A stretch of 31,966 bases of DNA. Origin: a virus. A model generated the notes under the pieces. It searched no databases. It was not told the origin of the DNA and worked only from the letters and a program-made list of their open reading frames with translations. The translations under genes and the position numbers were made by a program. The stretch spans positions 1 to 31,966 of IMG/VR virus record IMGVR_UViG_3300036791_000363; one strand, given 5' to 3'. Below, in pieces: positions 1 to 31,966 of this stretch; within the stretch, counting starts at the first letter, position 1; each line of letters opens with the position of its first letter.

Positions 1-246
1 GTTCGTGCCCCTGAGCGCGGCGGCCTTCTGGACGTCCCATCGGGCCCGCTCGAGCCGCCGTAGCCGCTCAGAGACGGCGAGCTCGGCGAGCTCGTCCCAA
101 TAGTCGACGGCGTACCCGGCGGTCGTACGGGCGGCCCAATCGACGAGCGCGGCCTTCGGGTAGCCGGCGCCGAGGATCGTGGTGACGCCGGGGACCTTCT
201 CGCCGTCGATCCAGTAGGAGTGTCCGCGGCCGTGGTTCTTCCGCAG
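1..246. repeat. terminal redundancy, left copy
   Basis: The first 246 bases recur at 31721-31966 with one difference: G at 119 against A at 31839. Both copies lie in the same nuclease gene, and the reading frame is continuous when 31720 is joined to 1. This shows a circular or terminally redundant molecule of 31,720 unique bases. The mismatch changes codon 55 of the nuclease from Ala (left) to Val (right). It could be an assembly overlap or a true direct terminal repeat; the HNH-terminase arrangement elsewhere favours cos-type ends, which would make this an assembly overlap. Confidence 0.95.
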
Positions 247-282
247 CGAGCGCGGCGTCGAGCTCGAGCCGTTCGCGTTCAA
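1..282 (-). CDS. RecB-type PD-(D/E)XK exonuclease, N-terminal part (gene continues at 31720)
   Basis: This is the first 94 codons of a 262-residue nuclease whose remainder lies at 31720-31214. The start is TTG at 282-280, with a strong GAGGAGG ribosome site a few bases upstream; the in-frame sequence begins MNANGSSSTPRSL. This part contains a segment of the type PGVTTILGAGYPKAALVDWA and ends with RGTN, which continues as VHGYAQRL across the join. GT-x-VH is the first conserved motif of RecB/Cas4-like nucleases. The protein probably resects double-stranded DNA ends to feed the RecT-like annealing protein at 30020-31039. The gene looks broken only because the window is linear. Confidence 0.85.
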   Translation of the reverse strand, partial: MNANGSSSTPRSLRKNHGRGHSYWIDGEKVPGVTTILGAGYPKAALVDWAARTTAGYAVDYWDELAELAVSERLRRLERARWDVQKAAALRGTN

Positions 283-293
283 TGGTCCTCCTC

Positions 294-728
294 TCAAAAT
301 GGGAACTCCGCAGCCCAGAAGAGCGGCCGAATCTCGCCCTCGATGAACTCGCGCGGCGACGGGTATCGCGTTCTCACGCCGCCGAGGTCGGTCACGTCGA
401 CGGTGCCGTTGTCGTGAGCGAGCACGCGGAACCCAGGAAGCGAGGCCTGCAGCGCGAGCGCCTGCGTAACGGCCCACGACTGCTGTAGGTCGCGCGGGCT
501 CTTGAGCTCGGCGAGCGCGATCAGCTCGAGCGGGACCCGGTACCACCCCCATAGCCGGCCCTCGGTGCGAACCGCGATCGGCTCGCTCTCGTTTATCAGG
601 GTGTAGAGGCGGTCGAGGTCGACGACTCGACATTCCCATTCGTCGGGGATCGTGCCGCCGCCGCTAACCGAGCGGATCGCGTGCGCGAACCCGTTCGCGT
701 GCTGACCATCGCGGCGCTCGACGCTCAT
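294..728 (-). CDS. hypothetical protein, 144 aa
   Basis: The gene starts at ATG 728-726 and overlaps the methyltransferase stop in an ATGA, so the two are translationally coupled. The product begins MSVERRDGQHANGF and is soluble, with no membrane segment or clear metal-binding motif. It has several Trp and aromatic residues (EGRLWGWYRVP, RPLFWAAEFPF) and reads as a compact alpha/beta protein. Third codon positions are G/C-rich, which supports coding in this frame and not in the overlapping Arg-rich frame. I do not recognise the family. Its place between an orphan DNA methyltransferase and the recombination exonuclease suggests a DNA-metabolism accessory gene. Confidence 0.75.
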   Translation of the reverse strand: MSVERRDGQHANGFAHAIRSVSGGGTIPDEWECRVVDLDRLYTLINESEPIAVRTEGRLWGWYRVPLELIALAELKSPRDLQQSWAVTQALALQASLPGFRVLAHDNGTVDVTDLGGVRTRYPSPREFIEGEIRPLFWAAEFPF

Positions 729-1810
729 AGCGCTAGCCGCCGCTCGGCGGTCTCGACGGCGGCCGGGTCGACGTCGCAGCCTACGAAGTGACACGACTCG
801 GCGAGCGCCGCGACCGCGGTCGTGCCGGAACCCGTGAACGGGTCGCAGACGACGTCGCCGGGTCGAGCGACCGCGCGAACGAGCTGCCGTGTGCCGGCTA
901 GCGTCTGCTGCCACGGGTGCGAGTCCTTCTGTAGGTGCCGGCCGCTCGCGACGACGTCGGAGAACATCGGGTTCGCCGACGACCAGGCGCCGACGTGGTA
1001 GACGAGCACCGGTTTCCAACAATCCTGAACCCGGTGCCGCAGCTCGGCCGTCGACTCGTGCGAGCCGTAAAGCCAGGCGATCATCCACCGGTAGACGAGC
1101 CCCGGCTGCGCGAGCGCTTCGAGAGCGCCGAGCAGAAGTTGATGCGAGACCATCGTGAGCAGCGCGCCGCCGGGTCTCAGCGTGCGGAGCGCGAATCGGC
1201 CGAGCTCGGCGTAGAGCTCGAGCGCGTCGTCGGTGATGTAGGGCGGGTCGGTGACGATCACGTCGACGGGTCCGGGGTCGAAGTCGCGCAGGTCGGCGTG
1301 CGCGACAGACCACGTCGGGCCGCCCTGCTCGGCGAGCTCGACGATGAGCTCGCGCTCGGCCTCGGCGACTGCCGCTTCGCGGTCGAGCCGTTCGACACGT
1401 CGAAACACTTCGCCGAGCGTGACGCGGCCGGCCTCGACGGCGTCGGTGACGGCCTGCTCGTACCGTTCGAGCGGCAGCCCGGCGAGCTTCTGCCACCGCT
1501 TCGACTGGCTCGCCGTCACCCGTAGCTTCCCCAAACGGCTCTCGCGTCCGTTTGCGCCGCCTCGCCGAACGAGCGGGTCGGCTGCGATCAGCTCGCCGGC
1601 GCGGCGCTCGGCCCAGAGCTTCGCGACGATCGCGACGTTCACTTGCGACTGCGCGAGGCCGGCGCGCTCGGCCCAGACCTGCGCGGCCCGTGCCTGGTCG
1701 GCGAGGTCCTTCGCATCGCCGACGGTCTCGATGCGCTCGACGAGCGCGCGCATCGCGGCGCACGCGGCGAGGTAGTCGTGCTCGTCGCGGATCGCGAGCT
1801 CGCCGCTCAC
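725..1810 (-). CDS. orphan DNA methyltransferase, beta-class
   Basis: This enzyme should transfer a methyl group from S-adenosylmethionine to the amino group of adenine (N6) or cytosine (N4) in DNA. The catalytic motif DPPY is at residues 188-191 and the SAM-binding motif DPFTGSGT at 323-330. Having the catalytic motif before the SAM motif is the beta-class order. Residues 35-145 form a helical N-terminal extension (SQSKRWQKLAGLPLERYEQA) resembling ParB-like regions fused to phage methyltransferases. I chose GTG 1810-1808 because it makes a GTGA overlap with the lysozyme-like gene; longer in-frame extensions are Arg-rich. No restriction enzyme is nearby, so the likely role is protection from host restriction or marking of phage DNA. 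Length is 361 aa; the target sequence cannot be read from the DNA. Confidence 0.92.
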   Translation of the reverse strand: MSGELAIRDEHDYLAACAAMRALVERIETVGDAKDLADQARAAQVWAERAGLAQSQVNVAIVAKLWAERRAGELIAADPLVRRGGANGRESRLGKLRVTASQSKRWQKLAGLPLERYEQAVTDAVEAGRVTLGEVFRRVERLDREAAVAEAERELIVELAEQGGPTWSVAHADLRDFDPGPVDVIVTDPPYITDDALELYAELGRFALRTLRPGGALLTMVSHQLLLGALEALAQPGLVYRWMIAWLYGSHESTAELRHRVQDCWKPVLVYHVGAWSSANPMFSDVVASGRHLQKDSHPWQQTLAGTRQLVRAVARPGDVVCDPFTGSGTTAVAALAESCHFVGCDVDPAAVETAERRLAL

Positions 1811-2313
1811 GGCTTGCACGTCCACGGTGACCAGTCGCGGCCGCTCACGACGAAGTAGACGTAGGCCGCCCTTGCCTGCGCGAGCGGCGAGTCGCCGTCG
1901 CCGTAGGTCGCTCGCTCGCTCGAGCCCATCTGGAAGAGCCCGAGGTACTGCCCATTCGTCGCGCCAGTGGAGAACGTGCCGCCGGTCTCGCAGTCGGCGA
2001 CCTGCATCGCTTCGCCGGCGTAGCCGCCGAACATGAGCGCGATCGCGACCTTCGGCCGCTCGACGAGCTGCTCGACGCGGAGGTGCATCACCTCGAGCCG
2101 GTGCCGGCGCTCGAGCCGCAGCCGGACGCGGAGCTCGACGAGCTCGGCGCGAGCTCGGCGGTAGCGCAGCGCCCACCGTTCCGGGCCGGCCCCGTCGTAG
2201 CGGATTTGCCCGTGCCCGATCACGCGCACCTCACGCGGCCGGGCCGAGGCGACCGCGATCGTGAGCGCGAGCAGGAACGCGACGACGATCACGACTGCAG
2301 CCGGCCGGTTCAT
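1807..2313 (-). CDS. secreted or membrane-anchored lysozyme/transglycosylase-like protein
   Basis: The 168-residue product starts MNRPAAVVIVVAFLLALTIA, a signal peptide or N-terminal membrane anchor. A basic helical stretch follows at about 45-90, then a compact catalytic domain at 95-168. The motif CETGG (C108, E109) followed by NGQYLGLFQMG is typical of soluble lytic transglycosylase and Rpf-like folds, with E109 as the predicted catalytic acid. C108 and C166 could form a disulfide. The protein would cleave the glycan strands of peptidoglycan outside the membrane. The start ATG 2313-2311 overlaps the previous small gene in an ATGA. It lies far from the holin-endolysin pair and in the early or lysogenic block. 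It may help cell-wall remodelling, superinfection control or lysis. Confidence 0.8.
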   Translation of the reverse strand: MNRPAAVVIVVAFLLALTIAVASARPREVRVIGHGQIRYDGAGPERWALRYRRARAELVELRVRLRLERRHRLEVMHLRVEQLVERPKVAIALMFGGYAGEAMQVADCETGGTFSTGATNGQYLGLFQMGSSERATYGDGDSPLAQARAAYVYFVVSGRDWSPWTCKP

Positions 2314-2511
2314 GCCTCGAGCTCTTGGTCGTAGACGCGCAGCCGTAGCCGGCGCAGCACGGGCTCTGAGCTCGTCGCGCTGCCGGGCCCGCTCGGCGAT
2401 CCGGCGGCGCCGGCGTCGGCGATCCCGGACGTGCCACCGGAGCCAGACGACGGCGAGGCAGAAGAGCAGCGCGCCGCCGGCGACCACGAGCCCCAGGAGC
2501 ACGGCGACCAC
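2310..2511 (-). CDS. small membrane protein with apparent +1 frameshift
   Basis: A GTG at 2511-2509 directly follows the stop of the previous gene and has a GGGAGG ribosome site. The frame opens with a strong membrane helix (VVAVLLGLVVAGGALLFCLA) and a basic tail (VRDRRRRRRRIAERARQRDEL). Around 2362-2370 the G/C third-position pattern leaves this frame and moves to the +1 frame, which reads EPVLRRLRLRVYDQELEA and stops at TGA 2312-2310. That stop overlaps the next ATG in the usual ATGA. Skipping one base gives a 66-residue single-pass protein. The cause may be a one-base assembly error, a real mutation or a +1 recoding site. Without a shift, the first frame would fuse onto the lysozyme-like protein. 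Confidence 0.6.
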
Positions 2512-2811
2512 CTAGAAGAGCCTCCCGGCGACCCGGATCGAGACGCGGGTCGTCGCTTCGGTCTCGAACGCGACCGAGCGGCCGGCGACGTCGCTCTCGC
2601 CGATGATGAACCGGCCGCACCGGGCCGGCGAGCTGCCGAGCTCGAGCTCGCGCACGCGGCCCTTCGCCTGCTCGTCGAGCTCGGCGTACACCTTGCGGGC
2701 GGCCGCGGCCTTCTCTTTCGCCTCGAGGCGTTCCTCGAGTAGCCGCTCGAGGTCGGGGTCGTCGACGACGCTCTCGCCGAGCGCCGTCTGCGGGTTCGTC
2801 TCTACGGACAT
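2512..2811 (-). CDS. hypothetical coiled-coil protein, 99 aa
   Basis: The start is ATG 2811-2809 with an AAAGGTG ribosome site. The first half is a charged helix (DLERLLEERLEAKEKAAAAR, then KVYAELDEQAKGRVRELE) that should form a coiled coil. The second half is beta-rich (GRFIIGESDVAGRSVAFETE). There are no membrane segments or recognised catalytic motifs. It is the first gene on the leftward side of the attP region and its stop touches the small membrane gene. I do not recognise the family; small proteins of this type are common beside phage recombination genes. Confidence 0.7.
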   Translation of the reverse strand: MSVETNPQTALGESVVDDPDLERLLEERLEAKEKAAAARKVYAELDEQAKGRVRELELGSSPARCGRFIIGESDVAGRSVAFETEATTRVSIRVAGRLF

Positions 2812-2914
2812 GGATGCACCTTTCGCTCGGGTGTGAAGGTCGGCGCGCCGCCTCGAGAAAGAGAGCTCGAGCTCCTGCGGGCCCTGCGACCGCTCGCGCC
2901 GTGCAGGCCTCGTC

Positions 2915-2935
2915 GGGGACCACGCGGGGACCACG
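2915..2935 (+). repeat. integrase arm-type site pair, left (GGGGACCACG x2)
   Basis: Two identical direct copies of GGGGACCACG lie at 2915-2924 and 2926-2935, separated by a single C, giving an 11-base period of about one helical turn. The same pair occurs in the same orientation at 3149-3169. Paired short direct repeats flanking a core are the standard form of arm-type sites bound by the N-terminal domain of phage tyrosine integrases. Confidence 0.75.
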
Positions 2936-3000
2936 GGCGGCCCTCGAGGCGGTTGTCGCACGACGTCGCAGGGTGGCGCGTAACGTCGCGTTTTAACGTG

Positions 3001-3026
3001 AAAAGAGCCGCATTAGCGGCTCTTTT
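3001..3026. terminator. bidirectional rho-independent terminator
   Basis: A perfect 11-bp stem (AAAAGAGCCGC at 3001-3011 with GCGGCTCTTTT at 3016-3026) encloses an ATTA loop. The A and T runs at the stem ends give a U-tract on either strand. It lies after the integrase operon and before the next minus-strand genes, so it should end int-region transcripts. In an integrated prophage it would lie close to the attachment junction. Confidence 0.85.
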
Positions 3027-3075
3027 GCTACTTCGTGCGTCGCCCTGCGACGCTATGCGATATCTCGGCGGTAAT

Positions 3076-3098
3076 GGTTCGAGCCCAGTACCGCCCAT
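3076..3098 (+). other. attP core, copy of a tRNA 3' end (probably tRNA-Val)
   Basis: The segment contains a T-loop TTCGAGC, a 3' T-stem half CCAGT, an acceptor half ACCGCCC and discriminator A, in tRNA order. The bases where the 5' T-stem half should be (AATGG) mismatch CCAGT at one position, and no D-arm, anticodon arm or 5' acceptor lies upstream. It is therefore a tRNA tail and not a gene. Bacterial tRNA-Val genes end very similarly, with the same CCAGT, one base different in the acceptor half, and a GGGCG-type 5' end. Integration here would restore the host tRNA 3' end. The tRNA identity is inference. Confidence 0.7.
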
Positions 3099-3148
3099 AT
3101 GCGCGATCGTTGTAGCTGAGCCGAATCCGGGCTCGAGGCCTTCGGCGC

Positions 3149-3169
3149 GGGGACCACGTGGGGACCACG
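3149..3169 (+). repeat. integrase arm-type site pair, right (GGGGACCACG x2)
   Basis: Direct copies of GGGGACCACG lie at 3149-3158 and 3160-3169, separated by one T, with the same period and orientation as the left pair. They lie about 50 bases beyond the tRNA-like core, on the integrase side. Confidence 0.75.
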
Positions 3170-3241
3170 AGCTCGACGAGCCGGCGCCGCCAAGGTCCTC
3201 TAGTCCCTCGACGACGACCGGCTCGAGCAGCTCGCGGCCGG

Positions 3242-3583
3242 TCACGAGCCCGCCTCGAACCGCGGCACGTCGGGCGGCGGCCCGTCGACGAGCTCGACGA
3301 CCATCACCTCGGGGTCGGCGTCGACGCGCGCGTGCAGCGTCGCGGCGTGCTCGAGCTCGGGGTTCGTGAACTCGAGGCGACCGCCGGCGCGCAGCACGAG
3401 CGCCTTGAGGGCGACGGTGAGGCCTGCGACCTCGTTGAGCCCGACGGGCTCTCCATGCCGCGGGTCGACCTCGTCGACGGCCTCGAGCACGCGGTCGACG
3501 GTCGCCTCGAGCCCCGGTAGCCGAAGCGGGTCGACGCCGTTCGCGATCGCGTCGCGGATCGCCGAGCGCCGATCGGCGCTCAC
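3242..3583 (-). CDS. hypothetical protein, 113 aa (integrase operon)
   Basis: The start is GTG 3583-3581, in a GTGA overlap with the gene before it. The product begins VSADRRSAIRDAIANGVDPL and is a soluble helical and beta protein. It contains LEATVDRVLEAVDEVDPRHG and ends with an acidic, Pro-containing tail (ELVDGPPPDVPRFEAGS). No membrane segment or metal motif is visible. It is the last gene of the HTH-xis-int run and ends about 70 bases before the right arm sites. I do not recognise the family, and a role in integration or maintenance is only suggested by position. Confidence 0.7.
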   Translation of the reverse strand: MSADRRSAIRDAIANGVDPLRLPGLEATVDRVLEAVDEVDPRHGEPVGLNEVAGLTVALKALVLRAGGRLEFTNPELEHAATLHARVDADPEVMVVELVDGPPPDVPRFEAGS

Positions 3584-3819
3584 GCGCCGGCCTCGGGGTA
3601 GGGCAGGCCGGCGAGGTAGGCGACGGCGACCGCGAGCGGCCATAGCGCCTTGCGCTCTTCCTCGACGAGCCAGCCGGCGGTGAGCGCCGCGACGAGCAGG
3701 TGTGCGTTATCGACGCCGACCGCGACGATCGCGTAGTCGGCGGCGATCGTCGCGGAATCGAACGGGTCGGGGTTCGGCGCGCGCCTCGAGGCGAGCGGCC
3801 CGTCGGGATAGTCGCTCAC
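3580..3819 (-). CDS. hypothetical protein, 79 aa (integrase operon)
   Basis: The start GTG 3819-3817 overlaps the integrase stop in a GTGA. The product begins MSDYPDGPLASRRAPNPDPF. It has a moderately hydrophobic middle and end (AIVAVGVDNAHLLVAALTAG, WPLAVAVAYLAGLPYPEAGA) that could be one or two weak membrane helices or a buried helix pair. The coupling implies co-expression with integrase. I do not recognise the family. Confidence 0.7.
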   Translation of the reverse strand: MSDYPDGPLASRRAPNPDPFDSATIAADYAIVAVGVDNAHLLVAALTAGWLVEEERKALWPLAVAVAYLAGLPYPEAGA

Positions 3820-5141
3820 GCGCCGGCCCCCATCGCGGCGCGCAGCCCGTCGGGTGCGGCCTCGGCGAGCGAGCGCGCGACGCGACGGGCGCGGTCGCCC
3901 TGGTCGTAGATCGCGCGGATCAGGTCGCCGCCGTCGGCGTGCCCGACACGGGCGGCGCAGTCGGCCTCGGGAACCCGTAGGTCGCGCATGAGCGTCACCG
4001 CGGTCGCGCGGAGGTCGTGCGTCGTGATCGTGCGCCGCCCGTCGTCCGAGGCCTTCCTGCGGCCGTCGACGGCCTCGTCGGCGGGGTCGACGTACCACTC
4101 GAACGGCGTCGCCGCCTGCTCGTCGAGGCCGCGCTCGGCGCGCCAGTCGGCGGCCGCCGCGCGGACGGCCGGCTGCCACACGAGCCGATCGAATTGCGTG
4201 TGCCGCCACGGCTGCGGCCCTGCGGCGGTCCGGAGCACGGTGCCGGTGTCGTAGACGCGGACGCCGGCGGTGAGGAACGCTCGAGGCGAGCCGGCCGGTG
4301 TCGCCGGGCACCCGGCGGTCGGGCTCGAGGCGTCGACGAGGCGAAGGGTGCCGGCGAGCTGCTCGCGTGCGAGCGCGACCTCTTCGGGTGTGAGCGGGAT
4401 GCTCTTCGCGACCCGCTCTTTGCAGTTCGCGGCCGGGACGAAGAGCACGGGCGCGGGCCGGCCGTGCTCGTCGACGGCGTCGAGCTCGAAGTGGTCGGGC
4501 TCGGCGAGGAAGAGCTCTTCGATCCGGTTCCCGACGGTGCCCTGCAGGAGCACGAGCCGCCGCGCGACCTGCGGGACGCGGGCGGCGAGGTAGTCGAGCT
4601 CGGCGACGGTGAGCGCGCGCCGGCGGCGTGCCGCGACGCGGATCGTCGGGATGCGGAGGATGCCGAGGTCGAAGGTTGCGCCGTCCTCGGCGGCGAGCTC
4701 GAGCGCGGCGATGAGCGCGGCGCGTTCGTTCCGAGCTGAGGTCGGCGCCTCGAGCTGCCGGGCTCGCAGGGTCGCCCGAATGCGCTTGCGTGCGAGCAGC
4801 GAGAGCGGCGTCGAGGCGTGCTCGCCTTCGCGCCACGGCCGGAGCGACCGCTGCCAATACTCGAGGCCGCCCTTCGAGAGCGGCTTGCCGCGCTTCCCGG
4901 CGGTCCTGAGCTCGGCGAGCAGCGCGTCGCAGGCCTCGGCGAGCGTCGGGTCGCCGTCGCTCTCGTTCGGCGGTAGCCCGAGCTCGCGGCGCTCGTCGAG
5001 CTCGAGCGCGCGACGGTTCGCCTGCGCCGGCGTGTCGAAGAACTCGATCACGCGGCCGTAGGGTGCGGGGAAAGACTTGCGGACACGGAGCCGATCGCGG
5101 TGCCGGTCGACGCCGGGGAGAAGAGTCGCGCTAGAGGTCAC
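3816..5141 (-). CDS. int: tyrosine integrase
   Basis: This 441-residue recombinase should join attP to a host tRNA gene and, with Xis, reverse the reaction. The catalytic set is visible: R206 in GTVGNRIEEL, K246 in CKERVAKSIPL, H375 and R378 in THDLRAT, H401 in VGH, and nucleophile Y412 in IYDQG. The N-terminal 60 residues are the likely arm-binding domain and about 65-165 the core-binding domain. The start is GTG 5141-5139 with an AAAGGGG ribosome site and a GTGA overlap with the xis stop. A 17-bp palindrome (5155-5171) lies just upstream of the start. Its target is probably the tRNA-like core at 3076-3098. Length and motif order are normal, so it looks functional. Confidence 0.95.
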   Translation of the reverse strand: MTSSATLLPGVDRHRDRLRVRKSFPAPYGRVIEFFDTPAQANRRALELDERRELGLPPNESDGDPTLAEACDALLAELRTAGKRGKPLSKGGLEYWQRSLRPWREGEHASTPLSLLARKRIRATLRARQLEAPTSARNERAALIAALELAAEDGATFDLGILRIPTIRVAARRRRALTVAELDYLAARVPQVARRLVLLQGTVGNRIEELFLAEPDHFELDAVDEHGRPAPVLFVPAANCKERVAKSIPLTPEEVALAREQLAGTLRLVDASSPTAGCPATPAGSPRAFLTAGVRVYDTGTVLRTAAGPQPWRHTQFDRLVWQPAVRAAAADWRAERGLDEQAATPFEWYVDPADEAVDGRRKASDDGRRTITTHDLRATAVTLMRDLRVPEADCAARVGHADGGDLIRAIYDQGDRARRVARSLAEAAPDGLRAAMGAGA

Positions 5142-5365
5142 GACTGCCCCTTTCTGTCTAGTAAGTGGACAGATGGGAGTGTAGCGGGTTCGCCGATGTA
5201 GCGCTCGAGCTCCGAGCGGGGGACGCGGGTTGAGCGGCCGAGCTTGACGACGCGCAGCCGGCCGGCGGCTATGTCGCGGTGCAAGGTCGAGCGGTGCCGC
5301 TTCGTGAGCTTGCTCACCTCGGCGATCGTCAAGAGCTCGAGCGGGTCGAGGTGCGCCTCGGTCAC
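5138..5365 (-). CDS. xis: excisionase-like HTH protein
   Basis: The 75-residue product is a MerR/AlpA-like winged helix-turn-helix: LLTIAEVSKLTKRHRSTLHR (residues 11-30), a wing RLRVVKLGRSTRVPRSEL, and a short tail. Proteins of this size placed directly before an integrase usually bend attachment-site DNA and set the direction of recombination. The start GTG 5365-5363 and the stop both sit in GTGA overlaps, so it is coupled to the genes on either side. Residues 21-28, TKRHRSTL, are identical to residues 134-141 of the plus-strand PAS regulator (6136-6786), which suggests shared DNA specificity. It could instead be a plain transcription regulator. Confidence 0.8.
   Translation of the reverse strand: MTEAHLDPLELLTIAEVSKLTKRHRSTLHRDIAAGRLRVVKLGRSTRVPRSELERYIGEPATLPSVHLLDRKGQS
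5155..5171. promoter_or_regulatory. 17-bp palindrome, candidate operator (copy 1)
   Basis: TGTCTAGTAAGTGGACA fits TGTCYA-N5-TRGACA and recurs as a second version at 23806-23822. It lies inside the 3' end of xis, about 14 bases before the integrase start, where a bound protein could limit integrase expression or act as an architectural site. Only two copies were found by eye. Confidence 0.45.
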
Positions 5366-5583
5366 GACTCGTCCGCGGTGAGCTCGAGCGCGATCGCGGC
5401 GAGCGCGTGCGCGACCGCGACCTGGACGGTGAAGTCGAAAGTCTCGTTGAGCGCCTTGATCTTCCCGGTCACGGCCATTTCGAGGTGCTTCTCGGGTGAG
5501 ACCTCGCGGAAGTCGCGGGTCGCGCGCTCGAGGTTCTCGAGCAGCTCGCTCGCGGTGATGGCATGTTCGCGGGCATCGCTCAT
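5362..5583 (-). CDS. hypothetical protein, 73 aa (before xis)
   Basis: The start is ATG 5583-5581 with only a weak ribosome site; the stop overlaps xis in a GTGA. The product begins MSDAREHAITASELLENLER and continues with ATRDFREVSPEKHLEMAVTG, then NETFDFTVQVAVAHALAAIA. It is a mostly helical acidic protein without membrane or metal motifs. It is the first gene after the 20-bp tandem repeats, so its transcription is probably controlled there. I do not recognise the family. Confidence 0.7.
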   Translation of the reverse strand: MSDAREHAITASELLENLERATRDFREVSPEKHLEMAVTGKIKALNETFDFTVQVAVAHALAAIALELTADES

Positions 5584-5630
5584 TCGGGTCTCGAAGCTAG
5601 CGCGCTCGAGCTCGCGTGCATAGCGCCGCG

Positions 5631-5690
5631 CCGCGGCGCACGACGGCGCGCCTAGGCGCACGACGGCGCGCCGCGGCGCACGACGGCGCA
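5631..5690. repeat. three tandem 20-bp repeats, candidate operator array
   Basis: Three head-to-tail copies of CCGCGGCGCACGACGGCGCG lie at 5631-5650, 5651-5670 and 5671-5690. The second copy differs in its first few bases (CCTAGG) and the third in its last base. They fill the gap between the small HTH gene (5708-5941) and the first gene of the xis-int run. A 20-base period is about two helical turns, suiting cooperative binding of a regulator on one face. There are no spacers, so this is not a CRISPR. Confidence 0.7.
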
Positions 5691-5707
5691 CGGTGACGCG
5701 CGCGGAA

Positions 5708-5941
5708 TTAAGCGCTCGTTCCGCGGTTTTCGTCGTCGCGTTCGCGTTCGAGCCGGCGCGCCTCGGTGAGCAGCTCTTGCACGCGCGTCGCGCTCACGCC
5801 GGCCCAGGGTGCGATATCGCGCACCGATTCGCCCGATTTGTTCGCGGCGAGGATCGCGTCGCGGAGCGCGATGCGTGCGGCCTCGAGCCGCCGAGCGGCG
5901 GTGCGCACGCGACGAAGGTCTCTCTGCGCCAAGCGTTCCAC
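5708..5941 (-). CDS. small HTH DNA-binding protein, 77 aa
   Basis: The product has a basic helical start (RDLRRVRTAARRLEAARIAL) and a helix-turn-helix of the form SVRDIAPWAGVSATRVQELL, followed by a charged helix. The start is GTG 5941-5939; a TAACGT box at 5959-5954 would place transcription very close to the start, perhaps leaderless. It shares its layout and many residues with the 77-residue protein at 23269-23502, so the two look paralogous. It sits divergently from the PAS regulator across a 194-base control region, the classic position of a lysis-lysogeny partner. I infer it regulates the minus-strand operon or the 20-bp repeats. Confidence 0.75.
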   Translation of the reverse strand: MERLAQRDLRRVRTAARRLEAARIALRDAILAANKSGESVRDIAPWAGVSATRVQELLTEARRLERERDDENRGTSA

Positions 5942-6135
5942 CTATCAAGCCGCACGTTACGCTCGCGCCGGTGTGCGGGAAACCGCACGGGCGGGGAAAC
6001 ACGCAAAGAGCGAAAACCGGCCGGTCGGAGGGGTTGACGGCTAGTTGCGATTCGCACTATCGTCGCGCCCGTGTTGGCGAAGTAGACGCGCCTTTGCGGC
6101 GGGCTAACTTCGGGGGGAAGGCTGCTACCGAAATA
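5942..6135. promoter_or_regulatory. divergent control region between HTH gene and PAS regulator
   Basis: This 194-base stretch separates the only divergently transcribed pair in the genome. It holds a minus-strand -10-like TAACGT at 5959-5954. A perfect inverted repeat GTGCGG-GAAA-CCGCAC lies at 5973-5988 and could be an operator or hairpin. The plus-strand promoter candidate is at 6034-6063. Its third-position pattern and A-rich patches mark it as non-coding. Confidence 0.65.
6034..6063 (+). promoter_or_regulatory. candidate promoter for the plus-strand PAS regulator
   Basis: TTGACG at 6034-6039 and TATCGT at 6058-6063 are separated by 18 bases, matching the actinobacterial TTGAC-N17/18-TANNNT pattern. 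Transcription would start near 6070, leaving a leader of about 65 bases before GTG 6136. Confidence 0.6.
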
Positions 6136-6786
6136 GTGGTGCGCCATGTTGAGCAGCTCGGCGCCTTCGTGCTCGTGTTCGACGGCGAGCTCATCGTGCG
6201 CGGCGTTAGCGAAGAGCTCGCTGCGCAGCTCGGCGTCGAGGCCGGCGCGCTCATCGGGCGGCCGCTGCTCTCGCTCGTCGACGGGAACCCGACGCGCACG
6301 GCTCGCCTTATGCGGCAGCTCGAGCGGACGGGCAGCGTGAGCTCGGTTGCCGCGCTTGTGACGAGCGACGGCGAGCGGGTCGGGTTCGCATATACGACGC
6401 GCGCGGTCGGCGACCTCTTCGTGTCGGCCGGCGAGCTCGTCCCGTGGACGCTCGCGACGGCGCACGAGCTCGCGCACGTCGAGCTCGAGCTCGCCGGCGA
6501 CGCTTGGCTCACGAAGGCCGAGGCGTGCGCGTATACGAAGCGGCACCGGAGCACGCTCGAGCGTGCGACGGGGAACGGGGAGCTCGAGGCGGGAGGTTCG
6601 CCGGGTAAACGCATGTACCGCCGGAGCGCGCTCGACGCTTGGCTCGCCTTTGGCTTGATCGTGCTGATCTTGTTCGCGCTCATACTCGCGGCCGAGCTGC
6701 TCGGCCTGGTCGTGCCGGGCTCAGGCGCGCCGAAGGCCGCGCATCACCTTGTCGAGCTGCTCGCGCGCTTCTGGCAGCGCGGTTAG
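6136..6786 (+). CDS. PAS - winged-helix - transmembrane regulator (candidate immunity repressor/sensor)
   Basis: This is the only plus-strand gene. Residues 8-100 read as a PAS sensor domain (FVLVFDGELIVRGVSEELAA, then GALIGRPLLSLVDG and VGDLFVSAGELV). A helical linker at 101-122 carries HELAH (110-114). An excisionase-like winged helix follows at 124-170 (WLTKAEACAYTKRHRSTLER). Then comes a hydrophobic span at 171-193 (FGLIVLILFALILAAELL) and a short amphipathic tail. TKRHRSTL is shared exactly with the phage Xis. I chose GTG 6136 because G/C-rich third positions start there; GTG 6139 is also possible. A purine-rich GGGGGGAAGG lies 14 bases upstream, farther than ideal. Its isolated divergent position suggests the lysogeny repressor, tethered to the membrane and tuned by a signal. 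That role is inference. Confidence 0.75.
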   Translation: MVRHVEQLGAFVLVFDGELIVRGVSEELAAQLGVEAGALIGRPLLSLVDGNPTRTARLMRQLERTGSVSSVAALVTSDGERVGFAYTTRAVGDLFVSAGELVPWTLATAHELAHVELELAGDAWLTKAEACAYTKRHRSTLERATGNGELEAGGSPGKRMYRRSALDAWLAFGLIVLILFALILAAELLGLVVPGSGAPKAAHHLVELLARFWQRG

Positions 6787-7076
6787 CGCGGCGGCAGCTC
6801 GGCGGTGTCGTCGAGCTCGTCGCGGCGCGAGGCCTTCGGTCTCGGCGATCCGTGACCGTTGCCGGCGCGGAACCCGAGGTAGGCGCCGAGGATCCCGAAG
6901 ATGCCGCCGAACGCGGCGATCAGCACTTGCGTTTCGTTCTCGGTGAGCGTCGCGGCGGTCGAGCCGTGCTTGATTGCCCCCCAGACGACGCCGGCGATGA
7001 GGATGATCATCGAGACGGCGACGCCGGCGGCGAGGATGATCGCGACCCAATCGCCGGCGGCGAACTTCGTCTTCAC
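6783..7076 (-). CDS. holin-like membrane protein
   Basis: The 97-residue product has two membrane helices: WVAIILAAGVAVSMIILIAG (about 10-29, extending further) and VLIAAFGGIFGILGAYLGF (about 51-69). A polar, charged tail follows (RPKASRRDELDDTAELPPR). The start GTG 7076-7074 overlaps the endolysin stop in a GTGA. Placement directly after a CHAP endolysin and two-helix topology fit a holin, which would permeabilise the membrane and release the endolysin at a set time. The gene ends 4 bases inside the convergent PAS regulator gene. Another role for a two-pass protein here cannot be excluded. Confidence 0.85.
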   Translation of the reverse strand: MKTKFAAGDWVAIILAAGVAVSMIILIAGVVWGAIKHGSTAATLTENETQVLIAAFGGIFGILGAYLGFRAGNGHGSPRPKASRRDELDDTAELPPR

Positions 7077-8008
7077 TCGGCGACGCGGACGAACACGGTC
7101 GCCTGATCTTGAACGCGGCGGGTGCAGCGGAGCACTTGCCCGCCGTTCGAGTAGTTGCTCGCCGAGGTGTTCCCCTCGATCGCGGTGAACGTCGAGCTCG
7201 AGCCCGCCTGCCACGCCTCGAATAGCCCGACGTGGTCGTATTCGGCGCCGGTGCCCTGCCAGTCGTAGCAGACGAGGTCGCCGGGGATCGGGTCGTCGGT
7301 CGTCTGCAGCCCGTAACGGCCTGCTCGAGCGTCGGCGACGATGTAGGGGACGTAGGCGTAGCGTGCCGAGCTCGGGTCGAACGTCGGGCTATCGTCGGGC
7401 GCGGCGGTCTCGTAGGCCCAGGTGCAGAAGATCGCGCACCACGGGACGCCGTTCGAGCCGTACCACGCGCCGTATGGCTGCAGGTTCGAGCCGGCCGGGT
7501 TCTCGGTCCTGCCGAGCTCGCCGGTCGCGTGCTCGAGCGCGAGCTCGCGCAGCGTGGAGCTCGCCGCCGGCGGCGGCTCGTGCCCGCCGAAGAGCTCGAA
7601 GGCCTCGTCGACGAGCGCGGCGGCGTAGTCGTCCATCGCGGGTTCGCCGGCGTGCGGCAGCCCGTCGGGCACCCGTATCGACCGTAGGGTGTTGAAGGTT
7701 TTCTCGCCGACCCATCCGGTCGCGTCGAGGTGTTGCTGCCGCTGCACGCCGGCGATCCCGGTGTCGGCCACGTTGCCGCCCTTCCCGTGTGAGAACCCGT
7801 TCGAGAAGGCGTCGTCGAACCGCTGCCACGGCCACCGGCCCGCCCTCGAGACCGTGCGCTTGTAGGCGAGCACGTCGGGCCCGTCGACGCTCGGTGTCTT
7901 GCCGTGCCTCGAGGCGTCGGGCGGGTACAGCGGGCGCGGGAACCCGGCGACCTTGACCATCGGGCCGCCGGGGTACCCATGCTGCCACCACTCACTCGTC
8001 GTCGTCAC
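7073..8008 (-). CDS. CHAP-domain endolysin with peptidoglycan-binding domain
   Basis: This 311-residue lysin should cut peptide bonds in peptidoglycan. Residues about 44-112 resemble a peptidoglycan-binding repeat (GIAGVQRQQHLDATGWVGEK). A linker follows, then a CHAP domain at about 155-311 with nucleophile C191 in GVPWCAIF, H259 in DHVGLFEAW and an acidic or amide partner in AIEGN (278-280). There is no signal peptide, so export depends on the holin at 6783-7076, coupled by a GTGA overlap. The start GTG 8008-8006 lies 17 bases inside the preceding acidic gene; M17 is an alternative start. It is distinct from the lysozyme-like protein at 1807-2313. Confidence 0.92.
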   Translation of the reverse strand: MTTTSEWWQHGYPGGPMVKVAGFPRPLYPPDASRHGKTPSVDGPDVLAYKRTVSRAGRWPWQRFDDAFSNGFSHGKGGNVADTGIAGVQRQQHLDATGWVGEKTFNTLRSIRVPDGLPHAGEPAMDDYAAALVDEAFELFGGHEPPPAASSTLRELALEHATGELGRTENPAGSNLQPYGAWYGSNGVPWCAIFCTWAYETAAPDDSPTFDPSSARYAYVPYIVADARAGRYGLQTTDDPIPGDLVCYDWQGTGAEYDHVGLFEAWQAGSSSTFTAIEGNTSASNYSNGGQVLRCTRRVQDQATVFVRVAE

Positions 8009-8111
8009 CGTTCTCGCCGCCCTCGTCGCCGTCGCCGGCGTCGCCGGTCTCGGGCTCGGGCTCGGGCTCGCCGGGCTCGTCGCCGGCGGGCATGTCCTCT
8101 ACGTTGCTCAT
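7992..8111 (-). CDS. 39-residue acidic protein
   Basis: An excellent ribosome site (GAGGAGG) precedes ATG 8111-8109. The product begins MSNVEDMPAGDEPGEPEPEP, is rich in Glu, Asp, Gly and Pro, and ends NGDDDE. It has no hydrophobic core, so it is probably disordered. It lies between the tail tip gene and the endolysin, overlapping the endolysin start by 17 bases. Small acidic proteins in this place are seen in other phages but I know of no assigned role. Confidence 0.75.
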   Translation of the reverse strand: MSNVEDMPAGDEPGEPEPEPETGDAGDGDEGGENGDDDE

Positions 8112-8128
8112 CTGCGGGTCCTCCTCTC

Positions 8129-9550
8129 CTAGTGTGTCGGGAACGGGTTCGAGGTGAAGTAGGCGGTCGGTGACACGTCGAGCCGCAAGGTCACGTTGTC
8201 GTAGCTCTCGCCGGCGCTCGCGCCGGCCTTGAGGCGACCCTCGACGGTCTCATGGATGCCCTCGACGAAGAACGGCTCGGCGCTGAACATGCCGCCGCCC
8301 GGCGCCGTCATCGTAACGTCGACCTGGTCGCTGATATCGACGTTCGAGAGCAGATGCCACACGTCGGCGGCCCGGTGGTCGTCGGGCCGGATCGTGCGGA
8401 ACCCGAGCACGTTTACGCGCCGGATCGGCACCGAGTAGTTATCGACATAGAAGGTCGCGAACCGCTTCGTCTCGGTGAGCGCGTCGGCGCTATCGAGTAG
8501 CCCCTGCATCGTGAGCAGGTCCTGCCGCGACCACGTCTTGAGCCCGTAGTGCCCTTGCGAGGTCGTGTTCTGCACGATCTGCCCGGCGAGGTCGGTCGCC
8601 GAGAGCGGGATGCCGTCGCCGCTGCCGTCCTGCTTATAGATCGGGCTCGAGGCGGCGTAGTTGATGACCTGCGCGCGGCCGAGGTTGTAGGCGAACTCGC
8701 GTATCTGCGCCATCGGCCCGCCGGCGGCGATGACGGCGGCGCCGTCGCCGGCGTGCCAGTGTGTCCAGTCCCACGCGGAAGACCCCGCGCCGGCGGCGAT
8801 CGTCGCCGGGTCGAACTTCGCGAGCCGGCCGTGAAAGCAGAGCCGCCCGAACCGATCGGTGAACACGTTCGCGACGCCGGGGAACTCGGCGTCGGCGCAC
8901 TCTTGGATCGCGGTCATCGCCGACTCGCCCGGCGAGTAGACGGTCGGCCAGAGCAGCACGTTCCCGGAGAAGCAGACGTAGAAGGCGGGGTCGACGCCGA
9001 TGTTCCCCATGATTTGCGGGATGCGGCCGAGGTAGGTCGGCGAGACGCCGCTGCCGCGCCCGACGCTATTGACGCGAAAGACGACCTGCCCGACCGAGTC
9101 GGGCAGCCCGATCGTCGTCGGGTCGTCGCCGAACGTCGTCGGGAACATCTCGATATCGGCGAGCACCGAGAACACGTCGACGAGCGAGAGCTCGAGCTGA
9201 TTGACCTTCTGCGACGGGTCGAAGATGTAGTCGTAGTCGTCGATGAACCCGCGGAACCGGGTTTGCCACTCGTGCAGCACCGGGTTCCAGCGGGCGATGC
9301 CGGCCTGCAGTAGCGGCTCGATCTTCCCGTAATACGGGCCGGCGCTATTCGCCGGGTCGAGCGTGCCGTGAATGTCGTTTATCCGGACCGTCGCCGAGGC
9401 GGCGCTCGTGAGGTCGAGCTCGACCGAGCGGCCGCGGTCGATTTGGTAGCTCGCGACGAGCTCGGTCGTCGTGTCGATCCGGGTCCAGATCGGGCTCGCC
9501 GTCCAGGCGGGATCGTCGAACGCGATCCCGATCCCCTGCAGCGCGGTCAC
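8129..9550 (-). CDS. minor tail protein (tail tip/baseplate)
   Basis: The 473-residue product is a beta-rich structural protein following the tape measure gene with a GTGA overlap (GTG 9550-9548). It begins VTALQGIGIAFDDPAWTASP and contains SYQIDRGRSVELDLTSAASA, RFRGFIDDYDY and LSLVDVFSVLADIEMFP. These segments are typical of actinophage minor tail proteins resembling distal-tail or tail-hub proteins. There is no catalytic motif and no membrane segment. It probably closes the tail tube and connects to the fibres encoded at 25306-28114. I am sure of the tail role and less sure which tip component it is. Confidence 0.8.
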   Translation of the reverse strand: MTALQGIGIAFDDPAWTASPIWTRIDTTTELVASYQIDRGRSVELDLTSAASATVRINDIHGTLDPANSAGPYYGKIEPLLQAGIARWNPVLHEWQTRFRGFIDDYDYIFDPSQKVNQLELSLVDVFSVLADIEMFPTTFGDDPTTIGLPDSVGQVVFRVNSVGRGSGVSPTYLGRIPQIMGNIGVDPAFYVCFSGNVLLWPTVYSPGESAMTAIQECADAEFPGVANVFTDRFGRLCFHGRLAKFDPATIAAGAGSSAWDWTHWHAGDGAAVIAAGGPMAQIREFAYNLGRAQVINYAASSPIYKQDGSGDGIPLSATDLAGQIVQNTTSQGHYGLKTWSRQDLLTMQGLLDSADALTETKRFATFYVDNYSVPIRRVNVLGFRTIRPDDHRAADVWHLLSNVDISDQVDVTMTAPGGGMFSAEPFFVEGIHETVEGRLKAGASAGESYDNVTLRLDVSPTAYFTSNPFPTH

Positions 9551-11916
9551 GGTGCGACGCCGTGCGAGCCACGCCGCACGGTCGAGCGCTTCGCCTGCCG
9601 AGCGACCTCTTTCGTGAGCCGCTGCGGGTCGTTCGCGACGACGTTGAGGTCGCCTTGAATCGTGATCCCGCCGCTGAGCGGGCTCGAGACCGAGCCGGGC
9701 GGCGCCTTCCCCTGCGGCCCGAGCGTCGCGAGGAACTCGGCGACGCGGCGCTCGTTCGTCCGGTTCCACTCGAGCCCGAGCTGCATCACCGCGCGACCGA
9801 CCGAGACCGACTTGAACTTGATCGCCTTCGTCGTCTGCCCGGCCGCCGAGGCGAGCTGTTGATTCGCGTTCGTGATCGCGTCCCACGCTTGAATCTGCGC
9901 TTGCGTCGAGAGCCGGTGCGAGTCGAGCGCGCGCTGCGCTGCCTTCCGCATCGCCTTCAATGCCGTGATCGTCCCGGCGGTGTTCTTCGTCGCGTCGGCG
10001 CGCGCGAGCTCGAGCTGCAGCCGAACCGGGTCGGCGTATTGCTTCGTGAGCAGGTCGGCCGGCCGCAGCCCGAGCCGCTGCCCGCTCGCGCGGAATTGCT
10101 GCAGGTAGGCGACGCCGGCGGCGAGCGCGGCGCGGCGGCCGGCGACGTCGACGCCGAGCACGAGCCCCTTCTGCGATTGAAGGTAGGCCTGCGCGATGCC
10201 CTCGGCGTCGCGCTGCGCCTTCGTGAGCGCGGCCTTCGCGGCGTTCGCGGCCGCCTTCGCGGCGCTCGCGGCCTTCGACGCGATCCCGGCGATCGTGCTT
10301 TGCGTCGAGTGAATGTCGTCGTAGAACACGCCGGTCTCATCGACCCACTGTTTGTTATTGATGATGAGCTTTTTGTGTAGCTCGTTGAGGAACGCGATTT
10401 GGCGCTGATCGAACGCGACTTTCTGCCGCAGCGCCGAGACGTCGTTCGGGTCCCGGTGCAGCGCGTACGCGATTTGCTCCGCGGGTGTGAGCGGCATCGC
10501 GACGTTGCCGCCGCCTCGCACGTTCGTCGGGATCGTGACGCGGGTGATGCGGCCGCCGGGCCCGGCCTGGTAGAGCCCCATATCGGGCCCGCCGGGGATG
10601 TTGTAGTGCACGGTCGGCACGCGGCCGCTCGTGTCGGGCCGGGTGTCGTACGGGTCCCTCGAGCCGACGATCGCGCCTTTCGGCATCCCGCCGACGGCGC
10701 TCACGGCCTTGTAGCCCTCATACGCGGCGACCGCGGCCGCAGCTCCGGTCGGGCCGCCGACCATTTCGCCGACGAGCGCGGCCGCGGCGGCGCCCTGCAG
10801 GTTCCGGCTCACGCCGCCGCCGCCGAAGAACTGCGCCGTGATCGCGATCGGGACCGCGATCGTCCCGATCCCCTTGAGCCGGCCGAGCACGCCGGCGAGC
10901 CGCCCGACCTGCCCGGTCGAGGTCTCGGCGTTCGTCCCGATCTTCGCGATCGAGCTCGAGAGAACCCCCCACTCGATCAGCTTCGTGCGCGCCTTGAGCA
11001 CGACGAAGATCGCGGCGAGCGTCTTGAGCGCGTTCTTCGTGCCGCCGACGGTGCCGGCGAACACATGGAACGCGCCGGTGACGACGCCGAGCGCGGTCTT
11101 GAGCGCGCCGAAGAGGCCGGTCGCGGTCTTGATGATCGCATTGACGTCTTTCTGCAGCCGGCCGGTGCGGTTCATCTTGTCGAGCCAGTCGCCGAGCTTC
11201 GTTAGCCCCCGGTTGAGCACGGGCAGTAGCGCGGTGCCGATGATTACTTCGGTGTTGTGCAGCGTCGCGGCGAACCGTTCCGCGACCGTGGTGTTCGCCT
11301 TCGCCTGCCCTTGAAGTTTCTGCCCGGCGAGCCGGATCAGGTCCATCCCGTGCGCGTATTTCGGCAGGCCGGGCACCGCGCGCCGCAGCGCGGTCTCTTG
11401 GTGCCCGAACACTTTCGCGAGCACGTTCGCGGCGTCGCTGAGCTTGATGTTCTTCGCGCGTGCGAGGTTCGCGGCGATCCCCTGCAGCCCGATCGAGCGG
11501 GTGATGCTGCCGGTGCCGCGCTCAAGCACGGTGAGCGCCTTCTCCGAGTCCTCGCTCGTGAACCCGAACTTCGCGAGCGACGTCGAGGCCTTATCGATCG
11601 CCTCGCGCGAGGTCGCGAATGACTGGCCCGAGGCTTTCATCTGCGCGGCGAGCGATCGCTGCGCGACGCCGGCGTCGCGGGCGGCGTCGACGCTCGACTT
11701 GATGAACTCGGTGACGCTCGCCGCGGCGATGTAGCCGCCGCCGGCGAACGCGAGCGAGCGGCCGAGCCCCTTGAACACGCCGGTCGCCGACACGCTGCCG
11801 CGGACGGTCGCGCTGAGCTCGTGCGAGAACTTCTGCGACGCGACCGAGGCGCCCTTGAAGGTGCGCTCGAGCGAGCTCGCGTCGCCGATGATTTCGACGA
11901 TCAGCTTCCGAGCCAC
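9547..11916 (-). CDS. tape measure protein
   Basis: This is the longest gene (789 aa), placed directly after the tail assembly chaperones, as in nearly all siphoviruses. The sequence is Ala-rich and helical with a central hydrophobic, Gly-rich part (ITAQFFGGGG and neighbours at about 350-400). A basic C-terminal region ends KEVARQAKRSTVRRGSHGVA. The protein sets tail length and passes into the host envelope during DNA entry. At the usual 0.15 nm per residue the tail would be about 118 nm. The start GTG 11916-11914 touches the chaperone stop. No lysozyme or peptidase motif is visible. Confidence 0.93.
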   Translation of the reverse strand: MARKLIVEIIGDASSLERTFKGASVASQKFSHELSATVRGSVSATGVFKGLGRSLAFAGGGYIAAASVTEFIKSSVDAARDAGVAQRSLAAQMKASGQSFATSREAIDKASTSLAKFGFTSEDSEKALTVLERGTGSITRSIGLQGIAANLARAKNIKLSDAANVLAKVFGHQETALRRAVPGLPKYAHGMDLIRLAGQKLQGQAKANTTVAERFAATLHNTEVIIGTALLPVLNRGLTKLGDWLDKMNRTGRLQKDVNAIIKTATGLFGALKTALGVVTGAFHVFAGTVGGTKNALKTLAAIFVVLKARTKLIEWGVLSSSIAKIGTNAETSTGQVGRLAGVLGRLKGIGTIAVPIAITAQFFGGGGVSRNLQGAAAAALVGEMVGGPTGAAAAVAAYEGYKAVSAVGGMPKGAIVGSRDPYDTRPDTSGRVPTVHYNIPGGPDMGLYQAGPGGRITRVTIPTNVRGGGNVAMPLTPAEQIAYALHRDPNDVSALRQKVAFDQRQIAFLNELHKKLIINNKQWVDETGVFYDDIHSTQSTIAGIASKAASAAKAAANAAKAALTKAQRDAEGIAQAYLQSQKGLVLGVDVAGRRAALAAGVAYLQQFRASGQRLGLRPADLLTKQYADPVRLQLELARADATKNTAGTITALKAMRKAAQRALDSHRLSTQAQIQAWDAITNANQQLASAAGQTTKAIKFKSVSVGRAVMQLGLEWNRTNERRVAEFLATLGPQGKAPPGSVSSPLSGGITIQGDLNVVANDPQRLTKEVARQAKRSTVRRGSHGVAP

Positions 11917-12491
11917 CTAGCCGCCCTTCGGCTTGACGCCGTCCCACATCGCGACGATTTCGTTGAACTCGATGTTCTCGCGGACAATGTCGGACCGCTG
12001 CAAATGGAAGTAGTGCGCCATCCACGGCGCCCACATCAAGGCAGGGTCGCGGCAGAAGTCTCGGAGACCGAGGGTTCCGCCGGGATCGCAGATTGTCTCG
12101 ATTCGCCGTCCGGTGAGCTCGAGAGCTCGTCGACTGCCTGCTCGGGACCGGACGGCGTCGGAGGGGGGAGGGGGTTGACCGGCTCTTCTTCGTCGCCGCC
12201 GATCAGGGTGAGCTCGTTGACGTCGAGGTCGTAGACGGTGCGGACGATCCTCTCGACCGACCATTCCGGGTGTCGGGCCCGCATCGACGTCGCGACGAGC
12301 GCGAGCATCACCGAAGGCCGCTCGCGCGCGACCGGGTCGTCGAGCAGCTCGAAGAACTCGGTCACCGCGACGTTCGCGATCCGGTCGATCAGGATGAGGT
12401 CTTTACCGCCGGTCGAGGCGAACCATCGGTAGAAGGTGCCGTCGTGCTCGAACCCGGCCTCGACGGGTGCGGTGTTGCCGTTCTCGCTCAT
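11917..12491 (-). CDS. tail assembly chaperone, -1 frameshift product (GT form)
   Basis: Ribosomes that slip back one base at CCCCCCT (12168-12162) leave the 151-codon frame after codon 110 and read 81 more residues. The extension begins SDAVRSRAG, passes through RRIETICDPGGTLGLRDF and LMWAPWMAHYFHLQ, and ends at TAG 11919-11917. The fused product is about 191 aa. Paired G and GT chaperones with a conserved frameshift precede the tape measure gene in most long-tailed phages and guide tail-tube assembly around it. The extension has no start of its own, which supports recoding. The exact slip site is inferred from the run of C and the reading frames. Confidence 0.85.
12036..12491 (-). CDS. tail assembly chaperone, unshifted product (G form)
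   Basis: The 151-residue product starts at ATG 12491-12489 with a GGGGGAACGT ribosome site and an ATGA overlap with the preceding gene. It begins MSENGNTAPVEAGFEHDGTF and contains a helical body (VTEFFELLDDPVARERPSVM). A Pro-rich, low-complexity end (EEEPVNPLPPPTPSGPEQAV) spans the slippery run. Most ribosomes should end here at TGA 12038-12036. It is expected to bind the tape measure protein. Confidence 0.9.
   Translation of the reverse strand: MSENGNTAPVEAGFEHDGTFYRWFASTGGKDLILIDRIANVAVTEFFELLDDPVARERPSVMLALVATSMRARHPEWSVERIVRTVYDLDVNELTLIGGDEEEPVNPLPPPTPSGPEQAVDELSSSPDGESRQSAIPAEPSVSETSAATLP
12162..12168 (-). promoter_or_regulatory. -1 frameshift slippery site CCCCCCT
   Basis: In the upstream frame the bases read C-CCC-CCT, the X-XXY-YYZ form needed for simultaneous tRNA slippage. 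After a -1 shift both codons pair as CCC. A second run of C lies just upstream (12174-12170), so slippage could in principle occur there too. Confidence 0.75.
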
Positions 12492-12895
12492 ACGTTCCCC
12501 CCATGATTGAAGCCGTCTGCGACCTCGTCGAGCATGAGCTCGACGGCCTGCTCGAGCTCCGGCTCGTGATGCTCGAGCGCCGGTTCCATCGCCCGGTCCA
12601 TCAAGAGTGTCGCGAGGTTCGGCCGGCGCCGCGGGTCCGGGCCGCGGGTCTTGACGCCGCGCTGCCGCGGCGCGACGTAGACGAGGGTGCGGGTGATGCC
12701 GACCCGCATCTTTCCCCACTTCGGCCCGAGCCGCTTGATCGATGAGGTCGCGAGGGTCTCGGCCTCGCTGCGGACGGGCTCGGCGACGTCGCGTAGCGCG
12801 TGCCGCAGCCCGAGCCGGCTCTCACGGTCGGCGTGCGCGAACGCGGCCTGCAGCTCGCGCAGCCCGCGGACCTTGATTGCGGGCTCGACGGGCAC
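12488..12895 (-). CDS. HK97 gp10-like head-tail joining protein
   Basis: The 135-residue product begins MPVEPAIKVRGLRELQAAFA and continues with LGLRHALRDVAEPVRSEAET and KRLGPKWGKMRVGITRTLVY. This is the pattern of the HK97 gp10-like family: an N-terminal helix pair, then a basic strand region. Members act at the head-tail interface or in tail completion. It lies between the major tail protein and the chaperones, a position also seen in other phages. The start is GTG 12895-12893. The C-terminus ends ELMLDEVADGFNHGGNV. Confidence 0.7.
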   Translation of the reverse strand: MPVEPAIKVRGLRELQAAFAHADRESRLGLRHALRDVAEPVRSEAETLATSSIKRLGPKWGKMRVGITRTLVYVAPRQRGVKTRGPDPRRRPNLATLLMDRAMEPALEHHEPELEQAVELMLDEVADGFNHGGNV

Positions 12896-12896
12896 C

Positions 12897-13328
12897 TTAC
12901 GGCGTCACCGTGCCCCAGGTGAACCGCGACCCGCTCGCAGGCTTGAAAGTCGCGATGTTCTCGGCCCGCTGCTGCAGCGCACCCGAGAGCCCGTTGTAGT
13001 CGTAGAGGCAGGCCGAGCCGGCGAAGATCGGATTCGTCGGGCTCGTCCCGCCGGCGCTCACCGGCTGCAGGTAGATCGGGAACGCGGAACCGCTCACATA
13101 CAAGGGGTTGAGCGTCGCGTGCACCGAGCCGGTCGCGAAGTCGTTCTCGAACGAGATGGTGATCGTCTGGTCCTCTTGGCCCGGCAGGAACTCGCGAGCG
13201 CCGACCGGCGAGAACCCCGAGACGTCGACCTGATCCTTGACGCTCGGTGTGTCGACGTTGAAGGCGTGTCCCGAGAGGTCGACGCCATTGACGACGACCT
13301 TGACGTCGCCGAGTAGGAACTTTCCCAT
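12897..13328 (-). CDS. major tail protein (tail tube)
   Basis: The 143-residue beta-rich product begins MGKFLLGDVKVVVNGVDLSG and has features of tail-tube subunits (FNVDTPSVKDQVDVSGFSPV, then GQEDQTITISFENDF). Polymerised rings of it form the tail tube. Two ATGs are in register (13331 and 13328); the GAAGGGAG ribosome site suits 13328 better, giving an overlap of one base with the glycosyltransferase stop. Ser and Thr are frequent near the C-terminus (SAGGTSPTNPIFAGSA), which is relevant because two glycosyltransferase genes lie directly upstream. Confidence 0.85.
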   Translation of the reverse strand: MGKFLLGDVKVVVNGVDLSGHAFNVDTPSVKDQVDVSGFSPVGAREFLPGQEDQTITISFENDFATGSVHATLNPLYVSGSAFPIYLQPVSAGGTSPTNPIFAGSACLYDYNGLSGALQQRAENIATFKPASGSRFTWGTVTP

Positions 13329-13963
13329 CATGCTCCCTTCGTGGTCGTGAGCAGCTCGCGCGCGCGCTGCTCGTACAGTCGACGGTTTGTGCGGGTCGCG
13401 GCGGTCGTAGCGGCGGGCGCCGCCGACGAGGTCGCGCCGAGTTTGTGAACGAGCCCGACCCGGACCTCGCGTAGCCGCATCCCGGCGGCGCGCGCCTCGA
13501 GGCATAGGACGTTGTCGGAGTAGTAGGCCGGCTCGGCGAGCTGCTCGTCGAAGCCGCCGAGCTCGACGAGCTCGTCGCGCATCCCGGCGATGCACCACCC
13601 GTCGAGGTAGGGGATCACGTTGCCGTCGACCGCGGTGTGCGGGTCGATCCGCAGCCGGGCGCCGGCGAGCACGCCGGGCTCGACCTGGAAGGTGAGCTCG
13701 TCGAGCCACCCGAGCTCGGTCGCCTCGACGTCGTTGTTGAGGAACACGACGACGTCGGAGCTCGCGTGCTCGAGCCCGACGTTCGAGCCGTGCGCGAACC
13801 CGGTGTTCTCGTCGAGGCGGATCGTGGCGAACTCGAGCGGCGGCCGGCTGCCGTTGTCGACGACGATCGCCTCGTCGGGCGCCGGGCCGAGCTCGAGCGC
13901 GCGCCAGTAGTCGTCGGTGAGCTCGAGGTGCTCGAGCCACGGCGTGACGACCGCGACGGTCAC
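13328..13963 (-). CDS. GT2-family glycosyltransferase
   Basis: The 211-residue product reads as a compact GT-A glycosyltransferase. It has an N-terminal strand VTVAVVTPWLEH, IVVDNGS at 33-39, NTGFAHGSNVG at 53-63, and the metal-binding LNND motif at 75-78. Family members move a sugar from a nucleotide-sugar donor to protein, lipid or glycan. It is coupled to a GT4 enzyme before it (GTGA at 13963) and to the major tail protein after it. The position suggests glycosylation of tail or capsid subunits, known in some actinophages. Cell-surface modification of the lysogen is the main alternative. Confidence 0.88.
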   Translation of the reverse strand: MTVAVVTPWLEHLELTDDYWRALELGPAPDEAIVVDNGSRPPLEFATIRLDENTGFAHGSNVGLEHASSDVVVFLNNDVEATELGWLDELTFQVEPGVLAGARLRIDPHTAVDGNVIPYLDGWCIAGMRDELVELGGFDEQLAEPAYYSDNVLCLEARAAGMRLREVRVGLVHKLGATSSAAPAATTAATRTNRRLYEQRARELLTTTKGA

Positions 13964-15180
13964 GCCTGCACACTTTCGGGACGGCCGGCACGACTTTTGG
14001 GACGGCCGCCGTTGAGCGGCCCGACCTCGCGGATCGGTGCCGGCGACGCGAGCGCCTCGAGCGCCGGCCGCCAGTAGGCGTCGGTGACGAGGTCGGCGTC
14101 GTAGCCGGCGGCGAACGCGACCGCAGCCGCCCTGAGCTCGACGTCGTCGCGCGCCTCGTAGGCGGCCTCGAGCGCCTCGACGATCGAGTCGATCGCCGGC
14201 ACCACGAAGAACGATTCCTGCAGCGCATCCCACCACGGGTCGCCGCGCACGAGCCACCCGGCGCCGCAGAGCTCAGTCATCGCGGAATGATTCGAGGTGA
14301 TGACGGGCACGCCGCAGGCCTGCGCCTCGATGAGCGGGATGCCGAACCCTTCGCCCATCGATGGCATCAAGAGCGCGTCGAACATCTGATAGATGCCGGC
14401 GACGACGCGCGGCGGCGCGCAGAGGTCGAAGAGTTTCGGGTCGGGGAACTTGACGCGGTCGACCGGCGCGCCGACGGCGCCCGTCAAGAGGTCGAGGTCG
14501 ATGCCGCCGCCGGCGGTCGGCGTCGACCGGGTGTGGACGTACAGCCAGGCGTCCGGGTGCTCGCGCGCGAACCGTGAGAAGGCGAGGAAGGCCTGCGGGA
14601 ACGCTTTGCGCGGCAGCGCCGCGGTGCCCTGATTCGCGCCGACCATGCCGACGAGGAAGGCGTCGTCGGGTATCCCCAGGCCGGCGCGGTAGTCGGCGCG
14701 GAGCTCGGGCATCGGCCGGAAGAGCTCGGTGTCGACGCCGTGCGGAACGTACAGCGGCCCGAGCCCGAAAGCCTCGAGCTGCGCCTCGCCGAAGCGGCTC
14801 ATCGCGATCGGCCGCACCCGTTGATCCGAGAGCACCTTGAGCACGAGCGGCGGGACCGGGTAGTGATCGATCGGCGCCCAAACCGCGGCCTCGAGCCCGT
14901 CCGGCCAAAGGTCCGGCTGCAGCACCCAGGCGTCGCACAATGCGATCACGAGCTCGGCGTCGTGATGCTCGGCGTAGGTCTCGAGCCCCTTGTTCCCCCA
15001 GGCGCCGTCGGTCGGGTAGATCGTGAGCCCGCCGGCGTTGATCGTCATCGACTGCACGCCGTAGTTGCAGGCGACGGCGAGGTCGTGCCCGAGCTCGGCG
15101 ATCCGCGGCAGGAAGAGCGAGGCCTGCTCGCCGTACCCGGACCCGACGCCGGGCGCGTTCCCGAGCCAGAGGATTCTCAT
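13960..15180 (-). CDS. GT4-family glycosyltransferase
   Basis: The 406-residue product has two Rossmann-like halves of a GT-B enzyme. The first starts MRILWLGNAPGVGSGYGEQA. The second has HGVDTELFRP (147-156) and the donor-binding E-x7-E signature in GEGFGIPLIEAQACGVPVIT (E277 and E285). It should retain anomeric configuration while transferring a sugar. The C-terminus is basic (GGRPKSRAGRPESVQA). The start ATG 15180-15178 overlaps the tail terminator stop in an ATGA and the stop overlaps the GT2 gene. It is thus built into the structural operon and expressed with late genes. Confidence 0.92.
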   Translation of the reverse strand: MRILWLGNAPGVGSGYGEQASLFLPRIAELGHDLAVACNYGVQSMTINAGGLTIYPTDGAWGNKGLETYAEHHDAELVIALCDAWVLQPDLWPDGLEAAVWAPIDHYPVPPLVLKVLSDQRVRPIAMSRFGEAQLEAFGLGPLYVPHGVDTELFRPMPELRADYRAGLGIPDDAFLVGMVGANQGTAALPRKAFPQAFLAFSRFAREHPDAWLYVHTRSTPTAGGGIDLDLLTGAVGAPVDRVKFPDPKLFDLCAPPRVVAGIYQMFDALLMPSMGEGFGIPLIEAQACGVPVITSNHSAMTELCGAGWLVRGDPWWDALQESFFVVPAIDSIVEALEAAYEARDDVELRAAAVAFAAGYDADLVTDAYWRPALEALASPAPIREVGPLNGGRPKSRAGRPESVQA

Positions 15181-15626
15181 CGCACCATCACGACGCGCCA
15201 CTCGACGCCGAGCAGGTTGCCGGCGCCGCCGGGATCGATGTAGACGATGTGACCGGACGGCCCCTCGACTCGAAGGTCGCCGATGAGGCCGCCGAGCGTT
15301 GTGTCGGCGTAGATCGCGGCGGCGACCGAGAGCGGCGAGCTCGAGTCGATCATCTGCAGGAGTAGCTCTTGCCCGCCTTCGTTCTCGGCGGTCGACACTC
15401 GAGCGCGGACGGTGAACGCGACCTCTTGCTCGCGGTAGCCCATACTCGTCTGCTCGGCGAACGGGTCGCCGGGGTAGACGTCGACGACCGGCGGCGTCGG
15501 GTTGAAGAGCCGGATGCCGGCGACCTGCAGGTCGGGGATCGCGTCGTCGCCGTCGAGGCCGGCCTCGACCTGGTCTCGCAGCGCATAGGCGACGTCGAGC
15601 AGCGCCGCCTTCGCGACCGCGCTCAC
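15177..15626 (-). CDS. probable tail terminator/tail completion protein
   Basis: The 149-residue product begins VSAVAKAALLDVAYALRDQV and continues with AGIRLFNPTPPVVDVYPGDP and EQEVAFTVRARVSTAENEGG. It ends with a strand-rich LLGVEWRVVMVR. This alpha-plus-beta layout and the position after the head-tail connector and before the major tail protein fit the tail terminator that caps the tube. I chose GTG 15626-15624 for its GTGA overlap; an ATG 12 bases upstream is possible. Its normal neighbour, the major tail protein, is displaced by the two glycosyltransferase genes. Confidence 0.7.
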   Translation of the reverse strand: MSAVAKAALLDVAYALRDQVEAGLDGDDAIPDLQVAGIRLFNPTPPVVDVYPGDPFAEQTSMGYREQEVAFTVRARVSTAENEGGQELLLQMIDSSSPLSVAAAIYADTTLGGLIGDLRVEGPSGHIVYIDPGGAGNLLGVEWRVVMVR

Positions 15627-16252
15627 GCTAGCCCCCATCCCTGCTTGAGCGGCGCGAGCTTATGCGCGTGCCGGTCCCACGAGTCGCGCGCGGTGTAGAC
15701 GAGATTCGGCTCGCCCATCCCGATGATCCCGAAGGGTGATTCCTCTTGCTGCCAGTGTTCGACGGCGCGCTCGAGGCAGACCTCGGTCACGAGCGCGACC
15801 TGCCAGCCGGCCAGGTCGTCGACGCGCGAGATCTCGGAGTCGATCTCGCCAGTCGCGGTCAGCAGCACCCGTTCCATCGCGGCCGTCTGGTCGGCGGTCG
15901 GGGTGCGGATCTTGAGGATCCGCGCGAGCTCGTCGGTCGTGCCGTAGGTGTCGCCCGTCGGCGGCGCGCCCGGCGCGCTCGAGGTGACGACGAGGTCGTC
16001 GATCGAGACCTTCGCCGGGTTCGTCGTGCCGTCGAGCGACCAGAGCAGGGTGTATTGCCCGGCGTCCGGCGGGCTCGTGCGGGTCGCGGCGTAGATGCCC
16101 GAGCCGGCCGGTGTTTCGATGATCCCGGTCGGGTCGAGCGGGTCGGTGATGCCGCCCTGGTTGTCGAGCAGGCCGAGCGCGAGCGTGCCGACCAGGCCGG
16201 TCTCGCCGGCGGCAAAGACGGCCTCGTAGCCGGTGCTTGGGGCGACGTTCAT
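15623..16252 (-). CDS. head-tail connector with extra N-terminal beta domain
   Basis: Residues about 105-209 look like a gp6-type head-tail adaptor: GTTDELARILKIRTPTADQT, EVCLERAVEHWQQEESPFGI and VYTARDSWDRHAHKLAPLKQ. Adaptors ring the portal and join it to the tail. Residues 1-95 form a separate beta-rich, Ig-like segment (GTLALGLLDNQGGITDPLDP, SGIYAATRTSPPDAGQYTLL). Typical adaptors are about 100-120 residues, so this is a fusion of a small beta domain onto the connector. The start ATG 16252-16250 sits in an ATGA overlap. Confidence 0.72.
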   Translation of the reverse strand: MNVAPSTGYEAVFAAGETGLVGTLALGLLDNQGGITDPLDPTGIIETPAGSGIYAATRTSPPDAGQYTLLWSLDGTTNPAKVSIDDLVVTSSAPGAPPTGDTYGTTDELARILKIRTPTADQTAAMERVLLTATGEIDSEISRVDDLAGWQVALVTEVCLERAVEHWQQEESPFGIIGMGEPNLVYTARDSWDRHAHKLAPLKQGWGLA

Positions 16253-17067
16253 GCGCTACCGAAGGCCAGGTGATCGCCGTTGATCTGCCACCAGCGGAGC
16301 AGGCCGCGCAGGTTCACGCCGGCCGTGAAGCCAAGCGTGATCGTGAGCTTGATGATGAGCTGGTCGCCATATTTCGCCTGCACATCGGCGAGCGGCGCGC
16401 CGTTCCCGAACTCGCTGTTTGAGCCGTCGTCGGAGTCGTACCGCCACGTGCCCGAGGTGGCGACGTACTCCTGGAAGATGCCGGGCCCCTCGCTTGGGAA
16501 GTCTTGTGTGCCCGGTGTGTAGATCGCGTCATGCTGGACGCCGTCGGTGTCTTGCATGTAGACGCGGGCATAGGGTGCCGACTCGACTGTCCCGGAGTCG
16601 TCGCGGTAACGCATGTTGAACGCGATGTTCCTGACGGCCGAGAAGGGTTGCCCGTTAAGGCCGAGGTAGCGCAGCGATCCCCCGCTCGCGGCAGCGTCCG
16701 CGTAGGGGCCGAAGGTGACGCCGTCCGGGGTGAGCACGGCCGTCGGGTTCGACGGCTGCCACGGGTCGGCGAGCTCGGCGACCTTGTGCCACACAACCTC
16801 GACGAGGATCGCGTCGAGGTCCTTCTGCGTCACGCTCGGGGTGAGCGGGAAGTTGCCGGTGCCGTCGTCGACGGGGCTGTTGCCGGAGACACCGGGTGTG
16901 CCCGTGACGTCGGTTAGGTCGAGCAGCGACGTCGGCCCGCCGGTCTGCGGCTCGTACTCGTGCTTTTCCTCGGCCTCGTTGTAGACGAGCGTCGACCCGT
17001 CCTTCATCGCGGACGGGTCGACGTCGAGGAGTCTGCTCAGGTCACGGATGACCCGGATCGCTGCCAC
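16249..17067 (-). CDS. probable capsid decoration or accessory structural protein
   Basis: The 272-residue product lies between the major capsid protein and the connector, where decoration and head-fibre genes occur. It begins MAAIRVIRDLSRLLDVDPSA, with a Gly/Asp/Thr-rich linker (SLLDLTDVTGTPGVSGNSPV). The beta-rich body contains SLRYLGLNGQPFSAVRN and ITLGFTAGVNLRGLLRWW. The start GTG 17067-17065 has an AGGGAG site 8 bases away. GAGCTC, dense in neighbouring genes, occurs only once in about 800 bases here, so codon use differs and the gene may be a recent acquisition. No enzyme motif is seen. Confidence 0.6.
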   Translation of the reverse strand: MAAIRVIRDLSRLLDVDPSAMKDGSTLVYNEAEEKHEYEPQTGGPTSLLDLTDVTGTPGVSGNSPVDDGTGNFPLTPSVTQKDLDAILVEVVWHKVAELADPWQPSNPTAVLTPDGVTFGPYADAAASGGSLRYLGLNGQPFSAVRNIAFNMRYRDDSGTVESAPYARVYMQDTDGVQHDAIYTPGTQDFPSEGPGIFQEYVATSGTWRYDSDDGSNSEFGNGAPLADVQAKYGDQLIIKLTITLGFTAGVNLRGLLRWWQINGDHLAFGSA

Positions 17068-17086
17068 GGTCGAGCTCCCTCCGCGG

Positions 17087-18364
17087 CTAGGCGATGTGAA
17101 TGAACCGATTCGAGTCGAACACCTTGCTCTTGAAGGCGCCGATCACGCCGACCTGCATCCCGCCGATCGTCGGCTCGACGGCGCGGAGCTCGACCGGCGC
17201 GCCGGGGTTCTCGCCGACGAGGTACGCGCTCGCGTCGCCGAGGATCGCCCGGTTCGTCGTCGGGAAGCCGAAGCTGCCGACGACCTGTAGGCCCATGAAA
17301 TTGCCGGTCTTGTTCGCGAGGTCGAGCCCGCCGATCGGCGAGACCTGCACAACGTTCGCCGACCCGAGCCCCGCCAATTGGTAGTAGCGGTCGAGCGAGA
17401 GATACAGCGTGTCGGTTCTCGAGCGGCCGCCGGTTTGCGAGTCGATCGCCGCGAGGCCGGACGCGATCGAGTTTCGCCACGCATTGAAGTCGTCGGTGCC
17501 GGCGGTGCCGAGGTGCACCGTCGAGGTGCCGCCCGAGTCGGCGTCGAGCTCGGTCGCGCCGGCGACCTCGGTCGCGCGGGAGTAGGCCTCGGCGGCGAGG
17601 TCGAACCAGAGCATCAGCGCGTCGGGGTTCGACCAAGTGATCGTCTGCCAGGAGAGGTCGCCGCCGCCGATGTAGGTGTCGGCGGTGAGCGTCTGCATCG
17701 ATACCTGCATGTTCGCGGTGCCGCCCTCGGTTTTCTCGGCCGTCTGCTTCAAGGCCTGCGGCCGCTGATCGATCTTCGGGTAGGTGAGCGACCCGGTCGT
17801 GAGCGGGACCTGCCGGCCCGAGGCGACGACCGGCCGATTCATCGAGATGAGGTCCATGATCGTCGAGATGTGCGTCGGCGGGAGAAGGCCGGCGACCTGC
17901 GTCGTCGTGGTGTTGACGACGCGCTTCAAGGTCGCGAGCCGCTCGATCGCGGCCTCGCGCATGTGCGGAGCTGCGTCGGGCCCGCCGGCGGCGGCGCTCG
18001 CGATCAGGGGGTAGCGGACGATGAGCTCGTCGCGCGCGTACTGCGCGAAGTTGCGGTAGACGGGCCCGTCGGGTGTGAGCTGCGAGTCGTGCGTCGCGGC
18101 CGCCGCCGGCGTGTCGCCGCGGAGTAGCGCCGAGACGTCGCGCGACCTGCCGGACCGCTCGAGCTCGTCGGCGAGCAGCACGATTTCGGCCTCGAGCTCG
18201 CCGCCGCGGCTGCGGTAGCGCTCGAGGTGCGCCTGCTCGTTCTCGTCGAGGTCGCGCTGCTCGTCCTCGGCGAGCCCGACGATGTCTGCGATCTTCTCGG
18301 TGTTGCGCTGCCGCTCGTCGGCGAGCCGCTCGAGCCGCATACGGACGGTGTTCGTGCCGGCCAT
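17087..18364 (-). CDS. HK97-fold major capsid protein
   Basis: The 425-residue product has a charged N-terminal coiled coil at about 8-80 (MRLERLADERQRNTEKIADI, LERYRSRGGELEAEIVLLAD). This is the delta domain that acts as scaffold and is removed by the protease at 18504-19457. The mature shell part follows with HK97-type segments: TTTTQVAGLLPPTHISTIMD, YPKIDQRPQALKQTAEKTEG and PIGGLDLANKTGNFMGLQVV. I chose ATG 18364-18362 because GGGAGG lies 8 bases upstream; the GTG at 18373 overlaps that site. Order and length are normal for HK97-like heads. Confidence 0.93.
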   Translation of the reverse strand: MAGTNTVRMRLERLADERQRNTEKIADIVGLAEDEQRDLDENEQAHLERYRSRGGELEAEIVLLADELERSGRSRDVSALLRGDTPAAAATHDSQLTPDGPVYRNFAQYARDELIVRYPLIASAAAGGPDAAPHMREAAIERLATLKRVVNTTTTQVAGLLPPTHISTIMDLISMNRPVVASGRQVPLTTGSLTYPKIDQRPQALKQTAEKTEGGTANMQVSMQTLTADTYIGGGDLSWQTITWSNPDALMLWFDLAAEAYSRATEVAGATELDADSGGTSTVHLGTAGTDDFNAWRNSIASGLAAIDSQTGGRSRTDTLYLSLDRYYQLAGLGSANVVQVSPIGGLDLANKTGNFMGLQVVGSFGFPTTNRAILGDASAYLVGENPGAPVELRAVEPTIGGMQVGVIGAFKSKVFDSNRFIHIA

Positions 18365-18503
18365 TCCGGGCACCTCCCAGGGGTCGTCGATATGTGAACC
18401 CGGCGGGTGATGCCCTCAGAGCTTGCGACGGTGACGCCTTCTAGTGGCGCGGTGATCGCTTCATCGGCCCGGCACGGTGCGCCGTTAACGCGGAATCGTA
18501 CGG
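18365..18503. other. intergenic gap between protease and capsid genes
   Basis: This is one of the few gaps in the late region (139 bases). It carries the capsid ribosome site (GGGAGG). One minus-strand frame stays open but has no ATG, GTG or TTG and shows relaxed third-position composition, so I do not call a gene. A capsid promoter or leader structure may be present, but I cannot identify boxes with confidence. Confidence 0.5.
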
Positions 18504-19457
18504 TTACCCGCGCGCGAGCGCCACTAGCGACGCCGGCGGCGTCATCTTCGCTTGCCCGTAGAACCGGATCAGCTTGCGCGCGGCCGCGGCCTTCTGCGCG
18601 CCGGTGACGTTCTTGAGCGGCGCCCGTCCGCCCGAGAGCGCCGCCGCGGCGGGCCCGAGCGCGTTCGAGTTTAGGGTGCCGTCGGGCTCGAGCACCGGCA
18701 CCGAGGCGCGCTCTTTCGCCGGCCCGGTGCCGGCGCGGACGATCAGGCAGGCGCGGAGGTACTGCTCGTCGCTGTAGCGCGCCGCCGACCCGTCCCACGG
18801 CTTGCCCGTGACCGCGACCCGGTGCAGCGGCACGATCCCGAGCGCCTCGAGGCGGCCGGTGACGGCCTCGTCGAGCTCGGGCACGACGAGCGGCTCGGTG
18901 CGGATCGCGAGCACCTCGGCGCCGGGGTAGGCGGGGAAGCGGCAGAGCGAGACGGCGTCGATGTGCGCGCGTAGCCGCTGCACGATCCCGTCGACGCGCC
19001 TCGAGCGCAGCGCGGCGAACTCGACCGAGACGCCGCCGAGCATCTTCGCGTCGACGAGCTGCAGCGCTTTGTCGGCGTCGGTGCCGTCGAGCACCCGGAA
19101 GCTGCCCTCGAGGTAGTCGGCGCGGTCGTGGAGGTCGGTGCCGTGCCCGATGATCCCGCGGATTCCCGGCTCGTGCTCGACGTTGAGCCACATCTTCACG
19201 CGGTCGGGTGCGGCGAGCTGCCGCTCGAACGCGCCGGGCAGGAACGTCTCACGGTAGGGGATCAGGTTCGGCGGGTCCGCGACGGTCGCCTCGACGTTGT
19301 AGGGGATGAGCCGCAGGTCGAGCGTGCGGCCGTCGCCGACGGCGAGCTCGGCCTCGAACGTGCGCTGCAGCTTGCTCGGCCCGGCGAACTCGGGCTCGAG
19401 CTCGGTCTCGAGCTCGACGTCGAGCTCGGTCTCGGTCGGTGTCTCGGTGGCGCTCAT
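18504..19457 (-). CDS. prohead protease
   Basis: The 317-residue product begins with an acidic lead (TETPTETELDVELETELEPE). An HK97-type serine protease domain follows at about 30-185. H95 in LNVEHEPG and S144 in MLGGVSVEF are the predicted catalytic pair. It trims the capsid delta domain, portal and itself during head maturation. The C-terminal third (GKPWDGSAARYSDEQYLRAC and KAAAARKLIRFYGQAKMTPP) is a helical extension often fused to actinophage proteases. The start ATG 19457-19455 overlaps the portal stop in an ATGA. Confidence 0.92.
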   Translation of the reverse strand: MSATETPTETELDVELETELEPEFAGPSKLQRTFEAELAVGDGRTLDLRLIPYNVEATVADPPNLIPYRETFLPGAFERQLAAPDRVKMWLNVEHEPGIRGIIGHGTDLHDRADYLEGSFRVLDGTDADKALQLVDAKMLGGVSVEFAALRSRRVDGIVQRLRAHIDAVSLCRFPAYPGAEVLAIRTEPLVVPELDEAVTGRLEALGIVPLHRVAVTGKPWDGSAARYSDEQYLRACLIVRAGTGPAKERASVPVLEPDGTLNSNALGPAAAALSGGRAPLKNVTGAQKAAAARKLIRFYGQAKMTPPASLVALARG

Positions 19458-20671
19458 GCCATCACCGTCGGTCGTAGCTCTTGCACGGCTGCGAGCTCGC
19501 CGGCGTCGACGGGCCCGGCGGCCGCGGTCGGCGGCTCGGTGAGCTCTTCGAGCGCCGGCCCCTGCTCGAGCGGCGGTAGCTGCAGTAGCGCCGCCCTCGC
19601 CTCGTCCTTAGACACGATTCCCTCCTTCTCTAGCGCGATCCAAGCGTCGACCTGGACCTGGAACGTCGGCGCGAGCACGGCGCGCGCGTCGAACTCGACC
19701 CACGAGCCTCGCGGCAGCATGTTCGCCGAGAGAGCCCGCTGTATTCGGTGCGCGGCCGGCCGGAGCTCGGTGCGCCACCAGACCTCGAAGAGCGACTCGG
19801 GATTCTGATAGGTGAGGTTGTGCTCGGCCGGCATGTTGAGCATGTAGCTCGGGATCGAGAACGCTGAGGCGATCGCGCGCGCGTCGTACTGCTCGAGGTC
19901 GAGCAGCGCGAGGTCGGCCGGCGAGAATTGCAGCTTCTCGAGGTCGATGCCGGGGTCGAGCACGGCCGGCACGCCGCGACCCGCTCGCGCCCTTGCGGCG
20001 ACCCACTGAGTCTGTATCGCCTGCGCCTGGTCGGGTGTGAGCTTCCGCTGCGACTTGAGCACCGCGTTCGGGATCGCGCCGCCCTCGCTCACGACCGAGG
20101 CAGCGAGCTCGGTCGCGCCGATCATCCCCCAGATAACCGAGCTGTACGACTGCAGCGCGCTTGTGCCCCGCAGCCCGCCGCGCGGGTCCCGGGATATCTG
20201 CACGACGTCGCCGGGGTCGAGCTCGACCTGCATCGAACGGTAGATGCGCTGCCCCTTGATCGCCTGCACGTTCACCGTGAGCGGGTCGAGCACCGTCCAC
20301 GCCGCCGGGTAGCCGGTCACATAACGATCGGTGACATAAAGGAAGGCGTCGCCGTGCGCGTACATAGACCACGCCGCGGCGAACACAGCGTCGCCGATCC
20401 CGTTCGGGAACCAAACCGGGTCGGGGTTCGCGATCCACGCCGGCTCGCTCGAGCCGAAGAACCGCAGCGGCATCGTCGCGATCTCCTGCGAGCAGAGCTG
20501 CAGGCAGCGATTCACGACCCAGACACGGTCGGCGAGCCGCGGCGACCACCCGACCCAGACGCCGGAGGTGTCGGGCCCGAACACGTCCCACCACGCATCG
20601 AAGAACGGCGCGAGCGGCCCGTCGCCGAGGTCGGGCGGCGTCTCGCGCTTCCGGGCCGGCCAGAGTTTCAA
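19454..20671 (-). CDS. portal protein
   Basis: The 405-residue product has the HK97 portal pattern: DRVWVVNRCLQLCSQEIATM, the wing segment PLRFFGSSEPAWIANPDPVW, and the clip/stem part SYMLNMPAEHNLTYQNPESL followed by FEVWWRTELRPAAHRIQRAL. Twelve copies form the DNA entry ring at one capsid vertex. The start is TTG 20671-20669, in a TTGA overlap with the terminase stop; its reading starts MKLWPARKRETPPD. The Pro/Glu-rich C-terminus is probably disordered. Confidence 0.93.
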   Translation of the reverse strand: MKLWPARKRETPPDLGDGPLAPFFDAWWDVFGPDTSGVWVGWSPRLADRVWVVNRCLQLCSQEIATMPLRFFGSSEPAWIANPDPVWFPNGIGDAVFAAAWSMYAHGDAFLYVTDRYVTGYPAAWTVLDPLTVNVQAIKGQRIYRSMQVELDPGDVVQISRDPRGGLRGTSALQSYSSVIWGMIGATELAASVVSEGGAIPNAVLKSQRKLTPDQAQAIQTQWVAARARAGRGVPAVLDPGIDLEKLQFSPADLALLDLEQYDARAIASAFSIPSYMLNMPAEHNLTYQNPESLFEVWWRTELRPAAHRIQRALSANMLPRGSWVEFDARAVLAPTFQVQVDAWIALEKEGIVSKDEARAALLQLPPLEQGPALEELTEPPTAAAGPVDAGELAAVQELRPTVMA

Positions 20672-22107
20672 TAGATCACCGGGTCGCTAGACGGGTCCCA
20701 TCCGAGCGTCGCCGCTCCCCAGAGCGCGAGCGTCGCGGCGACGAGCGGCGAGATATCGACGGTCGAGCTCTTCCGCGACCACGCCCAGGCGTCGCCGAGC
20801 GGCCGCCGGGTCGCGCCGCGCAAAGCCGAGGCGAGCTCACCCGACCCGAGGTGCCGTAGCTCTTCCTGCTCGACCAGGTCGACGAGCATCCCGCACGCCT
20901 TCGCGTGGTCGCCCGTCGTGACGGTCTCGACGGCGACGCCGGCCTCGTCGCAGCGGTAGATGAGCGAGCCGGCCGGGCCGGCCCCGTCGGTCATCACCGC
21001 GATCGGGTTCCACCGTTCGACGAGCTGCGCGAGCCGCGGCACGACCCACGCGGTGCCGGGCCGATGATCGGTGAGCTCGACGTGCAAGAGCCCGTCCGCG
21101 CGCCGGCCGGCGGCCGCGATCGCCGAGCTCGAGCGGTCCGGCGCGACGTCGAACGCAAAGCAGACGGCGCCGGCGAGCTCGCTGCTCTCGTCGACGAGCG
21201 CGAGCCACCGGGCGGCCGCGATCACCGCACCGTCGTCGGGCTCGGTCGCCGGCCAGGCGCCGATGCCGAGCCGCTCGACGGCGAACGTGCGCCGGTCGAC
21301 GGTCCGGAGCTCGTCGGCGACGGCCTCGCGGCTGATCCGAATGTCAAGGCCGGGGTTCGCGGCCTGCCACGAGGCCGGATCGTCGAGCAGCGCCGGGTCG
21401 AGCAGCTCGGGCCGCTCGCACTCGAGCGACCACTCGAAGTAGGCGAGCCGGCGATCGTCGCCGGCGATCGCGCGCTCACGCACACGAGCGAACACGACGC
21501 CGTCCGGGTGAATCAGCTCGTCGACGGCGCTGCCGGTGTACCACCGCTGCCGGTCGCGCATCGCCGCCTGCGTGAACGTCAGCGCGCCGATCGAGGCCTC
21601 GGTGATGAACATCGCCTCGTCGTAGACCACGAGCGGCGCCGAGAACCCGCGGCCGCCGCTCTTCGTCCGCGCGAAGAAAAGAATCCGCGACCCGTCGAGC
21701 AGCTCGATCCCTTCCTCGCCGTGCGTGCGGCTCACCTTCCGCACCTCGCAGTCGAGCTCGGGGGTCGACTCGATCAGCTCGAGTAGCCGCAGGAAGTGTT
21801 CTTTGGCGGTCTTGAAGTGTTGCGCCGAGTGAATCGTGAGCCGCTCGCCGGTGAGGAAGAGCGCCGCGAGCTCGCGCGCCTCGAGCACCGCGTTCTTCCC
21901 GTTCTGCCGCGGCACACATAGCCCGACCTCGGCCGCCGCCCACCGGCCCCCGTCGCCTTCGCCGAGCGCGACGTCGAGCACGAGCGCTTCCCACGGGTCG
22001 AGCTCGAGCCCGGCACGCGCGGCGAGCTCGATCGCCTCGACGCCGGCGCTCGAGCTGTAGTCCGGTGCGACGAGGATGCGCGGCATCGTGACCTCCGCGA
22101 CGCTCAC
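20668..22107 (-). CDS. terL: terminase large subunit
   Basis: The 479-residue packaging motor has an N-terminal ATPase with a deviant Walker A VPRQNGKN (65-72) and Walker B VVYDEA (160-165; D163, E164). Its C-terminal RNase H-like nuclease has acidic residues D320 in FDVAPD, D374 in MTDGAG and D451 in VDISPLVAA. It cuts concatemers and pumps DNA into proheads. The GTG at 22107 makes a GTGA overlap with terS. An ATG at 22086 (MPRILVAPDY) has a better-spaced GGAGG, so the true start may be eight codons in. The HNH neighbour at 22579 fits HK97-type cos packaging. Confidence 0.94.
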   Translation of the reverse strand: MSVAEVTMPRILVAPDYSSSAGVEAIELAARAGLELDPWEALVLDVALGEGDGGRWAAAEVGLCVPRQNGKNAVLEARELAALFLTGERLTIHSAQHFKTAKEHFLRLLELIESTPELDCEVRKVSRTHGEEGIELLDGSRILFFARTKSGGRGFSAPLVVYDEAMFITEASIGALTFTQAAMRDRQRWYTGSAVDELIHPDGVVFARVRERAIAGDDRRLAYFEWSLECERPELLDPALLDDPASWQAANPGLDIRISREAVADELRTVDRRTFAVERLGIGAWPATEPDDGAVIAAARWLALVDESSELAGAVCFAFDVAPDRSSSAIAAAGRRADGLLHVELTDHRPGTAWVVPRLAQLVERWNPIAVMTDGAGPAGSLIYRCDEAGVAVETVTTGDHAKACGMLVDLVEQEELRHLGSGELASALRGATRRPLGDAWAWSRKSSTVDISPLVAATLALWGAATLGWDPSSDPVIY

Positions 22108-22397
22108 GCGAGCCCTGCCCTACGATCCGCCCGCCGGCGTCTGAGCTCGTCGAGGTCGCCGCCCGTCGACGGGACGGGCGCCGGCGCCTCGACCCGCCGG
22201 CTCGGCCGGCCCCACCGATCCGGGTAGCCGCGCTCGAGCAGCCACGCCGCCGCGCGCCAGTCGGGCCCGCCGGCGAGCACCCGGTCGATCAGCACGGCCT
22301 CGCTCACCTCGAGCGGGTGCAGCCTGCAGCGCTCGCCGCCCGGACGCGGACGATTCCGACACGGCCGCCCGCGCAAAGTGATCCCGGTGCAGCTCAC
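22104..22397 (-). CDS. terS: terminase small subunit-like protein with zinc-binding N-terminus
   Basis: The 97-residue product starts at GTG 22397-22395 in a GTGA overlap. Residues 3-27 hold C3, C13, C24 and H27, a likely zinc knuckle. Residues 28-68 (LEVSEAVLIDRVLAGGPDWR, AAAWLLERGYPDRWGRPSRR) match the helical DNA-binding pattern of small terminase subunits, in which AAxWLLER-x-PxxWG is common. It should recognise the packaging site and recruit TerL, encoded next. The C-terminus is Arg-rich. A zinc finger ahead of the helical part is less usual. Confidence 0.75.
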   Translation of the reverse strand: MSCTGITLRGRPCRNRPRPGGERCRLHPLEVSEAVLIDRVLAGGPDWRAAAWLLERGYPDRWGRPSRRVEAPAPVPSTGGDLDELRRRRADRRAGLA

Positions 22398-22582
22398 GCC
22401 GGCGAGCTCCCGGCGCCGGCGCGCTCGGCGAGACGCACGGGGGGTCGACCGAGCGCGCCGACGGAGTCCACCGGGAGAACGGGAACGAAGAGGCAGCTCG
22501 CCGCACCGCGGCACCGCTCGAGCCCGAGCTCGAGACCCGGCCGGCACGTGCACGGCCGCGGCCAGAGCTCGCGCCGCTTCAC
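22394..22582 (-). CDS. hypothetical Cys-containing protein, 62 aa
   Basis: The start GTG 22582-22580 and the stop both sit in GTGA overlaps between the HNH gene and terS. The product begins VKRRELWPRPCTCRPGLELG and has four Cys (11, 13, 24, 30) that could bind zinc. The rest (LFVPVLPVDSVGALGRPPV) is Pro/Val-rich. G/C third positions support coding. I do not recognise it; a packaging accessory role is suggested only by position. Confidence 0.6.
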   Translation of the reverse strand: MKRRELWPRPCTCRPGLELGLERCRGAASCLFVPVLPVDSVGALGRPPVRLAERAGAGSSPA

Positions 22583-22866
22583 CATCGCCTCGACACTCGC
22601 CCCTTCGGGTGCAGCGCCGTCGCACGATTGCAGCGGCGATGCTCCGGGCCGGCCCACCGAGCTCGGTCGCCGTCGACGTGCCCCAGGTCCCACGGCGCGC
22701 CGGCGACGATCCGCTGCCCGCACCGCGCGCAGGTCGCTAACCCCGTAGCGACGAATCCGGCTAGGGCTCGACGCTTCGCGCGGTGCGCGGCCCCGTAGCC
22801 TCGATTCGTTGTCGATCGGGCTCGATCGTGCTCGAAGCGGGGGGGGTTGGCGACTGCGGGGGTCAC
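22579..22866 (-). CDS. HNH endonuclease (terminase-associated)
   Basis: The 95-residue product has the layout of terminase-linked HNH nucleases: RGYGAAHRAKRRA (22-34), a zinc CxxC (C46, C49), then WDLGHVDGDRARWAGPEHRR with H63 and H76 and the following C79 and N80. Such proteins work with the large terminase in HK97-like phages to cut cos sites. The start is GTG 22866-22864 and the stop overlaps the next gene. Its presence next to terS and terL supports cos-type ends. Confidence 0.9.
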   Translation of the reverse strand: MTPAVANPPRFEHDRARSTTNRGYGAAHRAKRRALAGFVATGLATCARCGQRIVAGAPWDLGHVDGDRARWAGPEHRRCNRATALHPKGRVSRRW

Positions 22867-22898
22867 CGCGCGATCGCCGGATTAAAAACTCGCCTCAT
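22863..22898 (-). CDS. possible 11-residue coupling mini-ORF
   Basis: ATG 22898-22896 overlaps the previous stop in an ATGA, and the TGA 22865-22863 overlaps the HNH GTG in a GTGA. The frame (MRRVFNPAIAR) exactly bridges the otherwise empty 28-base gap. Third positions (GTT, TTT, AAT) are not typical of the genome, so the peptide itself may not matter. The reading frame could pass ribosomes on to the HNH gene. Confidence 0.35.
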   Translation of the reverse strand: MRRVFNPAIAR

Positions 22899-23116
22899 TC
22901 GTCGCTCTCGTCCTCGCCGGCCTCGGGCTCGGCGAGCTCGTACGGGACGAGCCCTCCGATGATCTTCATCGCCTCTTGCATCGGCGCGACGTTGACCTGA
23001 TCTTCGGGCTCGTCTTGCTCGGCGATGTAGGCGGCGCCGAGCTCGAGCATCTGCCCGAGCGTGCTGAGGTCCTCGACGTCCATCCGAGTGTGGGTAGGTC
23101 GGTTCGAGGTGCTCAT
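22895..23116 (-). CDS. hypothetical acidic protein, 73 aa
   Basis: ATG 23116-23114 has one of the best ribosome sites in the window (AGGAGGGCGGA). The product begins MSTSNRPTHTRMDVEDLSTL, has a helical middle (GQMLELGAAYIAEQDEPEDQ, APMQEAMKIIGGLVPYELAE) and a very acidic end (EPEAGEDESDE). No membrane or metal motif is seen. It is the first gene after the hairpin at 23201-23226 and so may begin the packaging and structural transcription unit. I do not recognise the family. Confidence 0.75.
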   Translation of the reverse strand: MSTSNRPTHTRMDVEDLSTLGQMLELGAAYIAEQDEPEDQVNVAPMQEAMKIIGGLVPYELAEPEAGEDESDE

Positions 23117-23200
23117 TCCGCCCTCCTGATTTAGGTGACCTGCCGCGGTGAAGTCTGCCGAAGATTCCGGCGGTGTGCAGGCGGTTCACCTCGAGCACGA

Positions 23201-23226
23201 CGAAGGGCGCCTCGCGGCGCCCTTCG
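23201..23226. terminator. strong hairpin, candidate terminator
   Basis: A perfect 11-bp stem (CGAAGGGCGCC at 23201-23211 with GGCGCCCTTCG at 23216-23226) closes a TCGC loop. No U-tract follows on either strand, as is common for actinobacterial terminators, so efficiency is uncertain. It separates the small regulatory genes from the packaging genes. The remaining gap (23117-23268) holds the ribosome site of the next gene and no clear promoter. Confidence 0.6.
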
Positions 23227-23268
23227 GCCTTCAGGTCCCCAACCCAAGGGTGCGAGTCTAGCCGGCGG

Positions 23269-23502
23269 TCACGACGCCGGCGCCTTCGCGAGGATGCGGC
23301 GTGTCCATTCGGGTGTGAAGCCGGCGGCCTCGGCGATCGGCCGGAGCGCGAGCCCGGCGTCGCGCGCTTGGCGCATGGCGGTCTCGAGCTCGAGTCGGGC
23401 GGCGTCGTTGCGGGCGGCGGCTCGGGTGACGGCCGCGAGCCGGCGGCGCTGCTCGGCCTGCCGTGCTTTCTGCTCGGCCTGCCGTGCTTTCTGCTCGGTC
23501 AC
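23269..23502 (-). CDS. small HTH protein with duplicated N-terminal heptads
   Basis: The 77-residue product has a basic coiled-coil start containing a perfect seven-residue duplication (EQKARQA twice). A helix-turn-helix follows, of the form ALRPIAEAAGFTPEWTRRIL. Its C-terminal 50 residues resemble the HTH protein at 5708-5941 in spacing and many residues, so the two look paralogous. The start GTG 23502-23500 lies in a GTGA overlap. It is next to a 17-bp palindrome shared with the integrase region and probably regulates transcription. Confidence 0.72.
   Translation of the reverse strand: MTEQKARQAEQKARQAEQRRRLAAVTRAAARNDAARLELETAMRQARDAGLALRPIAEAAGFTPEWTRRILAKAPAS
23451..23498. repeat. 21-bp tandem duplication within the HTH gene
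   Basis: GCTCGGCCTGCCGTGCTTTC plus one T occurs twice without change (23451-23471 and 23472-23492), followed by GCTCGG of a third copy. The unit is seven codons, so the frame is kept and coiled-coil length can change by one heptad. Perfect identity suggests a recent expansion. Confidence 0.85.
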
Positions 23503-23768
23503 GGGTTCTGCCCGAGCCGCTCCTGGTACTGCTTGAGCTGATCGCCGCAGAAGGTGGCGCCGAAGGCGTTCTGCCCGCAGGTCGTGTAGTTGAGGTGGAC
23601 GCGCCAGAGGAAGTTGTCGAAGGTGCCGTGCGTCCAGGCGACGGCGACGATGACGGCGATCGCGGCCGCGACCACCGTTCGGCGGGGGTTCGCGAGCCGG
23701 CGCTCCCTCGGCGGCCGCTCGTCGGGACGGCGAGGCGTCTTGGGGATGCCGGTGGTCTGGAACGTCAT
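23499..23768 (-). CDS. small single-pass membrane protein, 89 aa
   Basis: The start is ATG 23768-23766 with AGGACC upstream. A polar basic N-terminus (MTFQTTGIPKTPRRPDERPP) precedes one membrane helix (TVVAAAIAVIVAVAWTH, about 31-47). An extracytoplasmic part follows with two Cys in TTCGQNAFGATFCGDQLKQY that could form a disulfide. The positive-inside rule puts the N-terminus in the cytoplasm. It is the first gene after the palindrome at 23806-23822 and is coupled to the HTH gene. No function is recognised. Confidence 0.75.
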   Translation of the reverse strand: MTFQTTGIPKTPRRPDERPPRERRLANPRRTVVAAAIAVIVAVAWTHGTFDNFLWRVHLNYTTCGQNAFGATFCGDQLKQYQERLGQNP

Positions 23769-23805
23769 TGGTTGGTGGTCCTTTCGGATCGGGGGGAGCT
23801 GCTCA

Positions 23806-23822
23806 TGTCCACAATGTAGACA
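23806..23822. promoter_or_regulatory. 17-bp palindrome, candidate operator (copy 2)
   Basis: TGTCCACAATGTAGACA fits TGTCYA-N5-TRGACA, like the site at 5155-5171. It lies in the 85-base gap before ATG 23768 and overlaps a minus-strand TACATT (23818-23813) that would serve as a -10 box. No convincing -35 was seen. A protein bound here would block transcription of the membrane-HTH gene pair. Confidence 0.5.
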
Positions 23823-23853
23823 CTGTGTGCGTCGTGCCGTTGCGGGTAGACGC

Positions 23854-23943
23854 TTAGCCCCAGCCGTAGAAGTAGGCGAGCGCGACGAACACGGCGATCA
23901 CCACGAACGCGACCTCGGTGAGCGTGATCGGCCCGACCTTCAT
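23854..23943 (-). CDS. 29-residue membrane micro-protein
   Basis: ATG 23943-23941 overlaps the methyltransferase stop in an ATGA, and the frame ends at TAA 23856-23854. The product begins MKVGPITLTEVAFVVIAVFV and ends ALAYFYGWG. It is a short polar start, then one membrane helix and an aromatic end. Third positions are almost all G/C and the overlap matches the genome's pattern, so it is likely a real protein. Tiny single-pass proteins often modulate larger membrane proteins; the partner is unknown. Confidence 0.7.
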   Translation of the reverse strand: MKVGPITLTEVAFVVIAVFVALAYFYGWG

Positions 23944-24497
23944 GCGGTCGAGGGTAGCGCGACGTGGACGATCCCGAACCCGAACCCGCCGGGCTCGACG
24001 ATCGTCTCGGTGTCGTGCCCTTGCTCGAGCTCGGCCCATAGCCGGTCGACCTCGATCGTCGGGTCGGGGGTCGGGGTTATGTCGTGCAGCACGACGAGGC
24101 CGCCGGGTGCGGCGAGCGCACCGTAGGCCTGCCAGTCGCGGCGGACGCTCTCGAGGTAGTGGTCGGCGTCGATGTAGACCCATTCGTACGGGCCGAGCGC
24201 GGCCGCTTGCGAGATGACGGTCGTGTCGCTCGAGTCGCCTTCGATCACGACAAGCTCGGTGCCGTCCTGCATCCACTCGGGGTAGAGGTCCCGGTTATCG
24301 CGGTGCAGGTAGGTGTCGATCGCGACGACGACCGTGAGCGGTGGAAAGGGTGCGGCGTGCGTGAGCCAGTGGTAGAGGGTTCCGCCGGCGAAGGTGCCGA
24401 CCTCGAGCACGCGCCGCGGCCGCCGCGCACGGTAGAGGTCGACGAGCCGCTCGAGCTCGAGCTCGTGCTGCAGCACCTCGACGGGGGTCTCGATCAT
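23940..24497 (-). CDS. class I SAM-dependent methyltransferase
   Basis: The 185-residue product has SAM motif LEVGTFAGGT (31-40), an acidic strand end in VVVAIDTYLH, IDADHYLESV (109-118) and GGLVVLHD (132-139). This is the layout of CmcI/Methyltransf_24-like O-methyltransferases. D109, D111 and H112-D139 type residues could bind a metal. There is no DNA-methyltransferase DPPY motif, so the substrate is probably a sugar or small molecule. The coupled glycosyltransferase before it (ATGA at 24497) suggests methylation of the same glycan. Confidence 0.85.
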   Translation of the reverse strand: MIETPVEVLQHELELERLVDLYRARRPRRVLEVGTFAGGTLYHWLTHAAPFPPLTVVVAIDTYLHRDNRDLYPEWMQDGTELVVIEGDSSDTTVISQAAALGPYEWVYIDADHYLESVRRDWQAYGALAAPGGLVVLHDITPTPDPTIEVDRLWAELEQGHDTETIVEPGGFGFGIVHVALPSTA

Positions 24498-25015
24498 CGC
24501 TCGCCTCGCTCGTGCGCCGGCCTGCCGACGAGCGCGATCGCGACCGGGTGCAGCACCGGCTCGTCGCCGCGGAGCTCGAGCGTCGAGCTCGCGAAGTCGT
24601 AGTCGCCCTCGTAGCGGTTCCCCCAGGTGCCGAGCCGGCCGGCCTGGTTCGGCACGACGAGCATCTGCGTCGAGACGTACCCGACCTGCAGCGGCAGCGG
24701 GCCCGGCGCGAGCTCGCGGCCGTCGTGGTAGCGCATCGCGAAGAGGTGCACCCGGTCGGGGTCGAGCTCGAGCTCACGCCGCACGAGCTCGAGCGCGCCG
24801 CCGAGGTGCCGGTCGTCGTCGTCGATGAACATGAGATGAGAGCCGGCGCACCGCGGCATCGCGCGGTTACGCGCCGTGTGCCCGTAGTCGCCGCTCGAGT
24901 CGCGGACGATCACGAGCTCGTCGCCGTGGGAGAGCTGCGGCACGAGCGCGCCGACGGTCTCGACGACCGAGCGGCGCCCGCAGGTCGGGATCACGATCGA
25001 GAGCGTGACGCTCAT
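24494..25015 (-). CDS. GT-A glycosyltransferase (GT2-like)
   Basis: The 173-residue product starts MSVTLSIVIPTCGRRSVVET, the usual nucleotide-binding start of GT2 enzymes. It has a metal-binding acidic run FIDDDD (63-68) after RNRAMPRCAGSHL. The C-terminal half contains YVSTQMLVVPNQAGRLGTWG and YEGDYDFASSTLEL, typical acceptor-side elements. It is shorter than most GT2 enzymes. It is coupled by ATGA overlaps to a repeat protein before it and a methyltransferase after it. Together they probably build and cap a sugar on virion or host surface. Confidence 0.88.
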   Translation of the reverse strand: MSVTLSIVIPTCGRRSVVETVGALVPQLSHGDELVIVRDSSGDYGHTARNRAMPRCAGSHLMFIDDDDRHLGGALELVRRELELDPDRVHLFAMRYHDGRELAPGPLPLQVGYVSTQMLVVPNQAGRLGTWGNRYEGDYDFASSTLELRGDEPVLHPVAIALVGRPAHERGER

Positions 25016-25305
25016 CCGGCGCGCACGGTCGGCTTCGCGTAGGGGATCAGAACCGGCGGTAGCCAGACCCAGCGGATCGGGGTTAGCACCTCGACGGCGA
25101 GCTGCGTGAGGCGCGCCTGCGGCTCGAGCGGGTAGAGCACCTCGATCGCGAGTTGGGTGATGCGGCCGCCGGGCTCGAGCGGGTAGAGGGTCTCGACGGC
25201 GACCTGCGTGACGAGGTAGTGCGGAGTCGGCGGCGGCGGCGCTGTCGCGTCGCCGGCGCCCTCTCCGGGGTACGGCTGCCCGAAGGGGTAGACGCCGAGC
25301 GACAA
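25012..25305 (-). CDS. 97-residue protein with 17-residue repeats
   Basis: Three near-identical units, VTQVAVETLYPLEPGGR (32-48), ITQLAIEVLYPLEPQAR (49-65) and LTQLAVEVLTP (66-76), follow a Pro/Gly-rich start (GVYPFGQPYPGEGAGDATAP). The DNA repeats with a 51-base period. The units look like short beta hairpins that could stack or trimerise. The start is TTG 25305-25303, directly after the previous stop. Its place between fibre genes and the glycosyltransferase suggests a small fibre or virion component; I do not know a function. Confidence 0.7.
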   Translation of the reverse strand: MSLGVYPFGQPYPGEGAGDATAPPPPTPHYLVTQVAVETLYPLEPGGRITQLAIEVLYPLEPQARLTQLAVEVLTPIRWVWLPPVLIPYAKPTVRAG

Positions 25306-26046
25306 TCAGGCCTTGACGAAGCGGACGTAGGAAGGCGCGTCGGCGCCGCCGGTGCCGGTGCCCGAATGGAACGTGCCGTTGCCGCCGCTCGCTACGCACG
25401 TCAGCAGGTAGGTGTGGCTGCCTGCCGACGGCGTGAACTTGAAGCGGGTGTATTGCCCGATGATGATGTTCGCGGCCGCCGCGGTGAACACGACCGCGAC
25501 CGCTGCGATTTGTGTTGAGCCTTCGGTGAGGTAGACGCGCAGGTTCGCGCCGACCGAGACTCCCGGCTGCAGCCCGGTCACGTTCACCTCGGCCCAGACG
25601 GCCGCACCGTCGAAGGTGTGCGCGGCGCAGGTGAGGCAGGTCGTGCCGGGCGCGCTGGTCGCGGTGACGGTCGTGTTCGCGGTGGTTTGGTCGTACCCGA
25701 TTTCGGTGCCGCTGCCGCCGCTGCTCAGGCCGGCCTCGATATCGGTGAGGGTCTTGGCGGTGATCGTCGCGGCGATTTGGTCGCCGGCGACGACCGTGCG
25801 CGCGCTCGAGCTCTCCTGCGCGCGGGTGATCGTGAGCGTGTCGGTCGAGATCGCGGTCACCCGGACGATTTCGGCATTCGCGACGGTCGGGTTCGCGCCG
25901 GTCGGCCAGACGGTCGCGTTGAACGGCGGGGTCGGGAACTTCGCACCGTCGCCGCTCGTGACAACGAGCGAGGTGCCGCTCGTCGCCGGCGACGGCGCCG
26001 TCGCGACCGCCGAGTAGGCGAAGTTTTTGTGCGCGTCGACGGTCAC
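25306..26046 (-). CDS. tail fibre or receptor-binding protein, 246 aa
   Basis: The start is GTG 26046-26044 (GTGA overlap). The N-terminal 100 residues (VDAHKNFAYSAVATAPSPAT, TSLVVTSGDGAKFPTPPFNA, DTLTITRAQESSSARTVVAG) form a beta module often found at the start of phage tail or fibre proteins. A Gly/Ser hinge near 108-112 follows. The C-terminal 130 residues are a beta-sandwich-like domain (VNVTGLQPGVSVGANLRVYL, FTPSAGSHTYLLTCVASGGN) likely to contact the host surface. No enzyme motif is seen. Confidence 0.7.
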   Translation of the reverse strand: MTVDAHKNFAYSAVATAPSPATSGTSLVVTSGDGAKFPTPPFNATVWPTGANPTVANAEIVRVTAISTDTLTITRAQESSSARTVVAGDQIAATITAKTLTDIEAGLSSGGSGTEIGYDQTTANTTVTATSAPGTTCLTCAAHTFDGAAVWAEVNVTGLQPGVSVGANLRVYLTEGSTQIAAVAVVFTAAAANIIIGQYTRFKFTPSAGSHTYLLTCVASGGNGTFHSGTGTGGADAPSYVRFVKA

Positions 26047-27101
26047 GTCACGACCTCGACGCCGAACTCGGCGGCGTTGACGTCGGTGATTGTCCAGCCG
26101 GTGCCGCTGCCGGGCTCGACGTCGTAGATTTCGGTGAGGTCGACGTAGGTCGTCGCGAGCGTCAACGAGCTCCCGACCTGGTCGGTGCCGGCGAGCCGCA
26201 CGACCGGCGCGATCTGCCGGGTGCCGGCGTCGTCCTTCCGCGCCCAGAGGTTCGTCTGGATGCCGGTGACCGGGCCGGCGACGCTCGGGACGTCGGTGCA
26301 GATGTAGGTGTCTTTCGTGCCGACGGTCGCGCTGCCGACGTAGCTCGTGTCGCCGTCAGGCGGGTGCTCGTTGACGCGGCTGTAGTGCGGCGTGCCGGTG
26401 TCGGGTGTGAGCCCGGTGTTCGCGCCGTCGGCGCTCGGGTAGAGGGTTGAAACGTGGACGTCGCCGGCGAACGAGGTGTTCACGGCGCCGCTCGAGTCCA
26501 TCACGTAGAAGTCGTCGAAGTCGAGCACGGTCGCGCTGCCGGTGATCCACCCGTTATTCGACTCGCTGTAGATGCCGGCCGTCTGCACGCCGGTCGAGCC
26601 GAGGTTCACGGTCGTCGTCGGGATCACTTCGATCCCATCGATCCGCGCTTGCACCGAGCCGCTCGCGCCGGCGATCACGGCTTTCACCTCGCAGTAGTGC
26701 CAGGTGTTCGCGAACACTTTGTTCACCGGCGAGGTGATCCCGTTGATGTAGAGCGCGCCGGTGTCCAGAATCCGCACGTCGAGGACCTGCGCGGCCGCGG
26801 CGGTCCAGGCGGCGTAAAGCCGGCCCGCCGAGCCGGCCGCCGGCAGCAGCGTCGTCCGGAAGGCGAATCCGAGCACGATCGTCGTGAGCGGCGCCGGGAG
26901 TGTTTTTGACATTTGCACGGTGCAGACGAGCGCGGTCGGCATCGTCACCGTGAACGCTTGCCCGTCGACGCGGCCGGTCGTGAACGCGCCCGTCCACTGG
27001 CGCGTGCCGGAGACGAGCGGGTTCGTGAACGTCCAGCCCTTGAGCGTCGCGAGCGTGGTCGTGTTGAAGTGGTCGAACCCCTCGATCAGCACGAGCGCCA
27101 T
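26043..27101 (-). CDS. LamG/concanavalin-like minor tail protein
   Basis: The 352-residue product begins MALVLIEGFDHFNTTTLATL and has a jelly-roll lectin-like pattern: TTIVLGFAFRTTLLPA, QVLDVRILDTGALYINGITS, NTWHYCEVKAVIAGASGSVQ and VLDFDDFYVMDS. The C-terminal part (DVHVSTLYPSADGANTGLTP, DTSYVGSATVGTKDTYICTD) is a second beta domain common in phage minor tail proteins. It is probably a receptor-binding or accessory tail protein. The start ATG 27101-27099 shares one base with the previous TAA. Confidence 0.75.
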   Translation of the reverse strand: MALVLIEGFDHFNTTTLATLKGWTFTNPLVSGTRQWTGAFTTGRVDGQAFTVTMPTALVCTVQMSKTLPAPLTTIVLGFAFRTTLLPAAGSAGRLYAAWTAAAAQVLDVRILDTGALYINGITSPVNKVFANTWHYCEVKAVIAGASGSVQARIDGIEVIPTTTVNLGSTGVQTAGIYSESNNGWITGSATVLDFDDFYVMDSSGAVNTSFAGDVHVSTLYPSADGANTGLTPDTGTPHYSRVNEHPPDGDTSYVGSATVGTKDTYICTDVPSVAGPVTGIQTNLWARKDDAGTRQIAPVVRLAGTDQVGSSLTLATTYVDLTEIYDVEPGSGTGWTITDVNAAEFGVEVVT

Positions 27102-28114
27102 TAGCGCGCGTACACCAGGAGTCGCGATCCCGCCTTGAGTTTCGCCGTGCCCTGCGCGGCGAGCTTGAGTCGGGTGATCCCGCTCGTCGATCGGTAGACG
27201 AGCCCCCAGAGCTGCACGTTCGAGTTACCCGAGCTCGAGTCGATGTTGCTATCGGTCATCTCGGCGTTCTTGTAGAACGTCGTGCCGGCGTAGCCGGGGA
27301 TCGTGAGCCGCCAGGTCGAAGCGTAGTTCGCGGTGCCCCCGGCACCGTGCCCGGTCATGTGCCAGGCGTTCTCGCCGAACGCTTGAGCGACGCCGGCCGC
27401 GCCGCTGTTGTTCGCGATGAACGAGCGGTCATAGTGCGCGGCGGTGTCGTTGTTCACGACCACGTCGACGTCGTGCGCCGAGACGCTAGCGTCGTCGGTC
27501 CTGACGATCGCCCAGACCTCGAGGATCGCGTAGGTGAGGGGGAACGCGCCGGCCATCGCACCGTCGACGTTCGTGTCGATCGAGGCGGCGTCGCTCGTGA
27601 GGGTGTAGTCGTAGAGGAGCGCTCCGACGCCGCCTGCGGGCCCGGTCGGCCCGGTCGGCCCGGTCGCGCCCGTCGGGCCGGTCGCGCCGGTCGCGCCCGT
27701 CGCGCCGGTCACGGGCCCGACGTACTCGATCGTGCGGTCGGTCTTGACGAGCACCTTGCCGATCTGGTCGAGGCCGAGCCCGGCAAATTGCGGCGTGTCG
27801 TCGAACGGCGCCGGCGCGACGGTCGGGAGCGTCGCGATCGTCGAGAGCTCGGCGCCGCCGTAGATGCCGCCGAGCTGCACCTCGATCCCGTCGGGTGCGA
27901 GCCGCCACCCGGCCGGCGGGCAGCCGGCGACGTTCGTCCACGGCGAGGTGAAGGTGCCGCCGTCGGGATCGCCCACGATCAGGTCCGGGGGTGAGGTCGC
28001 GGGCGCGATCGGCGTGAAGTAGTGCCACGGGCCGAACTTGTCCTCGAGGCCGGGGATCGGGTCGGCGTGACCGGGAAGGTGATCCGAGCCGTGAATGATC
28101 GGCCTCGGCGTCAT
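27101..28114 (-). CDS. tail fibre with collagen-like repeat
   Basis: The 337-residue product begins with RPIIHGSDHLPGHADPIPG, a motif common in actinophage fibre proteins. An attachment domain extends to about 132. A collagen-like Gly-X-Y run (GATGATGATGPTGATGPTGP, eight triplets at 137-160) should form a trimeric stalk. The C-terminal head (170-337) is beta-rich with WAIVRTDDASVSAHDVDVVV and STWRLTIPGYAGTTFYKNAE. The start ATG 28114-28112 sits in an ATGA overlap. It is the likely host-contacting fibre. Confidence 0.85.
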   Translation of the reverse strand: MTPRPIIHGSDHLPGHADPIPGLEDKFGPWHYFTPIAPATSPPDLIVGDPDGGTFTSPWTNVAGCPPAGWRLAPDGIEVQLGGIYGGAELSTIATLPTVAPAPFDDTPQFAGLGLDQIGKVLVKTDRTIEYVGPVTGATGATGATGPTGATGPTGPTGPAGGVGALLYDYTLTSDAASIDTNVDGAMAGAFPLTYAILEVWAIVRTDDASVSAHDVDVVVNNDTAAHYDRSFIANNSGAAGVAQAFGENAWHMTGHGAGGTANYASTWRLTIPGYAGTTFYKNAEMTDSNIDSSSGNSNVQLWGLVYRSTSGITRLKLAAQGTAKLKAGSRLLVYAR

Positions 28115-28380
28115 CCCGGCAGTCTGCTCGACCCCTGCCGGCGGCGCCACTCGCCGGCGTGCGGGCACGTCGTGAAGTGTGAGCGGTAGACGAGCTCGCC
28201 GGGGAACGCATCCGGTGAGACCGCGACCGCGACCGGGTACTTCGACCCGGCCGGCCGCCGGATGACGAACAGCCCGTGCGGGTCGGTGCCGGCGTACGGC
28301 TCGCGGTCGAGCGGCATCCGCTTCCCCTTCTCGGTCGCGACCCACACGATCGGCGCGAGGCACGAGCGGCACTCGCTCAC
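28111..28380 (-). CDS. small zinc-ribbon protein, 89 aa
   Basis: The product starts at GTG 28380-28378 with VSECRSCLAPIVWVATEKGK. C4 and C7 with H68 and C72 (SHFTTCPHA) form a plausible zinc site across a beta-rich body (LFVIRRPAGSKYPVAVAVS). Similar small zinc proteins occur in actinophage replication regions. Both ends are 4-base overlaps with neighbours. No specific function is known to me. Confidence 0.72.
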   Translation of the reverse strand: MSECRSCLAPIVWVATEKGKRMPLDREPYAGTDPHGLFVIRRPAGSKYPVAVAVSPDAFPGELVYRSHFTTCPHAGEWRRRQGSSRLPG

Positions 28381-28451
28381 CTTCGTCGCCGCCTCGGCGG
28401 GAAGAGCACGATCACGAGCACGATCACGGCGACCGCGGCGAGCTCGATCAC
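28377..28451 (-). CDS. 24-residue membrane micro-protein with poly-Arg tail
   Basis: GTG 28451-28449 overlaps the RusA stop and TGA 28379-28377 overlaps the next GTG, both as GTGA. The frame reads VIELAAVAVIVLVIVLF followed by PPRRRRR. That is one membrane helix with a five-Arg cytoplasmic tail, giving N-out, C-in topology by the positive-inside rule. The perfect fit between coupled genes and G/C-rich third positions support a real gene despite its size. Its function is unknown. Confidence 0.65.
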   Translation of the reverse strand: MIELAAVAVIVLVIVLFPPRRRRR

Positions 28452-28903
28452 GCGAGCCCCCTGATCGTGACGTGCGCGGCCGGCGACCCGTACGTTTTCG
28501 CGGCGGCGAGCTCGACGAAGGCGGCGTCGTCGACGACGACGATCCCGGTGATCGCGTCGCCGAGCGCGCGCACGAGCTTGTCGAGGTCGGGACGCTTGTC
28601 GCAGAAGATCGGCGCCGACGACTTGAGCTCGCCGGCATGAGCGCCGGTTCGGTAATGCGACTGCGGCCGCGCGAACACGAACGTGACGACGAGCCTGAGC
28701 GGGCCGGCGAACGGCCCCTCGTCGCCGGCGTCGAGCATCGCCGCCTGCGCGGCGGCCGCGATCGCGTTCCGCCACGGCTCGAGCCGCTCGCGGTTCCCCT
28801 CGTGCATGTAGGTCGCGCCGGCCTTCGTCGTGCGCGCTTGCTTCGAGCCCTGCGGCGCCGGTGTGCCGATCACGTCGAACTCGAGCAGGGTCTCGGCCGG
28901 CAT
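28448..28903 (-). CDS. rusA: RusA-like Holliday junction resolvase
   Basis: The 151-residue product begins MPAETLLEFDVIGTPAPQGS and contains the RusA signature PDLDKLVRALGDAITGIVVV, followed by DDAAFVEL. The conserved Asp residues coordinate metal for cutting four-way junctions. It would resolve recombination or replication intermediates before packaging, together with the RecT-like and exonuclease genes. The ATG 28903-28901 shares one base with the previous TAA. Confidence 0.93.
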   Translation of the reverse strand: MPAETLLEFDVIGTPAPQGSKQARTTKAGATYMHEGNRERLEPWRNAIAAAAQAAMLDAGDEGPFAGPLRLVVTFVFARPQSHYRTGAHAGELKSSAPIFCDKRPDLDKLVRALGDAITGIVVVDDAAFVELAAAKTYGSPAAHVTIRGLA

Positions 28904-29475
28904 TAGAACTCGAGCTCGTCGTCGTCGGTGGTGGCGGCGTCGTCGGTGGTCGAGCTCGTCGAGGTGTGGTCGCCGAGCCAGCCGTGGGCGAGCGCGAGCA
29001 TCTCGGCGTCGACGGCTGCGCTGAGGGTCTCGGGTTCGCCGTTCGGGGTATAGGCGGTTGCGTTTTGCCGCGCGACGTCGGCCGGCGGGGTTGACTTTGA
29101 TGTGCGCGTGCTAGCGCGCCCCGCTTTTATCTTCTCTTCTCTTTTCTCTTCTAACGCGCGCTCGCGCGCGCGCGTGAGAGCTAGCGGGCGGCTAGCGGAA
29201 AACTGGATGAACCCCGCATCGCGTAAGGCGTCGAGTTGACGCTCGGTGACCCTCTGACCGAGTTTTTGTGAAACGCTCAAGGCACTTTTTTTGCAGCGGC
29301 CGTCGCTCGCGGCGTATAGCAAACGCAGATTTGCGAGCAGCCCACGCTGCGAAAGTGAGAGCTCAACGTACGTGTCGTCGTTGAGTTGCGAGAGGTGATC
29401 CTTGATCCACGCGGGCGCCCGGTCGTTGTAGTGCTGATAGCGGGACCAGTTGGGAATCACGATCCACTCGGTCAC
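28903..29475 (-). CDS. phage replication initiation/replisome organiser-like protein
   Basis: The 190-residue product begins MTEWIVIPNWSRYQHYNDRA and then PAWIKDHLSQLNDDTYVELS, the winged-helix start typical of phage replisome organisers. The DNA-binding part runs to about 100 (RVTERQLDALRDAGFIQFSA). A charged linker (RARERALEEKREEKIKAGR) is encoded by an unusual purine tract, and the tail is Thr/Asp-rich (STTDDAATTDDDELEF). It probably binds the origin and recruits host helicase; the origin may lie in its own gene (29110-29197). The start GTG 29475-29473 is in a GTGA overlap. Confidence 0.8.
   Translation of the reverse strand: MTEWIVIPNWSRYQHYNDRAPAWIKDHLSQLNDDTYVELSLSQRGLLANLRLLYAASDGRCKKSALSVSQKLGQRVTERQLDALRDAGFIQFSASRPLALTRARERALEEKREEKIKAGRASTRTSKSTPPADVARQNATAYTPNGEPETLSAAVDAEMLALAHGWLGDHTSTSSTTDDAATTDDDELEF
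29110..29197. other. candidate replication origin inside the replication gene
   Basis: A 31-base AT-rich pyrimidine tract on the plus strand (29124-29154) stands out in this GC-rich genome. It is followed by an alternating CG run (29154-29176) of Z-DNA type. GCTAGCG occurs three times around it (29110-29116, 29180-29186, 29191-29197). An easily melted tract plus iteron-like repeats within an initiator gene recalls lambda, whose origin lies in gene O. This is inference from sequence form. Confidence 0.5.
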
Positions 29476-29825
29476 GGCTGCCGCCGATGCTCGAGCGCAT
29501 CGCAGGCTCGGCAGAGCACCTCGAGGTCGTCGGGGTCCTCGTTCCCGAGCCGCTCATAGGTGCGGTGGTGGACGTTGAGCAGGCCTCGGTGGTCGCTGCA
29601 GCGTTCGCACTTGTATTCGCGCCACTTGATGAGCTGCCGCCGGCGGTACCGCCATTCGGGGGTCTCGAGGTACTCGCCGTAGGGCATCGCCTGCAGCTCG
29701 GCGAGCCGTTCGGCCGTCACGGTCCACCCGTCAACGGTTTCGGCGGGCGCGGCCTCGATCACGCGGTAGTAGATGCCGGCGAGCCCCGGTTCCCAATAGA
29801 CGTCGACGGCGTAGGGGTCGGCCAT
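29472..29825 (-). CDS. HNH endonuclease-like protein, 117 aa
   Basis: The product has a start MADPYAVDVYWEPGLAGIYY, a basic helix (YLETPEWRYRRRQLIKWREY) and an HNH core. The core has C73-x2-C76, NVHHRTYERLGNEDPDDLEV with H86 and H87, and C105-x2-C108. The fold should bind zinc and cut DNA with one metal. It is distinct from the terminase-linked HNH at 22579-22866. It lies in the replication block, where such enzymes may assist recombination or be mobile. ATG 29825-29823 follows the previous stop directly. Confidence 0.85.
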   Translation of the reverse strand: MADPYAVDVYWEPGLAGIYYRVIEAAPAETVDGWTVTAERLAELQAMPYGEYLETPEWRYRRRQLIKWREYKCERCSDHRGLLNVHHRTYERLGNEDPDDLEVLCRACDALEHRRQP

Positions 29826-30023
29826 CTAGGCGACCTCTCGGAGCCGGTCGATGAGTCGCTCGGCGGCGAACGAGGTCGGGCCGGGTGTCCAGTGTTCGGT
29901 CGTCGCTTCGCGGAGCTCGCGACGGTAGAAGGGGTCGAGCGCGGGTAGGTCGGAGTGTCCGCGGCAGGTGAGCGCGCCGCGGGCGAGGCCGCCGCAGTAG
30001 ACGCACCTTCGGATCGTGCTCAT
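29826..30023 (-). CDS. small zinc-ribbon protein, 65 aa
   Basis: The product begins MSTIRRCVYCGGLARGALTC, with C7, C10, C20 and H23 (in CRGH) as a likely zinc site. A helical C-terminus (FYRRELREATTEHW, AAERLIDRLREVA) follows. The start ATG 30023-30021 overlaps the RecT-like stop in an ATGA. It is probably a DNA-binding accessory of the recombination genes; the family is not recognised. Confidence 0.72.
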   Translation of the reverse strand: MSTIRRCVYCGGLARGALTCRGHSDLPALDPFYRRELREATTEHWTPGPTSFAAERLIDRLREVA

Positions 30024-31039
30024 GGATCGTCGTCGGGTAGCGGCGGCCGGTCGTCGGGTTGCGCGTCGAGCTCGAGCTCGAGCTCGGTGACGATTTTGCG
30101 TTCGCCGGCGGGGAGGTCGCCGAACCCGGCCTCGGGCTCGGGTTCGGGTTCGTTCGCGAGCGCGGCGATGATCGTGTCGACGTCGAGCGCCGAGAGCTCG
30201 CTCGACGAGGCGATCGTGCGGTCGATTGCCTTCTGGCTGTAGGCGAGCCGGTCGGCGCGTTCGGTGATCCCGCGTTCGCCGAAGAGCGCGAAGAGTTTCC
30301 GCATCGCCTTCTCGGTCGGCGGGTCGGGCGCCGGGTCGCCGGGCTCGGGCGCCGGTTCGGGCTCGGGCGCCGGCGGATCGCCGACGGGCTCGGCGACGGG
30401 TGCCGGCGGGCTCGTGCCGCCGATCGAGGCCGAGGTGCGCTTCCGCCTGCGGGTCGCCTTCGCGGGCTCGGGCGCCGCCGGCGCGTCGACCTGGTCGAGC
30501 TCGTCGACCTGGTCGAGCTCTTCGGTCGCGGGCATCCCTGCGATCACGTCGGCGAAGATCGCGCGAGCGAGCTCGGCGCTCGCGCGTGCGAGCAGCATCG
30601 CGCGCGGGTAGGCCTGCCAGTTCGGCTTGCCGGCGATCCGGGCGCGCTTCGCGTCGTCGAGCGTCCACGTCACCCGGCTCGTCGTGTCGGAGCCGCGGCG
30701 GCGGCCGGCGATCGTGCAGCGCGTGTTCGTCGACTCTTCGATCGCGAGCTCGTGCCCGTCGGCGAGGATGAGCGCGCGCTGCGCCTCGGCGGCCATCGAC
30801 GGGCGCCCGTCGATGACGGCGATCTTCGCGAGCGACTGCATCGGCCCGAACCCGACCTCGGCGCCATACAAGAGCGCGGCGGTGATCGCGGCGGGGTTGT
30901 TGCGCAGGCCTTTCGGGACGAAGTCGGTGCCGCCGATCCGGTTCGCGATTTCGGCGGGGTCGAGCAGCCAGTCGGCGACGTAGGGGTTCGAGCTGCGTGC
31001 GACCTGCCCGACGGTGCGGTCGTACGGGATGACGGTCAT
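30020..31039 (-). CDS. RecT-like single-strand annealing protein
   Basis: The 339-residue product has the conserved core of actinophage RecT/Bet-type proteins: VPKGLRNNPAAITAALLYGA, EVGFGPMQSLAKIAVIDGRP, then AEAQRALILADGHELAI. It coats single strands made by the exonuclease at 31214-282 and anneals them to homologous DNA. Residues about 175-235 are a Pro/Glu-rich linker (PEPEPAPEPGDPAPDPP). The C-terminal part is a small helical domain with an acidic end, a usual site for partner binding. The start ATG 31039-31037 is in an ATGA overlap. Confidence 0.88.
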   Translation of the reverse strand: MTVIPYDRTVGQVARSSNPYVADWLLDPAEIANRIGGTDFVPKGLRNNPAAITAALLYGAEVGFGPMQSLAKIAVIDGRPSMAAEAQRALILADGHELAIEESTNTRCTIAGRRRGSDTTSRVTWTLDDAKRARIAGKPNWQAYPRAMLLARASAELARAIFADVIAGMPATEELDQVDELDQVDAPAAPEPAKATRRRKRTSASIGGTSPPAPVAEPVGDPPAPEPEPAPEPGDPAPDPPTEKAMRKLFALFGERGITERADRLAYSQKAIDRTIASSSELSALDVDTIIAALANEPEPEPEAGFGDLPAGERKIVTELELELDAQPDDRPPLPDDDP

Positions 31040-31221
31040 GCGGCCTCTCTTTCGTCTAGTAGGTCGGCGACGCGGTCGATCGCGTCGTGGTGTGCGGCGG
31101 CGTGCTCGGCGAGCTCGAGCAGCCGGTTCGAGAGCTCGAGCGCGTCGACGCGCACGAGCTCGAGCAGCTCCCGCAGCTCGAGCGCACCGTAGGGTTCGAC
31201 CTCGGCGAGCTCGTCACTCAT
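31036..31221 (-). CDS. hypothetical Leu-rich helical protein, 61 aa
   Basis: The product begins MSDELAEVEPYGALELRELL and is almost entirely one amphipathic helix (ELVRVDALELSNRLLELAEH), likely a coiled coil. The ATG 31221-31219 lies 8 bases inside the end of the exonuclease gene and the stop overlaps the RecT-like start. It may link or regulate the exonuclease and annealing proteins. I do not recognise the family. Confidence 0.7.
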   Translation of the reverse strand: MSDELAEVEPYGALELRELLELVRVDALELSNRLLELAEHAAAHHDAIDRVADLLDEREAA

Positions 31222-31966
31222 GGCGCACCTCGGCGGGCGGCCTGATCGCGTCGCCGATCCAATCCTCGCGCTCGCCTTCGACGTACCGGGCGACCTCGCG
31301 GACGTAGAGGAAGGTGCGGAAGGCGTTCTCGTCGGCCTCGACCGGGACGAGGTCGTAGCCGTCGGCGCGCACGTTCACGATCCCGGCGGCGTCGATCGCG
31401 GGTAGCGGCACCTCGGCGCCGTTCTCGTCGATGGTGTAGTCGGCGAACCGCAGCGCGGCGAGCTGCAGCACGTTGTCGAGGAACACGCCTTTCTCGCTCG
31501 TTTTCCAGTCGAGCAGCCACGTCCGCCCGTCGACGAGCTCGGCGAGCAGGTCGGGTGTGCCGCCGTAGCGCCGGCGGCGCGAGAACACGGGCCGCTCGAC
31601 CGCGAGCTCGCGCGGCTGCCAGTCGTCGACGAACGCGAGGTAGCTATCGACGTGCCCGATGTATTCCTCGGGCACCTCGAGCTCTTCGCCGGCGGCGAGC
31701 CGCTGCGCGTACCCGTGGACGTTCGTGCCCCTGAGCGCGGCGGCCTTCTGGACGTCCCATCGGGCCCGCTCGAGCCGCCGTAGCCGCTCAGAGACGGCGA
31801 GCTCGGCGAGCTCGTCCCAATAGTCGACGGCGTACCCGACGGTCGTACGGGCGGCCCAATCGACGAGCGCGGCCTTCGGGTAGCCGGCGCCGAGGATCGT
31901 GGTGACGCCGGGGACCTTCTCGCCGTCGATCCAGTAGGAGTGTCCGCGGCCGTGGTTCTTCCGCAG
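31214..31966 (-). CDS. RecB-type PD-(D/E)XK exonuclease, main part (5' end continues at base 282)
   Basis: In this copy the gene runs off the right edge at codon 13 of 262; the true start is the TTG at 282 via the circular join. Active-site residues are visible: H96 in GTNVHGYA, E136 in AVERPVF, D151 in GGTPDLLAEL, and D165 and K167 in LLDWKT. These define the RecB/Cas4-like nuclease fold, which resects DNA ends with metal. Residue 55 is Val here and Ala in the left copy. Pairing with the RecT-like gene makes a phage recombination system. Confidence 0.92.
   Translation of the reverse strand: MRKNHGRGHSYWIDGEKVPGVTTILGAGYPKAALVDWAARTTVGYAVDYWDELAELAVSERLRRLERARWDVQKAAALRGTNVHGYAQRLAAGEELEVPEEYIGHVDSYLAFVDDWQPRELAVERPVFSRRRRYGGTPDLLAELVDGRTWLLDWKTSEKGVFLDNVLQLAALRFADYTIDENGAEVPLPAIDAAGIVNVRADGYDLVPVEADENAFRTFLYVREVARYVEGEREDWIGDAIRPPAEVRHE
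31721..31966. repeat. terminal redundancy, right copy
   Basis: This is identical to bases 1-246 except A at 31839 for G at 119. Joining 31720 to 1 keeps the nuclease reading frame open through the junction. Confidence 0.95.

Follow-up and report, generated by a model that had tools for sequence, protein, structure and literature searches.

What controls the lysogeny switch of a phage in which no cI-type repressor is recognizable? The question arises for a 31,966-nucleotide stretch of DNA from a phage whose clade is uncultured (positions 1 to 31,966 of IMG/VR record IMGVR_UViG_3300036791_000363), here called the window, in which the gene at 6136-6786 is the only confidently coding one on the plus strand. 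A first-pass annotation, made from the letters alone, had described its product as a PAS, winged-helix and transmembrane protein that could serve as a membrane-anchored lysogeny sensor. We propose that this 216-residue protein is a membrane-tethered one-component regulator of the phage lysogeny switch that binds the divergent control region beside its gene, a reading drawn from sequence and structural modeling to which we assign a probability of about 0.55.

Architecture of the 216-residue protein

The open reading frame at 6136-6786(+) has codon-position G+C values of 0.75/0.48/0.88, which is coding-like for a 70% G+C record. The PAS-only relative in record L108, with a start codon that aligns at most two residues off, supports the GTG start. 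The PAS domain comprises residues 5-103 (6148-6444). PF08448 (PAS_4) matches residues 5-85 with an E value of 6.9e-5 and 23.5 bits, narrowly above the cut-off of 23.1, and PF00989 (PAS) matches at E 5e-4, under its cut-off. A single-sequence structure prediction was poor (pLDDT 52), and an alignment-based AlphaFold2 model was used instead, with a 10-row input of the protein, its PAS relatives and Xis orthologues. This model has a mean pLDDT of 83 and values of about 90-95 over most of the PAS core. Its N-terminal strands and helices follow the PAS order, and solved PAS domains align to it (VIA-align) with Z scores of 13-14.7 and an rmsd of about 2-3 over roughly 93-118 residues. Foldseek returns 640 PDB chains at E <= 0.001, the top ones being PAS/LOV domains. 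As modeled, the domain is a PAS fold, so the PAS assignment of the first-pass annotation holds in both structure prediction and profile search. The PAS core contains no Cys, His or Trp (Cys and His checked over residues 11-103); the lack of Cys and His speaks against LOV photochemistry and a His-ligated haem. The remaining options would be a small organic molecule as ligand, a different cofactor, or no ligand at all.

A linker helix (residues 106-119, 6451-6492, with a low-confidence end in the model) precedes a winged helix-turn-helix of the HTH_17 family at residues 124-171 (6505-6648; Pfam E 5.4e-9, 36.6 bits against a cut-off of 27). The excisionase/regulator family phrog_66 matches the protein at E 0.003, and the excisionase model TIGR01764 scores 22.2 bits, under its curated cut-off of 28.8. 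Pfam searches of the protein gave no match to GerE, the LuxR-type HTH, nor to HTH_3 or Peptidase_S24.

The predicted transmembrane helix, residues 171-193 (6646-6714), begins where the winged helix ends. The best 19-residue Kyte-Doolittle mean is 3.0, at residues 175-193. Of 16 other proteins in the window, 14 stay at about 1.6 or less, and the two that exceed this value, a holin-like protein and a putative transglycosylase, have membrane-type segments themselves. In the model, residues 163-188 form one continuous helix that starts as the winged domain's final helix and continues as the hydrophobic span, followed by a turn and a strongly amphipathic C-terminal helix at residues 199-215 (6730-6780; hydrophobic moment 0.77). 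Four positive residues shortly before the span (Lys158, Arg159, Arg162 and Arg163) would fit an N-in orientation. From hydropathy and the conservation of the span in a relative (L107), we infer that the protein inserts into the membrane. The HTH abuts the predicted span almost without a linker, which may limit its access to DNA. The order of PAS, winged helix and membrane span that had been read from the translation is borne out by the Pfam matches (PAS_4 and HTH_17), the AlphaFold2 model and hydropathy, and it recurs in L107.

Genes and candidate control sites around the PAS gene

On the side away from lysis, the minus strand carries an integrase (3816-5141; phrog_1, E 8.7e-17), a Xis-like HTH_17 protein (5138-5365; Pfam E 1.9e-11, TIGR01764 over cut-off), a small protein with no assigned function (5362-5583) that is conserved beside the PAS gene in L107 and occurs also in L124, and a 77-residue small HTH protein (5708-5941; phrog_5497, E 1.6e-5) encoded divergently from the PAS gene. 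On the other side, a minus-strand gene for a holin-like membrane protein (6783-7046; hydropathy 2.86, relatives near packaging genes) converges with the PAS gene and overlaps its end by a few bases, followed by a CHAP endolysin gene, also on the minus strand (7073-8008; PHROG endolysin E 2.7e-24, Pfam CHAP). Further out, the minus strand carries the structural, packaging and recombination genes. Other plus-strand open reading frames that look coding all overlap minus-strand ones, which upholds the lone orientation noted earlier for 6136-6786. Elsewhere in the window are two glycosyltransferase-like genes (13960-15201, phrog_2170, E 1.7e-34; 24494-25399, phrog_14775, E 1.8e-5) and two DNA methyltransferase-like genes far apart from each other (725-2176 and 23940-24497).

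The first-pass annotation had seen no cI-like repressor with a classic HTH and cleavage domain elsewhere. Profile searches of the window record indeed gave no HTH_3 or Peptidase_S24 match, although the record is linear, so a repressor outside the contig is conceivable. The annotation had, however, overlooked the small HTH gene at 5708-5941(-), which could encode a repressor or Cro equivalent and is an alternative candidate; the Xis-like HTH_17 gene at 5138-5365(-) and the direct repeats at 5635-5689 had been missed as well.

A divergent intergenic region of 194 bases (5942-6135) separates the PAS gene from the small HTH gene. It contains the sigma-70-like promoter TTGACG-18-TATCGT (6034-6063, plus strand), pointed out previously, which our motif scan confirms as the only promoter-like match within 5100-7200, where shuffled sequences average 0.1. 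The lone orientation favors the PAS gene as the one expressed in the lysogen. Candidate operators in this region include three CCGCAC half-sites (5950, 5973 and 5983) and, at 5964, a single near-exact copy of the repeat motif. A second set of sites, three exact 15-bp copies of GGCGCACGACGGCGC with 20-bp spacing (5635-5689), sits in the gap separating the gene at 5362-5583 from the small HTH gene, and could be a binding array for HTH_17 proteins or part of attP. The candidate operator motif CGCACNNCGGCGCG has only three exact matches, all in 5637-5977, the sites from which it was derived; allowing up to one mismatch gives 8 matches against 7.1 expected, which is chance level, and a 12-of-14 match within the divergent region would arise by chance about 1 time in 20 by a rough estimate.

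That the PAS gene adjoins the holin-like and endolysin genes and converges with them would suit a moron or a lysis-timing regulator unrelated to lysogeny, just as a PAS core that can form neither a LOV adduct nor a His-ligated haem would suit a dimerization module that senses nothing. We consider either version very unlikely, because the gene has its own predicted promoter, lies beside xis and int at a site that in relatives falls among small regulators, and has PAS counterparts in the lysogeny regions of those relatives.

PAS and HTH_3 genes in related phages

Scans of viral contigs, genome contigs, phages and plasmids with the single protein recovered no relative of it, and alignment-based scans added nothing to the one relative and the PAS records already known. 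Relatives were obtained only through terminase-linked records, which were then screened using both the protein and profiles. The best terminase E value in a named genome is to an Acidimicrobiales MAG (52% identical). Among 396 genomes drawn from that MAG's phylum, which may not be the host's, there was no PAS-HTH_17 fusion and matches were partial, to one domain.

Counting the window, six records of one terminase clade have PAS genes in their lysogeny region. The closest parallel is in L107 (IMG/VR 3300047160_003399, an uncultured phage), where a protein encoded at 1250-1999 is 37-39% identical and has PAS, HTH_17 (E 4.5e-8) and a membrane helix (hydropathy 2.77) in the same order. As in the window, its gene is convergent with an endolysin gene (61% identical) and lies beside an orthologue of 5362-5583. 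Two places in L107 look frameshifted, a xis-like gene (near 764-866) and the PAS gene at its 5' end (1200-1260), so the absence there of the first 20 residues may reflect assembly; an inverted repeat, CTCTCCGC-5-GCGGAGAG, is present at 1205-1225.

Other members of the clade distribute these parts over separate genes. L108, drawn from the same metagenome as L107, encodes a 140-residue PAS protein that has neither HTH nor anchor, from a gene that overlaps xis, with int next, and diverges from a gene related to 5708-5941. Since this PAS gene is co-oriented with xis and int and its product lacks its own HTH and anchor, the role may differ between phages. The relatives of the small HTH gene lie at 4675-4956 in L108 and at 4099-4302 in L127. 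L109, L122 and L123 each encode a helical-PAS protein adjoining a serine recombinase, and in L109 (4694-4870) and L122 (from about 3703) the PAS stop codon overlaps the start of a gene for a single-span protein of about 60 residues. This protein is conserved across the two records, which are divergent, and may be a holin or the membrane portion of a PAS pair split into two genes. Fused in the window and L107 and encoded by overlapping genes in others, the PAS, HTH_17 and membrane-helix parts appear to combine in fused or split form within one region.

The coupling of PAS to xis in L108 bears on another explanation, in which the window protein is a membrane-tethered Xis paralogue that acts on the direction of recombination through attachment-site architecture, or antagonizes Xis at shared sites. 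HTH_17 is the excisionase family, and the HTH of the PAS protein is identical to that of the Xis-like protein at 15 of 26 residues, including TKRHRSTL, so that the two proteins are probably paralogues and may recognize similar DNA; one study (PMC11963761) also describes winged-helix directionality factors that act both in recombination and in transcriptional regulation. Still, a complete Xis gene already adjoins int in the window, the PAS gene diverges from the xis-int side under its own predicted promoter, and a membrane anchor would be odd in a recombination factor; we regard this explanation as rather unlikely.

In sister phages, the corresponding position is held by a different family. L111, L125 and L127 carry HTH_3 (Cro/cI-type) genes among small divergent regulators between the lysis genes and xis/int: in L127 and L111 an HTH_3 gene between endolysin and int diverges from a small HTH gene, and L125 has a back-to-back pair of HTH_3 genes that precedes xis and int. 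HTH_3 profiles have no match in the six PAS-bearing records. Among the 14 records with an endolysin match, HTH_3 is thus found in 0 of 6 with PAS and 3 of 8 others (hypergeometric probability about 0.15, with the three serine-recombinase PAS records, L109, L122 and L123, being close kin), which is only suggestive of mutual exclusion. In L110/L010, L112/L009 and L126, xis and int are present and neither PAS nor HTH_3 was found in the region; L112 and L126 have a lone small HTH gene transcribed against xis-int, whose product may be a regulator. Because HTH_3 proteins hold the regulator positions in relatives and the PAS records lack HTH_3, a lysogeny regulator is the best reading of the PAS protein. 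Position and relatives together support placing its gene in the lysogeny switch; repressor, activator and excision roles are inseparable by sequence.

Proposed role and comparison with known systems

In the regulator that we favor, the cytoplasmic N-terminal PAS domain would dimerize the protein and probably bind a small ligand, the winged helix would bind sites in 5942-6135 and perhaps also the direct repeats at 5635-5689, and the C-terminal helix would anchor the protein on the inner side of the host membrane. A lysogen would transcribe the PAS gene alone, from 6034-6063, and the product of this gene would hold down the divergent side that encodes the 77-residue HTH protein, xis and int. A change at the PAS domain or the membrane would alter DNA binding, leading to release or triggered induction. 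Dimerization, DNA sites, the sign of regulation and the ligand are all suppositions of this scheme, as are repression by the PAS protein, the sensing of a host signal and action while tethered.

A broader version, in which the clade has replaced a Cro/cI-type repressor with a membrane-anchored PAS-winged-helix reader of host metabolite or membrane state that permits SOS-independent induction, is possible though doubtful. Prophages studied so far are mostly induced by DNA damage. If the proposal is true, a sensor, a DNA-binding domain and a membrane anchor within 216 residues would provide a compact route from membrane or metabolic state to induction, outside SOS, in a phage group of which some members have no recognizable cI.

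PAS-containing phage proteins, a PAS-HTH phage regulator and membrane-bound one-component regulators are already known, and HTH proteins of the excisionase type are very common. Searches of the phage, plasmid and sampled genome collections returned no phage protein in which PAS is joined to an excisionase-type HTH and a C-terminal span, and the open-access literature yielded no phage PAS-excisionase protein or membrane-anchored repressor. The suggestion that no described repressor has this layout thus stands, as far as searched, for the anchor and HTH_17, but not for PAS-HTH reading of a host signal, since VqmA of phage VP882 is described as such a reader (PMC8284805).

VqmA is a cytoplasmic quorum-sensing regulator whose PAS domain binds DPO and is needed for dimerization and DNA binding; the target of this regulator, a neighboring small gene, sets off lysis (PMC8284805). 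In related TF-smORF modules, small genes diverge from the regulator (PMC10432266). The window protein resembles VqmA as a phage one-component regulator with an N-terminal PAS domain, a C-terminal DNA-binding domain, an adjacent small gene and, as proposed here, a place in the lysis-lysogeny circuit, but it has HTH_17 with no GerE match, followed by a membrane helix, and no cI was found in its record. With a ligand-type PAS fold and a divergent small gene, as in the VP882 and TF-smORF phages, it might instead be an activator, or the controller of an antirepressor, that turns on the 77-residue HTH gene, whose product would act on a repressor or on lytic promoters. We judge this unlikely: the record holds no detected cI for such a pathway to inactivate, the lone orientation suits a lysogen-expressed gene, and the 77-residue protein, unlike the described smORFs, looks DNA-binding itself, which makes a repressor/Cro-like pair as natural as an activator/antirepressor pair.

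Excisionases and winged-helix directionality factors (TIGR01764, HTH_17; RdfS, PMC11963761) share the DNA-binding family of the window protein, which differs in fusing HTH_17 to PAS and a predicted span and in being encoded apart from the int-adjacent xis. The HTH_3 regulators of L111, L125 and L127 match the PAS gene in their divergent position between lysis genes and xis/int, but they have an unrelated DNA-binding fold, with no PAS match and no span reported. cI/LexA-type repressors combine HTH_3 with Peptidase_S24, and the window protein has neither. Like ToxR and CadC, it places a DNA-binding domain and a (here predicted) membrane span in one chain. ToxR and CadC have their OmpR-type winged helix at the N terminus, after which come the span and a periplasmic sensor, whereas in the window protein the sensor and the HTH both lie N-terminal to the predicted span.
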